From Limibacillus halophilus (GTDB taxonomy: Bacteria > Pseudomonadota > Alphaproteobacteria > Kiloniellales > CECT-8803), in the NCBI RefSeq assembly GCF_014191775.1, contig NZ_JACHXA010000008.1:1-64000 (forward strand): 64,000 nucleotides of DNA, given 5' to 3'. Numbering within the stretch: position 1 is the first letter of the stretch; every line of letters starts with the position of its first letter. This document shows, in pieces, positions 1 through 64,000 of this stretch. Made by a program: the position numbers and the translations under genes. Under the pieces are notes generated by a model that had not been told where the DNA came from, did no database searches, and was given only the letters and a program-made list of their open reading frames with translations.

Positions 1-181
1 CCAAAGAAAAACAGCACAAAACAGCAACCGCAAAGCCGCCGCCCGCGTATCCCTTCCTTATCTCATATCCACAATGTCAATGAACAAAACCGAACTCAAT
101 TCAATCCGGCTTTCTGCGACCTAGGCCACAAAAAACACGGTTGCGACACCCACACGGTGGTGAGCGCCTCGGCCCGTGTCG
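1..181 (-). other. Probable leader of an rRNA operon transcribed leftward
   Basis: No gene is visible here on either strand. Read on the minus strand, the stretch follows a near-perfect sigma70 promoter. It contains TGTTCATTGACA at 75-86, which resembles the boxA antitermination element of rRNA leaders, followed by purine-rich sequence and a GGATACGCGGGCGGCGGC block. That combination recalls alphaproteobacterial 16S rRNA leaders. The rRNA itself would lie beyond the left edge, so the assignment is an inference. Confidence 0.5.
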
Positions 182-187
182 AGGGGG

Positions 188-216
188 TATATAGGCGGCT
201 CAGATTGCCCTGTCAA
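188..216 (-). promoter_or_regulatory. Strong sigma70 promoter firing leftward
   Basis: On the minus strand there is TTGACA (211-216), a 17-base spacer (194-210) and TATATA (188-193). The -35 hexamer and the spacing are ideal. A C-rich stretch just downstream of the -10 box could act as a stringent-type discriminator. It faces out of the window toward the putative rRNA leader, away from the peptidase gene. Confidence 0.7.
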
Positions 217-461
217 ACCTCTTTTGCGGTTTTTTTACAAAACCTTTCTTCACGGCCCTCATCGCCGGGACAATAACGCGTAGGGAACCGCGGGATCACC
301 AGGAATAGCCCAACACGACATGGGGCTTTTATTTGACAAGAGTCCTACGATTCAGCATCTTACAAGGCGCGTTTGCGAAATCACTGCCTTTAGGTGGAGG
401 TCACGAGTCGCAACCGACGGACAGCTTTTTACAAGACAGCCATTCCCAGGGGGGTCAACGT

Positions 462-2192
462 ATGGTTCCGGGCGATCAAAGCCGTAGCCGCGTCATCAAG
501 CGAATCGCGGTTGGTACTACAGCCTTGTTGCTTCCGATCCTCGCTTATTCAGCCTATTCAGCGGCCGTCGAGCGCCAAGCCCCGATCGGCACCATCGAGA
601 TCCCGCTTTCCGTGACGCTCCGTCCGGTTGGCCAGGAAACCGCATCCCGCCAGCCTTTGAAGCTTGAGAGCAGCCCAGTCGGCGCCGAGGACAACGCAGT
701 CCAAGCGGCCCCGGCCCAGCTAGCATCGATTCCCGAAACAGCAGCCCCAGAGTCTGCGACCCCAGAGTCTGCGACCCCAGAGCCTGCAACTCCTGAGTTG
801 GCGACCTCGGAATCCACGACATCAACCCCTGAATCCATTGCATCCACCGCGCAGCCGGGGAAGGACTTCGAAGCGACGCTACCGGAGAGCAACTACCTGT
901 TCGCTGATCCAATGGCCAAGGCTGCGCCGGGCGAAGCAGACGGCAATTCGGAAACCGCCGGTACTGTCGATTCGGCGGAGGATATCCTCAAGCACGAGGT
1001 GCTGACGGTTTCCAGCGGCGATACCTTGATGGGTCTCTTGACCAAGATGGGGATCGAACGTCGCGAGGCCTATGAAGCCATCGACGTGCTTTCCGATGTT
1101 TTCAGCCCCAGAAAATTACGGGTTGGCCAGGAGATTCAATTGGCCGTCGCCGATGAAGGCGAAGCGATTCGGCTCATGAGTCTGCAACTACGGCCCGACA
1201 TCGAAACCGACGTGGTCGTCGACCGCGACGGCGAGGGGCAGTTTACCGCGCTAGCCACGACCCGCAGCTTCGAAGAAACACCCGAGTGGCATCGCGGCGT
1301 TATCGATACCAGCCTGTACCAGGCGGCTATCGATTCGGGCGTGCCTCTTGGCTCCATGATCGAACTGATAAGAATCTTCAGCTTTGACGTCGACTTCCAA
1401 CGCGACATCCAACCTGAAGATTCCTTCGAAGTTCTCTATGACGGTTTTTTCGAGGAAACCGGACAGTTGGCGAAAACCGGTCCGGTGCGATTTGCCCGCC
1501 TGACGCTATCGGGCAAGGAGCGTCGCTACTATCGCTATACCGCGACCGATGGCGAGACGGATTACTTCAATGAGGAAGGAAAATCCGTGCGGCGCGCCCT
1601 CATGCGCACACCAATCGACGGCGCCCGCCTGTCCTCCGGCTACGGCATGCGCAAGCATCCGATCCTGGGCTATAGCAAAATGCATACCGGGTCGGATTTC
1701 GCCGCCCCCAGAGGCACACCGATCTACGCGGCCGGTAACGGCAAGGTGCTAAAGGCTGGCCGCAACGGCGGCTATGGCAACTACATTCGAATTCGGCACA
1801 ATAGCCGTTACGAAACGGCCTATGCACATTTGAATGGATTCGCACGCGGTGTCCGACAGGGCGCGCGCGTCGAACAAGGACAGATCATCGGTTATGTCGG
1901 CACCACCGGACGCTCCACTGGTCCGCATTTGCACTATGAAGTGTTAGTCGATGGCAAGCAGGTAAATCCGCGTTCCATCGACCTCCCGACCGGAAGAGAG
2001 CTGAAGGGCAGCGAGTTGGCGCGCTTCGAAGTGCAGCGCCAGGGCATGGAGCGTGAGCTGGCCGAGCTTCGCCGTGCAGCCCCACAACTTGCGCAAAAGC
2101 AGTCCGACGATTGCGTCACAGAGACAACGCTAAAAGCCGTTACTCCACAGACTCACGAACCGGTACGCATCGGCGCAAATGACGGTTGCTGA
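462..2192 (+). CDS. M23 family murein endopeptidase with LysM-like domain, membrane anchored
   Basis: Predicted zinc metallopeptidase of the M23 (LytM/lysostaphin) family that cuts peptidoglycan cross-bridges in the periplasm. A basic N-terminus and one hydrophobic segment (about residues 17-37) form a signal anchor. A Pro/Glu/Ala/Ser/Thr-rich linker follows, then a LysM/OapA-like region (about 178-230) and the C-terminal M23 domain (about 385-505). The zinc motif is visible as His408-x3-Asp412 and His489-Leu-His491. I chose ATG 462 because the purine-rich AGGGGGG lies just upstream and the anchor then sits at the N-terminus. A TTG at 333 would add 43 residues. The protein is 576 aa. It resembles MepM-type endopeptidases; the substrate bond is not readable from sequence. 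Confidence 0.85.
   Translation: MVPGDQSRSRVIKRIAVGTTALLLPILAYSAYSAAVERQAPIGTIEIPLSVTLRPVGQETASRQPLKLESSPVGAEDNAVQAAPAQLASIPETAAPESATPESATPEPATPELATSESTTSTPESIASTAQPGKDFEATLPESNYLFADPMAKAAPGEADGNSETAGTVDSAEDILKHEVLTVSSGDTLMGLLTKMGIERREAYEAIDVLSDVFSPRKLRVGQEIQLAVADEGEAIRLMSLQLRPDIETDVVVDRDGEGQFTALATTRSFEETPEWHRGVIDTSLYQAAIDSGVPLGSMIELIRIFSFDVDFQRDIQPEDSFEVLYDGFFEETGQLAKTGPVRFARLTLSGKERRYYRYTATDGETDYFNEEGKSVRRALMRTPIDGARLSSGYGMRKHPILGYSKMHTGSDFAAPRGTPIYAAGNGKVLKAGRNGGYGNYIRIRHNSRYETAYAHLNGFARGVRQGARVEQGQIIGYVGTTGRSTGPHLHYEVLVDGKQVNPRSIDLPTGRELKGSELARFEVQRQGMERELAELRRAAPQLAQKQSDDCVTETTLKAVTPQTHEPVRIGANDGC
747..806 (+). repeat. Four 15-bp tandem repeats inside the M23 peptidase gene
   Basis: Four consecutive 15-base units, the first two identical (CCAGAGTCTGCGACC) and the next two diverged, encode a repeated Pro-Glu-x-Ala-Thr linker. 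The array is in frame, so a change in copy number would alter linker length without breaking the gene. Confidence 0.7.
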
Positions 2193-2220
2193 ACGGAACC
2201 CAGACTCCTTTATAAGCCGC

Positions 2221-2249
2221 TTTTAATAAGGTGCGGCTCGCACTATAAT
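2221..2249 (+). promoter_or_regulatory. Possible sodC promoter
   Basis: A perfect -10 hexamer TATAAT (2244-2249) lies about 50 bases before the sodC start. The -35 region 17 bases upstream (TTTTAA) is poor. A 6-bp inverted repeat (AGCCGC at 2215-2220, GCGGCT at 2233-2238) overlaps the promoter. It could be a weak end-of-gene hairpin for the peptidase or an operator. Confidence 0.4.
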
Positions 2250-2300
2250 GCGCGCCTGCGCGGCAAAGTGTTGCAGCGCTTATAGAGGACTTTTCAGAAA

Positions 2301-2858
2301 ATGTTGAAGAACGCGTTCTTCGCTACGGCTACCGGCCTTGCGATCATTTCTGCTTGTCTCCAATCTGCCAACGCCAATGAGGTGGCTGTCGAAATGCACC
2401 TCATAAGCGGTATGGGCGTTGGTAACGCTATCGGCACCGTGACGCTGTCGGATAGCGACAACGGCCTGCTTCTGAAGATCAATCTTTCAGATAAGCTCGC
2501 TCCAGGACCTCATGGGTTTCACATACATGAGAATCCCAGTTGCGATGCAGCCGACAAAGATGGCGCGATGGTCGCCGGTTTGGCTGCCGGTGGACACTTC
2601 GACCCGGCAGGCACGGGAACCCATGGTGGTCCTTCCGGTGAAGGTCATCTTGGCGACTTGCCGATTCTCTTCGTACAGATTTCCGAAGACGGCGCCACGG
2701 CAACCAAACATACCCTGGTTGCGCCGCGCTTGACGGTCGCCGACGTGCTCGGAAGGTCCCTCATGATCCATGAGAGCGGCGACAATTTCCGCGATGAACC
2801 CAAGCCATTGGGCGGCGGTGGCGGGCGTGTTGCTTGCGGCATCATTCCGCAAGGGTAA
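2301..2858 (+). CDS. sodC: Periplasmic Cu/Zn superoxide dismutase
   Basis: Dismutates superoxide to oxygen and peroxide in the periplasm. A signal peptide (residues 1-25) ends in Ala-Asn-Ala. The metal ligands of the family are present: His74 and His76 in HGFHIHE, His99 in GGHFDP, His116 and Asp119 in GHLGDLP, and His157 in MIHESGDN. Cys81 and Cys179 (in GRVACG) are positioned for the conserved disulfide. The length of 185 aa is normal for bacterial SodC precursors. AGAGGA upstream of ATG 2301 serves as a modest ribosome site. It is probably a single-gene unit, with a TATAAT box before it and a strong terminator after it. Confidence 0.95.
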   Translation: MLKNAFFATATGLAIISACLQSANANEVAVEMHLISGMGVGNAIGTVTLSDSDNGLLLKINLSDKLAPGPHGFHIHENPSCDAADKDGAMVAGLAAGGHFDPAGTGTHGGPSGEGHLGDLPILFVQISEDGATATKHTLVAPRLTVADVLGRSLMIHESGDNFRDEPKPLGGGGGRVACGIIPQG

Positions 2859-2900
2859 ACCGGACCTGAATCGATACTCCCGGAACCTTATATGAAGAAA

Positions 2901-2935
2901 CCCCCGCGCGGAGATCCGCACGGGGGTTTTTCTTT
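2901..2935 (+). terminator. Rho-independent terminator after sodC
   Basis: A GC-rich hairpin with arms CCCCCG-GCGG and CCGC-CGGGGG around a short GAGAT-like loop is followed by TTTTTCTTTC. It sits between the convergent sodC and clpB genes. A short A-run before the 5' arm suggests it also works for clpB on the other strand. Confidence 0.88.
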
Positions 2936-2953
2936 CACGGCACCTGCGCTCCG

Positions 2954-5551
2954 TCAGGCGGCCTCGGCTGCCACCGCTCGGCCGTTGATGACCAAGTGAT
3001 CCTGTTCAACCGAAACCTTTATGGTTTGGCCGTCGCCTATCTGCCCTTCCAGGATCAATGACGCCAGCGGGTTCTGGAGGCGGTGCTGGATGACCCGCTT
3101 CAAGGGGCGTGCCCCATAGACGGCATCATAACCTGCCTCAGCCAGCCAGTGGCGGGCGGACTCGTCAAGTTCCAGGCGCATCTTACGGTCTTCCAGCAGA
3201 CGGCGCAGATGTCCCAGTTGGATATCGACGATCCCGGCCATCTGCGACCGCTGGAGCCGATGGAACAGCAGAACTTCATCCAGCCGGTTCAAAAACTCCG
3301 GCCGGAAGGCGCTGCGCACCACCTCCATAACCTGATCGCGGACCGCTTCGGCCTCCTGTCCCTCGGGCTGTGCAGCAAGAATCTCCGAACCCAGGTTGGA
3401 GGTCATGACAATCAGGGTGTTGCGGAAATCGACCGTGCGACCCTGGCCGTCCGTCAACCGCCCGTCATCGAGCACCTGAAGCAGCACGTTGAAGACATCC
3501 GGATGCGCCTTTTCGATTTCGTCGAAAAGGATCACCTGATAGGGCCTGCGCCGCACCGCCTCGGTCAGGGCACCGCCCTGTTCGTAACCGACGTATCCCG
3601 GCGGCGCTCCGATGATGCGCGAAACCGCGTGTTTTTCCATGTACTCCGACATGTCCAGCCGCACCATTGCCGTCTCGTCATCGAAAAGAAAGTTGGCCAG
3701 CGCCTTGGTCAACTCCGTCTTGCCGACGCCGGTTGGTCCCAGGAACAGGAAAGAACCGATGGGACGATTGGGGTCCTGCAATCCCGCACGGGCCCGACGT
3801 ACCGCATTGGAAACGGCGGTGACGGCCTCTTCCTGCCCGACCACCCGGCCGTGCAGGGCATCCTCCATCCGCAGCAACTTGTCGCGCTCACCCTCAAGCA
3901 TCTTATCGACGGGAATTCCAGTCCAACGGGACACGATCCCAGCAACATCGGAATCCGTCACTTCTTCCTTCAGCATGTGATGCCCACCGACCGAAACGGC
4001 CTCTTGAAGCTTGCGCTCCAAATCAGGCAGCGTGCCATACTTCAACTCAGATGCACGATCGAGCTTGCCCTCACGCTGGGCAATCTCCAATTCCGCACGC
4101 GCCTGATCAAGCTGCTCTTTAAGCCGCTGCTGAGCGCCCAACTTATCCTTTTCCGCCTGCCACTGGCCGGTCATTTCGGACGAACGCTGGTCCAGTTCAG
4201 CGATTTCCTTTTCCAACTTACCAAGGCGGTCCTTGGAAGCCTCGTCACTTTCCTTTTTCAGGGCCGCCTGCTCGATCTTCAACTGCACCAGCCGTCGATC
4301 AAGCTCGTCGATGGCTTCCGGCTTTGAATCGACCTCGATCCGCAGCTTGCTCGCCGCCTCGTCGATCAGGTCGATGGCTTTGTCCGGAAGAAACCGGTCC
4401 GTAATATAGCGGTTTGACAGCGTCGCCGCGGCAACGATGGCAGCATCGGTGATCCGCACGCCGTGATGAAGCTCATACTTCTCCTTCAAGCCCCGCAGAA
4501 TGGACACCGTGTCCTCGACATTCGGCTCCGCAACAAAAACCGGCTGAAAGCGCCGCGCGAGTGCTGCGTCCTTTTCTATGTGCTGCCGATACTCGTCGAG
4601 CGTGGTCGCACCGACACAATGCAGGTCACCCCGCGCCAGCGCGGGCTTCAACATGTTGGACGCGTCCATTGCGCCATCGGCCTTACCAGCGCCCACCAGC
4701 GTGTGAAGTTCGTCGATGAAGACCACAACCTGCCCCTCGGCATCGGCGATCTCCTGCAAGACCGCCTTCAACCGTTCTTCAAACTCGCCGCGGAACTTCG
4801 CCCCGGCTACCAGCGCCCCGAGATCCAGTGACAAGAGCTTTTTGTTGCGCAACGTTTCGGGGATGTCGCCGGCGACGATACGCTGCGCCAAGCCTTCTAC
4901 GATCGCTGTTTTGCCAACACCGGGCTCGCCGATCAGAACGGGATTGTTCTTGGTTCGCCGGGACAACACCTGAACCGTCCGCCGGATCTCTTCGTCTCGG
5001 CCGATTACCGGATCAAGCTTGCCCTCTCGGGCCACAGCCGTCAGATCGCGTGTGTACTTCTTGAGTGCATCGTACCCTTCTTCAGCGTTAGCCGATTGCG
5101 CTGTTCGCCCCTTGCGTAACTCCTCAACTGCCTGATTCAAAGTTTGCGGCGTAATCGTCGCGGCTTTCAAAATATCCGCGGCCTTGCCGGCATTTGGCAT
5201 GGCCAATGCCAGCAGCAACCGCTCCGCGGTCACGTAGGAATCGCCGGCCTTCTCGGCAATTTGCTCCGCTTGCTGGAAGACGCGCGCGAGCTCGGGAGTC
5301 AAGTATACTTGCCCCGCCGCGCTACCTTCCACGGCCGGTACTTTCTTTAATTCCGCATCAACACCGCTCAAGGCGCGCGCGGGATCCCCGCCAGCCTTAC
5401 GGATTAGGTTCGCCGCTAACCCTTCCTTGTCGTCCAAAAGGACTTTCAGAAGATGCAGGGGTGTAAGTTGTTGATGGTTTTGCCGGAGTGCCAAGCCCTG
5501 GGCGGCCTGAACGAATCCGCGCGAACGCTCGGTGTAGTGTTCCAAGTTCAT
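2954..5551 (-). CDS. clpB: ATP-dependent disaggregase chaperone ClpB
   Basis: Cytosolic hexameric AAA+ disaggregase that threads aggregated proteins through its pore with DnaK. The order is: N-terminal Clp repeat domain (about 1-150), first AAA module with GEPGVGKT (around residue 205), the long M-domain coiled coil rich in Glu/Lys/Leu (about 400-530), second AAA module with GPTGVGKT (around 605), and the C-terminal D2-small domain. The coiled-coil middle domain separates it from ClpA and ClpC. The 865-aa length is standard. GGAGGAAG sits 8 bases before the ATG. A heat-shock-type promoter precedes it, consistent with RpoH control. Confidence 0.97.
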
Positions 5552-5644
5552 TTATCTTCCTCCATGAAACCCAAACGTGCTCTAAGAGCCCCGTCTGCGC
5601 ATTGATCCACCGCAAGTGCGATCCGAAGAGGATTGCTAATTCAG

Positions 5645-5672
5645 ATATGGGAGCGACCCGGGCCCGTGCAAG
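5645..5672 (-). promoter_or_regulatory. Putative RpoH (sigma32) promoter of clpB
   Basis: On the minus strand CTTGCAC (5666-5672) is followed after 14 bases by CCCATAT (5645-5651), close to the sigma32 pattern CTTGAAA/CCCCATnT. It points at clpB and gives an untranslated leader of about 85-95 bases. Confidence 0.6.
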
Positions 5673-5774
5673 GCGGTTGCCGCAAACTTGGCCCGGCACA
5701 AAGTTGACAAGGCTCATCAAAAGCGGCTTCTTGATCGTCTTGTTCATAGCCCGTTTGGGTGGGAGAAGCCCTCA

Positions 5775-6533
5775 ATGAACGCCACGCTCGAGCAAATTTG
5801 GCGTTACCCGGTCAAAAGCCTGGATGGCCAAGCTTTACAGGAAGTCTCCGTAGCTGCCGATTGCCTGCTTCCACATGACCGTCGCTTTGCCATCTCCTAC
5901 GGCAGCCGTAATCAGGTAATCGATGGCCGTTGGGCTAGCAAGAACAGCTTTTTCAATTTGATGCGCGACGAGAAACTGGCCCAATTGCGGGTTACTTTCG
6001 ACGTGGACAGTGGGGTCATGTCGATCCTGCGAGGGGGCCGACGGGTCGCGCAGGGCAACGTCACCGAACCATTGGGCAGAATGATTCTAGAACAGTTCCT
6101 GACGGCCTATCTGGCGGAAAGCGGACGGGGTCCGGTCAAACTCCAGGAACGCCACGAGCATGGCTTCACCGATGTCGAGGAGCCCGTGGTCTCGCTTGTC
6201 AATCTCGCGTCGATATCGGACCTGGAAAGAGTATTGGGCCAACCGGCGGACCCACGCAGGTTCCGCGCTAATCTCCTGATTGCGGGCTTAGCCGCCTGGG
6301 AGGAGCGCAGTTGGCTCGGTAAGCGGCTGCGCATTGGCGATGTTGAAGTTCATGTCATGACGCCCATCGGGCGCTGCGCGGCAACCGAGGTCAACCCGGA
6401 AAGCGGAAGACGTGATCTTATGGTCCTGAAAGGACTGGCTCGCGGGTTTAGTCATAGCGAGATGGGCGTTTACGCCCGGATCATCCGAGGCGGCAAACTG
6501 GGCGTCGGCGATACCGTCGAACGGCTGCCCTGA
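5775..6533 (+). CDS. MOSC domain-containing protein (molybdenum-cofactor sulfurase C-terminal type)
   Basis: Small cytosolic protein with an N-terminal MOSC_N beta-barrel (about residues 1-100, opening with the typical IWRYPVKS) and a C-terminal MOSC domain. The conserved Cys201, in GRCAATEVNPESG, is the residue thought to bind the sulfur or cofactor in this family, which includes mARC-like proteins. The exact substrate is not known. Start ATG 5775 follows GGGAGAAG and gives 252 aa beginning directly at the family's N-terminus; an upstream in-frame start at 5688 has no support. It converges on the DUF4167 gene and is divergent from clpB. Confidence 0.85.
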   Translation: MNATLEQIWRYPVKSLDGQALQEVSVAADCLLPHDRRFAISYGSRNQVIDGRWASKNSFFNLMRDEKLAQLRVTFDVDSGVMSILRGGRRVAQGNVTEPLGRMILEQFLTAYLAESGRGPVKLQERHEHGFTDVEEPVVSLVNLASISDLERVLGQPADPRRFRANLLIAGLAAWEERSWLGKRLRIGDVEVHVMTPIGRCAATEVNPESGRRDLMVLKGLARGFSHSEMGVYARIIRGGKLGVGDTVERLP

Positions 6534-6590
6534 TTCTCCCGATATAACCAATCGGTTTCAACCGCCTTCAAAAAAAGGCAAGGCAGAGGT

Positions 6591-7307
6591 TCAAGACTCG
6601 ACTGGTTCGGTAGTCGATGAACCGGAGGTCTCAACGGATTCGTCGCTACGCACTTTGCGCGGCCGACCGCGGCGTTTGGGCTGAGGCTCTGCCTGGGGCT
6701 GAGGCCCATCACCCTCCACCGCAGATGCAGATGCTTCGGAAGGAGCCGTAGCAGGAACTACATCGGTTACCGGAAGTGGCGAGGCCTGGGTATCGCGGTC
6801 CCGGCTTTCGGGTCTGGTATCCCGGCTACCGGGGCGACGCCCTCTACGACGAGGCGCGTGATCGTCCTGGCGATTGCCATCGCTGGCATGCTCCTGCTGA
6901 TCCGATAGTCCTCCGGACTCATTGGAATCGGCAGCATGTGGCTGATCGCTTTGCTGATCTGCATCGTGAGACCCATCATTACCGCCATGGCGACCCTGAT
7001 GCCCGTCCTGGCCATCATGCCCGTTGATCCTGCGCCGGTTCTCGTCATGCGGATCCATCGAATCGTTCACGATCCGAAAGTAGTGCTCCGCATGCTGCAG
7101 GTGCGATTCCGAAAGTATCCGGTCCCCCGCCGTCTGCGCGTCGCGCGCTAACCCGATATACTTCTCGTATACTTGATGAGCGTTACCGCGCACGCGCCCG
7201 TCAGGGCCGTTGCTGTCGAAATTCTGGTTCTTGTTGGGAACTCCACCGCCACCCTGGCGACGGTGAGGACGGCCACGAGGCCGCCGTGCATTGGAACCTG
7301 GTCTCAT
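6591..7307 (-). CDS. DUF4167 protein, low-complexity C-terminus
   Basis: Alphaproteobacterial protein of unknown function. An Arg/Gly-rich N-terminus (about residues 1-30) leads into the conserved DUF4167 core. The core carries the VRGNAHQVYEKYIGLARDA and SHLQHAEHYFRI-like helices (about 40-90). The rest is charged and low in complexity (His, Asp, Gln, Arg, Ser) and probably disordered. Start Met at 7307 is chosen because family members begin just before the Arg/Gly stretch. A GTG at 7364 would add 19 unrelated residues. The gene follows prmC at the end of the minus-strand block. The RGG-like head suggests RNA binding, but this is inference. Confidence 0.8.
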   Translation of the reverse strand: MRPGSNARRPRGRPHRRQGGGGVPNKNQNFDSNGPDGRVRGNAHQVYEKYIGLARDAQTAGDRILSESHLQHAEHYFRIVNDSMDPHDENRRRINGHDGQDGHQGRHGGNDGSHDADQQSDQPHAADSNESGGLSDQQEHASDGNRQDDHAPRRRGRRPGSRDTRPESRDRDTQASPLPVTDVVPATAPSEASASAVEGDGPQPQAEPQPKRRGRPRKVRSDESVETSGSSTTEPVES

Positions 7308-7354
7308 TGCAATCTTTATTTGTTCATCGGGACAGAAGTCATTTACGTACCTCG

Positions 7355-7403
7355 CTAAAAACACTCGCCCATTCCGTCATTGGACGGAGCTCGATGTTTT
7401 TAG
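7355..7403. repeat. Nested inverted repeat between prmC and DUF4167
   Basis: A perfect 9-bp outer inverted repeat (CTAAAAACA at 7355-7363, TGTTTTTAG at 7395-7403) encloses an inner hairpin (CCGTC at 7374-7378, GACGG at 7383-7387, loop ATTG). Each arm carries a run of five A or T. It may end prmC transcription, shape the DUF4167 leader, or bind a protein. No typical GC stem followed directly by a T-tract is present. Confidence 0.6.
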
Positions 7404-7513
7404 GAGACACGAAGGCACTTGCTTTATGAAGCGCCGAGCCACAGGGCTCTGACAGAAGCTACATTAGTGGCCGCCGTCACCCTTTCCAAGCCTTTTTTTG
7501 CCTTAGAGCACCT

Positions 7514-8392
7514 TTATCTGCATGCCGCTATACAACGATCCAAACCTGCGAGGTCCTTCAAGACCGATATCTTCGTCCATCCAGAAGCGGAAAGGAGGCC
7601 TACAACGGCTTGCGCTTGCATGCTGCCGATTTCCAATAACAGAAGCCCACCCTCTTTGACCAGATCCAACACTTGCGGGATCAGGATTCGATAACAGGCG
7701 AGTCCGTCGTCGCCGCCGGCAAGCGCCAAACAAGGATCATGCAAGCGAACCTCCGGCGCCAGATGATCGAATTCAAGGGCATTGATATAAGGGGGGTTGG
7801 AAACGACCAGATCAAATTTGCGGGCGCCGTCGCACACCAGGGAAGCGGCCCAATCACCACAAAGAAATGCCGCTCGGTCGTCCAATCCGAGGGCACGTGC
7901 GTTCTCGGAGGCTGTAGCCGCGGCATCGTTACTGAGGTCAATACCCAGTCCCCAGGCGTTGGGATACTCGCTCAAAAGCGCCAAGAGCAGGCATCCAGAA
8001 CCGGTCCCCAAGTCAAGAAACTCTAGCGGCTCATCGTGATTCTTGATCCGCGCCAACGCTGCTTCAATCAAGGTTTCGCTATCAGCCCGCGGGTCCAGCG
8101 TTTCGGCAGACAGCTTGAAGCGCAGACTCCAGAACTCGCGCCAGCCTCGCAAGCGAGACAAAGGAACCCCGGCTAAACGGCGCGACACCAGTGTCTCAAA
8201 CACCTGCTGATCTTTCCCGTTGACCGAATACCCGGGTTCTTGGAAAAGCTTCTGCGGGTCGCAACTCAACGCCTGCGCCAACAGCAAGCGGGCTTCTCTC
8301 CGGGCAGCCTCTATCCCGGCTGCGGACAAACGTATGGTCGCAGCCGACAGCAACGCCTCCGCCGTTGCGCAACCTGACCGCCCCGCCGTCAT
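7514..8392 (-). CDS. prmC: Peptide chain release factor N5-glutamine methyltransferase
   Basis: Methylates the glutamine of the GGQ motif in release factors RF1 and RF2 using S-adenosylmethionine, raising termination efficiency. The N-terminal helical domain (about 1-95) is followed by a Rossmann methyltransferase fold with DLGTGSG (127-133). The catalytic NPPY tetrapeptide that contacts the glutamine is at 199-202. The length of 292 aa is typical. Its ATG overlaps the stop of prfA (ATGA), so enzyme and substrate are translationally coupled. Confidence 0.95.
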
Positions 8393-9471
8393 GCTTCCTC
8401 GACCGCTGCCAGCCGCGCTGCTTGGTCTTCGGTGATCAAGGCGTCGATCACCTCGTCCAGGGCCTCTCCAACGACCACCTTGTCCAGCTTATAGAGTGTC
8501 AGGTTGATACGGTGATCGCTGACCCGGTTCTGCGGGAAATTATAGGTCCGAATACGTTCGGATCGATCACCGCTTCCGACCTGCGTGCGCCTTTCGGCGG
8601 CGCGTTCATCCTCGAGTTTTTGCCGCTTTTGCTCATAGAGCCTGGCGCGCAACACCTTCATCGCCTTGGCCTTATTCTTGTGCTGGCTCTTTTCGTCCTG
8701 GCAGATCACCACAAGTCCGGTCGGCAGATGCGTGATGCGAACGGCGCTGTCCGTTGTGTTCACCGACTGTCCGCCTGGGCCGCTGGAACGGTAGACATCG
8801 ATCCGAAGATCTTTTTCAGCAACCGCAATATCCACCTCTTCCACCTCTGGAAGGACTGCAACGGTCGCGGCAGAGGTATGAATGCGGCCGCCGGATTCGG
8901 TCGTGGGAATGCGCTGCACGCGATGTACGCCGGATTCAAACTTCAACCGTGCGAAAACCCCGCGTCCGGAAACGGCCACACTTGCTTCCTTAACGCCGCC
9001 GACGTCGGTTTCGGAGACATCGATGGGCTCAAACCGCCAGCCCTGGAGTTCCGCGTAGCGCTGATACATTCGCAACAGATCGGCCGCAAAAAGGGACGCC
9101 TCGTCGCCGCCTGTGCCGGGCCGAATCTCCAAAATGGCGTTACGCTCATCATCGGCGTCCTTCGGAATCAAGAGCAACTGCACCTCGCGCTCCAACATCG
9201 GAAGCCGCTCCTTGAGGGCGTAGTACTCTTCGCGGGCCAATTCGCGCATCTCGCTGTCGGTGGAACGATCTTCGATCATCTGCTCAAGTTCCGCGAACTC
9301 CTTAACCCCGGACTGCCATTCGGCCGCCTTGGCGATCACCGGCTCCATTTCAGATAGCTCACGCAAAAGCTGCGTGTATTCAGCCGATCCAGGATTTGCG
9401 TGGCCTGCAATTTCCTGCTGGATATCTCGGTATCGCTCTTCCAAGCGGGACAAAGATTGTTCAAGACTCAC
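8389..9471 (-). CDS. prfA: Peptide chain release factor 1
   Basis: Recognises UAA and UAG in the ribosomal A site and triggers peptide release. The PxT anticodon-like tripeptide is present as Pro-Thr-Thr (189-191) in QRIPTTES, which marks RF1 rather than RF2 (SPF). The universal GGQ is at 233-235 in [15 protein letters not shown]. The length is 360 aa, as in E. coli. It sits in the order hemA-prfA-prmC, 5 bases after hemA and overlapping prmC by 4, the same arrangement as in enterobacteria. Confidence 0.97.
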
Positions 9472-9476
9472 GCTTG

Positions 9477-10745
9477 CTACTCCTTCTCGTCGTCGTATCT
9501 GGCGCTGAACAGACCTTTGATCAAGCGTTCGAGCGCGGCGCGTTCCTCAGGCTGTTGGCGACCAAGCCCACGCGCCATCGCAGTCAGTCGCTCCAACAGC
9601 TGCTGCCGCAGCAGGCTGACGGCCGAGCCCTCTCCCGCCGATAGGGCATCAGCTTCCAGGGCGCGCAGCCCTATCTCCGCCTCGCGCAGCAGAGCCGCCG
9701 TTTCACGGCCCGAGAGCCGGAGACGCCACCGTTCCAACTCTTCCGCCAAGATCGTTTTTGCATCCTCAAGCGCTAGACGTCGACGGGATTGTCCTGCCAA
9801 AGCCAAGCCTTCCAGATCGTCGAAATCATAAAGGAAAATATCCTCCAACTCTCCAGCACTCGGATTGACATCGCCGGGCACACCTCCGTCGATGACCAAT
9901 ATCGGCCTGTGTCGCCTTGCCTTTATGACACGGCGCAGCAAATCCGGCTCCAGACTGTAATGTGCGGAGGCCATGCCTGTGATGACGATCTCCGCTTCCG
10001 CCAGCGCCTGCTCCCTTTCTTCCCAACGGCGGGCATGGGCGCCCAATCGCAGGGCTGCGGCATCGGCGCGCGGCCCGTTTGGGTGGCAAACCAGCACTTG
10101 CTGAACGCCTACAGATTGGAAGGGACCGACGAAAAGCTCTAGCCCCTCGCCCAATCCGAGCAGCAGCAGGCGGCAGGAGTCCAGTTTGCCATGCAGGTCG
10201 CGCGCGACCTGCAGCGCGGCGGACGCCATGGTTACGGCACGCTCGCCCAGTGCCGTTTCGCTGCGCACCCGCTTGGCTGCGGCAAATGCTGCCTGAAATG
10301 CTTCCACAAGGGGTGGCGAAAGAAGTCCGGCCTCCTCGGCCAGACGCTCGGCCTTACGAACCTGTCCCAGAACCTGCGGCTCACCGGGCATCGCACTTTC
10401 GAGCGAAGCGGCGATACGCCAGAGATGGAGCAGCGCCTCCTCTCCCGACAAACGGTATAGGGAATCGCCAAGACGGCGCGATTCGGCACCGGCGAGCGAG
10501 GCTAGCCAACGCCGCGCCGCCTGTTCGTCTTCTCGTTGCTCCGCGGGCAGGATCACGTCGATCCGTTCACAAGTGGCGATCAGAACCGCGGCCTTGAGCC
10601 CCGCCGCAGCTAAAGCGCCAAGCCCCTCTTCCGTTGAAATCTCATCCTGGAACAGGCGATCACGCAGGACCTCCGGCGCGGATCGGTAATCGATTCCGAT
10701 CAGCAGCAAATCTTTGCCATGCCGTGAGCCGGCCACAGGGGGCAC
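9477..10745 (-). CDS. hemA: Glutamyl-tRNA reductase, divergent
   Basis: Family member predicted to reduce glutamyl-tRNA(Glu) to glutamate-1-semialdehyde, the first step of C5 tetrapyrrole synthesis. Visible matches are GIDYRSAP (GINHKTAP in E. coli), the nucleophile Cys59 in ATCERID (STCNRTE), [11 protein letters not shown] and GEPQVLGQV, a GLGEGLEL nucleotide loop, and the C-terminal helical dimerisation tail. Several positions differ from the usual motif: Asn after the catalytic Cys is Glu, and the NRT after the Rossmann strand is absent. It starts with GTG 8 bases after hisS, with no clear ribosome site. Many alphaproteobacteria use 5-aminolevulinate synthase instead, so activity is uncertain. 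Confidence 0.82.
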
Positions 10746-10753
10746 CCGGCCGG

Positions 10754-11992
10754 CTAGCGGAAACGAGCGAGGTGATCGGCCAGCTTGTCCAGGGAAACGA
10801 GCTGCTGCTCACCGCTATCTAAGTCGCGCACCGCCGCGGCCGACTGCGCCAACTCGTCCTCGCCCAGAATGACAGCTGCGCGCGCTTGAATCTTGTTCGC
10901 CCGCTTCATGCGCTTCTTCATGTTCCCGGAGTAACCGAGGTCGACTTGTAAACCCGACCGTCTCAGACGATCCGAAAGGACCAGTGCCTTCGCCTCGGCC
11001 TCGGATCCCAAAGGTATCACGGCGATGGGACGAGGGGCCGGCGCCACGTCCGCCACCAGCATGGAAAGACGCTCGATCCCTGCGGCCCAGCCAATACCGG
11101 GGATTTCTGGCCCTCCCATCATCTCCATCAGTCCGTCGTAGCGCCCCCCGGCCATGACCGCGCTTTGCGCACCCAGTTCGGTGGTGGTGAACTCGAAGGC
11201 CGTATGTGTGTAGTAATCAAGCCCGCGCACCAGCCTGGGATTAAGTTTGTAGGAGATACCGAGGGCTGTGATTCCAGCGAGAACTTGCGCAAAGAAATCC
11301 TGGCTCTCTTGATTCAGGAACTCCCCGAACAACGGCGCACCTTCCACCAACCGACGGTCGCCTTCATCCTTGGAATCGAGGATACGCAGCGGATTTCGAC
11401 CCAAACGATCGCGGCTATCCTCCGAAAGTCGGTCGAGGTGGGCGCTGAAGTATTCCACCAAAGCCGCCCGGTAGGCCTTACGGCTTTCAGGGTCGCCCAA
11501 CGTGTTGATTTCCAAAGTCGTGCGCCCTTGCAAACCCAGGGCGTCGAGAATCGCCTGTCCTGTCGCGATCACCTCGACATCGGCGAGCGGTTCGGGAACG
11601 CCGATCAATTCCACGCCGATTTGATGAAACTGCCGGTAACGGCCCTTCTGCGGGCGCTCGTGACGGAACATCGGCCCTGCGTAGAAATATTTGAGCGGCA
11701 AGTCCTGGCGCAATCCGTTGGAAAGCACTGCGCGCACGACACCGGCGGTATTTTCAGGCCGCAGCGTGATCTCTTCGCCATCCTTCATTGAGAAGGTGTA
11801 CATCTCCTTGGTAACGATATCGGAGGTGTCGCCCAGCGTGCGCTTGAAGACCGTTGTGTCCTCGAAAATTGGCGTCGCCATTTCCAGAAAACCATAGCGC
11901 TCGGCCATCTCCTGGGCGCGCTCGACCACCGCGCGATGTCTGCGCATGTCCTCGGGCAAAAGATCGCGAGTCCCCCGGATCGGCTGCAACAC
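10754..11992 (-). CDS. hisS: Histidyl-tRNA synthetase
   Basis: Class II aminoacyl-tRNA synthetase that charges tRNA(His). The N-terminus has IRGTRDLLPED and the motif 2 region with RHERPQKGRYRQFHQ. The histidine-specific loop GLDYYTHTAFEF follows, then motif 3 with GGRYDGLM and GIGWAAGIERL. An HGTP anticodon-binding domain closes the protein (about 320-412). The length of 412 aa is ordinary. It lies 25 bases after ispG and 8 before hemA on the same strand, so it is part of the long minus-strand operon. Confidence 0.97.
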   Translation of the reverse strand: MLQPIRGTRDLLPEDMRRHRAVVERAQEMAERYGFLEMATPIFEDTTVFKRTLGDTSDIVTKEMYTFSMKDGEEITLRPENTAGVVRAVLSNGLRQDLPLKYFYAGPMFRHERPQKGRYRQFHQIGVELIGVPEPLADVEVIATGQAILDALGLQGRTTLEINTLGDPESRKAYRAALVEYFSAHLDRLSEDSRDRLGRNPLRILDSKDEGDRRLVEGAPLFGEFLNQESQDFFAQVLAGITALGISYKLNPRLVRGLDYYTHTAFEFTTTELGAQSAVMAGGRYDGLMEMMGGPEIPGIGWAAGIERLSMLVADVAPAPRPIAVIPLGSEAEAKALVLSDRLRRSGLQVDLGYSGNMKKRMKRANKIQARAAVILGEDELAQSAAAVRDLDSGEQQLVSLDKLADHLARFR

Positions 11993-12017
11993 GGCGGTGA
12001 TCTCCCTCTGCTTACGG

Positions 12018-13172
12018 CTAGGATGCAGCTACGCGGGGGGCATCGCCAGCCGATCCCTCGGCCTCTTTGCTCGCTCCCTGCGCTTCTATCTCGGCGGCTT
12101 TCTGCTCTACCATCTTCACCAGATGGTCGACAATATCTCCATCTTTCAAACGGTGATCGGGTAGACCGGCCACATAAACCTGATGGGTTCCGCGACCGCC
12201 CCCGGTAAAGCCGATATCGGTCATGGTCGCTTCACCTGGACCGTTCACCACGCAGCCGATCACAGAAAGCGTCATTGGTGTGGTGATGTGCGCCAGGCGC
12301 TTTTCAAGAACCTCAACGGTCTTGATCACGTCGAACTGCTGGCGCGCGCAAGACGGACAGGAAATCACATTGACGCCGCGGTGGCGTAATCCCAGCGCCT
12401 TGAGAATATCGAAACCGACCTTGACCTCTTCCACCGGATCAGCCGAGAGGGACACGCGGATCGTATCGCCAATGCCCGCCCACAGCAGGTTCCCAAGTCC
12501 GATCGAGGACTTTACGGTGCCGCTCCGTAGCCCGCCAGCCTCGGTGATACCAATATGCAGCGGGTAATCACAGGCGTCTGCCAACTGCTGATACGCCGCC
12601 ACCGCCAGGAATACATCCGAGGCCTTGCAGGAAATCTTGATCTCCTGAAAGTCATTGTCTTCCAGGATCCGGATGTGATTGAGCGCGCTTTCAACCATGG
12701 CTTCCGGACAGGGTTCGCCAAATCGCTCAAGCAACTCGCGCTCCAATGAGCCGGCATTGACGCCAATGCGGATCGAGCAGCCATGGTCCTTGGCCGCACG
12801 CACCACCTCGCGTACCCGCGCCGCCGAGCCGATATTGCCTGGGTTGATGCGCAGGCAGGCAGCACCTGCCTCCGCCGCTTCGATCGCGCGTTTATAGTGA
12901 AAATGGATGTCTGCGACGATGGGGACCGTTACCTCGCCCACAATGCTCCGCAAGGCCTTGGTCGAGGCCTCGTCGGGGCAGGACACCCGAACGATATCCG
13001 CGCCCGCGACCTCAAGCGCGCGAATTTGCGCAATGGTCGCCCCCGCATCGGCCGTAAGCGTATTGGTCATGGATTGCACGGTGATCGGCGCATCGCCGCC
13101 CACCGGCACCTTGCCGACGTAAACCTGCCGCGACTTGCGGCGTTCAATGTGGCGGTATGGGCGATGGTTCAT
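12018..13172 (-). CDS. ispG: 4-hydroxy-3-methylbut-2-en-1-yl diphosphate synthase
   Basis: Iron-sulfur enzyme of the MEP isoprenoid pathway that converts methylerythritol cyclodiphosphate to HMBPP. The N-terminal TIM barrel begins with [15 protein letters not shown]. The 4Fe-4S ligands are the two cysteines of SCPSCARQ and the one in GCVVNGPGE near the C-terminus. Start Met at 13172 is the first residue of the family alignment and gives 384 aa. A longer frame to 13346 would overlap rodZ and adds unrelated sequence. It follows rodZ, an order seen in many proteobacteria. Confidence 0.96.
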
Positions 13173-13287
13173 CGTCAACTCTAGACGCTTCTCTTCTACA
13201 ATGGAAACTCGTGCCGCAGATGCTTGTCCGCTTGCACCCGGAACATGCGCCGAAGCGGCGGCAGTTTCAAGGCTGTGCTGCTCTTTC

Positions 13288-14427
13288 CTACTGCGCGAGA
13301 CGGTTTCGCAAAGCTTCGGGGTCGAGTGAAATCTTGCGCAGCACACGGCCTAGATCGCCCAGTGGCGACAGGGTTGCGCCGTCCAGCTCTACGGTCACTC
13401 CACCGGCATTTCCGACATCCAGCAACAAACCGGGGCGATCAGGGACCCGGTAGCGATCACCCGCTTGCAAAATGCGCGTCATTAATAGAGACCCGTCGGC
13501 TTCTCGAATTTGCACCCAAGCGTCGCTGCTCGCCACCAACACAACGCGGCTAGCGACGTCCGTCGCCCCAAGGGTGCGGCCCTCGCTATCCGCCGTGGTG
13601 TTCTGAAGGCTTTGCGCAGGTATTGGCGGCGGCGCCACTGCCACGTCCGATGACGGTTCCGGGGCAGACGTTTGGTCAAGCGGTAAAGCCGATCCCGCGG
13701 CTGAAGTCTCCTCGGTCACACCCCCTGCAGGTTGTTCCGCCGGTGCCGGCAAGGCGTCTTGCGGTGCTTGTTCTGGCAGTTCGGTGGGCGTAGGTATTTC
13801 AACCAGCGACGGCACCTCGGGCGTCATCGCCGTCTCGGCTGCAGGCTGTTGTTCAAGGCGCGGCCCGGCATTGGGCTCAACCCTCATTTCGCTTTGTGAT
13901 TGGGTATTTACCGTCGGATCGCTTTGCACCTCCGGCACAGGATCGACCAATGGTTTGAGTTCCTCGGGAACGGCTTCCACACTGTCGGCGAAGCTGCGCT
14001 CTTCCTGACCAAAGTAACTCCATGCGCCATATCCCAAGGCAATCAGGATCAAGGCAATCAGGATCAAGGCCCCGCCGGGGATATGACCTTCTCGTGGCGG
14101 CGTCGGGAATCGTAGAGACCGGCGTTCCAAACCGGCGAATTCGGCCTTGAAACGCTTCACGACCTCCGCGCTGTCCAGCCTCAGATAGTCCGCATAGGTC
14201 CGCACAAAACCGATGGCGTAGGCTTCGCCGGGTAAGTCGTCGTAACGGCCTTCTTCCATCGCGGCGACATAAACGGAACGGATACGAAGCGCTCCGGCCA
14301 CATCCTGCTGGTCCAGTTCGTAGGATTCCCGTGTTTCGCGGAGCAACCGTCCTACCGTGGGACGAACCTCGGGCAAGGCTTCATCGTCCAACTGATGCTG
14401 CTCAAATTCGTCATCAAGGTTCGACAT
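13288..14427 (-). CDS. rodZ: RodZ-like helix-turn-helix membrane protein
   Basis: Bitopic membrane protein that links the MreB cytoskeleton to the cell-wall machinery in the family. It has a Cro/C1-type helix-turn-helix of the HTH_25 kind (about 26-95, with [19 protein letters not shown]) and a transmembrane helix (about 117-138). A long Pro/Glu/Ala/Ser linker (about 140-280) leads to a C-terminal DUF4115 periplasmic domain (about 290-365). The transmembrane helix is built on a 15-base tandem duplication (LILIA twice). It is 379 aa, upstream of ispG as in many proteobacteria. Confidence 0.85.
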
Positions 14428-14571
14428 GGGAATGAAAAGCTTCCTTCAAGGCAGTGGACCGGCTTGTCCGACTACTTCTTCCTGTTTCTAGCAAAGCGAT
14501 TGGGCTTACGGCAAACTTCTTAAAAGCTTTTGCGGCCTGCCGACGCGGATGCGGGGAAACACGCTGCCAGA

Positions 14572-16863
14572 TCAGAAGGGTATGCCGCGATCCAACGCAT
14601 AGGCACGCAAGACACCACGTACGCTTCGTGTTCGCAAGCCTGCAAGATGTTGCACCAGATCCGTCACCTCGGCGACATTCAATGCGCGGACGGTCTGCTT
14701 GACAGGTGCGATCGAGCCCGCACTCATCGACAGACGCCTGATTCCGCAACCGATCAAAGCCAGGGCCTCCAAGGGGTGCCCAGCCATTTCCCCGCAAAGA
14801 GTCACGGGCACATTCGCAGCGTTTGCTTGAGCGGTCAGGTCGCTCAGCAGCCTGAGCATTGGCGGAGAAAGGCTGTCGAAGCGCCGGGTCAATCTCGGAT
14901 TTCCCCGGTCGGCGGCAAACACGAACTGGAAGAGATCATTGCTACCGATGGACAGGAAATCGATCGAAGGCAACAGCTTTTCCAGTTGCCACAGCAAGGC
15001 AGGAACCTCCAGCATCGCGCCGAGCTTGATCTCGCTTGGCGCTGCGGTGCCACGCGCGATTTCGCGTGCCAACTCCCGCTCGACCATTCCACGCGCTGCA
15101 TCAAACTCCGAGATATCGGTAACCATCGGGAACATGATTCGCAGCTCCCGGCCTTTGGCTGCACGAATCAACGCCTGCAGTTGGAGCCTTAGCATCACCG
15201 GTCGGTCGAGTGTCATGCGCAGGGCGCGCCATCCCATGGCCGGGTTCTCTTCCTTCTCCATGGTCAGATAGGGCAAGGGTTTGTCACCCCCGACATCAAG
15301 CGTGCGGAAAGTCACCGGCCGCGACCCCGTTTGTTCGAACACCTTGCTGTAGAGGGCTTGTTGATCCTCAACGCCTGGAAAAGCATCGCGGACCATGAAA
15401 GGAATCTCGGTGCGGTAGAGACCGATACCTGTGGCACCGCACTCGTCCAGGTGCGGCAAATCGATCAGCAGTCCGGCATTCATCAATAGTTCGACCGTTA
15501 CCGAATCTTGGCTGACGGCCGGCAGGTTGCGCACCGCCGCCATTTCGGCTTTGCGCTTTTCTTGCAAGGCCAGCGATGCCTTGAAAGTTTGTTTGATACC
15601 CTGGTTGGGGCGGGCAAACACCTGGCCGTTCTGTCCATCGACGATCACCGAGTCTCCAGCCCGGATACGGCTTAGTGCTCCTTCACAACGGCCAATCGTC
15701 GGCAGGCCGAGTGCGCGTGCAACGATCGCGACATGCGCGGTTTTGCTCCCCTCCTCCAAGACCACCGCGCGCAAACGCTTGCGGTCATAATCCAACAGTT
15801 CGGCTGGCCCCAGGGTGCGAGCAATCAGGATCGTTTCGTCCGGCAGGTTCCGCGAAGACCCTTCCGTCCCGGACAAGTGCTGAAGCAACCTGTAGGCAAG
15901 GTCTTCCAAATCGGCGAGGCGCTCACGAATGTAAGGGTCGCGCACCTTCATCATGCGCTGATGCGTATCGTTCTTGATCCGCTCCACCGCCGCCTCGGCC
16001 GTCAAACCGCTGTTGATTACGTCACGGATACGCTCCAACCAACCGCGATCGTGCGCGAACATGCGATAGCTCTCCAAAACCTCGCCCTGCTCGTCGTCGA
16101 GATTCTTGTCCATCCGCGCCAGCATGCGATCCACGGCGCGGCGCATGTCCCCCACGGCTTCATCGAGGCGCGCAATTTCGGCCTCGGGGTCCTCGGCCAC
16201 AACTTGGTTGATCACTATGCCCCATTGGTGCAGGACGGCCCGCCCCATGGCCATGCCTTCGTTCAGCACCAAACCGCCGATCCGAACAGGGAGCAAGGCG
16301 GAGCCTTCGACACTGCGGCCTTCCTCCAAGGTGATGACCTCGCCGCTCCCGAACAGCTCTGCCAGGACCATGGCCACCGTTTCCAGCGTTTCTATCTCTT
16401 CCTCGCCATAGCTTCGCTGGGTCCGGTTCTGCACAACGAGAACACCCAAAACACGCGCCCCGAGTTGAATCGGCACACCGCAGAACGAGTGGTAAAGCTC
16501 TTCCCCGGTTTCCGGGCGATAGGCGAAGTTCGTGTGTTGCTGGGCGTCGGAAAGAGCCAGAGGCTCGGCGGTCAGGGCAATTTGCCCGACAAGGCCTTCA
16601 CCCAGTCGCAACCGGGTGCTGTGTACGGCTTCAGGCCGCAGTCCTTCGGTGGCGTAAAGTTCAAGAACTTCACCGGCGCGCATGGCATAAATCGAGCAAA
16701 CCTCGGCAACCATGTTCGCGGCAATCAGCTTGACGACCCGGTCCAGGCGAGATTGGACCAACCCGCCGCTTTTCATCGCATCCCTCAGAAGGCGAAGCAA
16801 GCGCCTGGAACCGGCCCAGTCTAGGGACTGTGGCGCGCTCCTTGGGGGCTCCGGGGGGGTCAT
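14572..16863 (-). CDS. ptsP: Phosphoenolpyruvate-protein phosphotransferase of the nitrogen PTS (EI-Ntr)
   Basis: First enzyme of the regulatory PTS-Ntr phosphorelay: it takes phosphate from PEP and passes it to NPr. An N-terminal GAF domain (about 30-170) senses glutamine in characterised members. Then come the PEP-utiliser N-terminal domain, the swivelling domain with phospho-His377 in SKTAHVAIVAR, and the TIM-barrel PEP-binding domain with GIGLYRTEIPFM and GSNDLFQF. Start Met 16863 gives 763 aa and lies 7 bases past the lysC stop; a start at 16947 would overlap lysC. Adjacency to lysC is common in alphaproteobacteria. Confidence 0.95.
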   Translation of the reverse strand: MTPPEPPRSAPQSLDWAGSRRLLRLLRDAMKSGGLVQSRLDRVVKLIAANMVAEVCSIYAMRAGEVLELYATEGLRPEAVHSTRLRLGEGLVGQIALTAEPLALSDAQQHTNFAYRPETGEELYHSFCGVPIQLGARVLGVLVVQNRTQRSYGEEEIETLETVAMVLAELFGSGEVITLEEGRSVEGSALLPVRIGGLVLNEGMAMGRAVLHQWGIVINQVVAEDPEAEIARLDEAVGDMRRAVDRMLARMDKNLDDEQGEVLESYRMFAHDRGWLERIRDVINSGLTAEAAVERIKNDTHQRMMKVRDPYIRERLADLEDLAYRLLQHLSGTEGSSRNLPDETILIARTLGPAELLDYDRKRLRAVVLEEGSKTAHVAIVARALGLPTIGRCEGALSRIRAGDSVIVDGQNGQVFARPNQGIKQTFKASLALQEKRKAEMAAVRNLPAVSQDSVTVELLMNAGLLIDLPHLDECGATGIGLYRTEIPFMVRDAFPGVEDQQALYSKVFEQTGSRPVTFRTLDVGGDKPLPYLTMEKEENPAMGWRALRMTLDRPVMLRLQLQALIRAAKGRELRIMFPMVTDISEFDAARGMVERELAREIARGTAAPSEIKLGAMLEVPALLWQLEKLLPSIDFLSIGSNDLFQFVFAADRGNPRLTRRFDSLSPPMLRLLSDLTAQANAANVPVTLCGEMAGHPLEALALIGCGIRRLSMSAGSIAPVKQTVRALNVAEVTDLVQHLAGLRTRSVRGVLRAYALDRGIPF

Positions 16864-16870
16864 CGCCCGA

Positions 16871-18091
16871 TCAGGCCGCGTCCAGTCCGTAGGCCGTATG
16901 AAGGCTTCGAAGGGCGAGTTCGGTGTACTCCTCCGCAACCAGGACACTAACCTTGATCTCGGACGTCGAAATCACCTGGATGTTGATGCCCTTGTCAGCC
17001 AAGGCCTTGAACATCGTCTGAGCGACACCGGCATGGCTGCGCATGCCGACGCCGATTACCGAAACTTTGACCACGTCGCGGTCCGCCAGCAGATCACTGT
17101 AGCCAATGGTTTGGCTCTGGCTGCGCAGCACTTCGACGGCGCGGTTCAGGTCGGTCTTATTGACGGTGAAGGTGAGATCGGTTTTCTCGCCTGTCGCCGA
17201 GATATTTTGGACGATCATGTCCACGTTGATCGATGCATCGGTCAGCGGTCCGAAAATCGACGCCGCGATACCCGGGCGATCCGGCACTTCCCGCAAAGTG
17301 ATCTTTGCCTCATCCCGGCTGTAGGCAATGCCGCTTACCATTTCCTGTTCCACGATCTCGTCCTCATCCACCACCAGGGTGCCAGGCGTGTCCTTGAAGC
17401 TGGAAAGCACCTGGACGCGCACGCCTTCCTTCATGGCCAATTCGACAGAGCGGGTCTGCAAGACCTTGGCGCCCTGGGAGGCCATCTCCAGCATTTCTTC
17501 ATAAGTAATCTTATCGAGCTTACGAGCCCTGGCAACGATTCGCGGATCCGTCGTGTAGACCCCGTCGACATCGGTATAAATATCGCAGCGATCGGCCTTG
17601 AGGGCGGCGGCCAGCGCCACCGCCGAAGTGTCCGAGCCGCCACGACCGAGAGTCGTGATCCGGCCTTGCGGGTCAACACCCTGAAAACCTGCGACCACCG
17701 CCACCTGACCCTCGCCGAATCGCCGGATCATGTCCTGTGTATCGATCGATTGAATGCGCGCGCTGCCGTGGGCCATGTCGGTGCACAGCGGTATCTGCCA
17801 ACCAAGCCAGGACCGCGCCGATACACCCATCGACTGCAAGGTGATGGCAAGCAATCCAACCGTTACCTGCTCGCCGGTCGAAACCACGACGTCGTATTCC
17901 CGAAGATCGAACAGATTGGAAGCGGTTTCGCACAGATTGACCAGGCGGTTCGTTTCACCGGCCATGGCCGATACGACCACCGCCACCTCATTACCGGAAT
18001 CAACTTCGCGTTTGACGCGCTGCGCCACGTTGGCGATTCGATCAAGATCCGCCACCGAGGTACCGCCGAATTTCATGACAATCCGGGCCAT
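16871..18091 (-). CDS. lysC: Aspartate kinase
   Basis: Phosphorylates L-aspartate, the first committed step to lysine, threonine, methionine and diaminopimelate. The kinase domain opens with KFGGTSVAD (8-16) and has the [14 protein letters not shown] substrate loop. Two ACT domains (about 265-405) give feedback control by end-product amino acids. At 406 aa it matches the short monofunctional class. It heads the minus-strand block that continues into ptsP 7 bases later, and is divergent from ubiG across 150 bases. Confidence 0.97.
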
Positions 18092-18241
18092 GACCTACTG
18101 TCCTGCTCTGCCGTCACTGGAGCCTTGCAACCTTGCCGCACCATGACAGGCTTCGCTTGTCGGCGCACGCGGGGCTATCCATACTCAATGGAGCGGCTAA
18201 AATGCAAGGCCGCCCGGACTTTAGCAGGGAATTATTTCTCC

Positions 18242-18994
18242 ATGACGACAACAAAAAGCGCCGCCAGCGTCGATACGCAGGAAATCGAAAAGTTCGCGGC
18301 ACAGGCCGAAGCCTGGTGGGACCCTAAAGGGAACTTCCGGCCCTTGCATCGTTTGAACCCGACGCGCTTGGAGTTCATCCGTGACCGACTCGCCGCACAT
18401 TTCGACCGGGCGCCCCTCACCTCCAAACCTCTAAGCGGGTTAAGGCTGCTTGATCTCGGTTGCGGAGGTGGGCTGCTTTCCGAGCCCTTGGCCAGAATGG
18501 GTGCTTCCGTGACGGCCATCGATGCCGCCGCCGACGGCATTCAAGCCGCAAGAGCGCACGCAGCGGCCGGAGGATTGTCCATCGACTACCGGGTAACCAC
18601 CGCAGAAGCGCTACTGGCCGACGGGGCCCAGTTCGATGCCGTGGTATCCATGGAGGTGGTTGAGCATGTGCAGGATGTCGGCGCCTTCCTCGGTGCCGCC
18701 GCCGGGTTGGCGAAACCGGGCGGAGCTTTATTGCTTTCAACGCTCAACAGGACTCCGAAGTCGTTCATGATGGCCATTGTCGGGGCCGAATACCTGCTGC
18801 GATGGGTTCCTCGCGGCACGCACGACTGGCGGCGTTTTCTCAAACCCTCAGAGTTGGCGGAACACTTGCGCCCGAATGGCGTGGAAATCAGGGAAGTGAC
18901 CGGACTGGTTTACAACCCCTTGAGCGATTCTTGGCGTCTGGACCGCAACGATCTGGACGTCAACTACCTGCTTTATGCGGTGCGTGAGGACTGA
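18242..18994 (+). CDS. ubiG: Ubiquinone biosynthesis O-methyltransferase
   Basis: SAM-dependent enzyme that carries out both O-methylations of ubiquinone synthesis. Motif I is LLDLGCGGGLLSEPLARMGA, and the VVSMEVVEHVQD and LLSTLNRTPKSFMMAIVGAEY segments are hallmarks of UbiG. The N-terminal EIEKFAAQAEAWWDPKGNF is also typical. Start ATG 18242 is chosen from that N-terminus, giving 250 aa. The open frame extends far upstream only because it is the complement of lysC. It converges on the DUF1178 gene with 4 bases between. Confidence 0.96.
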   Translation: MTTTKSAASVDTQEIEKFAAQAEAWWDPKGNFRPLHRLNPTRLEFIRDRLAAHFDRAPLTSKPLSGLRLLDLGCGGGLLSEPLARMGASVTAIDAAADGIQAARAHAAAGGLSIDYRVTTAEALLADGAQFDAVVSMEVVEHVQDVGAFLGAAAGLAKPGGALLLSTLNRTPKSFMMAIVGAEYLLRWVPRGTHDWRRFLKPSELAEHLRPNGVEIREVTGLVYNPLSDSWRLDRNDLDVNYLLYAVRED

Positions 18995-18998
18995 TTCC

Positions 18999-19430
18999 TC
19001 AGTTCTCAGGAGCGATCCAGGGTATCGCCTGAACGTCGATACCCTCTTCCACCAGGTCCTCCGCTTCCTCCAACGAAGCCTCGCCGTAAATATTCCGCTG
19101 ATCGGCCTCGCCGTAAAATATCTTGCGGGCTTCCTCGGGAAACTGAGGTCCGACGTAGTCGCAGTTCTTCTGAACGGTTTCCTGAAGCTTCTGCAGCGCT
19201 TGGCGCACAGCCTGGTGTGCGGTCTGCTGCTTAGCCTTATCGTCGCTACGGCGTTCCTGTCCAACCGATGCGCCAAGACTTGGGGCCATCAAGGCTTTGC
19301 CGATTTCCCGCGACCCACAGGTCGGACAGGCGACAGCATCCGCCTTGCGCTGTTCTTCATAAGCAGCGCTGGAGGAGAACCACGCCTCGAAGACGTGCTC
19401 GTCTGGACAGATCAGGTCAAATACAATCAT
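18999..19430 (-). CDS. DUF1178 family protein
   Basis: Conserved proteobacterial protein without known function. The start MIVFDLICPDEHVFEAWF and the zinc-ribbon-like Cys8 with Cys35-x2-Cys38 are the signature of the family. The C-terminal half carries the conserved NCDYVGPQFPEEARKI and YGEA segments. Start Met 19430 matches the family N-terminus (143 aa). It follows the nitrilase-family gene on the same strand after a gap that holds an oppositely oriented methyltransferase gene. The usual company of nitrilase, glutaredoxin and UbiG is kept here. Confidence 0.88.
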   Translation of the reverse strand: MIVFDLICPDEHVFEAWFSSSAAYEEQRKADAVACPTCGSREIGKALMAPSLGASVGQERRSDDKAKQQTAHQAVRQALQKLQETVQKNCDYVGPQFPEEARKIFYGEADQRNIYGEASLEEAEDLVEEGIDVQAIPWIAPEN

Positions 19431-19575
19431 GGTCCTATTTGTCCTGTAGGTGCCACCCAAGGCTACCTGATGTCGCGCCAGGGGTGCCTAGCCTCTTGCA
19501 ATCAAACTGCAATACCTGAGAAATGGGCGATGCTGCGCTGAAACGCAAGCAAGAAAAAGCAAGGGAAACAGAAAG

Positions 19576-20136
19576 ATGCGGGCGCCAGACCTCCCCACAG
19601 CAAGCACCGAGTCTGAAATTGCACCCTCTCCCTGGATTTGCCGTTTCGCGAACTTAATCGAACCGGGGGGCAGTGTTCTCGACCTTGCCTGCGGCAGTGG
19701 ACGCCATAGCAAGCTGATGCTGGAGCGGGGGCACGGCGTTGTCGCTCTGGACATTGATCCTGCCAAGCTTGGCGAGCTTGCGGCACATCCAAGACTGGAA
19801 GCCATCGGTGCTGATCTGGAGGACGGCGCTCCCTGGCCGCTAGGTGGGCGGCAGTTTTCAGCCGTTATCGTGACGAACTATTTGTATCGGCCTGTGATGC
19901 CGGCAATTGTCGCAGCGGTGAAACCCGCGGGCTTGCTTCTTTACGAAACCTTTGCCGAGGGCAACGAGAAATACGGACGTCCGGCCAACCCGGATTACCT
20001 TCTGCGTCCCGGCGAACTGCTGCAACTGGCAGCGAATGCAGGCATGCGCGTCCTGGCTTATGAGGACTTGGAGGAAACCAGCCCGCGACCGGCCTGTCGG
20101 CAGAGATTGGCAGCCAGGAAAGCGACCGGCCAATAA
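19576..20136 (+). CDS. Class I SAM-dependent methyltransferase (TehB-like)
   Basis: Small methyltransferase of unknown substrate. Motif I is VLDLACGSGRHS (about 34-45), followed by acidic VVALDID (motif post I) and VIVTNYLYRP. The fold resembles TehB/thiopurine-type methylases. It is 186 aa with ATG 19576 preceded by AGGGAAACAGAAAG. It lies on the plus strand between minus-strand DUF1178 and nitrilase genes, so it interrupts what is otherwise one gene group. Confidence 0.8.
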   Translation: MRAPDLPTASTESEIAPSPWICRFANLIEPGGSVLDLACGSGRHSKLMLERGHGVVALDIDPAKLGELAAHPRLEAIGADLEDGAPWPLGGRQFSAVIVTNYLYRPVMPAIVAAVKPAGLLLYETFAEGNEKYGRPANPDYLLRPGELLQLAANAGMRVLAYEDLEETSPRPACRQRLAARKATGQ

Positions 20137-20156
20137 GCCTAACCCAAAAAGAAGGA

Positions 20157-20999
20157 TCACTCGCCCGCAGCGCGGGTTTCCTCGGGAAGTTTGAAAGTAC
20201 GGTCGTGCTCGAGCGCCGGGATCATGCGGCGGGCGTCCCGAACCCGCTGCATATCGATATCGGCATAGATAATGCCCGGTGCTTCCCCGGCATCGGCCAG
20301 AATCTCGCCCCAAGGCGCAACGATCAGGGAATGGCCGTAGGTATGGCGACCGCCGGCATGTTCCCCTGTCTGGGCCGGCGCAAGAACGAAGCAACCCGTT
20401 TCAATGGCGCGCGCGCGGAGCAAAATGTGCCAGTGCGCTTTACCGGTAAACTGAGTAAAGGCTGCCGGTACCGTGAGAATACCCGCGCCGGCTTTGGCCA
20501 GTGCTCGGTACAGATAGGCAAAGCGCAGGTCGTAGCAGATCGTCATGCCGAGTTTGCCCCAAGGCAAGTCGGTGACCACGCCTTGTTCGCCCGGCCTGAA
20601 ATTAGCCGATTCCCGATAGGTTTGCCCGTCGGGTACATCGACATCGAACATGTGAATCTTGTCATATCGGGCGGCGATGTTGCCGTCGGGCGCAAAGAGA
20701 AACGACCGGTTGGCCGCTCGGCCGTCATCCAAGGCCATCGACATTGATCCGATCACAAGCCAGATTCCGCGCTCCCGCGCCAAATCCGCAAAGGCAGCGA
20801 CCGCCGGGTGATCAGCTTCTCGCGGTGTTTTGGCGCGCTGTGCTTCTTTGTCCGGCTCTATCATCGTCGTGTTTTCGGGCGTCACGATGAGTTCCGCACC
20901 CTGGTCGGCGGCCTGACGGATCAAGTCGGATGCCATCTCGATATTAGGCGCGATCTCACGCCCGGCATTGATCTGAATACAGGCTGCCTTGAATGGCAT
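20157..20999 (-). CDS. Nitrilase-family carbon-nitrogen hydrolase (Nit1/Nit2-like amidase)
   Basis: Cytosolic amidase with the complete Glu-Lys-Cys triad: Glu42 in VTPENTTM, Lys114 in RYDKIHMFDVD and Cys155 in GMTICYDLRF. The closest known activities are deaminated glutathione amidase (Nit1) and omega-amidase (Nit2), both metabolite-repair reactions. Sequence alone does not decide between them. It is 280 aa. Its start lies 3 bases after the glutaredoxin stop, so both are likely made together. That pairing fits a glutathione-repair role. Confidence 0.9.
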   Translation of the reverse strand: MPFKAACIQINAGREIAPNIEMASDLIRQAADQGAELIVTPENTTMIEPDKEAQRAKTPREADHPAVAAFADLARERGIWLVIGSMSMALDDGRAANRSFLFAPDGNIAARYDKIHMFDVDVPDGQTYRESANFRPGEQGVVTDLPWGKLGMTICYDLRFAYLYRALAKAGAGILTVPAAFTQFTGKAHWHILLRARAIETGCFVLAPAQTGEHAGGRHTYGHSLIVAPWGEILADAGEAPGIIYADIDMQRVRDARRMIPALEHDRTFKLPEETRAAGE

Positions 21000-21002
21000 T
21001 GC

Positions 21003-21266
21003 TCACGCGCTCCCGCTCAACAACGGATCCAGTTCGCCCTTTCGATCCAGGGCATAGATTTCATCGCAACCGCCCACGTGCTTTCCGTCAATAAAAATCT
21101 GCGGAACCGAGGTGCGCCCTCCCGCACGTTCGGTCATGGCCTGGCGCGCACTGGGCTTCAGGAAAACATCAATTTCCTCGAAGGCCGCGCCCTTGGCCTT
21201 CAGCAACTGCTTTGCCCTGTGGCAGTAGGGACACAACATGCTGGAATAAATCTCAATCTTCGGCAT
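21003..21266 (-). CDS. grxC: Glutaredoxin 3
   Basis: Glutathione-dependent dithiol oxidoreductase. The CPYC active site (Cys12, Cys15) follows the first strand. The cis-Pro loop TSVPQIFI and the GGCDEIYAL glutathione-binding segment are present. Start Met 21266 is preceded by a clear AGAGGAAG ribosome site and yields 87 aa, the usual size; an upstream start would add eight residues. It is followed directly by the nitrilase-family gene. Confidence 0.95.
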   Translation of the reverse strand: MPKIEIYSSMLCPYCHRAKQLLKAKGAAFEEIDVFLKPSARQAMTERAGGRTSVPQIFIDGKHVGGCDEIYALDRKGELDPLLSGSA

Positions 21267-21352
21267 CACTTCCTCTTGCTGGTTCACCACGCCCTGTTGA
21301 GGCGTCTGTTACAAAAATCTGCCTCAATAAATAGGAAGGGGAAACAAGCTTG

Positions 21353-22156
21353 TCACCTCACCACGCGTGCCATCACAAGAACGTCAACTCGACCGGCCCC
21401 AACCCGGATTAAAGAGTTGGTGCAGGCCTCCAGCGTGGCCCCAGTCGTCAGCACGTCATCCACCAACAGAACCCGCGCACCCTCAATGTTTGCCGCATAG
21501 CGATTCTTGAGCGCAAAGGCTCCCGCAACGTTACGCCCGCGTCCGCTACGCGACAGATGACCCTGTGACGCCGTGGCCCGTGTCCGGACCAACAGATCTG
21601 GCACGCAAGGCACCCCAGCCTGCGCGGCCAGGGCTTGTGCCAACAGCGCAGCCTGATTGTACCGTCGGCGCCATAGACGCCGCCAATGCAATGGCACCGG
21701 GGCAACTAGATCGCAATCTGCCAGAAGTTCAGGGGCGGCACGCGCCATCCAGGCCGCAAAATGCGGTGCTGCTGCCGTCCGGTCCGCGTGCTTGAAAGGC
21801 AGCAACAGCCGCCGCGTGGCAGCATCATAGCGCAGCAATGCCCTTGCCCGGTGGAAGCTAGGCGGCTGTGCCAGGCAGGCGGCACAACGGGTTTTTGGAC
21901 CGAGGTCGTAATCAAAGGGTAGGCCACAGGAGAAACACTGCGGATCGGTGACAAAATCAAGTTCGGACCAGCAGTGATGACACAACAAACCCTGTTGCGT
22001 TACCAGAACGCCACAGGAAAAACAGCGAGGCGGCAGCAAGAGGTCAACCGCGCGACCCGCCGCTTCTATACCCCCCCTTATCCCCTGCCGAAACAGCTTG
22101 ACGGCTTGTTCAGTCATACGCAATTGGGCCCTTGCGCCAAAAGGTTGCTCTGCCAT
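21353..22156 (-). CDS. comF: ComF family protein (phosphoribosyltransferase-like)
   Basis: Double zinc-ribbon plus phosphoribosyltransferase-like protein, related to competence factor ComF and GntX. Four CxxC pairs (CFSCG, CHHC, CFSCG, CAAC) lie in about residues 43-97, and the PRPP-type loop is VLLVDDVLTTGAT (about 229-241). Substrate unknown; in the family it is linked to DNA uptake and repair. The start is uncertain: Met 22156 is only 10 bases from the divergent methyltransferase start, while Met 22117 would leave 49 bases for promoters. Confidence 0.88.
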   Translation of the reverse strand: MAEQPFGARAQLRMTEQAVKLFRQGIRGGIEAAGRAVDLLLPPRCFSCGVLVTQQGLLCHHCWSELDFVTDPQCFSCGLPFDYDLGPKTRCAACLAQPPSFHRARALLRYDAATRRLLLPFKHADRTAAAPHFAAWMARAAPELLADCDLVAPVPLHWRRLWRRRYNQAALLAQALAAQAGVPCVPDLLVRTRATASQGHLSRSGRGRNVAGAFALKNRYAANIEGARVLLVDDVLTTGATLEACTNSLIRVGAGRVDVLVMARVVR

Positions 22157-22166
22157 ATTGCCGCTG

Positions 22167-23096
22167 ATGGATGAAACCTTGAAGCCTTTCGATCGAAATC
22201 TCCTGCGCCTACATCGCGATAGGGCGGCGGCAGGTCTGTCGGGCTACGACTTTCTATTCCAGGAAGTCGGTGAGCGGCTATTGGAACGGCTTGAAGATAT
22301 CCGCAGGGAGTTTCCCATTGCTTTGGACCTTGGATGCCGCAATGGCCTGCTCGGACAAAGGCTACAGGGGCGCGGCGGCGTGCAATGGCTGGCTCAAGGC
22401 GATCTTTCCGGAGCAATGGTTGAGCGCGCATCCGCGCCGCAGCGGCCCGGTGTCGTGCTCGATGAGGAGTTTTTGCCCTTCGGTCGCAGCAGTTTCGACC
22501 TGGTCCTCAGTTTGATGAATCTGCACTGGGTCAACGACCTGCCCGGCTGTCTGATGCAGATTCGCCATAGCTTGAAACCGGATGGACTTTTTCTGGCGGC
22601 TTTGCTGGGCGGCGACACGCTGCAGGAACTGCGACACAGTCTGATGGAAGCCGAGATGCAAATCGAAGGCGGCCTTAGCCCCCGGCTGTCACCGCAACTC
22701 GATCTGGCGGATGCCGCGGCCTTGCTGCAACGGGCCGGTTTTGCGTTGCCTGTTGCCGATCAGGAAACAATCGTCGTCGACTATCCACACGCCCTGAAGC
22801 TGATGGACGACCTGCGCGGCATGGGGGAGAGTAATGCCGTGATGCTACAACGCCGTACCCTCACCCGAAGAGCGACGCTGCAGCGTGCGGCCGAGCTGTA
22901 TCAGGAGCATTACCAGCGCGCCGACGGTCGAATTCCCGCGAGCTTTCAAGTATTCTTCCTGACCGCCTGGGCACCTGCGGCCTCTCAACCCCAACCGCTC
23001 CGCCCAGGCAGCGCAAAGGCGCGCCTCGCCGCCGCCCTGGGTTCAAGCGAGCAGAAAACCGGCGTCAAAGCGCAGCCGGGACGAGACAAGAAATGA
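22167..23096 (+). CDS. BioC/NDUFAF5-like SAM-dependent methyltransferase family protein
   Basis: Class I methyltransferase-fold protein. The N-terminus (MDETLKPFDRNLLRLHRDRA), the SAM loop ALDLGCRNGLLG and the SLMNLHWVNDLPG segment match the NDUFAF5 group. In mitochondria that group hydroxylates an arginine of a complex I subunit; BioC of biotin synthesis is a more distant relative. The role here is therefore inferred. Start ATG 22167 is chosen by that N-terminus (309 aa). It is divergent from comF and overlaps the next acetyltransferase gene by 4 bases. Confidence 0.85.
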   Translation: MDETLKPFDRNLLRLHRDRAAAGLSGYDFLFQEVGERLLERLEDIRREFPIALDLGCRNGLLGQRLQGRGGVQWLAQGDLSGAMVERASAPQRPGVVLDEEFLPFGRSSFDLVLSLMNLHWVNDLPGCLMQIRHSLKPDGLFLAALLGGDTLQELRHSLMEAEMQIEGGLSPRLSPQLDLADAAALLQRAGFALPVADQETIVVDYPHALKLMDDLRGMGESNAVMLQRRTLTRRATLQRAAELYQEHYQRADGRIPASFQVFFLTAWAPAASQPQPLRPGSAKARLAAALGSSEQKTGVKAQPGRDKK

Positions 23097-23626
23097 CGGA
23101 AATTATCACCGAACGGCTTCAGGGCTTGCCCGTCCGACAGGCACACATCACCGACTTGAGGCAACTCCATAGCGACCCCCTGGTCATGAAGACACTTTCG
23201 GCTATGGGTGAACCTCACTCCTTGGAGACATCGAAGGCCAGCCTCAATCGTGCACTTGCGCATTGGGAGGCCCACGGATTTGGCATCTGGTTTTTCCGGC
23301 AACGACAGGATGAGCGGTTTGTCGGCTATTGCGGCTTGCGCCACTACCTGGTCGAAGGCATGGCCGAGAGCGAACTGCTCTATGCCGTGACGAGTAATTG
23401 CTGGAGACAAGGTTTCGGGTTCGAGATGGCCCGCGCCGTACTTGACCACGGTGTCGCCGCGCTTGGCCTGCGCAGCGTTGTGGCTTTCACGTTGTCCAGT
23501 AACCTCGGCTCCAGGCGGATCATGGAAAAACTGGGGATGACCTTCGAAAAGAGCATCACCCATGTAAACCTGCCGCATCTTCTCTATCGCTTGGAGCCCT
23601 TGAAAGCCTCAGGCGACCCGACCTGA
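23093..23626 (+). CDS. GNAT family N-acetyltransferase (RimJ/RimL type)
   Basis: Acetyl-CoA-dependent acetyltransferase of the Acetyltransf_3 class. The opening ITERLQGLPVRQAHITDL, the central ELLYAVTSNCWRQGFGFEMARAV with the acetyl-CoA loop, and SSNLGSRRIMEKLGM near the end are all typical. The natural substrate is unknown; relatives acetylate ribosomal proteins or small amines. It is 177 aa. Its ATG overlaps the upstream stop (ATGA), so it is coupled to the methyltransferase gene. Confidence 0.88.
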   Translation: MTEIITERLQGLPVRQAHITDLRQLHSDPLVMKTLSAMGEPHSLETSKASLNRALAHWEAHGFGIWFFRQRQDERFVGYCGLRHYLVEGMAESELLYAVTSNCWRQGFGFEMARAVLDHGVAALGLRSVVAFTLSSNLGSRRIMEKLGMTFEKSITHVNLPHLLYRLEPLKASGDPT

Positions 23627-23636
23627 AATCGACTGT

Positions 23637-24095
23637 CTAAAGCAAGTCCCGTAGGATGGCGACAAGTGGCTCATCCGCAGGAGGCATCGGATAGTCGCCC
23701 AAACGAACCGGCCGTACCCAGGCCAGTGATTGGCCTTCCTTACCGCGCGGCGTTCCCCTCCAGGTACGGCAGGCATAAAGCGGCATCAGCAAATGGAAGC
23801 TGTCATAAGCGTGGGAAGCGCAGGCGACGGCCGCCAGACAGGAAGCCCTGGTATCAATGCCCAGTTCCTCGTGAAGCTCGCGAATCAAGGCCTGTTCCGG
23901 GCTCTCCCCGTCATGCAGCTTACCGCCCGGAAACTCCCATAGGCCCGCCATGGATTTGCCCTCGGGCCGTTGCGCAAGAAGCACCCGGCCATCGACATCG
24001 ATCAATGCCGCCGCAGCCACCAAAACCAAGGGTTTGGCGGTGTTGCTGCGCTCATCAGCCTGCCAACAGCCACTATCGGGTTCTCGTTCAATCAT
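23637..24095 (-). CDS. mutT: 8-oxo-dGTP diphosphatase, Nudix family
   Basis: Nudix hydrolase of the MutT class that removes oxidised guanine nucleotides from the pool. The Nudix box is complete (GGKLHDGESPEQALIRELHE then ELGI) and preceded by LLAQRPEGKSMAGLWEFP, a strong MutT signature. It is 152 aa. It lies 21 bases after argJ on the same strand and converges with the GNAT gene. An argJ-mutT pair is common in alphaproteobacteria. Confidence 0.93.
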   Translation of the reverse strand: MIEREPDSGCWQADERSNTAKPLVLVAAAALIDVDGRVLLAQRPEGKSMAGLWEFPGGKLHDGESPEQALIRELHEELGIDTRASCLAAVACASHAYDSFHLLMPLYACRTWRGTPRGKEGQSLAWVRPVRLGDYPMPPADEPLVAILRDLL

Positions 24096-24116
24096 GGCTG
24101 GTGGTCCACGGCGTTT

Positions 24117-25349
24117 TTAGGATCGGTAATCGGCGTTGATGTCGATATAACGATGGGTCAGATCGCAGGTCCAAACCGTGGCCTCGCCCTCACCCACACC
24201 GACATCAACCGCAATATCGATGTTTTGCCCCTTCATGTGGGCGGCCACCGGTGCTTCGTCGTAATCGGGAACCCGCAGCCCGTTGTGCGCCACCGCGACC
24301 CCACCGATCGAGATCGCCAGACGGTCCCGATCCGCTTTCTCGCCCGCTTTGCCGACCGCCATGACGATACGGCCCCAGTTTGCGTCCTCGCCGGCAATCG
24401 CGGTTTTCACCAGTGGTGAATTACCGATAGCCAACCCGATGCGCCGCGCCGCCGCATCGCTGTCGGCGCCGGTGACGGCAATAGTCACGAACTTTTCCGC
24501 ACCTTCACCATCCCGTACTACCTGCTGGGCAAGATCAATCAGCAGATCGTCCAACGCTTTGCGGAAGGGTTCCAGCGCCGGGTCGTTGACCTTTTCGATT
24601 CGACGGTTCCCCGCCCGCCCCGTGGCCGCCAGCAACAGGGTATCGCTGGTGGAGGTGTCACCATCAACGGTAATGCAATTGAAAGACCGATCCGACCCCG
24701 CCGACAACAGGGCCTGCAGCACCGGCGCCGACACCGCAAGATCGGTGACGACGAAAGCCAGCATGGTCGCCATGTCCGGCGCAATCATGCCTGAGCCCTT
24801 GGCAATACCATTGATGGTCACGGTCACGCCGTCGACCACGGCTTTACAGGTCGCGCCCTTTGGATAGGTATCGGTGGTCATGATAGCTGCGGCAGCGTCG
24901 GCCCATCCATCGTCGTTCTGGCCAGCGTGCAGGTTCGGCAACATTGCGGTGATTTTTTCGTCGGGGAGCGGCTCGCCAATGACGCCGGTCGAGGCGACAA
25001 AGATTTCAGCCTCGCTGCATCCGAGCACTTCTGCGGCAACCGTCACGCAGCGTTTCACCGAGGCCACACCCACGGCCCCCGTGAAGGCGTTGGAGTTGCC
25101 CGCGTTGATCAGGATCGCCCGACCCGAGCCCCGTTTCAGGTTTTCCCGGCACCACTCAACCGGCGCCGAGGCCGTCAGCGAGCGCGTCAGGACCCCTGCG
25201 ATGCTGCTGCCTTCAGCCAACTCGATCAAACAGGCGTCCGTCCGGTCCTTGTATTTGATTCCACAACGCGCCGTAGCCAAGGACACTCCGGCAATAACCG
25301 GCAAATCCGGAAAGGATTCCGGCGCCAAGGGCGATACTTGCAAAGCCAT
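24117..25349 (-). CDS. argJ: Bifunctional ornithine acetyltransferase / N-acetylglutamate synthase
   Basis: Arginine pathway enzyme that moves the acetyl group from N-acetylornithine to glutamate, and in bifunctional forms also uses acetyl-CoA. The precursor self-cleaves between Ala194 and Thr195 in PDMATMLAF, and Thr195 becomes the nucleophile. NAGNSNAFTG and the C-terminal GRIVMAVGK region are conserved. Length 410 aa is normal. It sits between the PPIase gene (97 bases upstream) and mutT. argG is elsewhere in the window (55075). Confidence 0.96.
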   Translation of the reverse strand: MALQVSPLAPESFPDLPVIAGVSLATARCGIKYKDRTDACLIELAEGSSIAGVLTRSLTASAPVEWCRENLKRGSGRAILINAGNSNAFTGAVGVASVKRCVTVAAEVLGCSEAEIFVASTGVIGEPLPDEKITAMLPNLHAGQNDDGWADAAAAIMTTDTYPKGATCKAVVDGVTVTINGIAKGSGMIAPDMATMLAFVVTDLAVSAPVLQALLSAGSDRSFNCITVDGDTSTSDTLLLAATGRAGNRRIEKVNDPALEPFRKALDDLLIDLAQQVVRDGEGAEKFVTIAVTGADSDAAARRIGLAIGNSPLVKTAIAGEDANWGRIVMAVGKAGEKADRDRLAISIGGVAVAHNGLRVPDYDEAPVAAHMKGQNIDIAVDVGVGEGEATVWTCDLTHRYIDINADYRS

Positions 25350-25446
25350 GACACTCCCCCACTCGTAAAACCGGATCTACCGGATCATCCAGGGTCGGCC
25401 AGCGACCCTGGACAAAGCTTCGCTCCGGCGTCGACCTGCCAGACGT

Positions 25447-26361
25447 TCAGTTGTTCGAGACCGGTGCGGTCTCGGATCCCTCGCTGGAATCGGATTCGCC
25501 GGTTTCCGGCGCAGCCTCTTCCTTTTTGGTGAGAACGATATCGGCAGTTCCACGAAGGTCTTCTACCAACTTGCGCGCCGCTTCTTGACGCAATTCGTTG
25601 GAAAGCTGCGTGCGCAACTCCTCGAAGCTCGGCGGCGGCGTATCACGCTTGTCTTCCACGAGGATCACATGCCAACCGAATTGAGTCTGGATCGGTGTCT
25701 TGGTGTAGCTGCCCGGCTCAAGCGCGAAGGCCGCCTGGGAGAACTCCGGCACCATCACGTCTGCCGTGAAGTAACCCAGATCACCACCCTCTGCGCCGCT
25801 CGGTCCGGTCGAACGCTCACGTGCAAGGGCGGCAAAGTCCGCACCGCCATCCAACTCGACGATGATCGCCTTTGCATCTTCTTCGGTTTCAACAAGGATG
25901 TGGCGGGCCTTGGCCTCGGTCTGCGGCGGATTCTGCTCAAGGAAAGCAGCGTAACGATCCTGCAGAGCCGCTTCTGTCACGGCCTCATTGAGCGCGCGCT
26001 CCAAGAAAACGTCCCGCACGACCTGCTGACGCAGGCTCTCAACCCGCTCTGCGACTTCGGCATCATCTTCCAGACCGGCCTTGAGTGCAGCCTGTTGCAC
26101 CAAGCGCAGGTCAATCAGCCGTTCCACCAATATCTGATACACAGAATCGAGATTTGCCATGTACTGCGGTCCGAGGGATTCAGCCGCGGCGACAACCTCA
26201 CCATGCGTCAGGTCTTCGCCATTCACCGTGGCTACGACGGAGTCGGCCGTCGGCGCTGCCGCGCTGTCCTGCTGCGCACGCAAGGGCTGCACGACCAGAA
26301 ACGCCGCTGCGAAGAATACCGCCAGGGAATAGGCCGCGCGGCGATTTGTAGAGTGAGTCAT
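25447..26361 (-). CDS. Periplasmic parvulin-type peptidylprolyl isomerase
   Basis: SurA/PpiD-like foldase. A signal peptide (about 1-29, ending LRAQ) targets it to the periplasm. The N-terminal helical chaperone part contains VVATVNGEDLTHGEV and IEDLRLVQQAAL-like helices. A single rotamase domain follows (about 140-245) with EAKARHILVETEEDAKAI, GGDLGYFTADVMVPEFSQAAF and FGWHVILVED. The Glu/Ser-rich tail (about 275-304) is probably disordered. It is 304 aa, divergent from secA across 261 bases. That neighbourhood suits a factor that folds freshly exported proteins. Confidence 0.92.
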   Translation of the reverse strand: MTHSTNRRAAYSLAVFFAAAFLVVQPLRAQQDSAAAPTADSVVATVNGEDLTHGEVVAAAESLGPQYMANLDSVYQILVERLIDLRLVQQAALKAGLEDDAEVAERVESLRQQVVRDVFLERALNEAVTEAALQDRYAAFLEQNPPQTEAKARHILVETEEDAKAIIVELDGGADFAALARERSTGPSGAEGGDLGYFTADVMVPEFSQAAFALEPGSYTKTPIQTQFGWHVILVEDKRDTPPPSFEELRTQLSNELRQEAARKLVEDLRGTADIVLTKKEEAAPETGESDSSEGSETAPVSNN

Positions 26362-26529
26362 CAGGATTTCCTTTGTCCCCTTACAGGATAAAAATGCGGT
26401 CTCGATCAGCCGAACAGCCCATAGGGCATCCGGTGCTTGATCTGCGAGCCGACACTATGCAGAGAGCACTCGCCAGCGGCAAGCCCAGCTTTAAGGCGCT
26501 TTAAAGGCAAAGTGTAATGCCCCTCGTCG

Positions 26530-26558
26530 TTGACAGGCCGTAGTGTGTTGCCTATGTC
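26530..26558 (+). promoter_or_regulatory. Predicted secA promoter
   Basis: A consensus TTGACA (26530-26535), a 17-base spacer and TATGTC (26553-26558) give a transcript start about 55 bases before the secA ATG. The -35 box is perfect and the -10 box partial. Confidence 0.5.
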
Positions 26559-26622
26559 TGTTGCGCGGCGAAGCACCATGCTTACGCCAGTTATTTTTCT
26601 CGCCTCGTGAGGTTTCATATCC

Positions 26623-29367
26623 ATGATCGGCGCCATCGCCAAGCGGTTGTTCGGAAGCGCCAACGATCGCTACGTCAAATTGCTCCACCCTCTGGTCAAG
26701 GAAATCAACGCCCTTGAGCCGGAAATAGAAAAGCTGAGCGATGAAGAACTGCGGGCTCGCACGCCTCAGTTCAGGGAGCGCCTCGACAAGGGCGAGAAGC
26801 TCGACAATCTGCTTGTGGAGGCCTTTGCCACCGTTAGAGAAGCTGCCAAGAGAACGCTGGGCCAGCGGCACTTCGACGTGCAGCTCATGGGCGGCATCAT
26901 CCTTCACCGCGGCATGATTGCCGAGATGAAAACCGGCGAAGGCAAGACTCTGGTCGCAACGCTGGCGGTTTACCTGAACGCCATCAGCGGTAAAGGCGTC
27001 CATGTGGTGACGGTCAACGACTATCTCGCCAGACGTGATTCCGAATGGATGGGGCAGATCTATCGCTTTTTGGGCCTGACGGTTGGCTGCATCGTCCCGA
27101 ACATGGACAATGCCGCGCGGCGCGAGGCGTACGCTTGCGACATCACCTACGGCACGAACAACGAATTCGGCTTTGATTATCTCCGGGATAATATGAAGTT
27201 CCGATTGGAAGATATGGTTCAGCGCGAGTTCAACTTCGCGATTGTCGACGAGGTTGATTCGATTCTGATCGACGAAGCGCGAACGCCGCTGATCATCTCC
27301 GGCCCGGCTGAAGACTCCTCGGAGCTTTATGCCAGCGTCGATAAGCTGATCCCGAAACTGGACCCGGAAACCGACTACGAGAAGGATGAGAAGGCCAGGT
27401 CCGTGGCCTTCACCGAAGTCGGCCAGGAACGGATCGAAGCGCTGTTGACGGAAAGCGGCCTCCTGAAGGAGGGGTCTCTTTTCGATACGCACAATGTCAG
27501 CCTGCTGCACCACTCCAACCAAGCCTTGCGCGCGCACGCCCTGTTCGAGCGCGACACCGATTACATCATCAAGGACGATAAAGTTATCATCATCGATGAG
27601 TTTACCGGCCGGATGATGGAGGGACGCCGCTTCTCCGAGGGGCTGCACCAGGCCCTGGAAGCCAAGGAAGGCGTTACGATCCAAAAGGAAAACCAGACCC
27701 TCGCGTCGATTACGTTCCAGAATTATTTCCGGCTTTATCCGAAACTGGGCGGCATGACCGGAACAGCCATGACCGAGGCTGAGGAATTCCAGGAAATCTA
27801 CAAGCTGGAAGTCGTTGAAATGCCGACCAACGTCCCCGTCGTCCGCAAGGACAACGACGACGAGGTTTATCGAACGGCACGGGAGAAGCATGAGGCCATC
27901 ATCAAGTTGATCGGCGAGTGCCAGAAGCGCCAACAGCCGGTTCTGGTCGGCACGGTGTCCATTGAAAAGTCCGAGATGCTCTCGGAGATGCTTAAGAAAG
28001 CGAAGATTCCCCATCAAGTCCTGAATGCCCGCTATCACGAGCAAGAAGCCTTCATCGTCGCCCAGGCCGGTGGACCTGGTGCGGTCACGATCGCAACCAA
28101 CATGGCCGGCCGCGGCACCGACATTCAGCTCGGCGGCAACCTGGACATGCGTATCGCTCAGGAGGCTGCCGGCATCGAGGACGAAGCCGCACGAGCGGCT
28201 AAGGTCGCGGAGATCAAGGCCGAGATCGCCCATAACCGGGAGATCGTGCATACGGCCGGCGGCCTCTATGTGATCGGTACCGAGCGCCATGAAAGCCGTC
28301 GCATCGACAATCAGCTTCGCGGCCGTTCGGGCCGCCAGGGCGATCCTGGCGCCTCCAGCTTCTTCCTATCTCTCGAAGACGACCTGATGCGTATTTTCGG
28401 CTCAGAGCGTATGGACGGCATGCTGCAACGCCTGGGCCTAGAGGAAGGCGAACCGATCATCCACTCCTGGGTGAACAAAGCCCTGGAGAAAGCCCAGCAG
28501 AAGGTTGAACAACGCAATTTCGAGATCCGAAAGAACCTGCTGAAGTTCGACGATGTCATGAACGATCAACGCAAGGTCGTTTACGAACAGCGCAAGGAAC
28601 TCATGCAGGCCGAAACGGTACAGGATACCGTCCGCGATATGCGCTACGAGACGTTGGAGGAAGCGGTAAGCACCGCAATTCCGACCGGTTCCCTGCCGGA
28701 GCAGTGGGACCTGGACGGTCTGCATGTGAATCTGCGCCGCTTGACCGACCTCGATCTACCGGTTCAGGAGTGGGCCAAGGAAGAAGGCATTGCCGAACCG
28801 GAGATACTGGAACGTATCATCAAGGCCAGCGACAGCCGAATGGCCGAAAAGGCCGCCAACTTCGGCCCGGAAATCATGCGTATGGCGGAGAAATCGATCC
28901 TCCTGCAGGTTCTTGACCAACAGTGGAAGGATCACCTGCTGGGCCTTGACCATCTGCGGCACGGCATTGGCCTGCGTGCCTATGGCCAACGCGACCCGCT
29001 GAACGAGTACAAGCGGGAGGCCTTCGACATGTTCGGGGCGATGCTGGACGAAGTGCGCCAGACCGTGACCGCCGTGCTTAGCCATCTGGAAGTGCGCAGC
29101 AACGAAGCGCCGGAAAGTCTGGCACCCCAAGAGCGTCCGCGGGAGTTGCATGAGGGTCGTCAAGACCCGGCCTTTGCAGAACAGGGACGGCAGGAAGCTG
29201 CCGCTCAGGGTCAGGGCAACCTTGCCGGGCAGGCAACCGTCGAGACGCGCCAAGCCGCCGCCAAGGTCAATCCGAATGATCCGGGAACCTGGGGCCGTGT
29301 GGCACGCAATGCGGCCTGTCCTTGCGGATCCGGCAAAAAGTACAAGCACTGCCACGGGAAACTCTAG
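26623..29367 (+). CDS. secA: Preprotein translocase ATPase SecA
   Basis: Motor ATPase that drives unfolded proteins through SecYEG. It has MKTGEGKT (102-109, Walker A) in NBD1, the [21 protein letters not shown] region, the preprotein cross-linking domain, NBD2 with GTDIQLGGN, and helical wing/scaffold domains. A disordered Gln/Glu-rich linker (about 830-885) leads to the C-terminal zinc SEC-C motif [14 protein letters not shown], which binds SecB and lipids. At 914 aa it is typical of alphaproteobacteria. Confidence 0.98.
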
Positions 29368-29643
29368 TTTGCACCCGCTTCACCTGTCGGAACAGGCGGG
29401 CCGCTGACCCGACGTGATCCGACGAAAGGAAATTGAACGTCCTCTCGCGTCTTTCGGGTGGCGCGGCGAATGACCGGACCTTTCTGTACAAATTAATACA
29501 CAACAAATTGCTTTTCTCAGGGTATCCGTAACGACCGGATCACCAACCAATCACTGAACGATGGGAGCCCTGGCCCCATTTATCGGGAAAGCTTTGTTTA
29601 TTTTTCGTTTCGGCCGGCTGGACCGGCAATCTGGGTCGTTTGA

Positions 29644-31614
29644 ATGAAGATCGCCTACAGACCTGAAATCGACGGGTTGAGGGCGCTTGCCGTTGTTGCG
29701 GTCATTCTTTACCACGCGGAGATTCATGCTTATGGCCTCACATGGTTTAGCGGAGGCTTTCTTGGCGTCGATGTTTTCTTCGTTATCAGCGGGTATCTGA
29801 TTACCAAGCTGATTTTATTGGAAATACGGCAACGCGGCCGCTTCGACTACGGCCGTTTCTTCGAGCGAAGAGCCCGGCGCATACTTCCCATGCTCTTTAC
29901 GACAATGCTGGTCGCGTTGCCGTTCGCTTGGTTCACGCTGTTGCCCACGGCGCTGACCGAATACGCTCGGTCGATGCTTTCGTCCGTCTTTTTCGGATCA
30001 AACATCTTTTTCTATTTCTCAACGACCGGGTATGGCGCTGACACAAGCCTTCTGAAACCGCTTCTCCACACATGGTCTCTTAGTTTTGAAGAGCAGTTCT
30101 ACCTTACGTTTCCGTTTCTCCTGGTAATATCCGAACGATATCTACGAAAGCGCGCTCCGGCGGCCTTGATTCTGCTCGCGGCCGCAAGCCTGTCGATCAT
30201 GGTATGGGTCAGCCGCAGCGATCCAAGTTTGGCCTTCTTCATGCTGCCGAGCCGGGCCTGGGAGCTTCTCGCCGGAGCGCTCTTGGCACACTCAGAGATA
30301 AAAAAGGGCGCCCGGGAACTTCCGCCCTCGAGTGCTGCCTTCTCAACCGCCGGCCTTTTGCTCATTGTCTTCGCGTTTGGCGCCCTAGACGAGGAAACGC
30401 AGCACCCGGGTTTGGCGACCTTTCTGCCTGTCATCGGGACCGTTCTGGTTATTCGCTACGCCGGCGCCTTGGACCTCGCTGGCCGACTGCTCTCCACGCG
30501 GCTTCTCGTCGGCATCGGACTCATCTCCTACTCACTCTACCTTTGGCATTATCCGATCTTCTCTTTCTCGCGAATTTCTCTCGTTTACTTCAGCTTGAAC
30601 GACAAGCTGATAGCTATTGCACTGACATTCGTCCTGGCGTTGCTATCTTACAAATTCATCGAACAGCCGTTTCGCGACCGACAGCGCTTCGGGCGGAAAA
30701 AGGCCATCGGTTCGATGGCGTTGACCGCGATGCTTCTTAGCGGAATCGCCTCAACCGTCGATTTGAAGGAGGGGGAGTTCGGAAGATACGCACACTTGAA
30801 GTCGCTCCTCGCCGACTACGAGCCGGATAACGAAAAACTGCTCGACGAAACCTGGATCCTGGTGGACGCGATAAAGCGGCGCGCAAAATTCGAACCGCCG
30901 GACCGAGCCACCAAAGTTCTAATCGTAGGAAATTCTCACAGTAAGGACTTGTACAACGTGTTCATGACCAATGCGGGCTTGTTCACGGAGTTTGGATTTT
31001 CCCGGTATCCCATGCAGCTCGCCGACTTCCACCAACATAGCAAACAGGCGGGCAACTTCTTCAGGAGCGCCGCCTATCGCAAAGCCGATGTGATTTTCGT
31101 TTCAACGAGATACTTGAGGAAGCGTCGAAAGGCCGGGGGTTTGAGCGACATTGAGGGTCTGGAGTCCCTCGCTAAACGCGCGCTTTTGGACGACAAGATC
31201 CTCGTGGTCGCCAACAATACCGTTGAGTTCTTTTGGGATGGCACAAAGACCCTCTACGACTCACTCCTATGGCAAGCGAGCGCAGATAACGGGATAGCAA
31301 ACGCTGGCTTCTCCGAGGCCGTGAATCAGCGCTACTTTCTGGAGCGCAACAAGGCCCGGGCGCCGTCGGAGGTTGATGAGATCAATCGTGAAATCGCCGA
31401 TTTGGCCCAGACCTATGACTTCACCCTCTTGAAGAAAGAGGATTACCTCTGTGATTTTTCGCGGAAAATATGCTTCGGCGCGACGGACGAGGGACACAAA
31501 GCCTTCTACGACTATGGCCACTACACCATGCAGGGCGCCGCATTTTTTGGCCGCCGCATTCACCAAATCGGCTGGTTGAAACCGCTGGAGGAGAAACTGT
31601 CCAAACGTCGCTAG
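29644..31614 (+). CDS. OafA/YrhL-type acyltransferase fused to an SGNH domain
   Basis: Integral membrane O-acyltransferase expected to acetylate surface polysaccharide or lipopolysaccharide. The acyltransferase-3 domain (about 1-350) begins with YRPEIDGLRALAVVAVILYH, whose His is catalytic in the family, and GVDVFFVISGYLIT, and has about ten membrane segments. The C-terminal periplasmic SGNH domain (about 410-650) shows IVGNSHSKD with the Ser nucleophile and DYGHYTMQGA with the Asp/His pair. It is 656 aa and stands alone between AT-richer flanks. The gene itself uses more A/T than its neighbours, a hint of transfer. Confidence 0.9.
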   Translation: MKIAYRPEIDGLRALAVVAVILYHAEIHAYGLTWFSGGFLGVDVFFVISGYLITKLILLEIRQRGRFDYGRFFERRARRILPMLFTTMLVALPFAWFTLLPTALTEYARSMLSSVFFGSNIFFYFSTTGYGADTSLLKPLLHTWSLSFEEQFYLTFPFLLVISERYLRKRAPAALILLAAASLSIMVWVSRSDPSLAFFMLPSRAWELLAGALLAHSEIKKGARELPPSSAAFSTAGLLLIVFAFGALDEETQHPGLATFLPVIGTVLVIRYAGALDLAGRLLSTRLLVGIGLISYSLYLWHYPIFSFSRISLVYFSLNDKLIAIALTFVLALLSYKFIEQPFRDRQRFGRKKAIGSMALTAMLLSGIASTVDLKEGEFGRYAHLKSLLADYEPDNEKLLDETWILVDAIKRRAKFEPPDRATKVLIVGNSHSKDLYNVFMTNAGLFTEFGFSRYPMQLADFHQHSKQAGNFFRSAAYRKADVIFVSTRYLRKRRKAGGLSDIEGLESLAKRALLDDKILVVANNTVEFFWDGTKTLYDSLLWQASADNGIANAGFSEAVNQRYFLERNKARAPSEVDEINREIADLAQTYDFTLLKKEDYLCDFSRKICFGATDEGHKAFYDYGHYTMQGAAFFGRRIHQIGWLKPLEEKLSKRR

Positions 31615-31656
31615 ACTTCAAGCAGGATACCAGCCTGCTGGCCGGATAGTTAAAGC

Positions 31657-32613
31657 CTAGCTCAAGCCCTTTTGCCCCATGGCAAGGAACTTCTCCCGGC
31701 GATCCTGGCGCAGCGCATCACCGTCCAGCCCCTTCAGGCTTTCAATCTGTTCCCAGATACTATCGCCCACCCGGCGCATCGCCTCGTCTCGGAAACGGTG
31801 AGACCCGCCAAGTGGTTCCTCGATCACCGCATCAATGACGGCAAGCTTCTTGAGGTCTTGTGCCGTCAGCTTCAGAGCCTCGGCCGCGGATTTCGCCTCG
31901 TCGCCACTCCGCCACAGGATTGATGCGCAGCCCTCCGGCGAGATGACGGAATAGATTGCATGCTCCAGCATAAGAACCCGATTCGCTGCCGCCAGCGCTA
32001 TGGCGCCGCCGGATCCACCTTCGCCTATCACCACGGCAACGAAAGGCACACGAATGTTCAGACCCACCTCGATTGACCGGGCGATAGCCTCTGCCTGACC
32101 TCGTTCTTCGGCCCCTTGCCCCGGATAGGCGCCGGCGGTATCCACAAAAGTGATCACCGGCAAGTCAAAGCGCTCGGCCATCTGCATCAGGCGTTGCGCC
32201 TTGCGGTAGCCTTCAGGACGGGCCATCCCGAAATTACGCTTCACGCGGCTGGTGGTGTCATGACCCTTTTCAGTACCGATCGCCAACACGCTGCGCCCCT
32301 TAAAGCGACCAATCCCGCCGATTACCGCATGGTCCTCACCATACAGGCGATCGCCTGCCAGCGGCACGAAATCCTCGAGCAAGTGCGCGATGTAATCATT
32401 CGCGTGCGGCCGATCCGGGTGGCGCGCGACTTGGGTTTTTTGCCAGGGCGTTAATTTCGCATAGGTTTGCGTCAGCAGGCGGTCGGCCTTCTGCTGCAAG
32501 CGTGAAATCTCCTCCGCGATGTTTACGTCATCATGGTTGGAGAGGTGACGGAGCTCATGGATCTTGCCTTCGAGCTCGGCGATGGGCTGTTCAAAATCAA
32601 GGTATGTCTGCAT
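31657..32613 (-). CDS. accA: Acetyl-CoA carboxylase carboxyltransferase subunit alpha
   Basis: Alpha subunit of the carboxyltransferase that, with AccD, transfers CO2 from biotin to acetyl-CoA to make malonyl-CoA for fatty acids. Family segments include [18 protein letters not shown] at the start, [29 protein letters not shown] and [11 protein letters not shown]. Start Met 32613 gives 318 aa, against 319 in E. coli. A GTG at 32631 would add six residues. It is divergent from the riboswitch-controlled ThiY gene. Confidence 0.97.
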
Positions 32614-32737
32614 GGCGGGCCGTTCTACCACAGGCTTTTATGGAAAGCGAAGCGTAACCTGCTTCATAGAGGTAGCAAAAGGCCTAGGCAATATCTGTGG
32701 CTTGACAGCGGGCGCTGGGACGGTCACTTCTTGGGGC

Positions 32738-32834
32738 GTTCCTAGGGGTGCACGCTATTGCAACGGCGGGCTGAGATTGGGATTTATCCCTGACCCTTAG
32801 AACCTGATCCGGGTCATGCCGGCGCAGGGAATGG
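32738..32834 (+). promoter_or_regulatory. TPP (THI element) riboswitch
   Basis: Thiamine pyrophosphate aptamer recognised by its conserved blocks: GGGGTGC at 32746, GCTGAGAT at 32770, ACCCTTAGAACCTGATC (about 32793-32809), GGGTCATGCCGGCGCAGGGA. The order and spacing match the class. A TTGACA at 32702 could be the -35 box of its promoter, although the -10 is weak. The space to the next start is about 100 bases and the ribosome site can fold into a hairpin. Repression at translation is therefore likely. With accA starting at 32613 leftward, this fills the otherwise gene-free stretch 32614-32934. Confidence 0.95.
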
Positions 32835-32915
32835 AATAGACGCCGCCACACCATCCACGGACGGCAAACCGCTCCTGCTCTTAAGCACCCCGGATCTCCG
32901 CGCCGCCACTTAGAC

Positions 32916-32934
32916 GACAAGGAGGTCCGTTGTC
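32916..32934 (+). promoter_or_regulatory. Hairpin enclosing the ThiY ribosome-binding site
   Basis: GACAA (32916-32920) and TTGTC (32930-32934) are complementary and flank AGGAGG directly before ATG 32935. The inner GGA and TCC could pair as well. The structure could be part of the riboswitch expression platform, hiding the ribosome site. Confidence 0.45.
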
Positions 32935-33882
32935 ATGTTTCGAAAAATCATCCCGGCCCTGGGTATTGCCCTGTCTTTGCTGCTCGCCGCACCAACCCGC
33001 GCGGCCGAGCCTTTTACCGTTCTACTCGATTGGTTCTTGAATCCCGATCATGCGCCTTTGGTCGTTGCCCTGCAAAAAGGCTTCTTCGCCGAGGAAGGGT
33101 TGGCAGTCGACCTTATTGAGCCTGCCGATCCCAACGACCCACCCAAGCTGGTCGCCGCCGGACAGGCGGAGGTCGCCGTTTCCTATCAACCGCAGCTTCA
33201 TATCCTGGTTGGCGAAGGGCTGCCGCTTACACGCATTGCAACGCTGGTGGCAACCCCGCTGAACACCCTTCTGGCGCTGGAAGACGGGCCGATCAAAACC
33301 ATTGGGGATCTGAAAGGACGCAAGATCGGTTACTCGGTCGGCGGCTTCGAAGACGCGTTGCTCGGCGCCATGCTTAAGCAGGTTGGATTGGGGTTGGACG
33401 ACGTGGAGTTGATCAACGTCAACTTCTCGCTCAGTCCTGCCTTGCTATCGGGGCAGGTCGATGCCGTCATCGGCGCCTACAGAAACTTCGAGCTAAATCA
33501 CCTCGATCTGGAAGGCCACAAGGGCCGCGCTTTCTTCATCGAGGAGCACGGCGTACCTGCCTATGACGAATTGATCATCGTCGCCAAGAACGACACCCTC
33601 CGCGATGCCAAGCTTGCGGCTTTTCTGCGGGCGGTGGAGCGCGGCACCACCTACTTGATCAATCATCCGGCAGACAGTTGGGTCGCGTTCCTGGAGTACC
33701 GCCCGGAACTGGATGATGAACTGAACCGTCGCGCCTGGGCCGATACGCTGCCGCGCTTTGCCTTGCGGCCCGCCGCGCTCGACCGCAGTCGCTATGAGGC
33801 CTTCGCCGCTTTCCTGCAAGATCAGGGCGTTATCCGCAACAACCCGGCCCTCGACAGCTATGCGGTGGAAGTCGCCCGCTAG
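32935..33882 (+). CDS. thiY: ThiY-like ABC transporter substrate-binding protein
   Basis: Periplasmic binding protein of the NMT1/THI5-like family, expected to bind a thiamine pyrimidine precursor (formylaminopyrimidine or HMP). Signal peptide 1-23 (ending TRA). The opening VLLDWFLNPDHAPLVVALQKGFF and the middle IGYSVGGFEDALL and YDELIIVAK are ThiY-type. Control by the TPP riboswitch just upstream supports the role. No permease or ATPase gene follows; the next gene is convergent. Its transporter partners must be elsewhere, or it is an orphan. It is 315 aa. Confidence 0.88.
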   Translation: MFRKIIPALGIALSLLLAAPTRAAEPFTVLLDWFLNPDHAPLVVALQKGFFAEEGLAVDLIEPADPNDPPKLVAAGQAEVAVSYQPQLHILVGEGLPLTRIATLVATPLNTLLALEDGPIKTIGDLKGRKIGYSVGGFEDALLGAMLKQVGLGLDDVELINVNFSLSPALLSGQVDAVIGAYRNFELNHLDLEGHKGRAFFIEEHGVPAYDELIIVAKNDTLRDAKLAAFLRAVERGTTYLINHPADSWVAFLEYRPELDDELNRRAWADTLPRFALRPAALDRSRYEAFAAFLQDQGVIRNNPALDSYAVEVAR

Positions 33883-34874
33883 CCTTTTGCCTGGCCCTGG
33901 CCGGCGATCTGCTCGGCGGTTTTGACCATCACCTCCGCCTGCTTGATCGACGCGATGTCGATGAGCCTACCATCCAGAGAGACGGCGCCCTTGCCGTCTT
34001 TCTGGGCCTGCGCCATGGCCTCCAGAATACGCTTGGCCTTGGTGACTTCCTGCTCCGAGGGGCTAAAGACTTCGTTGGCCAGACCGATTTGGCTGGGGTG
34101 AATGGCCCACTTACCTTCACAGCCCAAAACAGCGGCGCGGCGCGCCTGCGCCTTGTAGCCATCGGCATCCGAGTAATCACCGAAAGGACCATCGATGGGG
34201 CGCAAGCCATTGGCACGCGCCGCAACCACCATGCGGGCGATAGCGTAATGCCACATATCACCCCAGTGATAATCGCGCGGCGCCCCATCGGTTGCCGCGT
34301 CTGTCAGCACGCCGTAACTTGGATTCGGTCCGCCGATCCCGGTGGTGCGCGCCTTTGTCGAGGCCGCGTAGTCAGCGACACCGAAATGCAGGCTCTCGTT
34401 GCGCTTTGAGGCTGCGGCGATCTCATGGATGTTTTGCATGCCCAATGCCGTTTCGATGATAAGTTCGAAACCGATACGCTTCTTCCGACCCTTTGCCGCT
34501 TCGATTTGGGTCGCCAGCATATCCAGCGCATAGACATCCTGCGCGGTGCCGACTTTCGGGATCATGATTAGATCGAGACGATCGCCTGCCTGTTCCAGAA
34601 GGTCGACGACATCACGGTACATGTAGTGGGTATCGAGCCCGTTGATCCGCACCGAGAGGGTCTTGTTGCCCCAGTCCACATCGTTGACCGCGGCGATCAC
34701 GTTGCGGCGGGCCTGCACCTTCTCGTCCGGCGCCACGGCGTCCTCCAAATCGAGGAACACCACATCCACCGCGGAGGCCGCTGCCTTCTCGAAAAGCTTG
34801 GGGTTGCTACCGGGAACCGCAAGTTCGCTGCGATTCAATCGCGCTGGAGCCTGTTCGACGATGGTAAAACTCAT
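33879..34874 (-). CDS. HpcH/HpaI family CoA-ester lyase (L-malyl-CoA/beta-methylmalyl-CoA lyase type)
   Basis: TIM-barrel lyase that reversibly splits L-malyl-CoA or beta-methylmalyl-CoA in acetate assimilation by the ethylmalonyl-CoA route. RSELAVPGSNPKLFEKAA, VVFLDLEDAVAPDEK (Mg-binding Glu/Asp), MIPKVGTAQDVY, IGFELIIETALGMQN and KWAIHPSQIGLANEVF are strongly like Rhodobacter Mcl1. Length is 331 aa. The stop overlaps that of the convergent ThiY gene (shared CTAG). Relatives in the same family cleave citramalyl-CoA, so the exact substrate needs caution. Confidence 0.88.
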   Translation of the reverse strand: MSFTIVEQAPARLNRSELAVPGSNPKLFEKAAASAVDVVFLDLEDAVAPDEKVQARRNVIAAVNDVDWGNKTLSVRINGLDTHYMYRDVVDLLEQAGDRLDLIMIPKVGTAQDVYALDMLATQIEAAKGRKKRIGFELIIETALGMQNIHEIAAASKRNESLHFGVADYAASTKARTTGIGGPNPSYGVLTDAATDGAPRDYHWGDMWHYAIARMVVAARANGLRPIDGPFGDYSDADGYKAQARRAAVLGCEGKWAIHPSQIGLANEVFSPSEQEVTKAKRILEAMAQAQKDGKGAVSLDGRLIDIASIKQAEVMVKTAEQIAGQGQAKG

Positions 34875-34950
34875 GAAGTCCCTCCCAATACATCCTGGAC
34901 GACCGCTAATTGCTGCGCCGCAAAAAACCGATCCTCAGGCAATAGCAAGT

Positions 34951-35916
34951 CTAGGAGGGGTCCAGCAAGCCCTTCGCAAGCGGGTGATGGTCATCGACTA
35001 ACCGCCGCAGGCGCTCATCCAGGACATGGGTGTAGATTTGCGTGGTCGAAATATCGGCATGCCCGAGCATCTGCTGAACCGAGCGGAGATCAGCGCCATG
35101 CGCCAATAAATGACTGGCAAAGGCATGGCGCAAAACGTGTGGCGACACCTTGGTCGGCTCGATATTCGCGTCAACAGCCAGAGCCTTCAGGAGCTGGGCA
35201 ACCCGGTGACGCGTCAAATGGCCACTGCTGCTGCGGGAGAAAAACAGCCAGGGCGAGGACTTCCCCTTCGGCAAGATGTCCGCGCGCGCTGCCAAGTAAT
35301 CCTTCAAAGCGCCGCGCGCCGCCTCGCTTAGCGGCACAATGCGTTCTTTGTCACCCTTTCCCCGTACGGTCAGGACCTGCGGATCGCGGGCGGCTGCGGC
35401 CTGTGGCAAGGCGACCAATTCGGAAACGCGCATGCCGGTGGCGTAAAGCAACTCCAACAAAGCGACGAGTCGCGCGCCCTCGAAGCCCTCCTTCCGGCGC
35501 GCCGCCTCCAGCAGCGCATCCACCTCCTTTTCAGAGAGAATTTTGGGCAGCGATCTGCCCTGCCGCGGGCTGTCTAAATCGGAAGCGGGATTGTCGCTGC
35601 GCCAACCCTCGGTATAGAGAAAGAGATAGAATTGACGGATCGTCGAAAGGCGGCGCGCAACGGTCCTGGCCGCCATTCCCGCATCCTTCTGCCTACCCAG
35701 GAAAGCCCGCAAGTCCTCGGCCGCGGCCTGCCGCAACGATATCCTTTTGCCGCCAAGGAAAATCGCGACTTTTTTAAGATCTCGGCGGTAGGATTCCTGC
35801 GTATTGAGAGAGGCTCCGCGTTCGGCCTCAAGCATCTCCAGGAAGCTATCGATGTCACGCGCGCTGCCCTGCAAATGGCCCGCCCCGCCGGCGCCCGCGG
35901 AATCCTCTGCCGACAT
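34951..35916 (-). CDS. xerD: Tyrosine recombinase XerD
   Basis: Site-specific recombinase that, with XerC, resolves chromosome dimers at dif. The N-terminal SAM-like domain (about 20-105) is followed by the catalytic domain with all expected residues: Arg163 in TGMRVSEL, a Lys near 187 in VRGKGDKER, His260 and Arg263 in SPHVLRHAFASHLL, His286 in LGHADIST and Tyr295. There is no att-like repeat nearby, so it is a housekeeping recombinase rather than a phage integrase. Its start overlaps the upstream gene stop by one base. Confidence 0.93.
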   Translation of the reverse strand: MSAEDSAGAGGAGHLQGSARDIDSFLEMLEAERGASLNTQESYRRDLKKVAIFLGGKRISLRQAAAEDLRAFLGRQKDAGMAARTVARRLSTIRQFYLFLYTEGWRSDNPASDLDSPRQGRSLPKILSEKEVDALLEAARRKEGFEGARLVALLELLYATGMRVSELVALPQAAAARDPQVLTVRGKGDKERIVPLSEAARGALKDYLAARADILPKGKSSPWLFFSRSSSGHLTRHRVAQLLKALAVDANIEPTKVSPHVLRHAFASHLLAHGADLRSVQQMLGHADISTTQIYTHVLDERLRRLVDDHHPLAKGLLDPS

Positions 35917-37829
35917 CAGATTCCGGCGCGCACTGCGGCTTCGATTGCCAAGTGGCGCGCCTCCTCCGGGTAACCCAGTCGAATGAGGGCCGAGCAGATT
36001 GCTTCCAGCTTACGCGGATGAAGGTGCTGCGTCCCCTTGGGCGCCAAGGTGATCAGACTCAACAAAATCGCCTCGCCCCTTCGGTTGCCATCGGCTGCGT
36101 CTCGCAGCGCCAACAGCGTATTGTTGTTGGGCTCCGGCCAAGTCCCGCTGGGATAATTGGCGAGCTGGCGCGACAGATCGGACATCTCCGCCTGACCCAG
36201 CGCCTCGAAAGCACTCGCCAGTAAGGTCTGAAGGTCGGCGATATGCTCTTTCGATTCATTACGCGCCAGGCCCCAGGCAGCAAGGCTGCCATCCCAATCC
36301 GATGCGCTAAACCCAGCCAGCCGCGCATAAGGCCAAAGCGTCGTCAGGGACGCCTGTGCCTGTGGGCTGATCATTGACTCGCGCCGAGCCAGGTCGAACC
36401 AAGCGTTGGCACCTTCGTACTTGCCAAGCGCATAAAGCGCGCGTCCGGCGGAACCGGCGAACCAAAGCAGGTCCGGTTCCGGCTCCAGGGACAAGATCGA
36501 TGGGGCAAAGGCCTTTGCGGTTACGTAATAAAGTCCGTCGGCTCTGCCTTCCTCCAGCGCGACCAACACCAGTTCGGCGCGCAAGGACGGCTGCGCCGCC
36601 GCCTCGGCAGCCTGCAGGAGTAGCGCCCGGTCAAGGCCGACGGGCTGGCTTCCTGCCAGGCTCAGCGCCGTGGATATCTGTTGCTGCGTGAAGGAAACGG
36701 TACGGTAGGCTTCACGCAGGTTATCACCATCCAAAGCCGCGTTGGCTGCGGCCGTTTCGGCAGCCAAAACGCGCTCGTTAGCCGATAGACCCTTGAGGCG
36801 CAGCGACGCCACGGCGATCTTGGGATCCTTCAGGTCGAGCATTCCTTCCGGCAAAGCTTCACCAAGTTGATCCACCATCGCCAACTCAGGAGCTTTAGCC
36901 GGGAGTAAATCGGGGAAGTGCCCAACACCATCCAGCATGCGCTGACCAAGTGCCAGGAAAGCGCCTTCGGGATCGCCGCCTAGCTCCTGCATCAATTGCA
37001 GACCAAGCTGCGCCGGCGCTATTTCACCCGCGCGTATATTGCAAAAAATCAAAGTTTTCTGCCAAAACTCCGGATCGTTTTCGGCTGCGGCTTCAGAGGT
37101 CGCAACCGCCATGGCGCGTTCCACACGGCCGCGCGCCGTATTGCAGGCTTCATCGTAGCGGCCAAGATAGAGCAGCACCTCCGCCTTTTCTCGGGCGATA
37201 ACCGTCTCCTGCAAAGGCCCTGCGACCAGCTCGATCACCGCCCCTGCATCCGCGATATGCCCTAACGCGATCAACCGTCGGATGCGCGCGCGCAGCAGTG
37301 CCGAATCCGTCGCTTCCGGACCGGCTTGCGGGCCTTCTGCATTGGTCAAAAGAAGACGCCGCGCCATGCCCTCGCCCCAATGGGAGCGGAGATCATTGGG
37401 CAATTGCCGAATCAAACCAAGCACGATGCCACGGTGCGAACCTTCCCACAGATCGTAGCCAAACCCACCGTCCTGCGGCTCTAGAGGGCCTATGGTTTCC
37501 AGGCTCGGGCGTGCGAGGGATTCGATTTGAATGCCTCGCCTAGGGGTGCTGGGAGATACTGATTGAGAAGGTACTAACGGTGCGAACCCGCTGGAAGGCG
37601 CGAGTGCGCCTGTGAATCCGCCGCTTTGGCTTCCATCGGTTTGGCCGCCATCAAGTGACGGTGCTGGTGGGGAATCGCCGTCGGGCTGCAGACCGCTGTC
37701 TGTCGCCGGCGGCATCAAACGTATGGGACCGTTGCTTTGCTGGGCTTGCGCAGCTTCCGTCATCAGCAAGAGGCTTGCCGCAAGAAGCAAACAGCGATGC
37801 GATGTCAGAATACGCATTACTTCGTGCAT
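35916..37829 (-). CDS. Uncharacterised secreted protein with helical repeats
   Basis: I do not recognise a named family. A signal peptide (to about residue 26, ending EAAQAQ) is followed by a Pro/Ser/Gly-rich stretch (about 27-95). A long Ala/Leu-rich all-helical region then runs to the end, reminiscent of tetratricopeptide or Sel1-like solenoids. One segment reads LIALGHIADAGAVIELVAG. There is no catalytic signature. The best start is Met 37829 or 37817, giving about 637 or 633 aa, since the longer frame to 37916 lacks a signal-peptide logic. Its end overlaps the xerD start, so the two are coupled. The 45-residue membrane protein lies 4 bases upstream. Confidence 0.75.
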   Translation of the reverse strand: MHEVMRILTSHRCLLLAASLLLMTEAAQAQQSNGPIRLMPPATDSGLQPDGDSPPAPSLDGGQTDGSQSGGFTGALAPSSGFAPLVPSQSVSPSTPRRGIQIESLARPSLETIGPLEPQDGGFGYDLWEGSHRGIVLGLIRQLPNDLRSHWGEGMARRLLLTNAEGPQAGPEATDSALLRARIRRLIALGHIADAGAVIELVAGPLQETVIAREKAEVLLYLGRYDEACNTARGRVERAMAVATSEAAAENDPEFWQKTLIFCNIRAGEIAPAQLGLQLMQELGGDPEGAFLALGQRMLDGVGHFPDLLPAKAPELAMVDQLGEALPEGMLDLKDPKIAVASLRLKGLSANERVLAAETAAANAALDGDNLREAYRTVSFTQQQISTALSLAGSQPVGLDRALLLQAAEAAAQPSLRAELVLVALEEGRADGLYYVTAKAFAPSILSLEPEPDLLWFAGSAGRALYALGKYEGANAWFDLARRESMISPQAQASLTTLWPYARLAGFSASDWDGSLAAWGLARNESKEHIADLQTLLASAFEALGQAEMSDLSRQLANYPSGTWPEPNNNTLLALRDAADGNRRGEAILLSLITLAPKGTQHLHPRKLEAICSALIRLGYPEEARHLAIEAAVRAGI

Positions 37830-37833
37830 GCAA

Positions 37834-37971
37834 TTATCGCGGCAACCGCTCATTCGGTATGACTTTCTCCATGCGCTGGGTCGGCGGCGGCATGTCCCAT
37901 GTCGCAAGAACTGCACCGCCGATCCCGCCGATGAGGAGAATGAGTACCAGAATGATACCGATTTTTCGCAT
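37834..37971 (-). CDS. Small single-pass membrane protein (45 aa)
   Basis: Short gene starting at Met 37971 with GGAAGG seven bases upstream. It encodes one hydrophobic helix (about 4-23, Ile/Leu/Gly-rich) followed by the hydrophilic tail ATWDMPPPTQRMEKVIPNER. I recall similar small proteins at the same place in other Rhodospirillales, which supports a real gene, but no function is known. The stop is 4 bases before the start of the large secreted protein. A longer frame to 38058 has an unconvincing basic N-terminus. Confidence 0.7.
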   Translation of the reverse strand: MRKIGIILVLILLIGGIGGAVLATWDMPPPTQRMEKVIPNERLPR

Positions 37972-38185
37972 GCGACCTTCCGCTTTTCTTTCTAACTTCT
38001 TTCCCCGACGCTCGCCCGGTCCGACACCCGCGCCCAGCCCTATTCTGCACGTCTTCACCAGGCTTGCGCAAAGACTCCGGCGTTAAAGGGAACAGCGACG
38101 TTCCTTGCGCTTGTAGCACCTGTTTATGCTAGGTTCCGACTATGGCGACTTTGCGGCACTCTAGCTATCGGCCGTTGACCCGGCA

Positions 38186-38863
38186 ATGGCGATGGAGCAA
38201 GCCGATAGCGCAGAGATGACGACAGGAACGATGGACAGGATGATTGCAGAGGATAACGGCAACGGCGGAAATGAAACCGCTGCCTTGGAGATCGACAGGA
38301 GTTTGGTCCTGGTCGGCCTGATGGGCGCTGGAAAAAGCTGCATTGGGCGCAAACTGGCGCAGAAGCTCGGGCTACCCTTCGTCGATGCGGACAACGAGAT
38401 TGAGAAGGCCGCCGGTTGCTCGATTGCCGACATATTCGAAACGCGTGGTGAGGAAGAATTCCGCGAGGGAGAGCGCCGGGTCATAGCCCGCCTGCTGGAT
38501 GGTCCTCCTATTGTTCTGGCGACCGGTGGCGGCGCCTTCATGGATCCACACACCCGTGAAAAGGTGAAAGAATGTGGCATTTCAATCTGGCTGCGCGCCG
38601 ACTTGGACTTGCTGGTGCGCAGAACGGCAAAGCGAAATCACCGTCCGCTCTTGAATAAAGGCAACCCGCGCCAAATCTTGCGGAACTTGATCCAGAAGCG
38701 TTACCCCACTTACAACGAGGCCGAGATCGTGGTGGATTCACAGAATGGTCCACCGGAGGAAACAGTGAAGCTCGCACTAGAAGGCTTGAAATCCTATCTT
38801 GAGCGCCATGGCGACAGCGCGCGTACAGGACACAAGGATGCGCGTTTCGAGGTTGGCTCATGA
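38186..38863 (+). CDS. aroK: Shikimate kinase
   Basis: Phosphorylates shikimate at the 3-position in aromatic amino-acid synthesis. The P-loop GLMGAGKS, the shikimate-binding DADNEIE, GEEEFREGE and ATGGGAF, and the lid RNHRPLL are present. An N-terminal extension of about 35 residues before the core is common in alphaproteobacteria; the true start may be one of several internal Met codons (residues 11, 16 or 19). It overlaps aroB by 4 bases (ATGA), giving a coupled aroK-aroB pair. Confidence 0.95.
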   Translation: MAMEQADSAEMTTGTMDRMIAEDNGNGGNETAALEIDRSLVLVGLMGAGKSCIGRKLAQKLGLPFVDADNEIEKAAGCSIADIFETRGEEEFREGERRVIARLLDGPPIVLATGGGAFMDPHTREKVKECGISIWLRADLDLLVRRTAKRNHRPLLNKGNPRQILRNLIQKRYPTYNEAEIVVDSQNGPPEETVKLALEGLKSYLERHGDSARTGHKDARFEVGS

Positions 38864-40008
38864 CGCCGCCGACCTCCGACACGCCATTGTCGTCAGACCG
38901 ACGGCACAAACGACTGCGGCTCGACTTGGGTCCGCGCGCCTATGACATACTGATCGGTCAAGACGTGCTTGGCTTGGCCGGGGCCGAGATCGCGCAACTG
39001 GGGCACAAGCGCTGTTTCGTGATCACCGACGAGACCGTGGCACGCTATCACCTGGATGCCCTGACAGCGTCTTTGAATCATAATGGCATCAAGGTCGAAG
39101 CGCTTGTCCTGCCAGCTGGGGAGCGGACCAAGAGTCTCACCCAGCTTGAAAAGTTGACGAACAATCTGCTCGAAAAGAAGGTCGACCGTCATTCGCTCTT
39201 AATAGCATTGGGCGGTGGCGTGATCGGTGACCTCACGGGATTCGCCGCAGCGGTTTTGTTGCGCGGCATAGATTTTGTACAGGTTCCCACAACCTTGTTG
39301 GCGCAGGTCGATAGCTCGGTCGGCGGAAAAACCGGCGTGAACAGCCCGCACGGTAAGAACCTGATCGGCGCATTCCACCAGCCGCGGCTGGTTTTGGCCG
39401 ACACCGAGGCGCTGTCCACCTTGCCACGTCGTGAACTCCTGGCCGGCTATGCGGAGGTCGTCAAGTACGGATTAATCGACGATCCGGCGTTCTTTCACTG
39501 GTTGGAAACCCATGGGCATGCCGTCATCGACGGCGACCCGGTCGCACGGCTGAAAGCGGTCCATACCAGTTGTGCCGCCAAAGCGCGGATCGTGGCCGCC
39601 GACGAACGGGAATCCGGCCAGCGGGCGCTGCTTAATCTGGGCCATACCTTCGGGCACGCCTTGGAGGCGGAAACGGGGTATGGCGACCGCTTGCTTCACG
39701 GTGAAGCCGTGGCCATTGGCATGATGATGGCTTTCGATTTTTCTGTACGTCTGGGGCTTTGTCCGGCTGAAGATGCAGAAAGACTGCGGCGCCACACAGC
39801 GTCATTAGGCTTACCGACCGACCCCAGCCAGGTGCCGGGACAGTTTTTCGCCCCTGCTGCGCTGATCGAACATATGACCCGCGACAAGAAAGTGCGGGAC
39901 GGTCGGATGACATTCATCCTTGCGCGGGGCATCGGCAAGGCTTTCATTACCTCAGAAGTGAACGCAAGCGATTTGCAGGACTTCATGACCATGACTCTGG
40001 CGGCCTGA
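38860..40008 (+). CDS. aroB: 3-dehydroquinate synthase
   Basis: NAD- and metal-dependent enzyme forming 3-dehydroquinate from DAHP. NAD-binding GGGVIGDLTGFAAA, the VPTTLLAQVDSSVGGKTGVN substrate loop, AEVVKYG with the metal Glu, and LNLGHTFGHALE with the metal His are all intact. It is 382 aa and immediately downstream of aroK. A CorC-type gene follows after 43 bases and may share the transcript. Confidence 0.97.
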   Translation: MTPPTSDTPLSSDRRHKRLRLDLGPRAYDILIGQDVLGLAGAEIAQLGHKRCFVITDETVARYHLDALTASLNHNGIKVEALVLPAGERTKSLTQLEKLTNNLLEKKVDRHSLLIALGGGVIGDLTGFAAAVLLRGIDFVQVPTTLLAQVDSSVGGKTGVNSPHGKNLIGAFHQPRLVLADTEALSTLPRRELLAGYAEVVKYGLIDDPAFFHWLETHGHAVIDGDPVARLKAVHTSCAAKARIVAADERESGQRALLNLGHTFGHALEAETGYGDRLLHGEAVAIGMMMAFDFSVRLGLCPAEDAERLRRHTASLGLPTDPSQVPGQFFAPAALIEHMTRDKKVRDGRMTFILARGIGKAFITSEVNASDLQDFMTMTLAA

Positions 40009-40051
40009 TCCGATGGACGCCAAGTACCTGCCAAGGCGCTGAGATAAATTT

Positions 40052-41419
40052 ATGGAAACCGACTTAATTCTGACGCTGCTATCGATCATCGGCCTGTTGC
40101 TGATATCGGCATTCTTTTCCGGATCGGAGACCTCCATCACGGCGGCTTCGCGGCCGCGCATGCATAACCTGGAACAACAGGGCGACGAGCGGGCGAAAAC
40201 CGTCAATGAACTTTGGGCGCGCAAGGAGCGGCTGATTGGCTCCATCCTGCTCGGCAACAATTTGGTTAACATCCTGGCCTCCGCCTTGGCGACCTCGGCT
40301 TTAATTCGTCTGTTCGGTGATGCTGGTGTGGCCTATGCGACCTTGGGAATGACGGCATTGATCCTGATTTTCGCGGAGGTGCTGCCAAAAACCTATGCCA
40401 TTCATCATGCCGACAATGTGGCGCTGGCTGCCGCCGGCCCTTTGCGGCTTGTCGTGGCGGTGCTGAGCCCGCCGGTGCGCGCCGTGCAAGCTCTGGTCCG
40501 TTTGACCCTGTGGATATTCCGCGCCCGCGTCGACACCCATCTCACTGACGAAGTACGTGAAGAAGAACTGCGCGGCGCTATCGAGCTACATCATGGAACC
40601 AGCGACGAAGTTCGCGCCGAACGGCAAATGTTACGCTCTATTCTGGATTTGGCCGACCTCGAAGTTTCCGAGGTCATGACGCATCGCCGCAATATCGCCG
40701 CGTTGGACGCGGACCTGCCACCAGCAAAACTCATCGAGCAAGTGCTCGCCGCTCCCTATACCCGCATTCCGCTCTATCGCGAGAACCAGGACAACATCGT
40801 CGGCGTTTTGCATGCCAAGGAGTTGTTCCGTGCTGTCCGTGCCCATCCTGCGCAGTTGGAAAGCCTGATGGCGGGCGACACGGAAGCCGAGCGGGATGAC
40901 AAGAACAGCCTGGATATCGTCGGCATAGCGAACAAGCCCTGGTTCATTCCGGACACCACGGACCTACTAAGTCAGTTGGAGGCCTTTCGAACACGGCATG
41001 AGCACTTCGCCATCGTCGTCGACGAGTATGGTGAAGTGCTGGGAATCGTCACCCTTGAAGACATTCTCGAGGAGATTGTCGGCGAGATATCCGACGAGCA
41101 CGATATCAAGGTTGAGGGCGTCCGACGCCTGAAAGACGGCTCGATCGAAGTCGAGGGCACGGTTACGATCCGCGACTTGAACCGCATGTTCGAATGGCGT
41201 CTTCCCGACGAAGAGGCAACGACCATCGCCGGTCTCATCCTGCATGAAGCCAGGCGCATTCCCGAAGTCGGTCAGGTCTTCCTGTTCCATGGCCTTCGCT
41301 TTGCCATTAAAGGCCGCAAGCGCAATCAAGTGACGCGCGCGCTGATAACGCCTGCTGATGACGGCGGCGAGGACGGAACGGCCCGGACGGAAGAGAGAAT
41401 GGACGCGGCAGCGAAGTAA
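40052..41419 (+). CDS. HlyC/CorC (CNNM) family transporter with CBS domains
   Basis: Membrane protein of the CorB/YfjD class linked to magnesium or cobalt efflux. The N-terminal DUF21/CNNM domain (about 1-190) has four membrane segments and the signature SAFFSGSETSITAASRPRM. A pair of CBS domains (about 210-335, including EVMTHRRNIAALD and FAIVVDEYGEVLGIVTLEDI) binds nucleotides in relatives. A CorC_HlyC domain follows (about 350-435). It is 455 aa and follows aroB, an arrangement common in alphaproteobacteria. The transported ion is inferred from the family. Confidence 0.9.
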   Translation: METDLILTLLSIIGLLLISAFFSGSETSITAASRPRMHNLEQQGDERAKTVNELWARKERLIGSILLGNNLVNILASALATSALIRLFGDAGVAYATLGMTALILIFAEVLPKTYAIHHADNVALAAAGPLRLVVAVLSPPVRAVQALVRLTLWIFRARVDTHLTDEVREEELRGAIELHHGTSDEVRAERQMLRSILDLADLEVSEVMTHRRNIAALDADLPPAKLIEQVLAAPYTRIPLYRENQDNIVGVLHAKELFRAVRAHPAQLESLMAGDTEAERDDKNSLDIVGIANKPWFIPDTTDLLSQLEAFRTRHEHFAIVVDEYGEVLGIVTLEDILEEIVGEISDEHDIKVEGVRRLKDGSIEVEGTVTIRDLNRMFEWRLPDEEATTIAGLILHEARRIPEVGQVFLFHGLRFAIKGRKRNQVTRALITPADDGGEDGTARTEERMDAAAK

Positions 41420-41456
41420 TCCACATAAAGTCACAGTTTGAATTGGAGCGTGATAA

Positions 41457-42068
41457 ATGCCTCTCCCACCCGCCAAGGTCGCTCGCGAACAGAAGCACAC
41501 GCGGCAATATCGCTTTCAGGGCTACGAGCGAGAAGATGGCCTGTTCGACATAGAGGGCCATATGACGGACAGCAAAACCTACGGATTCCCAAACGCTTTT
41601 CGCGGCCGTATCGAGGCTGGAGAACCAATTCACGATATGTGGATTCGTCTGACCTTGGATATAGATATGGTGGTGCGCGATATCGAAGCCGTCACCGACT
41701 CCGGCCCCTACGGTATCTGCCCCCAGATCACGCCGAACTTCAAGAAAGCCATCGGCCTGCAGATCGGCGCAGGCTGGCGGATGGCCGTCAAGAAACAACT
41801 CGGCGGCACCGAGGGCTGCACGCATCTGGTGGAAATGCTGGGGGCCATGGCGACGGCGGCCTACCAGACTATGTGGCCCGCCCTGGCGCGCAAGTCGGCA
41901 GAGCGCCGTGCGGCGGGAGCCCCGCCATCGCGACCCGCCTTGTTAGGCACGTGCCATGCCTACGCACCCACGAGCCCGGTTGTCAGGGATACCTGGCCGG
42001 AATTCTATGAAGGTCCAGAGCCAGGCTCAGACTCAAGCTCTGGCGAAGATTCGCCCAAAGCTTCCTAA
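41457..42068 (+). CDS. DUF2889 family protein
   Basis: Protein of unknown function recognised by the DUF2889 pattern: EDGLFDIEGHMTDSKTYGF near the N-terminus, then GEPIHDMWIRLTLDIDMVV, PYGICPQITPNFKKAIGL and GGTEGCTHLVEMLGAMATAAYQT. Family members occur in alpha- and betaproteobacteria without an assigned reaction. The acidic/Ser tail (about 185-203) is probably disordered. TTGGAG precedes ATG 41457. It lies 37 bases after the CorC gene and may be its last partner. Confidence 0.85.
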   Translation: MPLPPAKVAREQKHTRQYRFQGYEREDGLFDIEGHMTDSKTYGFPNAFRGRIEAGEPIHDMWIRLTLDIDMVVRDIEAVTDSGPYGICPQITPNFKKAIGLQIGAGWRMAVKKQLGGTEGCTHLVEMLGAMATAAYQTMWPALARKSAERRAAGAPPSRPALLGTCHAYAPTSPVVRDTWPEFYEGPEPGSDSSSGEDSPKAS

Positions 42069-42087
42069 GGCCGCCCGGTATCACAAA

Positions 42088-42453
42088 CTAGGCTTGGCCC
42101 CCTTCGCTGGACGACGTCTTGGTTCCCGGTCGCGCCGGGGCTTTAAGGCCTCCGTGGCCGACACCTGCATGTCCGGCCTCGGTTGCGGCGATTCGAAAAT
42201 ACCCAAGTATGAAAACCCGAACCCCTGCGGTAAGCGAAGATTCGGAGCGTGTGCTATCAATTTTTTCGCAAAGCAAGTGGAGTGAGCTACGCTCGCGGAT
42301 AGCAATCTCCTGCAGGGCATCCCACATCATCGCCTCCAGTCGCAGCGACGTTCTGCGCCCCTTGATCGTCACATTCCGGTTGATCAGCGTGCTCGGTTTG
42401 GAGGTGGCCGCGACCGACGCTCCAAGCCTGCCCCCCTTTTGATTAGATGCCAT
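42088..42453 (-). CDS. Ribbon-helix-helix domain protein
   Basis: Small DNA-binding-type protein. The core (about residues 22-88) is the RHH_4 family: NVTIKGRRTSLRLEAMMWDA forms the ribbon and first helix, then the IAIRERSSLHLLCEKID and SLTAGVRVFILGYFR helices. Flanks are low in complexity and basic, giving 121 aa. Members are found in alphaproteobacteria and phages, and targets are unknown. It converges with DUF2889 and is followed by no partner gene, so it is more likely a stand-alone regulator than an antitoxin. Confidence 0.82.
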   Translation of the reverse strand: MASNQKGGRLGASVAATSKPSTLINRNVTIKGRRTSLRLEAMMWDALQEIAIRERSSLHLLCEKIDSTRSESSLTAGVRVFILGYFRIAATEAGHAGVGHGGLKAPARPGTKTSSSEGGQA

Positions 42454-42533
42454 AATCCCCCATCCAGCATTTCTGGATAGAGTAGTGATTTATCTAAGGT
42501 ATGCAACCCTAGATTTTCTAAAACGAACGATCT

Positions 42534-42827
42534 TCAGGCCTTTGCCGCGGCCGCCTCGGCAGGTGTTTTTGTCACCAGTTCAAGTGCATGAACGCGTTCG
42601 GACAATTCACTCTCAAGCAGTTCGTACACCTTTCGCTGGCGCGCGACGCGCGAAAGGCCTTCAAACGCCTGGGAAACGATCTCGACATGGAAATGCGTTT
42701 CCCCACCCTCTCTATAACCTCCATGACCGCGGTGTTGATCCGAGTCGTCGCGCACCAACAGCCGTAGCGGCGACAGGGCCTCGGTCAGCTTAACTTCAAT
42801 TCGTTCTGCGTAGGACAACACGACCAT
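42534..42827 (-). CDS. BolA family protein
   Basis: Small alpha/beta protein that pairs with monothiol glutaredoxins in iron-sulfur handling, and in E. coli also acts in morphology. The BolA fold is seen in IEVKLTEALSPLRLLVRDDS, GGETHFHVEIVSQAFEGLSRVARQRKVYELL and HALELVTKTPAE. The HFHVEIVS segment carries the conserved His. Start Met 42827 follows GGGAG and gives 97 aa. It is divergent from the J-domain/cobS/cobT group across about 115 bases, a common alphaproteobacterial layout. Confidence 0.92.
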   Translation of the reverse strand: MVVLSYAERIEVKLTEALSPLRLLVRDDSDQHRGHGGYREGGETHFHVEIVSQAFEGLSRVARQRKVYELLESELSERVHALELVTKTPAEAAAAKA

Positions 42828-42942
42828 TTTCTCCCGTTGCTGGTTTTCCACCGTCCGACAGCCTTCCGGCTAACGCATGCCTGCCTTGCAACGTGCGGCA
42901 TGCCTTGCCTGAAAGCGGTCCGCCCACCATACTTGGAGGGCT

Positions 42943-43515
42943 ATGTCACGCAATCAGTCAGAGCACCTTTTCAGGCCGTTCCGCAAGGCCCAGCAGCAGA
43001 TGAAGCTCTGCGACGCCCACGGCTGCGAAGGAGAGGGAATCTATCGCGCGCCCATAAGTCGCGACCATTTGGACCAGTACTACTGGTTTTGTCTGGATCA
43101 CGTGCGTAGCTATAACCGTGCCTGGAACTTCTTTGCCGGATTGGACGAGGGCACGATCGAACGCATGACTCGCGCGGACACAGTCTGGCAGCGTCCAAGC
43201 TGGCCTTTCTCGGGCCGCAGTCATCGGCATTACGACAATGCCGGCTTTAGCAAGGGCAACGTGGCAAACGATCCCTTCGGCTTTTTCGAGCAGGAAGACG
43301 CCGACCCGCCCAGCAAACCGGCCAGTACTGAGGAAACACGGGCACTGGCTGTTCTCAAGCTTCGCCCGCCCGTAACCTTTGAGGAGATTCGCCAGAGCTA
43401 TCGTAGGCTGGTAAAGGAACACCACCCGGATGCGAACGGCGGTGACAAGGCGGCCGAAGAGCGCCTGAAGATCATCATTCAGGCCTATGGTCACTTGAAA
43501 GCTATTTATTCCTGA
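42943..43515 (+). CDS. J-domain protein with N-terminal Cys/His region
   Basis: Putative DnaK co-chaperone. The J domain is at the C-terminus (about 132-190) with the HPD signature in KEHHPDANGGD. The N-terminal part has Cys23-x4-Cys28 and a later CLDHV pair that could form a small zinc site. It then has a conserved WNFFAGL segment and a Trp/Pro-rich linker. The arrangement is unlike classical DnaJ, with no Gly/Phe region and no zinc repeats. It is 190 aa. The gene lies between bolA (divergent) and cobS, about 93 bases apart. Clients are unknown. Confidence 0.85.
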   Translation: MSRNQSEHLFRPFRKAQQQMKLCDAHGCEGEGIYRAPISRDHLDQYYWFCLDHVRSYNRAWNFFAGLDEGTIERMTRADTVWQRPSWPFSGRSHRHYDNAGFSKGNVANDPFGFFEQEDADPPSKPASTEETRALAVLKLRPPVTFEEIRQSYRRLVKEHHPDANGGDKAAEERLKIIIQAYGHLKAIYS

Positions 43516-43608
43516 GGCCAAGAGCGCTATTCCCTGGCAAGAAGGATTTTGCCCCGTCCCGGCGGCATGGAAACGACGACGATGATAGAGAAGTGAAAGC
43601 AGGAAAAT

Positions 43609-44610
43609 ATGCCTTCCGATACACAGGCCCAAAACACCACGATGCCCACTGAGGGACCCGATATTACGCTTTCGGTGCGCCAGACCTTTGGACTGGACAG
43701 TGAAATGCAAGTGCCGGCCTTCAGCCAGCGCAACGACTACTGTCCGGATGTGGATGACAACTACCGCTTCGACCGCGATACCACCCTGGCGATCCTGGCG
43801 GGCTTTGCTTATAACCGCCGCGTCATGATCCAGGGGTATCATGGCACCGGGAAATCGACGCATATCGAGCAGGTCGCGGCGCGGCTGAATTGGCCCTGCA
43901 TCCGCATCAACCTCGATAGCCATATCAGCCGCATCGACCTGGTTGGTAAGGACGCCATCGTATTGCGCGACGGCAAGCAGGTAACTGAGTTCCGCGAAGG
44001 CCTGTTGCCCTGGGCGTTGCAACACCCGGCGGCGCTGGTGTTTGACGAGTACGATGCGGGACGGCCCGACGTCATGTTCGTCATTCAGCGCGTGCTGGAA
44101 GTCGAGGGCAAGCTTACACTGCTCGACCAAAACCGCGTCATCAAACCGCATCCGGCATTTCGACTTTTCTCCACCGCTAACACGGTGGGGCTGGGTGACA
44201 CGACAGGCCTATATCACGGTATCCAGCAGATTAACCAAGCACAGATGGACCGTTGGAACATCGTCGCAACGCTGAACTATCTGGCGCACGACGAAGAGGT
44301 CGCCATCACGCTCTCGAAAGTTCCCAGCCTGGATACCAAGGAAGGTCGCGAGACGGCCTCTGCCATGGTCGCATTGGCCGATCTGACACGCAGTGGCTTC
44401 ATCAACGGCGACATCTCCACGGTGATGAGCCCCAGGACCGTGATCACCTGGGCCGAGAACGCGCAGATTTTCGGCGACGTCGGCTTCGGCTTCAGGGTCA
44501 CTTTCCTGAACAAGTGTGACGAAGTTGAGCGCCCGGTGGTGGCTGAGTATTACCAGCGTTGCTTTGGCAGTGAACTGCCCGAGAGCGGCGTGCACGCCAA
44601 CCTCGCCTGA
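43609..44610 (+). CDS. cobS: Aerobic cobaltochelatase subunit CobS
   Basis: AAA+ ATPase (MoxR-like) of the CobN-CobS-CobT complex that inserts cobalt into hydrogenobyrinic acid diamide in aerobic cobalamin synthesis. Walker A is GYHGTGKS (76-83). [18 protein letters not shown] carries Walker B, and sensor residues follow in [11 protein letters not shown]. It is 333 aa with the usual CobS start motif [12 protein letters not shown]. cobT follows after 29 bases. CobN, the large metal-binding subunit, is not in the window. Confidence 0.95.
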
Positions 44611-44639
44611 CGCATGCGGGCAGCAGGAGCAATAGCCCC

Positions 44640-46553
44640 TTGAGCGGCAATCAAAAACCCAGCAACAAGTCCGGCGGCGGTGAAGCACCAATAGAACGCT
44701 TTCGCCGGGCGACCGGAGCAACTTTGCGCGCAATCGCCCGCAATGCAGAGTTGCAAGTTGCCTTCGCGCCTCATGCCCAGGGCCTTCAGGGCAACGAGGC
44801 GCGTGTCCCGATGCCCGGGCGTGACCTTTCGGCAGAGGACGTCGCCCTGACGCGGGGAGAGGCTGATGCCATCGCCCTGCGGCAGCGTTACCACGACGCC
44901 AAAAACCATGCGCGCCTTGCACCCAGCAGTCAGATCGCCCGGGAAATTTTCAACGCGGTCGAGCAGACCCGCTGCGAGGCCTTGGGCGCGCGTCGCATGG
45001 CCGGGGTTAACGCCAACCTTGGCGCTATGCTGCAGGACCGCTGTCGGACACGCGGATACGACCACATCACCGAACGCGAGGACGCGCCGATCTCCGAGGT
45101 TGTCAGCCTGCTGGCCCGTGAGGCCATGACGGGCGAGAAGCCGCCGCCCGCAGCACGGCCGATCGTTGATCTCTGGCGTCCACTTTTCGACGCAAAGGCA
45201 ATGGGCGATCTAAAGCAAATGGCTGAACTCGCCGAAGATCAGGCTGCCTTTGCACGGATGGCGCGCCAACTCATCGAGGATCTCGACTTCGACCTCGGCA
45301 ACAGCGAATCCGACCCCGATGACCCCGACCAGGATAGCGAAACCGACGATCAACAGCAGAACGAGCAGGACAGCGAAGGACAGAGCGGCGACCAGCAGTC
45401 CAGCGATGCCTTCGATGCCATGCAGGAGCAAGAAGGGGAAGCAGACGACGCCGACAGCGACGACGCGAGCGCGGATGCCGACGGTGAGATGATGGCGGGT
45501 GACAGTGAAGAGGATCCCGGCCGTCCCGGTACCCCGCCGGAGTTCGACGACCGTCGCAACGCCCCGGCGGAAGCGCCCTACCGGGCCTTCACCACGGAGT
45601 TCGACGAGGTGGTCGAGGCAGAAGACCTTTGCGACCCTGATGAACTGGCGCGCCTGCGCATGTTGCTGGACCAGCAGCTTGCCCATCTGCAAGGTGTCAT
45701 TTCCCGCCTTGCGAACCGGCTCCAGCGCCGCCTAATGGCAAAGCAGACCCGCGCCTGGGAATTCAATATCGAGGAAGGGCTGCTCGATACAGCCCGCTTG
45801 GCGCGTATCGTGGTCGACCCGACCATGCCGCTTTCCTTCAAACGGGAACTGGAGACTGATTTCCGAGACACGGTGGTCTCCTTGTTGATTGACAATTCCG
45901 GCTCCATGCGGGGCCGACCCATCTCGGTGGCCGCCGTCAGCGCAGACATCCTGGCACGCACCCTCGAACGTTGCGGGGTGAAAGTCGAAATTCTGGGCTT
46001 CACGACGCGCATGTGGAAAGGCGGCCAATCGCGGGAGCGTTGGATTGCAGCGGGCAAGCCTGCCAATGCCGGCCGTTTGAATGATCTACGGCATATTGTT
46101 TACAAGAGTGCAGACGCTCCATGGCGCAGGGCACGCAAGAATCTGGGGCTGATGCTGCGGGAAGGCATTCTCAAGGAGAACATTGACGGTGAGGCGCTGC
46201 TTTGGGCGCACAATCGCCTGCTCGGTCGCAGCGAGCAACGCAAGATTCTCATGGTGATTTCGGATGGTGCGCCGGTCGACGACTCGACGCTGTCCGTCAA
46301 CCCGGGCAACTACCTGGAAAAGCACCTGCGTGAAGTCATCGACTACATGGAAACGCGTTCGCCGGTTGAGGTTATCGCAATCGGCATTGGTCACGACGTC
46401 ACGCGCTATTACCGGCGCGCCGTGACGATCGTGGATGCAGAGCAGCTAGGCGGAACCTTGATGGAGAAGCTGGCGGAGCTTTTCGATGAGGAAGGCGGCA
46501 GTCGCCGCGCCGGCCCGCGCGGCGCGATCCGGCAAGCACGGAGCCGGTCTTAG
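44640..46553 (+). CDS. cobT: Aerobic cobaltochelatase subunit CobT
   Basis: Partner of CobS, with a C-terminal von Willebrand A domain (about 410-615). It carries the MIDAS metal motif IDNSGSMRG and the distal [13 protein letters not shown]. The N-terminal half has the CobT helical domain. Between them lies a very acidic, Asp/Glu/Gln/Ser-rich linker (about 218-300). Start is TTG 44640, preceded by CAGCAGGAG; no ATG fits. Length 637 aa matches Pseudomonas denitrificans-type CobT. Confidence 0.95.
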
Positions 46554-46581
46554 AGTTCAAACAAAAGCAGCAGGTCCGTAG

Positions 46582-47784
46582 ATGGCTGATATCAAGGGTT
46601 CCATGCCGAGCGAGGAAAAGCGGTTCCCCGCTTTTGTCCGTCATGATGTCGCCGCCATGGAACCTTCCAGGATAGTTCAGCTCTGGGAACTAGGCTTTGG
46701 GATGGACGACGTGATCCCGCTTTGGGTGGGAGAAAGTGACCAAGCAACCCCGGCTTTCATTTCCGACGCAGCCTATGCGGCCCTTCAGGCCGGCAAGACT
46801 TTCTACACTCACAAGCGTGGCATTCCCGAGTTACGCCAGGGCATCGCCGACTACACTGCCGGACTGTACGGAATCCCCATGTCGGCCGACCGCGTCAGCG
46901 TGACGGCCTCGGGAATGCACGGTATCACGTTGATCTGTCAGGCATTGTTCGAACCGGGCGATAACCTCATCGTGGTCGCGCCGAGTTGGCCGAATGTGGT
47001 CAAGGCGGCGCAGGTGCAGCATGCCGAAGTTCGCTTTGCCACCCTCGATCCGAAACCGGAAGGCGGATTCACGCTGGATCTGGAGAGGCTTTTTTCCCTG
47101 GTCACCGACCGCACGCGCGCATTGTTCGTAAATTCGCCGGGCAATCCGACCGGTTGGATGATAGAAGCCGATCAGCAACGCGAGATACTCGATTTTTGCC
47201 GATCCCGCGGTATCTGGCTGCTGGCCGATGAGGTTTACGCCCGCTTCGTTTACGACCGCTCGGTTGCACCGTCTTTCCTTCAGCTGGCGGAACCGGACGA
47301 CCCGGTGATCCACATAAACTCCTTCTCTAAGGCCTGGGCCATGACCGGCTGGCGCTTGGGATGGCTGATCACGCCGCCTGCCTTCGGAAAGATCGTCGAT
47401 CAGTTGATCGAGTTTTCGACCTCCGGGTCGCAGGCATTCCTTCAGCATGGCGCCTTGGCGGCGCTGACGCCCCAGGGCGAGACCTTCGCGCGCTCCATGG
47501 TCGACCGTTGCCGCCAGGGCGGCGAGATGGTGTTCCAGCGGCTGGCGGCAATGGAGCGGGTCACGCTATCGCGCCCAACCGCCTCTTTCTATGCGTTCTT
47601 TCGCATTGACGGAGTGGAGGACAGCTTGTCCTTCGCCAAGAGGATTTTATCCGAAACCGGTGTCGGGCTGGCGCCAGGCTCTGCTTTCGGGCCGGGCGGC
47701 GAGGGGCACATGCGCCTTTGTTATGCGTCTTCTCACAACCTCTTGTCGAAGGCGCTTGATAGACTTGAACTGATCTTACGTTAA
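46582..47784 (+). CDS. PLP-dependent class I/II aminotransferase
   Basis: Fold-type I aminotransferase. Residues for cofactor binding are present: Asn188 in SPGNPTGW, Asp216 and Tyr219 in LLADEVYARF, and the Schiff-base Lys250 in NSFSKAWAMTGWRLGW. Substrate cannot be told; the best-known relatives act on aspartate, aromatic or branched amino acids. It is 400 aa. It lies 29 bases after cobT, so cotranscription is possible. The gene is followed by an AT-rich spacer. Confidence 0.9.
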   Translation: MADIKGSMPSEEKRFPAFVRHDVAAMEPSRIVQLWELGFGMDDVIPLWVGESDQATPAFISDAAYAALQAGKTFYTHKRGIPELRQGIADYTAGLYGIPMSADRVSVTASGMHGITLICQALFEPGDNLIVVAPSWPNVVKAAQVQHAEVRFATLDPKPEGGFTLDLERLFSLVTDRTRALFVNSPGNPTGWMIEADQQREILDFCRSRGIWLLADEVYARFVYDRSVAPSFLQLAEPDDPVIHINSFSKAWAMTGWRLGWLITPPAFGKIVDQLIEFSTSGSQAFLQHGALAALTPQGETFARSMVDRCRQGGEMVFQRLAAMERVTLSRPTASFYAFFRIDGVEDSLSFAKRILSETGVGLAPGSAFGPGGEGHMRLCYASSHNLLSKALDRLELILR

Positions 47785-47910
47785 TTTTTTATGTTATTGC
47801 TTTATAAGAAATTTTTAAACTGTTTTATATTTATTAGGCAGCATTTCAGCTAGATATGTCGTATTGGAAGTTAATTTTAATCGATTTGCAGTTAATCGCT
47901 ATATTATGAG
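47785..47910. other. AT-rich island between two GC-rich genes
   Basis: About 125 bases made mostly of A and T (for example TTAATTTTTTATGTTATTGC), in sharp contrast to the surrounding GC-rich genes. No gene or tRNA is visible. I found no well-spaced -35/-10 pair for dinB, although TATATT and TATTAT hexamers lie just before its start. It could be a promoter UP element, a nucleoid-protein site, or a scar of an insertion. Confidence 0.7.
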
Positions 47911-48429
47911 ATGTTACAGATGGATAAGACTATGAAAGCTCATTTTCAAACTTTTTCCCGCTACAACACTTGGGCCAATCGGCGCCTCTATGAGGCGACG
48001 GCAACCCTGAGCGATGAGGCAAAGCGCCTACCACGACCTGCGGCTTACTTTGGCTCCCTGCTCGGCACGCTCAATCATCTGTTGCTGGTCGACCAACTAT
48101 GGTTCGACCGTGTAGAAGGCCGTCCGGGACGCCACACGCAGCTTGACGGTATCCTTTACGAGGATTTTGCGGAGCTTCGCGCCGCAAGGGAGCAGGAGGA
48201 CGCGGCTATCGAGGCAAGGGTTGCCACCATGACCGACGAAGCGCTGGCTGCCGATCTTACCTACCACACCATCACCGGCGGGCAGATGCGCAACCCCTTG
48301 CACCAGGTGCTATCCCATATCTTCAACCACCAGACCCACCACAGAGGGCAGGCGCACGCCCTGCTCAAGGATGCAGGACTCATGCCGCCACCATTGGACC
48401 TGCTCTACTACCTGCGAGACCAGGGTTGA
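47911..48429 (+). CDS. DinB family protein
   Basis: Four-helix-bundle protein of the DinB/YfiT superfamily, which binds a metal through three histidines. The His in LNHLLLVDQLWFDR and the pair in HIFNHQTHHRGQAH supply them. Known relatives are thiol-S-transferases (with bacillithiol or mycothiol) or unknown; the reaction here is not predictable. Alternative starts are the ATGs at 47920 and 47932. It is 172 aa at most and follows an AT-rich stretch. Confidence 0.86.
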   Translation: MLQMDKTMKAHFQTFSRYNTWANRRLYEATATLSDEAKRLPRPAAYFGSLLGTLNHLLLVDQLWFDRVEGRPGRHTQLDGILYEDFAELRAAREQEDAAIEARVATMTDEALAADLTYHTITGGQMRNPLHQVLSHIFNHQTHHRGQAHALLKDAGLMPPPLDLLYYLRDQG

Positions 48430-48450
48430 TGGCCCGATTGACGTCGGCAC

Positions 48451-49431
48451 TCAAGCGTCGGTCGTCAAGACGACCTTTCCGGTAGAGCGGCGCGACAATA
48501 GCAACTGCATTGCTTCTGCGATTTTTTCCAGGGGCAGTGCGTGCGACACATGCGGCTTCAGCAGGCCCGCATCGTACCAGCCAAACAGCTCGGCGAACTC
48601 GTCGCGCAGCATTTCCGGCGCCTGTTTGCGGTAAGAGCCCCAATAACAACCAACCACCGAAATATTTTTCACCAACAGAATGTTTGCGGCCGCCTGCGGT
48701 ACCCGTCCGGCTGCAAACCCGATGGTGAGCAATCGGCCGGACCATGCCAGACAGCGCAGGGAGGCATCGAAGATATCTCCGCCGACGGGGTCGAAAACCA
48801 CATCCACACCGCGCCCGTCGGTCATATCCTTCACGGCGGCACGAAGGTCGTCAGTTCGATAGTCGATGGAGGCGTCCGCGCCGTGGGCTTCGGCGAGACG
48901 ACACCGGTCCGCACCACCGGCCGATGCGATCACCCGTGCCCCCAGGGCCTTGCCGACTTCAACCGCTGCCAAGCCAACCCCGCCGGCAGCACCATGCACC
49001 AACAGCGTCTCTCCCGCCTTCAATCCGGCACGCCAGACCAGTGCGCCATGCGCCGTTCCATAGGTGATGGGAAAGCCTGCCGCCGATTGGAAGTCGAGAC
49101 TATCGGGAATTTTGAAAACATCGCTTTCGCGGGCGATGGCCTGCTCCGCAAATCCACCGTGATCAACGACCGCCAAGACGCGATCACCGGGCTTTGTCCC
49201 GGACACACCCTCGCCAACTTCCAGAACCTCGCCTGCTACTTCCAGGCCAGGACTGAATGGAAACGGCGGTTTCTCTTGGTATTTGCCCGCGATCATCAAG
49301 GTATCCGCAAAGTTCAACCCGGCCGCCGCCACGCGGATCAAAACATCGCCGGCCCCTGGTCGGGGCTCCGGAAGTTGACCAACCTTAAGAGATTCCGGCT
49401 CACCCCAAGAGTCACAGATAACTGCGCGCAT
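48451..49431 (-). CDS. NADPH:quinone oxidoreductase family protein (zinc-free MDR)
   Basis: Medium-chain reductase of the quinone reductase/zeta-crystallin class. The N-terminal GroES-like domain (about 1-125) contains GLNFADTLMIAGKYQ and FSPGLEVAGEVLEVG. The NADPH Rossmann loop is VHGAAGGVGLAAVEV (about 144-158), and VVFDPVGGDIFDASLR follows. The zinc ligands of alcohol dehydrogenases are absent, as expected for the QOR branch. The substrate may be a quinone or an unsaturated carbonyl. It is 326 aa, 32 bases downstream of the asparaginase stop. Confidence 0.9.
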   Translation of the reverse strand: MRAVICDSWGEPESLKVGQLPEPRPGAGDVLIRVAAAGLNFADTLMIAGKYQEKPPFPFSPGLEVAGEVLEVGEGVSGTKPGDRVLAVVDHGGFAEQAIARESDVFKIPDSLDFQSAAGFPITYGTAHGALVWRAGLKAGETLLVHGAAGGVGLAAVEVGKALGARVIASAGGADRCRLAEAHGADASIDYRTDDLRAAVKDMTDGRGVDVVFDPVGGDIFDASLRCLAWSGRLLTIGFAAGRVPQAAANILLVKNISVVGCYWGSYRKQAPEMLRDEFAELFGWYDAGLLKPHVSHALPLEKIAEAMQLLLSRRSTGKVVLTTDA

Positions 49432-49463
49432 TCTTCAACCTCTCATCCGCTGGTTATTACACC

Positions 49464-50525
49464 TCAGAAGCGGGCCGCGCTGGCGGTACGAATTACGCCA
49501 ACATCGCGACCGGCCCGGTTCAATATGGCCGGCCGCAACAACTCCGAAAGCGCCTCGGCCTGCTGATCGTCGATAACACCCAGACGGCGCAGAAGGGCGC
49601 CAGCGACAATCTCGCTGGCCCGCCCCGCCCCATCATCCACCTTGACGGCGAAACCCAGTCCCAAATCAGGCACCGTCCCGCAGTAGACGCCTTCGGCCCC
49701 GGTCTTGACGATGGCACGCCCCCCGACGGCGGCGATAACCCGACTATCGAACCGCCGCGTCCCACCCATCATGATTGGCTCGTTGGCAATCGCCCCGCGA
49801 ATGCGCGCGCAAGCTTCCTGACGGCGGTCTGGTTGATCGTCCGGGCTGCCAAGCCGCGCCATGGCCAGGGCGATATTGCCCAGTGGCATTCCGATTACCG
49901 GAATACCGCAACCGTCGATGCCCATAGGTACGCGCGACAGATCGAGCCCGGTCATGGCTTCCAGAACACCAAGAATGCGCTGCTGTACGGGATGATCGCG
50001 GCGGATGTAACCCTTGGTCGCCTCTCCCTTGTGGCGGGCGGTGGTCAAGAAGCCGCTATGCTTGCCCGAGCAATTGTTATGCGCAGCGGTCGGGGCGTTT
50101 CCGCTCCGCAACAATGACTCCATCGACGCGGGATCGTAGGGCAAATGCGCACCGCATTCGAGATCCTCGACACCGCAACCGATACGCTCCAGCCAGGCCA
50201 GTACGGTTTCAACATGACGTGGCTCCCCGTCGTGACTGGCGCAGGCCATTGAAATTTCCGCGTCGCCCAAACCGAAGGCCTCGGCCGCACCGGTTTCGAT
50301 CAGCGGGATGGCTTGAAGGGATTTGATGGCGGAACGGGCATAGATTGGCGCCTCTATGTCGCCGGCCTGTAATACAACCCGCCCCTCGTTGTCGACCACC
50401 GCGTAGCGGGCCCGGTGAACGCTTTCGACCATATCGCCACGCGTCAGTTCAACCAGCAACGGATTGGCATGGGCTTTGCCCGACGAAGAGCTTTCACCCG
50501 TGGTATCCTTCTCATGTTCAAGCAT
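49464..50525 (-). CDS. Asparaginase of the Rhizobium etli (class 3) type
   Basis: Hydrolyses asparagine to aspartate and ammonia. It belongs to PF06089, unrelated to the E. coli enzymes. The residues reported essential in R. etli ReAII (Ser48, Lys51, Cys135, Lys138, Cys189) are found here each shifted by exactly 17: Ser65 and Lys68 in YARSAIKS, Cys152 and Lys155 in NNCSGKHSG, and Cys206 in GIDGCGIPV. That shift is the length difference of the N-terminus. Start Met 50525 gives 353 aa; the frame open to 50888 overlaps the divergent methylase gene and is not credible. Confidence 0.92.
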   Translation of the reverse strand: MLEHEKDTTGESSSSGKAHANPLLVELTRGDMVESVHRARYAVVDNEGRVVLQAGDIEAPIYARSAIKSLQAIPLIETGAAEAFGLGDAEISMACASHDGEPRHVETVLAWLERIGCGVEDLECGAHLPYDPASMESLLRSGNAPTAAHNNCSGKHSGFLTTARHKGEATKGYIRRDHPVQQRILGVLEAMTGLDLSRVPMGIDGCGIPVIGMPLGNIALAMARLGSPDDQPDRRQEACARIRGAIANEPIMMGGTRRFDSRVIAAVGGRAIVKTGAEGVYCGTVPDLGLGFAVKVDDGAGRASEIVAGALLRRLGVIDDQQAEALSELLRPAILNRAGRDVGVIRTASAARF

Positions 50526-50603
50526 GAAGGCCGTCCTGTATGCGGTAAATGATTTGTCCAGACCTTGCCTTGCGGCGCGGCGCGGTGCAAGTTCCCTCGG
50601 GTC

Positions 50604-51137
50604 ATGAGAGGGTATTTTGGATTCGGCGTGCAGCAGATCAGCAAACCCATGAACTTGGGTAGCCTGATGCGGTCGGCGCATGCCTTCGGAGCCAGTTTCT
50701 TTTTCACCATCGACCCGGACTTCAATCCAAAGGAAGTGAAGCTTTCCGACACATCCGACGCTGCCAAGAATCTGCCCCTCTATACCTTCCCCACCGTGGG
50801 GTCCCTGACTTTGCCGCGCGAATGCAGATTGGTTGGCGTGGAACTCACCGACGATGCGGTCGACCTGCCATCCTTTCACCACCCGCACAACGCCGCCTAT
50901 GTCCTGGGCCCGGAACGCGGCTCGCTCAGCCCGGAATTAATTGAACGCTGTGATCAGGTTGTCAAAATACCGACAAAATTCTGTGTCAATGTCGGCGTTG
51001 CAGGGGCCATCGTGATGTATGATCGCATGCGATCGCTCGGGCGCTTCGCCCCGCGTGCGGTCGGAAGCCTAGGTGGGCCCGGAGAAAAACCGCCCCATGT
51101 GAGTGGGGGTCCTGTGCTTCGGCGCAGAAAGACATGA
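50604..51137 (+). CDS. TrmH/SpoU family RNA 2'-O-methyltransferase
   Basis: SPOUT-class RNA methyltransferase. The three family motifs are visible: MNLGSLMRSAHAFGAS (motif 1), YVLGPERGSLSPELIERCDQ (motif 2) and IPTKFCVNVGVAGAIVMYDRM (motif 3, forming the trefoil knot). The C-terminal tail (about 150-177) is basic and probably disordered. Which tRNA or rRNA base is modified is unknown. Start Met 50604 is preferred for matching the fold; the longer frame to 50565 adds nothing recognisable. 177 aa. Confidence 0.85.
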   Translation: MRGYFGFGVQQISKPMNLGSLMRSAHAFGASFFFTIDPDFNPKEVKLSDTSDAAKNLPLYTFPTVGSLTLPRECRLVGVELTDDAVDLPSFHHPHNAAYVLGPERGSLSPELIERCDQVVKIPTKFCVNVGVAGAIVMYDRMRSLGRFAPRAVGSLGGPGEKPPHVSGGPVLRRRKT

Positions 51138-51249
51138 AGATTATCGGCGGGGGTTGCGGCGGACTTCCGCTGGAAGTCGACAAACGCTAGGCTCGCCGGG
51201 AAGAGTTTGCCACGGCAGCGCGACAGTTGAGAAACGAGAGGGACCAGCA

Positions 51250-51822
51250 GTGCAGATCACATCGACATCGGCGGCAAAAGGCAATCACGGATGCTTGGTC
51301 GACAGGATGACGGCCCGCTCCTTGCTCGGAGCGGCCCTAGGGCTCTTGATCTTGGGTTTCAGCACGGAAAATGCCTCGGCCCAGGCCGTTGAGCAACTTG
51401 GCAGTTTCCAGCAGTGGACCGCTTACACCTATGAATCGGGCGGTCAGAAGATTTGCTTCATGTCCGCAACGCCGGCAAAGGCGGAGGGCAACTACACCCG
51501 CCGTGGAAATATCTCGGCCATGGTGACCCACCGGCCTGCGCGGGAAACCCGCGACGTCGTATCCATTGAAGCAGGCTATACCTACCAAGATGGCTCCGAT
51601 GTGACCGTGACGGTGGAGAACCGTTCCTTTGCGCTCTTTACCCAGGAAGGCAATGCCTGGGCGCGCGATAGCGAGACGGATAAGGCCATGGTGACTGCCA
51701 TGAAGGCTGGGCTGGACATGGTCGTCCAGGGCGTATCCTCGCGCGGCACCAAGACCAAGGACACATACTCCCTGAAGGGTTTCACGGCGGCTTATGACGC
51801 CATTTCCAAAGCCTGTCCGTAA
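51250..51822 (+). CDS. Invasion-associated locus B family protein (IalB)
   Basis: Exported protein of the IalB family, named from Bartonella but widespread in free-living alphaproteobacteria. A signal peptide (core LLGAALGLLILGFS, ending ASA) is followed by a beta-rich domain with QWTAYTYESGGQKICFMSATPAK, THRPARETRDVVSIEAGY and the Cys near the C-terminus (Cys-Pro). Function outside pathogens is unknown. I prefer GTG 51250 with GAGAGGGA upstream (190 aa); ATG 51307 would leave the signal peptide intact too. Confidence 0.82.
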   Translation: MQITSTSAAKGNHGCLVDRMTARSLLGAALGLLILGFSTENASAQAVEQLGSFQQWTAYTYESGGQKICFMSATPAKAEGNYTRRGNISAMVTHRPARETRDVVSIEAGYTYQDGSDVTVTVENRSFALFTQEGNAWARDSETDKAMVTAMKAGLDMVVQGVSSRGTKTKDTYSLKGFTAAYDAISKACP

Positions 51823-51879
51823 AGGGTCTTAACAAGGATTCCCTTGCCGAGGAGCCTTCGCAGGCTTATCTAGGCGCCC

Positions 51880-53040
51880 ATGACTGGAAGCGCACACACA
51901 CAAGCCTTTGCCCCACCGCCCGCCATAACCGACGGGCGGCCGTTGCTGCTTGGTCTTTCCCGCGAGGAATTGACCGAGACCATCACTGGCTTGGGTGAGC
52001 CTGCCTTCCGCGCCAAACAGCTCTGGCACTGGATCTATGACCGGGGTGAAACGGACTTCGCCCAAATGACCTCGCTCTCCAAGGGCTTCCGGGAGAAGCT
52101 GGCGGAGCGGTTCGAGGTTGGTCGGCCTGGCGTGAAGCTGCACCAGGAGTCGAGCGACGGTACGCAGAAATGGCTGCTGCGCTTCCCCGATGGCCAGGAA
52201 GTCGAGAGTGTCCACATTCCCGAAAGCGATCGTGGCACCCTTTGCGTTTCCAGCCAGGTCGGCTGCACCCTGACCTGCCGCTTTTGCCATACGGGCACGC
52301 AGCGGCTGGTACGCAACCTTTCGGCCACCGAAATCGTCGGCCAGGTAATCCTGGCCAAGGACAGCTTCGACGAATGGCCCGCCAGCCGGGAAGGCCGCCA
52401 GATCACCAACCTGGTGATGATGGGAATGGGCGAGCCTCTGTACAATTTCGACAACGTCGCCAAGGCTCTCAAGATTATCATGGATGGCGAGGGACTGGGC
52501 ATCTCCAAGCGCAAGATCACGCTCTCGACGGCCGGTGTCGTGCCGATGATGAAGCGCTGCGGCGAGGAGTTAGGCGTCAACCTTGCGGTGTCGCTGCACG
52601 CGGTCAACGACGAGATCCGGGACCACATCGTGCCGATCAACAAGAAGTACCCGATCGCCGAACTTTTGCAGGCCTGTCGAGACTATCCCGGTATCCATAA
52701 TGCCCGGCGCATCACTTTCGAGTATGTGATGCTAAAGGACGTCAACGATAGCGATGCGGATGCGCGTCAGCTTATCCGTATCCTCAAAGACATCCCGGCG
52801 AAGGTGAACCTGATTCCCTTCAACCCTTGGCCGGGCGTGCAGTTCGAATGCTCGACGAGCGAGCGCATCAACCGCTTTGCCGATATTCTAGCGGCCGGAA
52901 ATCTCTCAGCACCCGTGCGTCAACCCCGGGGTCAGGATATCCTCGCCGCCTGCGGACAGCTCAAGAGTGAAAGCCAACGGCTGAAGAAAACCGAGCGCGA
53001 TGCCGCTTTGGCGGCGGCGGCGGTTCCGGCCGAGACCTGA
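51880..53040 (+). CDS. rlmN: Dual-specificity RNA methyltransferase RlmN
   Basis: Radical SAM enzyme methylating C2 of adenosine 2503 in 23S rRNA and A37 of certain tRNAs. The cluster motif CxxxCxxC is Cys129, Cys133 and Cys136 in CTLTCRFC. Cys122 and a Cys near 359 (ILAACGQL) correspond to the methyl-carrying pair of E. coli RlmN (Cys118 and Cys355), each shifted by four. [16 protein letters not shown] and [17 protein letters not shown] are diagnostic. It is 386 aa and convergent with the EamA gene. Confidence 0.96.
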
Positions 53041-53045
53041 CACTT

Positions 53046-53960
53046 TCACACGGACCGCCAGGTGGGTCGACGCCGCAGACCGGAGACAGCGCGCAACAGC
53101 ACGGCGACCATGACAAGCCCGCCGCCGATGGCCGTCGTGGTTTCCGGCACCTCCCCGTAGAACATCCAGACCCAACCAGGGCTGAGCACGACCTCGGTCA
53201 GGGATAAGAGCGACAACTCGGCGGCCGAGACCCTGGACGCTCCCTTCAAGAACAGCACCATGCCCAGAACGATCTGCACGACCCCCATCAACAGGCAGAG
53301 CAGCAGGTCGTGCAAATTAACGGAAAAGCTTTCCAGCATCACGGCACCGAAAAGCGCAGTCATCAAGCCGCCCACGATCACAACCGGCATGGTCTCGCGC
53401 TTGCTGTCCCTGGAGGACGCCTGACGGAGCGTGACCGCATAGCAGGCAAACCCGGCAACCGAGATCAGCGCGGTGACGTTGCCCAGCCAACGACCGGCCT
53501 CCACGCCGCCTTGCACCATGTAGGCGACCCCGAACCCGGCGATGCACATGGTGATCCAGGTTGCCTTGCGGATTGGCTCCTTGAGAATGAACCAAGCCAG
53601 GATCGCCGTCATGAAGGGACCGGCGGCCAGCATGAAGACCGCGTTGGCCACGGTGGTGTAAAAAAGCGCAAAGACGAAGCCAGCAGAGGCCACGGCCAGA
53701 AAGAACCCGCCGATCAGGGAGAGACGCGCCTCGTTGCGCAGAACAGCGAAGCTGCGTCCACGCTGGCGCCAGGCAAAGTAGAGTCCCGCGGCAACAACCA
53801 CTGAAATTGACCGGTAGAACAGCAGTTGCCACGCGTCCACTTCCTCCATGGAACGCACAAACATTCCGGAGGTGCTCCAGAAGGTGCCCGCCAGCATCAC
53901 GAGCGACAATCCGATGATGCGTTCCCGGTCAAAACCCAGGGTGGGCGCGTCAACGCTCAC
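53046..53960 (-). CDS. EamA/DMT family transporter
   Basis: Membrane permease with ten predicted helices in two EamA repeats (about 15-145 and 155-290), typical of drug/metabolite transporters that export amino acids, nucleosides or other small molecules. GTFWSTSGMFVRSMEEVDAWQLLFYR opens the first repeat. The substrate cannot be inferred. The start overlaps the PhyH-type gene by 4 bases (ATGA), so the two are translationally linked. 304 aa. Confidence 0.88.
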   Translation of the reverse strand: MSVDAPTLGFDRERIIGLSLVMLAGTFWSTSGMFVRSMEEVDAWQLLFYRSISVVVAAGLYFAWRQRGRSFAVLRNEARLSLIGGFFLAVASAGFVFALFYTTVANAVFMLAAGPFMTAILAWFILKEPIRKATWITMCIAGFGVAYMVQGGVEAGRWLGNVTALISVAGFACYAVTLRQASSRDSKRETMPVVIVGGLMTALFGAVMLESFSVNLHDLLLCLLMGVVQIVLGMVLFLKGASRVSAAELSLLSLTEVVLSPGWVWMFYGEVPETTTAIGGGLVMVAVLLRAVSGLRRRPTWRSV

Positions 53961-54799
53961 GTCGGGCTATCCGCATCGTAGACAGCGTGCTTACGGCGCT
54001 CCAGTTCTTCGCGATAGGCCAACATTCCCGGATTGAAGTCCCCAACGAAGCGCGGTTCTTCTTCAAAGTGATGGAAGCGGTCCTCGCCACGCACCAGTGT
54101 CGCCGTCTCGTTGTCGATAACCGTTTGCCGAACCGATGTAGCCGCGTATTGCAGTGTCAGGCCAATCCGGCGCCTATCGCTTCGGTTAGGTTGGGATGCA
54201 TGCAGGGTCCAGCCATGGTGCAGGGAAGCCTGGCCCGCGATGAGAGACGCATGAACAATGTCGTCCTCACGGATTTCCTTATCCACGGTCTGACCGCGGT
54301 GCAGGATGTTGTCGTCCGAATAGGTATCACGGTGTGCCTGCCGACCGCTCTTATGTGATCCGGGCAGCATCATCATGCAGCCGTTTTCCGGCGTGGCGTC
54401 GCTGATCGCGATCCAGGCGGTCACCAACTTGTCGCTATCCAGGCCCCAATAGGTCAGATCCTGATGCCAGGAGACCTTTCCCCGGCTATGGGGCTCCTTG
54501 ATCACATAGGCGCTGTCCCACAACAGGATGTCCGGCCCGATGAGTGCTTCAACCGCATCCAGCAGTGTCGGATCACGCGCCAACTCGTTGGCGGAGCCGC
54601 AGATCAGATAGGGCTTGGTCTTGTAATGCAGAGGGCCCAGCCGCGCCTCCGCCATCTCTAGCGCTGCCCTGTGCGCCGCCATGGCGGCAGGCTCCATAAG
54701 CGTCAGGGGGGCGAAAAATCCTTGCGCCTCGTAAAGCGCAAGTTCCGCCGCCGAAAACCCTCTGGTCCGGCTCCCCGCATCCCGCATGGGTCCTGGCAT
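53957..54799 (-). CDS. Phytanoyl-CoA dioxygenase family protein (Fe(II)/2-oxoglutarate)
   Basis: Non-heme iron hydroxylase with a double-stranded beta-helix fold. The iron ligands are His112 and Asp114 in KVSWHQDLTYWG and a distal His in HHGWTLHASQPNRSDRRR, where the Arg that binds 2-oxoglutarate also sits. Substrate unknown; family members hydroxylate lipids, ectoine-like solutes and antibiotics. It is 280 aa and shares a 4-base overlap with the permease gene. A divergent promoter region separates it from argG. Confidence 0.88.
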   Translation of the reverse strand: MPGPMRDAGSRTRGFSAAELALYEAQGFFAPLTLMEPAAMAAHRAALEMAEARLGPLHYKTKPYLICGSANELARDPTLLDAVEALIGPDILLWDSAYVIKEPHSRGKVSWHQDLTYWGLDSDKLVTAWIAISDATPENGCMMMLPGSHKSGRQAHRDTYSDDNILHRGQTVDKEIREDDIVHASLIAGQASLHHGWTLHASQPNRSDRRRIGLTLQYAATSVRQTVIDNETATLVRGEDRFHHFEEEPRFVGDFNPGMLAYREELERRKHAVYDADSPT

Positions 54800-54983
54800 C
54801 TTTTCTGCCCTCGTGTCTCAATTTGGTCGCTGCCCCAAACTGCGGCACAGACGAGAAGCCTGTCTCTCTGATTCGCGCCAAAAAGCTGACGCAGAGGCGC
54901 GATAAGGCGGCTACCGACACGATCAGCAAGCCATTGGCCTTGCAAGACCCATGACACTTGCGCAATGGCGACGGAACGCCCTC

Positions 54984-55011
54984 TTGTAAGAGAACGCCTT
55001 TTGCCTATACT
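54984..55011 (+). promoter_or_regulatory. Predicted argG promoter
   Basis: TTGTAA (54984-54989), a 16-base spacer and TATACT (55006-55011) lie about 65 bases before the argG ATG. The -10 box matches five of six consensus bases. Confidence 0.5.
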
Positions 55012-55074
55012 CGCCGCCGCGCGGTCACGGCCTGAGACGGGCCGTCCAAACCCAAGATGTTGTGAAGGTGTCCC

Positions 55075-56286
55075 ATGAGCGAAATCAAGCGCGTCGTCCT
55101 CGCCTACTCAGGCGGACTCGATACTTCTGTGATCCTGAAATGGTTGCAGGAGACCTACCGATGCGAGGTGGTGACCTTCACTGCTGATCTCGGTCAGGGC
55201 GAAGAGCTTGAGCCGGCCCGCAAGAAAGCCGAGATGCTCGGTATCAACCCGAAACATATCTTCATCGAAGACCTGCGCGAAACCTTTGTGAAAGATTATG
55301 TCTTCCCGATGTTCCGCGCGAATGCCGTGTACGAAGGGCTTTACCTGCTGGGCACCTCGATCGCGCGACCGCTGATCGCCAAACGGCAGATCGAAATCGC
55401 CCGCGAGGTCGGCGCGGACGCCGTCTGCCACGGGGCAACCGGCAAGGGCAACGATCAGGTTCGTTTCGAACTGGGTTACTATGCGCTCAACCCCGACATC
55501 AAGGTCATCGCGCCCTGGCGCGAGTGGGACCTGACCAGCCGCACCAAGCTGATCGAGTTCGCCGAGAAGCACCAGATTCCCATCGCCAAGGATAAGCGCG
55601 GCGAGGCGCCCTTCTCGGTGGATGCGAACCTGCTGCACATCTCCGCCGAAGGCAAAGTGCTGGAAGACCCCTGGGAAGCGCCGGAGGAGTACGTCTTTTC
55701 GCGCAGCGTCTCTCCGGAAGACGCGCCGGACGAGCCGACGATCATCACCGTTGATTTCGAAAGGGGCGACCCGGTCGCCGTCGATGGCGAGGCCTTGTCG
55801 CCAGCAGCCCTGCTGACCCGCCTCAACAAACTAGCGGGCGACAACGGCATCGGACGCCTGGATTTGGTGGAAGGCCGCTTCGTCGGCATGAAATCGCGCG
55901 GCGTTTACGAGACGCCCGGCGGCACGATCCTGCTGCAGGCCCATCGGGCGATTGAGTCCATTACCCTCGACCGCGGCGCGATGCATCTGAAGGATGAGCT
56001 GATGCCGCGCTACGCCGAGCTGATCTACAACGGCTTCTGGTTCAGCCCCGAACGGCGCATGTTGCAGGCCCTGATCGACGAGAGTCAGGCCAAGGTCAAC
56101 GGCACGGTGCGTCTGAAGCTCTACAAGGGCAATGTTATCGTCCAGGGCAGAAAGTCGCCGGATAGTCTCTACTCGATGGAGCACGTGACCTTCGAGGACG
56201 ATCAGGTCTATGACCAGCGCGACGCAGAAGGTTTCATCAAACTGAACGCTTTGCGGCTACGCCTGCTCAACCGCCAACAGGGTTGA
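55075..56286 (+). CDS. argG: Argininosuccinate synthase
   Basis: Condenses citrulline and aspartate with ATP in arginine synthesis. The ATP pyrophosphatase loop [10 protein letters not shown] is at 10-19. [36 protein letters not shown] and [17 protein letters not shown] are conserved. Length 403 aa is typical of the shorter alphaproteobacterial type. GAAGGTG precedes the ATG. It stands alone, convergent with azlD. Confidence 0.97.
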
Positions 56287-56294
56287 CCGACAGG

Positions 56295-56597
56295 CTAGCC
56301 GAGCAGCCAACGTAGGGCGACCACCGAGGCAACACCGCCAATCACCGCGACAAGGATCGGCATGCGCCATGCCAGGCCGAGCGTGATGACGGCTGCGAGC
56401 ACCTCGGCCGGCCCCTGAAGCAAAACCGTTGGCGCAATGACGGCAATCAGGACCGACCCCGGCACAGCCTCCAACGCCGCCGCGCCGCGGCCCTTCAACG
56501 ACAGGCGTGCAACCATCCAGAAGCCCAGGACGCGGGTCAAATAGGTTGCCGCCGCCATGCCAGCAATCGCCGCGAAGGTCAACCAATCCAGTGTCAC
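56295..56597 (-). CDS. azlD: AzlD family branched-chain amino-acid export subunit
   Basis: Small membrane subunit (100 aa, about four helices) of the AzlCD exporter. It begins with GTG, overlapping the azlC stop by 4 bases (GTGA). The opening TLDWLTFAAIAGMAAATYLTR, the central SVLIAVIAPTVL and the final MPILVAVIGGVASVVALRW-type helices are AzlD-like. The larger open frame around it (to 57218) is only the opposite reading of azlC. Together with AzlC it exports branched-chain amino acids in studied species. Confidence 0.85.
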   Translation of the reverse strand: MTLDWLTFAAIAGMAAATYLTRVLGFWMVARLSLKGRGAAALEAVPGSVLIAVIAPTVLLQGPAEVLAAVITLGLAWRMPILVAVIGGVASVVALRWLLG

Positions 56598-57319
56598 AAC
56601 ACGGTCTCCGGATGAGCCGGGCGTGGCGGTGGCAGAAGCAGGCCCACCAAGGCCCCGGCCAGCCCCCCCAGCAGGATGTACCACACACCCTCTATGAAAC
56701 TGTAAGACAGGGACGCAACCGCCGCGCTCGCCACCCAGGGCAGCAAGCTCCGCCAACTCACGTAGAAACTGCGCACGAGGCAAAGGAACACCGCGGCAAA
56801 GGCGAAATCGAAGCCATAGGCGGCGGGGTCGGGAATCCAGCTCCCAGCGCGATAGCCGAGCTGCGTGCTGGCCACCCAGCAGAGATAGAAAACGACCCCC
56901 ACGGAGAAATAGAAACCGGGCGTCAGTCCGCGTTGCGCCCGCCGCTGAAGGGCAAGCGCCCAAACTTCGTCGGCCATAAAGAACAACGCCAGATGACTGC
57001 GCCAGCCGCCCCAGGAGCGGATCGCCGGAGCCAGGGCCGCGCCCATCAATACATGGCGCAGGTTGACGATGAAAACCGCCAACACAAGCGTTGCAACCGC
57101 CGGAGGTGTCGTCCAGATTCCCGTCGCCACAAACTGTGCGCTGCCGGCAAAGACCAAACCGGACATCAGGCCGGTTTCCAAGGCGCTGAGTCCGGCTTGC
57201 TGGGCCAAAGTACCCCAAAGCAGCGCAAAAGGGAGTACGCTGGCGATCAGCGGGAGGGCCACTGCCATGGCATCCCCGAATTCGCTTATCAACGGCTGCT
57301 GGTCCGGTTTCTTTTCCAT
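56594..57319 (-). CDS. azlC: AzlC family branched-chain amino-acid permease
   Basis: Large subunit of the AzlCD exporter, 241 aa with about seven or eight hydrophobic helices. The N-terminal GDAMAVALPLIASVLPFALLWG, the AGSAQFVATGIWTTPP loop, and VFIVNLRHVLMGAAL with its conserved RH pair mark the family. azlD follows with a 4-base overlap, so both subunits are made together. The exported amino acid is inferred from the family. Confidence 0.92.
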   Translation of the reverse strand: MEKKPDQQPLISEFGDAMAVALPLIASVLPFALLWGTLAQQAGLSALETGLMSGLVFAGSAQFVATGIWTTPPAVATLVLAVFIVNLRHVLMGAALAPAIRSWGGWRSHLALFFMADEVWALALQRRAQRGLTPGFYFSVGVVFYLCWVASTQLGYRAGSWIPDPAAYGFDFAFAAVFLCLVRSFYVSWRSLLPWVASAAVASLSYSFIEGVWYILLGGLAGALVGLLLPPPRPAHPETVL

Positions 57320-57397
57320 AGGTCGGACAGTACCAATCTAAAAAAGGACAGAACTATTGTCCTTTTTGCATGTCCCCTCTGCAAGGAAAATGAGATT

Positions 57398-58111
57398 CTA
57401 AAGCGGTAGCGGCGAGACGCCCATCACCGTGCTGTGCAGTGCCAGCAGCGCGGCATAGACCACCAATGACAGGAGGCTGCGCCACCAACCGATCCCGCGC
57501 CAGTCCATGGAACAACGCCCGGTCATCAGTGCAGCAAAGGGTATCAGACTGGTCGTCATGCGGATCGGCCCCCAAGCAGCCCCCATCTCCGCCTCTCGCT
57601 TGCGGTCGATATGCAGCATGCCGCCCAGGGACAGCACAAGAACTCCCCCCATCAGCAGGATCGACGCGCCGTCGCCGTTTACAAGTAGGTGAGCCAATGC
57701 CCAAAGACTGGTCCCCCAGAGGAAGGGGTGCCGGGTAATCCGCAGGATGCCGCTGTTGAGAACCGTCGGGTCGGATACCTCGACGGCATCGCCCCCTACC
57801 GCGGTGGCGCTCCGTGTCGTCAAACCGGTAACAACGAGAAAGACTGCCGGAACCATGATCAGGGCTGGTAGATGGAGGAGGAAGCGCGGGGGCTCCCAAA
57901 TCGGGTCGAAAGGGGCACTACGATAGGCCAGCAACAGCCATATGAAGGTGCTCGCGTGCAGGACGCTCGCCGCAGCCAGGAATCCGCTCTGCCCGAGGCG
58001 ATCGACCAACAATCCACGCAAGGGCTGCGCCGAGAAGAGGAAGTGTCCCCCAACGAACGCAAGCGTTGCCAAAAATACCGACTCCAATGACCCTGTCATG
58101 ATGGCTGGCAT
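57398..58111 (-). CDS. NnrU family membrane protein
   Basis: Integral membrane protein with about six helices. The NnrU domain is recognised by TFVGGHFLFSA-like helix 1 and the conserved RITRHPFLWGTSLWALAHLLVNGD segment, shared with isoprenylcysteine methyltransferase-like proteins. In Rhodobacter NnrU is tied to nitric-oxide metabolism, but no denitrification genes are near, so the role here is open. Start Met 58111 or 58099. 237 aa. Confidence 0.85.
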   Translation of the reverse strand: MPAIMTGSLESVFLATLAFVGGHFLFSAQPLRGLLVDRLGQSGFLAAASVLHASTFIWLLLAYRSAPFDPIWEPPRFLLHLPALIMVPAVFLVVTGLTTRSATAVGGDAVEVSDPTVLNSGILRITRHPFLWGTSLWALAHLLVNGDGASILLMGGVLVLSLGGMLHIDRKREAEMGAAWGPIRMTTSLIPFAALMTGRCSMDWRGIGWWRSLLSLVVYAALLALHSTVMGVSPLPL

Positions 58112-58178
58112 TATCAGCGGCGATCACGCTTGCGTCCAGGCTCTCGTCAAGCGCAATCGGGCGTGCTAGTAAGCGCTC

Positions 58179-58523
58179 ATGAGCAATGACATCACAGAAA
58201 AGCAGGACGATCCCGTCGCCTGCACGATCCTCAGTCTGCTAGAGGCTGCCGCTCCTGGTGACAGCATCACACCGGGAGACGTCGCGCGTGCTTTCGCCGA
58301 GCCGCGTCGGCGACCGAAGGACCGGCCTGACCTCTGGCGGCGCTATTTGCCTGCCGTGGGGCAACAGGCGCTCCATTTGGCGCGTGAAGGGCGCATCGTC
58401 ATTCTGCGCAAGGGCAAACCGGCCAACCCGAACAAACCGATCAAAGGATTGATCCGGCTTACCTTGCCTCGTCCCGATTTGATTGTACCGGAAGCCGATG
58501 CCCCCGCAGACGACGACGCCTAA
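58179..58523 (+). CDS. DUF3253 family protein
   Basis: Small winged-helix-like protein of unknown function. The core reads [20 protein letters not shown], then [42 protein letters not shown], which is the DUF3253 pattern. The tail is acidic. Start ATG 58179, 114 aa. It lies in a divergent slot opposite the NnrU gene and its end overlaps the stop of folD by 4 bases (convergent). Confidence 0.82.
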
Positions 58524-59413
58524 AGGGCCGGATCGTCGAGGCCTGCGGCACGGTAGGCCGACGTAACGCAGTTTGCAAGCAACACCGCGATTGTCATGGG
58601 ACCGACACCGCCCGGCACCGGCGTGATGGCCCCCGCGACCTCGGCTGCTTCGGAATAAGCCACATCGCCCACGAGACGGGTCTTGCCCTCTGGCGTTTCT
58701 ATGCGATTGATGCCCACGTCTATAACCGTTGCTCCGGGCTTTACCCAGTCGCCCTTGATCATCTCGGGCCGCCCGACAGCGGCAATCAGAATATCAGCGT
58801 TGCGGCACTCCCCGGGCAAATCGGCTGTGCGCGAATGGGCTATCGTCACCGTGGCGTTGGCGCCCAAAAGAAGTTGAGCCATGGGCTTGCCCACAATGTT
58901 GGAACGCCCAACCACGACGGCCCGCTTGCCCGACAGATCCTTTCCGAGCCTGTCCTGCAAAAGCAGCAGGCACCCAAGCGGCGTACAGGGAACCATCGGC
59001 TTGCCGGCTCCGGTCATCAAACGACCTGCGTTGACGACATTGAATCCGTCCACGTCCTTTGCCGGTTCGATCGAGCCAATGACGGCATTAGCGTCGATCT
59101 GCTTGGGTAGGGGAAGTTGAACCAGGATGCCGTGAACCTGGGGGTCGGCGTTCAGTTGGGCAACCAGTGCCAACAGATCGTCCTGCGTCGTCGTATCCGG
59201 CAGTTTATGCTCAAAAGACTGCATGCCTGCTTCAAGCGTTTGCTTGGCCTTGTTGCGCACATAAACCTGACTGGCAGGGTCTTCACCAACCAGCACAACC
59301 GCAAGTCCGGGCACGACACCCTTCTGGCTCTTCAATTCAGCGACCTTTTCGGCCACCCGTCCGCGAAGGCCGGCGGCAAAAGCTTTCCCGTCGATAACAT
59401 TGCTACTGCTCAT
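58520..59413 (-). CDS. folD: Methylenetetrahydrofolate dehydrogenase / cyclohydrolase
   Basis: Bifunctional folate enzyme that interconverts 5,10-methylene-THF and 10-formyl-THF with NADP. Substrate-binding [13 protein letters not shown] carries the catalytic Lys. QLPLPKQID, the NADP loop [18 protein letters not shown] and the C-terminal [16 protein letters not shown] are all intact. 297 aa. It is the last gene of the yggT-DUF167-folD group, about 94 bases after the DUF167 stop. Confidence 0.97.
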
Positions 59414-59507
59414 CTTTTCCCCGGTTTTATCTTTGGTTGTTCAATGCCTGCCTGGAAGGTAGTGCGCTTTGTTCGGCGCGCCTGTCCGAAAACGTCTCTC
59501 ACAAGAG

Positions 59508-59837
59508 CTATTCCGACACCGGCTGCTCTGCAAAGAAAGCTGTGGCAATCGTTTGGATATCTTTGATATCTCCTTGCACGCGCAGTGTCTTCTCGCGTGC
59601 AGATTGACCCGTAACAATCTCAATGGCGCGCTTGGGTTGCCGAAGAGTTTTCGCCAACAGCTTAATCAGCGCCGCATTGGCCTTTCCATCTTCCGGCGGC
59701 GCGGTGACTTTGATCTCCCACCAGACCTGACCCGCAGCATCCTCGCGTAATCCACCCAACGCCGTTTGCCGCGCGCCTGGCTGAAGCCTGATCCAGAGCA
59801 TCACCCCGTCGGCGGTATCACGGTAGGGCTTTCTCAC
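59508..59837 (-). CDS. DUF167 (YggU) family protein
   Basis: Small alpha/beta protein of unknown function. LWIRLQPGARQTALGG, then EIKVTAPPEDGKANAALIKLLAKTL, followed by AIEIVTGQSAREKTLRVQGD, is the full family pattern; the Lys/Arg-rich C-terminal segment suggests nucleic-acid contact. 109 aa. Its start overlaps the end of yggT by 4 bases, the usual pairing of the two genes. Confidence 0.92.
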   Translation of the reverse strand: MRKPYRDTADGVMLWIRLQPGARQTALGGLREDAAGQVWWEIKVTAPPEDGKANAALIKLLAKTLRQPKRAIEIVTGQSAREKTLRVQGDIKDIQTIATAFFAEQPVSE

Positions 59838-60130
59838 AAGGATACGAGCACGTTGAATAGAAGCCGTTGAAGGAAAATCAGGATCAAGATCAAGATGACC
59901 GGCGTGATATCGATCCCACCAAAAGCCGGGATGATGCGGCGAATCGGTTTTAGCGCTGGTTCAGTGATGCGCCAGAGAAAAACGCCTATCGAATTGACGA
60001 ATTGATTCTGCCGGTTCAAGACATTGAACGCGACGAGCCAGGAAAGAATCGCGCTGGCAATAATCATCCAGATGTATATGTCGATCGCCATCAAAAGTAC
60101 GCTGATCAGCGGATCTAGAACCACGCGCAT
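59834..60130 (-). CDS. yggT: YggT family membrane protein
   Basis: Small integral membrane protein of 98 aa with two hydrophobic regions. The conserved YIWMIIASAILSWLVAFNVL, PALKPIRRIIPAFGGIDITP and LFLQRLL-type helix define YggT. It is linked to osmotic tolerance and cell division factors in some bacteria. Start Met 60130 follows AGGAGG; a much longer frame upstream is not supported. It heads the minus-strand group with DUF167 and folD. Confidence 0.9.
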   Translation of the reverse strand: MRVVLDPLISVLLMAIDIYIWMIIASAILSWLVAFNVLNRQNQFVNSIGVFLWRITEPALKPIRRIIPAFGGIDITPVILILILIFLQRLLFNVLVSL

Positions 60131-60286
60131 GCCTTCTTCGCCTCCTTTTCTCTCGGGGTCTGCAGCCCCGTCTAAAGCTAGCGAGCTAGAGAGATGGCGG
60201 CAAGGGTCGAGAAAGCGACTGGCGGCGTAATTCAGTTGCCTTTTGGGCCGTACAACCGGTTGCTCGCCGCCGGCCCTGCGATCCGC

Positions 60287-60315
60287 TTGACAGGCGCGTT
60301 GCGTCCCCCCATATT
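60287..60315 (+). promoter_or_regulatory. Promoter of tRNA-Ala
   Basis: Consensus TTGACA (60287-60292), a 17-base spacer and CATATT (60310-60315) lie about 52 bases before the tRNA. The -35 box is perfect, in keeping with a stable-RNA gene. Confidence 0.6.
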
Positions 60316-60367
60316 CGCCCGCGCCTCGCCCCCTCTCGTAAGAGAGCGGATGGCGGAGCCCACGCAA

Positions 60368-60443
60368 GGGGCCGTAGCTCAGTTGGGAGAGCGTCTCGTT
60401 CGCAATGAGAAGGTCAGGGGTTCGACTCCCCTCGGCTCCACCA
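60368..60443 (+). tRNA. tRNA-Ala (anticodon CGC)
   Basis: Full cloverleaf: acceptor GGGGCCG paired with CGGCTCC, D arm GCTC/GAGC, anticodon stem TCTCG/TGAGA around loop TTCGCAA, and T arm AGGGG-TTCGACT-CCCCT. The discriminator is A and CCA is encoded. The anticodon CGC reads GCG alanine codons. It is a single-gene unit with its own promoter and terminator. Confidence 0.97.
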
Positions 60444-60448
60444 ATGAT

Positions 60449-60480
60449 AACCCCCGGGTCGCCCCCGGGGGTTATCTTTT
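60449..60480 (+). terminator. Rho-independent terminator after tRNA-Ala
   Basis: AACCCCCGG (60449-60457) pairs with CCGGGGGTT (60465-60473) over a seven-base loop, followed by ATCTTTT. It stands six bases after the tRNA CCA. Confidence 0.85.
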
Positions 60481-60486
60481 GCGGCG

Positions 60487-61521
60487 TTAGCCGGCTGCCT
60501 CATCGAAACCGCTCAGCACATTGACCGCATTGACGCCGATCTCTGCCACGGCATAACCGCCTTCCATGGCAAAGAGGGTCGGCAGCTTCAATGCCGCGAT
60601 GGTCCGTCCAATTTCCAGGTAGTCCGGGCTCTTGAGCTTAAACTGCGAAATCGGATCTTTCTCGAAGGTGTCCACGCCCAAGGATACAACCAGAGCATCG
60701 GCTCGGTAGTCCGAGATTACCTTGCACGCATCTTTCAAGGCAGCGGACCAAAGATCAAACCCGCTCCCCCACCGCAGTGGATAGTTGCGGTTGAACCCTT
60801 GTCCGCTCGCCTCTCCCAATTCATCCGCATACCCCAAAAAGTAGGGAAATTCCTGCAAAGGATCGCCGTGGATCGACAGGAAATACACGTCTGAGCGCTC
60901 ATAGAAAATACTCTGCGTCCCGTTTCCATGGTGATAGTCCACGTCCAGGATCGCGACCCGCGCGGCGCCCTGATCGCGTAAGGCCTGCGCGGCAATAGCC
61001 GCATTGTTCAGGAAGCAGTACCCACCATAGTAGTCAGCAGCCGCGTGATGGCCCGGCGGCCGACAAAGGGAGAAAACGCTACGCGCGCCAGCATTCAGCA
61101 CATCGACCCCTGTCAAGGCGACGTCCACGGCACTGATTGCCGCCTGCCAGGTGCCCGCCGTGATTGGTGAACCTGCATCAAACGAGTAATAGGAAAGCTT
61201 GCCGTCGATGGCCTCAGGCTCCCGCCCTCGAAATCCGCGGATTGGCCAGTTCAAGGGTAGTGCATCATGCGCGCGTCCCGTCGCGGTCCAAAGGGACCAA
61301 GCTTGTTCGAGAAAGGCCACATAGGCCGGAGCGTGAACCCTCTCGATCGCAGTTCTCGGATGTCGTGTTGGCGTGTCGACAGAGCCAAGGCCTACTTCTC
61401 TAACCCTGGCCAACACGGTATCGGCCCGCGACGGCATTTCGACAGCGGGCTTCAATGTTCCGTCGATCAACTCAAGTCGCGCGTGGTGCAGTCTGTGATC
61501 CTCGGAATAAATGGTTTTCAT
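60487..61521 (-). CDS. Acetylpolyamine amidohydrolase (histone deacetylase superfamily)
   Basis: Zinc-dependent deacetylase of acetylated polyamines. His158-His159 in RPPGHH and the zinc ligands Asp195 and His197 (DVDYHHG) and Asp284 (GVDTF), plus Tyr323 in GGYAVAE, fall on the same residue numbers as in Mycoplana ramosa APAH. SLCRPPGHHAAADYYGGYCFLN-like and SLGVDTFEKDPISQFKL blocks are almost identical in type. 344 aa. It is divergent from the response-regulator gene and follows the tRNA unit. Polyamine use is inferred, but the family match is close. Confidence 0.93.
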   Translation of the reverse strand: MKTIYSEDHRLHHARLELIDGTLKPAVEMPSRADTVLARVREVGLGSVDTPTRHPRTAIERVHAPAYVAFLEQAWSLWTATGRAHDALPLNWPIRGFRGREPEAIDGKLSYYSFDAGSPITAGTWQAAISAVDVALTGVDVLNAGARSVFSLCRPPGHHAAADYYGGYCFLNNAAIAAQALRDQGAARVAILDVDYHHGNGTQSIFYERSDVYFLSIHGDPLQEFPYFLGYADELGEASGQGFNRNYPLRWGSGFDLWSAALKDACKVISDYRADALVVSLGVDTFEKDPISQFKLKSPDYLEIGRTIAALKLPTLFAMEGGYAVAEIGVNAVNVLSGFDEAAG

Positions 61522-61649
61522 GGAGTCCTTGTCTCCCCGTCTCTGACCTCTAACCGTCTATGGCAACGCTAACATGACGCCGTGAACACCAAAAGACAGC
61601 GCTTGTCGTACAGGGTTAGAAAGCCCAGCCAAAGCCTTCTCAGTTCTTT

Positions 61650-61679
61650 TTGTATTTTTTAACAAGTCGCGTTTAGAAT
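61650..61679 (+). promoter_or_regulatory. Possible promoter of the response regulator
   Basis: TTGTAT (61650-61655), an 18-base spacer and TAGAAT (61674-61679) lie about 32 bases before ATG 61711, in a locally AT-rich stretch. The -10 box fits well and the -35 only in its first three bases. Confidence 0.4.
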
Positions 61680-61710
61680 GACTGACCGATACAACAATAA
61701 GTGAACGGGA

Positions 61711-62403
61711 ATGGTTGGGCCGCGTGCGTGCATTTGGATCGTCGAGGACGATCCCGACATCGTAGAACTGATCACGCATTTCCTTGGCCGTGAGGGTTTT
61801 TCCGTGCGTTCCTTCGCGCGCGGGCAAGCTCTGCTCTCCGCCATTACCGAGGGACTGCCCGAACTCTTTCTCATCGACCTGACCTTGCCCGATCTGGACG
61901 GCATCGAGCTGACCCGCAGAGTCCGTGCCAGTTGTGATCGGCCGGTAATCCTGGTTACGGGTCGCGGCGCGGTAAAAGATCGCGTCACCGGCCTCGACGC
62001 CGGCGCTGACGACTATATTGTAAAGCCCTTCGATCTCGCCGAGTTATCGGCCCGAATTCGCAGTAATTTGCGGCGCACCGAGGCGAGTGGGTCCAGCCTG
62101 CCGGATGAACAGCGTCTCGATGGCTTCACTCTCAATAGTTTGGTCGGCACCTTGAGTTTCAAGGACAACACGATCGACCTGACGGAAAAGGAAGCCGCGA
62201 TCCTCGGCTACCTTGCAAATAACCCGAACCGGGTCATTCCAAGAGACGAGATGTATCTTTATCTAAGTGGTCGGAATTGGGATGGTGTCGATCGTAGTTT
62301 AGACGTTTATCTCTGCCGGATTCGTAACAAGATGCATGGCCTCAATCCACGTTACAACGGCATAAAGACGATCCGTGGCGTGGGCTACAAACTAACCAAA
62401 TAG
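61711..62403 (+). CDS. OmpR/PhoB-type response regulator
   Basis: Two-component regulator. The receiver domain (about 1-125) has the acidic pocket Glu12-Asp13-Asp14, phospho-acceptor Asp56 in FLIDLTLPDLDG, and Thr83 and Lys105 in DYIVKPFD. The C-terminal winged helix (about 135-230) ends in TIRGVGYKLTK. 230 aa. The stimulus is unknown. The gene converges with a histidine kinase and their 3' ends overlap by 12 bases; the two may be partners although not in one operon. Confidence 0.95.
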   Translation: MVGPRACIWIVEDDPDIVELITHFLGREGFSVRSFARGQALLSAITEGLPELFLIDLTLPDLDGIELTRRVRASCDRPVILVTGRGAVKDRVTGLDAGADDYIVKPFDLAELSARIRSNLRRTEASGSSLPDEQRLDGFTLNSLVGTLSFKDNTIDLTEKEAAILGYLANNPNRVIPRDEMYLYLSGRNWDGVDRSLDVYLCRIRNKMHGLNPRYNGIKTIRGVGYKLTK

Positions 62404-64000
62404 GGCATTATCGCCTGTATCGGATTGTTGATCTTCCGACCCCTGACTAATCTTTTCTCGCTCGGCGGCAAGCTGATGCCGGTGATACTCTTCCGCGACC
62501 TGGGGCGTTGGCAGCAGCAAGAAGATTTTCGTGCCCCTTCCTTCCTCGCTCTCAATCCAGCAATCGCCGCCTGACTGACGAACGAACCCAATTACCATGC
62601 TCAGGCCAAGACCGGTTCCACGACCGGCTTCCTTGGTCGTATAGAATGGGTCGAACGCCCTTTTGATAACCTCTTCGGTCATGCCGGTGCCCTGATCCGA
62701 TACTTCCACCAGAACATACTCTCCCGGGATCAGGTTCGTTTCGCGCCCCTCCTGGCGTTTTTGTGTGGTCGCCTGCGCGCCGATCCGAATCTCGCCCCCC
62801 TGAGGCATCGCCTCGGCCGCGTTGAGTAACAGGTTGAGCATCACGCCCTTGAACTGTTCGCCATCGACAGCGACAAGCAAGTCCGGATCAAAATCCTCGA
62901 CAATGATTTGCGCCTTTCCCTTGATCGCCGGTCGGGAGAATTCGATGCTGCGCTTGATCAGGTCGGCGATAGCAAAATCATCGATATCCAATTCCTGTTG
63001 ACGTGCGTAGGCCAAAAGCTGCCGACTGAGATTCGCTCCTTGTTTGGCTGCACTTAGGATGCGCGTAACCAGGCGGTTTCTGCGGGCCTCTTCATCCCCT
63101 GACATCCCCATCAGCTCGGCATTGCCATGGATCACCATCAGGAGGTTGTTGAACTCGTGAGCCACGCCGCCCGTCAGAATACTGAGAGATCGCGCCTTTT
63201 CCATCTCAGCCAGCATTTGCTGTGCCTTGCGGTCGGCAACCGAGCGCCGCAAGGCCTCGCGCCGCGAATCCCGTTCCGCCTCCAACAAAAGCAACAACAT
63301 CTGATGGGCCTTGGCATCGGCTTCTGCCCGACGCTGCGCTTCCTGCCGTCCGCGTTTTTCCAACCGCAGCATCCGCGCTATGAGGCTGCTTTCCTTTCGA
63401 AGCGTGAGGAAAACCGCCAGAGTGAGCAAGCCGGCAACGCCGGAGGAAACATAGATGATGATCTTGATAATTTGGGTTTCAGAGCCGTGTATTCGACGGA
63501 TCCAGTTCGTTTCCGTATAGAGTGTCGTTGAGATCGAACGAGCGAGCTGCTGCATCTCCGGCACTGCCATTTCGAGCTTCTCGACAAATGGTCGGGTCGT
63601 GCCGGTGCGCTCGTAATCCTGATAGAGCTCCTTTACCAGGCTCTGCAATCTACGAACCTGACCTTGATCGTCAGGATCCAACTGCCCCAGGGCTGCACCG
63701 TAACGACCCTGTCCGGCAAGACTGACCCGACTGACCAGAATCTGAAAACGTAAACCCAGTTGGTCTTGCATTTCAGCAAACTTGGCCGGGTCGGCTTCCA
63801 TCGCTTCATGCACGACGGCGGAAGTTTTGTAGACCTCTATCTCGATATTGTAGACCTGCCAGAGGGTCTCGTTGACACTGTCCTGTATCTCTACATTCTT
63901 CTTAAAGAACAGAAACAAGCTGAGCGGAATCGAACTGAGCAACAACACGCAAAGAAAGAGCATGATGTACTCGGTTATAATATTCCGTTGTTCTTTACCT
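62392..64000 (-). CDS. Membrane sensor histidine kinase, partial at right edge
   Basis: Hybrid-free sensor kinase. A first membrane helix is near the visible N-terminus, a periplasmic sensor region follows (about 25-165), then a second membrane helix (about 167-190) and an Arg/Glu/Ala-rich coiled coil (about 200-260). The DHp helix has phospho-His in GGVAHEFNNLL. The HATPase follows with LLNAAEA (N box), DQGTGM (G1), FDPFYTTKEAGRGTGLGLSM (F and G2). Met at 63963 is an apparent start. The frame stays open through the 37 bases to the window edge (reading GKEQRNIITEYI), so the gene probably begins beyond it. The ligand is unknown. Confidence 0.9.
   Translation of the reverse strand, partial: GKEQRNIITEYIMLFLCVLLLSSIPLSLFLFFKKNVEIQDSVNETLWQVYNIEIEVYKTSAVVHEAMEADPAKFAEMQDQLGLRFQILVSRVSLAGQGRYGAALGQLDPDDQGQVRRLQSLVKELYQDYERTGTTRPFVEKLEMAVPEMQQLARSISTTLYTETNWIRRIHGSETQIIKIIIYVSSGVAGLLTLAVFLTLRKESSLIARMLRLEKRGRQEAQRRAEADAKAHQMLLLLLEAERDSRREALRRSVADRKAQQMLAEMEKARSLSILTGGVAHEFNNLLMVIHGNAELMGMSGDEEARRNRLVTRILSAAKQGANLSRQLLAYARQQELDIDDFAIADLIKRSIEFSRPAIKGKAQIIVEDFDPDLLVAVDGEQFKGVMLNLLLNAAEAMPQGGEIRIGAQATTQKRQEGRETNLIPGEYVLVEVSDQGTGMTEEVIKRAFDPFYTTKEAGRGTGLGLSMVIGFVRQSGGDCWIESEEGRGTKIFLLLPTPQVAEEYHRHQLAAEREKISQGSEDQQSDTGDNALFG

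Follow-up and report, generated by a model that had tools for sequence, protein, structure and literature searches.

A TPP riboswitch-linked thiY gene separated from thiZ-thiX in Limibacillus halophilus and its relatives: a probable split ThiXYZ-type pyrimidine importer

In ThiXYZ-type importers, the genes coding for the permease (thiX) and the ATPase (thiZ) are usually found beside thiY, the gene for the binding protein, although this vicinity is not a defining property of the system. The stretch of Limibacillus halophilus DNA analyzed here (64,000 nucleotides, hereafter the window) contains a thiY gene which follows a thiamin pyrophosphate (TPP) riboswitch and is accompanied by neither partner. 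This locus raises the question of which translocator, if any, is served by this binding protein, and of what is controlled when a riboswitch governs the receptor only.

The thiY locus and its riboswitch

The aptamer had been described as complete in the initial annotation, and this is borne out by the Rfam covariance model, which aligns over its whole length and scores 69.5 bits, the gathering threshold being 54.3 (E 1.4e-11 for the search of the 64 kb window) (Table 1). The start given earlier, 32738, correctly located the element but not its exact edge, being 4 bases inside the Rfam start (32734). This riboswitch is the single one of its kind in the window and a whole-genome search led to the same place. 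Two TPP riboswitches were found in total in the genome (150 of 183 candidates scored), the second one preceding thiO, thiG and a ThiE/TenI-family gene. The spacing between the end of the aptamer and the thiY start is 86 bases. No promoter-like site was found in a scan of positions 32600-34000. Two terminator-like sites from the same scan were set aside, as they are located inside the coding region with scores near the shuffle mean.

Table 1. Features of the thiY locus (window positions) and of the thiZ-thiX pair (contig C4)
Feature	Position	Strand	Basis
TPP riboswitch aptamer (THI element)	32734..32848	+	Rfam RF00059, full length, model positions 1-105 of 105
Candidate switch segment GCACCCCGGATCTCC	32885..32899	+	Constrained and free folding; prediction only
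thiY Shine-Dalgarno region AAGGAGGTCC	32919..32928	+	Sequence; folding
thiY, ThiXYZ-type binding protein, 315 aa	32935..33882	+	Pfam NMT1/THI5-like (PF09084) 249.4 bits; closest solved structure 3ix1, E 1.1e-42
CitE/malyl-CoA-lyase-like gene, convergent (context only)	33879..34874	-	PF03328 132.2 bits; TIGR01588 182.5 bits, under cut-off 443.4
accA, divergent upstream neighbour (context only)	31657..32631	-	NF004344 476.3 bits, cut-off 357
thiX, permease	C4:156184-156861	same as thiZ	ThiX profile 334.8 bits
thiZ, ATPase, just upstream of thiX	C4:156927-157622	same as thiX	ThiZ 315.3 bits

The thiY product is a member of the NMT1/THI5-like family, and the solved structure to which it is closest, 3ix1, is that of a binding protein for N-formyl-4-amino-5-aminomethyl-2-methylpyrimidine (FAMP). 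Its N terminus resembles a Sec signal peptide when the translation is inspected by eye, and the protein is likely exported. Its relatives across the order are 57-73% identical to it, and protein family profile searches matched no domain other than the NMT1-type one. Neither thiX nor thiZ was found beside thiY, whether among the open reading frames of the window or by ThiX and ThiZ profile searches of the genome, and the next gene is indeed convergent, as had been reported, namely the lyase-like gene. The stop codons of these two genes overlap at window positions 33879-33882, leaving zero space between them.

The thiZ-thiX pair and the thiamin pathway of the genome

The genome (3.48 Mb, 18 contigs, listed as 100% complete) carries thiY on contig C8. 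The possibility, considered from the outset, that the permease and the ATPase are encoded elsewhere is supported by the presence of a thiZ-thiX pair on contig C4. With a profile derived from 14 operon-encoded ThiX copies, one ThiX was identified, the next-best permease of the genome reaching 209 bits (48 of 60 candidates scored). Similarly, the ThiZ search identified one ThiZ, the next-best ATPase scoring 188.8 bits (150 of 165 candidates scored). The opposite situation, in which a ThiX-ThiZ pair would have its own ThiY elsewhere, was looked for in the genome and is counted as not found, since none of the eight matches listed in an NMT1 search is located on C4. In a tree of 54 permeases, whose 30 rows labelled as split include four taken from ThiX-only genomes, the ThiX of this genome clusters with the ThiX of operons and of other split genomes. 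Four of the five other permeases of the genome included in the tree fall apart from ThiX, and the fifth has a very long branch and an unsure placement. Even with E values as high as 5 admitted, a 19.5 kb stretch surrounding thiZ-thiX yielded no TPP riboswitch.

Directly after thiX lies a gene coding for a UbiE-like SAM methyltransferase (L183:8358-9143, minus strand; G000:C4:155360-156142). Of the 61 genomes of the order, 10 contain relatives of this enzyme scoring at least 235 bits, located after thiX in seven of them (including the present one) and on another contig in three, all belonging to one family. A histone-deacetylase-like gene (AcuC-type by inspection; L183:10880-11980, plus strand) is divergent from thiZ, and a relative of it adjoins thiZ-thiX in 14 of the 30 ThiX loci which were fetched. 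A cobalamin riboswitch (L183:17425-17658, plus strand, 121.9 bits) is found ~7 kb from thiZ, followed by a gene which on inspection looks like a TonB-dependent receptor.

Regarding the thiamin pathway, no match to ThiC was obtained in the genome by a search which was positive in 13 of 14 control genomes. A ThiD-family kinase (302.3 bits) and TenA (C3:133450-134091, 152.7 bits) were identified and, among the genes behind the second riboswitch, thiO scores over its cut-off and the ThiE/TenI-family gene under the thiE cut-off. That no ThiC was found, yet ThiD, ThiO, ThiG, a ThiE/TenI-family protein and TenA are present, makes pyrimidine import the probable thiamin route of this bacterium, the simplest reading of its gene content being that the thiazole half is made and the pyrimidine half is not made but imported. 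No protein of the genome reached the cut-off of the ThiB family (TIGR01254), which distinguishes this system from E. coli ThiB; three weaker matches did not exceed 59.3 bits.

Distribution across the order and competing readings

The arrangement of both genes was determined in 61 genomes of the order, ThiY being counted at 260 bits or more (next value 115) and ThiX at 279 bits or more (next value 209), and both being called linked when located within 6 kb on one strand. This order is probably Kiloniellales, as the thiY leaders of genomes in the set match leaders from Kiloniellales records such as Denitrobaculum and Pelagibius. Split genes were found in 31 genomes and linked genes in 15, these counts being derived mostly from draft genomes; two genomes had ThiY only, four ThiX only and nine neither. 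ThiY and ThiX hence co-occur (46 genomes with both, nine with neither and six discordant; Fisher p 2e-6, genomes treated as independent), and the six genomes with one of them alone are listed as at most 90% complete. Of the 30 ThiX loci which were fetched, 29 have ThiZ next to ThiX, and in the remaining one (L152) ThiZ was not found there. ThiC is present in 11 of the 31 split and six of the 15 linked genomes.

A TPP riboswitch was found ahead of ThiY in 30 of the 31 split genomes, at a distance of 75-195 bases from the ThiY match, one of them (in G004) scoring 54.2, slightly under the cut-off of 54.3. In the single split genome without it, G001, ThiY lies at one end of a contig of 3.6 kb. ThiZ-ThiX is preceded by a TPP riboswitch (at most 2.2 kb upstream) in 11 of the 31 split genomes, which can be divided into 19 with a riboswitch before ThiY only, 11 with one before both halves and one, that with ThiY at a contig end, with neither. 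When the 30 fetched loci of ThiX were scanned with more permissive settings, seven positives were obtained, the same seven as in the main count.

Among close relatives of ThiY (80 loci kept of 100), neighbouring genes were settled by tblastn, with more than 70 bits for the nearness of ThiX, because in G+C-rich loci the choice of the longest ORF had led to false frames. ThiX is near ThiY in 54 of these loci, including most SAR116 and Rhodobacteraceae-type ones, and not near in 26, several of which are on short contigs and one of which has a distant weak ATPase match. Fifteen of the 26 are labelled as Kiloniellales, Kiloniellaceae, Pelagibius or Denitrobaculum; among the others are Tistlia, Ferruginivarius, Aquibaculum, Rhodovibrio, one SAR116 and differently labelled bins. 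Within the same 26 loci, a TenA match was found in 12 and the lyase in 13. A literature search covering titles and abstract openings, with most subscription journals outside its coverage, did not find the split thiY / thiZ-thiX layout described. The parts of this system are of known kinds; it is the recurrent split with one-sided riboswitch control which is the new element.

A gene standing alone can be explained in other ways. ThiY could serve another NMT1-type ABC cassette of the genome, ThiX-ThiZ serving something else. Spare translocators are present, as four other strong NMT1 proteins, 24-29% identical to ThiY, each have an adjoining permease and ATPase (two cassettes at C1 ~18-28 kb, one at C1 ~604 kb and one at C3 ~443 kb). 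However, 1) every other cassette has its own binding protein, 2) the permeases of the genome outside C4 score at most 209 bits against the ThiX profile, compared with 334.8 for the one on C4, and 3) ThiX and ThiY are jointly present or absent in 55 of the 61 genomes, and linked in 15. Such a function for ThiY is thus quite improbable. In one region of C1 (L019:4721-13780), two NMT1-type ABC cassettes flank UbiX-like and UbiD-like genes identified by inspection, possibly forming a catabolic cluster equipped with uptake systems of its own.

More improbable still, ThiY could act as a sensor or a scavenger without translocator, for instance by presenting its ligand to a signalling protein. The absence of a partner gene beside thiY and the convergent neighbour directly downstream would fit such a role, but the same genome contains a matching ThiZ-ThiX pair, ThiX co-occurs with ThiY, and the only domain matched in ThiY is of the NMT1 type. 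The least credible alternative is that ThiY is a bacterial THI5-type HMP-P synthase making the pyrimidine in place of the absent ThiC: although it shares the NMT1/THI5 family with the THI5/THI13 HMP-P synthases (4h65, 4h6d, 4esx, 4esw), THI5 proteins are its next-best solved-structure matches (E 2.9e-28), ThiC was not found in the genome and a ThiY histidine aligns with the yeast THI5 histidine, ThiY differs from these enzymes by its N terminus of the exported-protein type (inspection), is better matched by 3ix1 (149.6 vs 102.2 bits) and, with regard to the yeast cysteine-rich stretch, lysine and histidine which we take to be the THI5 active site, lacks the cysteine-rich stretch, GCCCFC being aligned with GVPAYD (close to GVPEYD of 3ix1), and has a Q aligned with the lysine of yeast KAMIH.

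A candidate switch in the leader and the proposed control of uptake

Collectively, we consider it likely that thiY codes for the binding protein of a ThiXYZ importer in split form, controlled by TPP through a translational switch. This switch is the weakest part of the proposal, because the leader opens only in part when unbound. Folding predicts two alternative pairings for the candidate switch segment: that of its 3' part, CGGATCTCC, with the ribosome-binding site (OFF state), and that of its 5' part, GCACCCC, with the 5' strand of the aptamer (ON state). When the 24 aptamer pairs were enforced, CGGATCTCC paired with GGAGGTCCG and 8 of the 10 bases of AAGGAGGTCC were paired, with a probability near 1. 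The unconstrained best fold, which is 10 kcal/mol more stable, breaks the aptamer, and GCACCCC pairs with the aptamer 5' strand at 0.57. With the aptamer unenforced, 4 of the 10 bases of AAGGAGGTCC are still paired at 0.9 or more; in the unbound leader its two initial A are for the most part unpaired, four bases are unpaired at 0.45 and four at 0.1 or less, and the anti-Shine-Dalgarno sequence pairs with the Shine-Dalgarno sequence at 0.55. These predictions suggest that the bound aptamer may let CGGATCTCC hide the ribosome-binding site.

Comparison of 33 distinct leaders revealed a motif, C(2-4)GGAT[CT][CT]CC, framed after the leaders were seen, in 17 of them, and it is absent from the other 16. 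It is located 38-47 bases ahead of the chosen start codon in 14 leaders and 89 bases ahead of it in three, and in 13 of these 17 leaders it accounts for the longest helix formed with the Shine-Dalgarno region. Some leaders read GGAGATCCG on the Shine-Dalgarno side, the pairing being kept. The Shine-Dalgarno helix is better than that of shuffles at p ≤0.05 in nine of the 33 distinct leaders, the p value for the window's own leader being 0.105, and the stability of the whole leader does not exceed that of shuffles (z -0.20). In a looser duplex-energy test on the same 33 leaders, Shine-Dalgarno pairing had a mean z of -1.20, and ON pairing was no better than with shuffles (mean z 0.18), so that the latter has no comparative support. 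This test of leader pairing was set aside as too loose, G+C-rich leaders pairing about as well with shuffled platforms.

In the proposed mechanism, at low TPP, the aptamer would not be held and the hairpin covering the ribosome-binding site of thiY would be loosened, leading to the synthesis and export of ThiY. In the periplasm, ThiY would bind, as its family membership indicates, a thiamin pyrimidine, either HMP or one of the degradation forms AmMP or FAMP. It would then pass this ligand to ThiX-ThiZ, encoded on the other contig and, in this genome, devoid of TPP riboswitch, a physical partnership to which the co-occurrence of these proteins points. The imported pyrimidine would feed ThiD before being joined to the thiazole half. 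At high TPP, the aptamer would fold, CGGATCTCC would pair with GGAGGTCCG and translation would fall, uptake being throttled via the receptor alone.

The system thus envisaged resembles the ThiXYZ importer to which 3ix1 belongs in that ThiY is of the same family by sequence, a single ThiX and a single ThiZ are present, and a riboswitch precedes a gene of the system; it differs in that thiY stands alone, thiZ-thiX being on another contig without TPP riboswitch. In E. coli, a report on tbpA (thiB), in the thiBPQ operon, describes a TPP-bound riboswitch hiding the Shine-Dalgarno sequence and discusses a Rho-linked effect (PMC11487190). According to the same report, a TPP riboswitch is located directly before a periplasmic binding-protein gene, as it is here, and the masking of the Shine-Dalgarno sequence in the TPP-bound state would be a further likeness, which for the thiY leader is a prediction only; in contrast, permease and ATPase genes follow in E. 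coli, whereas only the binding protein is found here (PMC11487190). In Pelagibacterales without thiC, thiV adjoins a TPP riboswitch, as stated in another report (PMC10881298). Both cases combine a missing ThiC with a riboswitch-linked pyrimidine transporter gene, but the transporter is the sodium symporter ThiV in Pelagibacterales and an ABC-type ThiXYZ system here (PMC10881298).

A broader scenario, unlikely when taken as one joint reading, is that across the order B1 status would set pyrimidine uptake by rationing the periplasmic receptor only. ThiZ-ThiX would be produced free of control by TPP and, in some members of the order, alongside a dedicated methyltransferase involved in an undescribed pyrimidine-salvage step, and the riboswitch would have stayed with the receptor at operon break-up because the receptor sets the flux.

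Judged by its sequences, the system is probably a ThiXYZ-type importer of pyrimidines, of a kind already known, whose split form is recurrent through the order. The distribution of riboswitches in the 31 split genomes (19/11/1) constitutes a natural comparison for binding-protein supply limiting an ABC importer, and surveys seeking thiXYZ as a single operon would overlook or misfile such a split importer.
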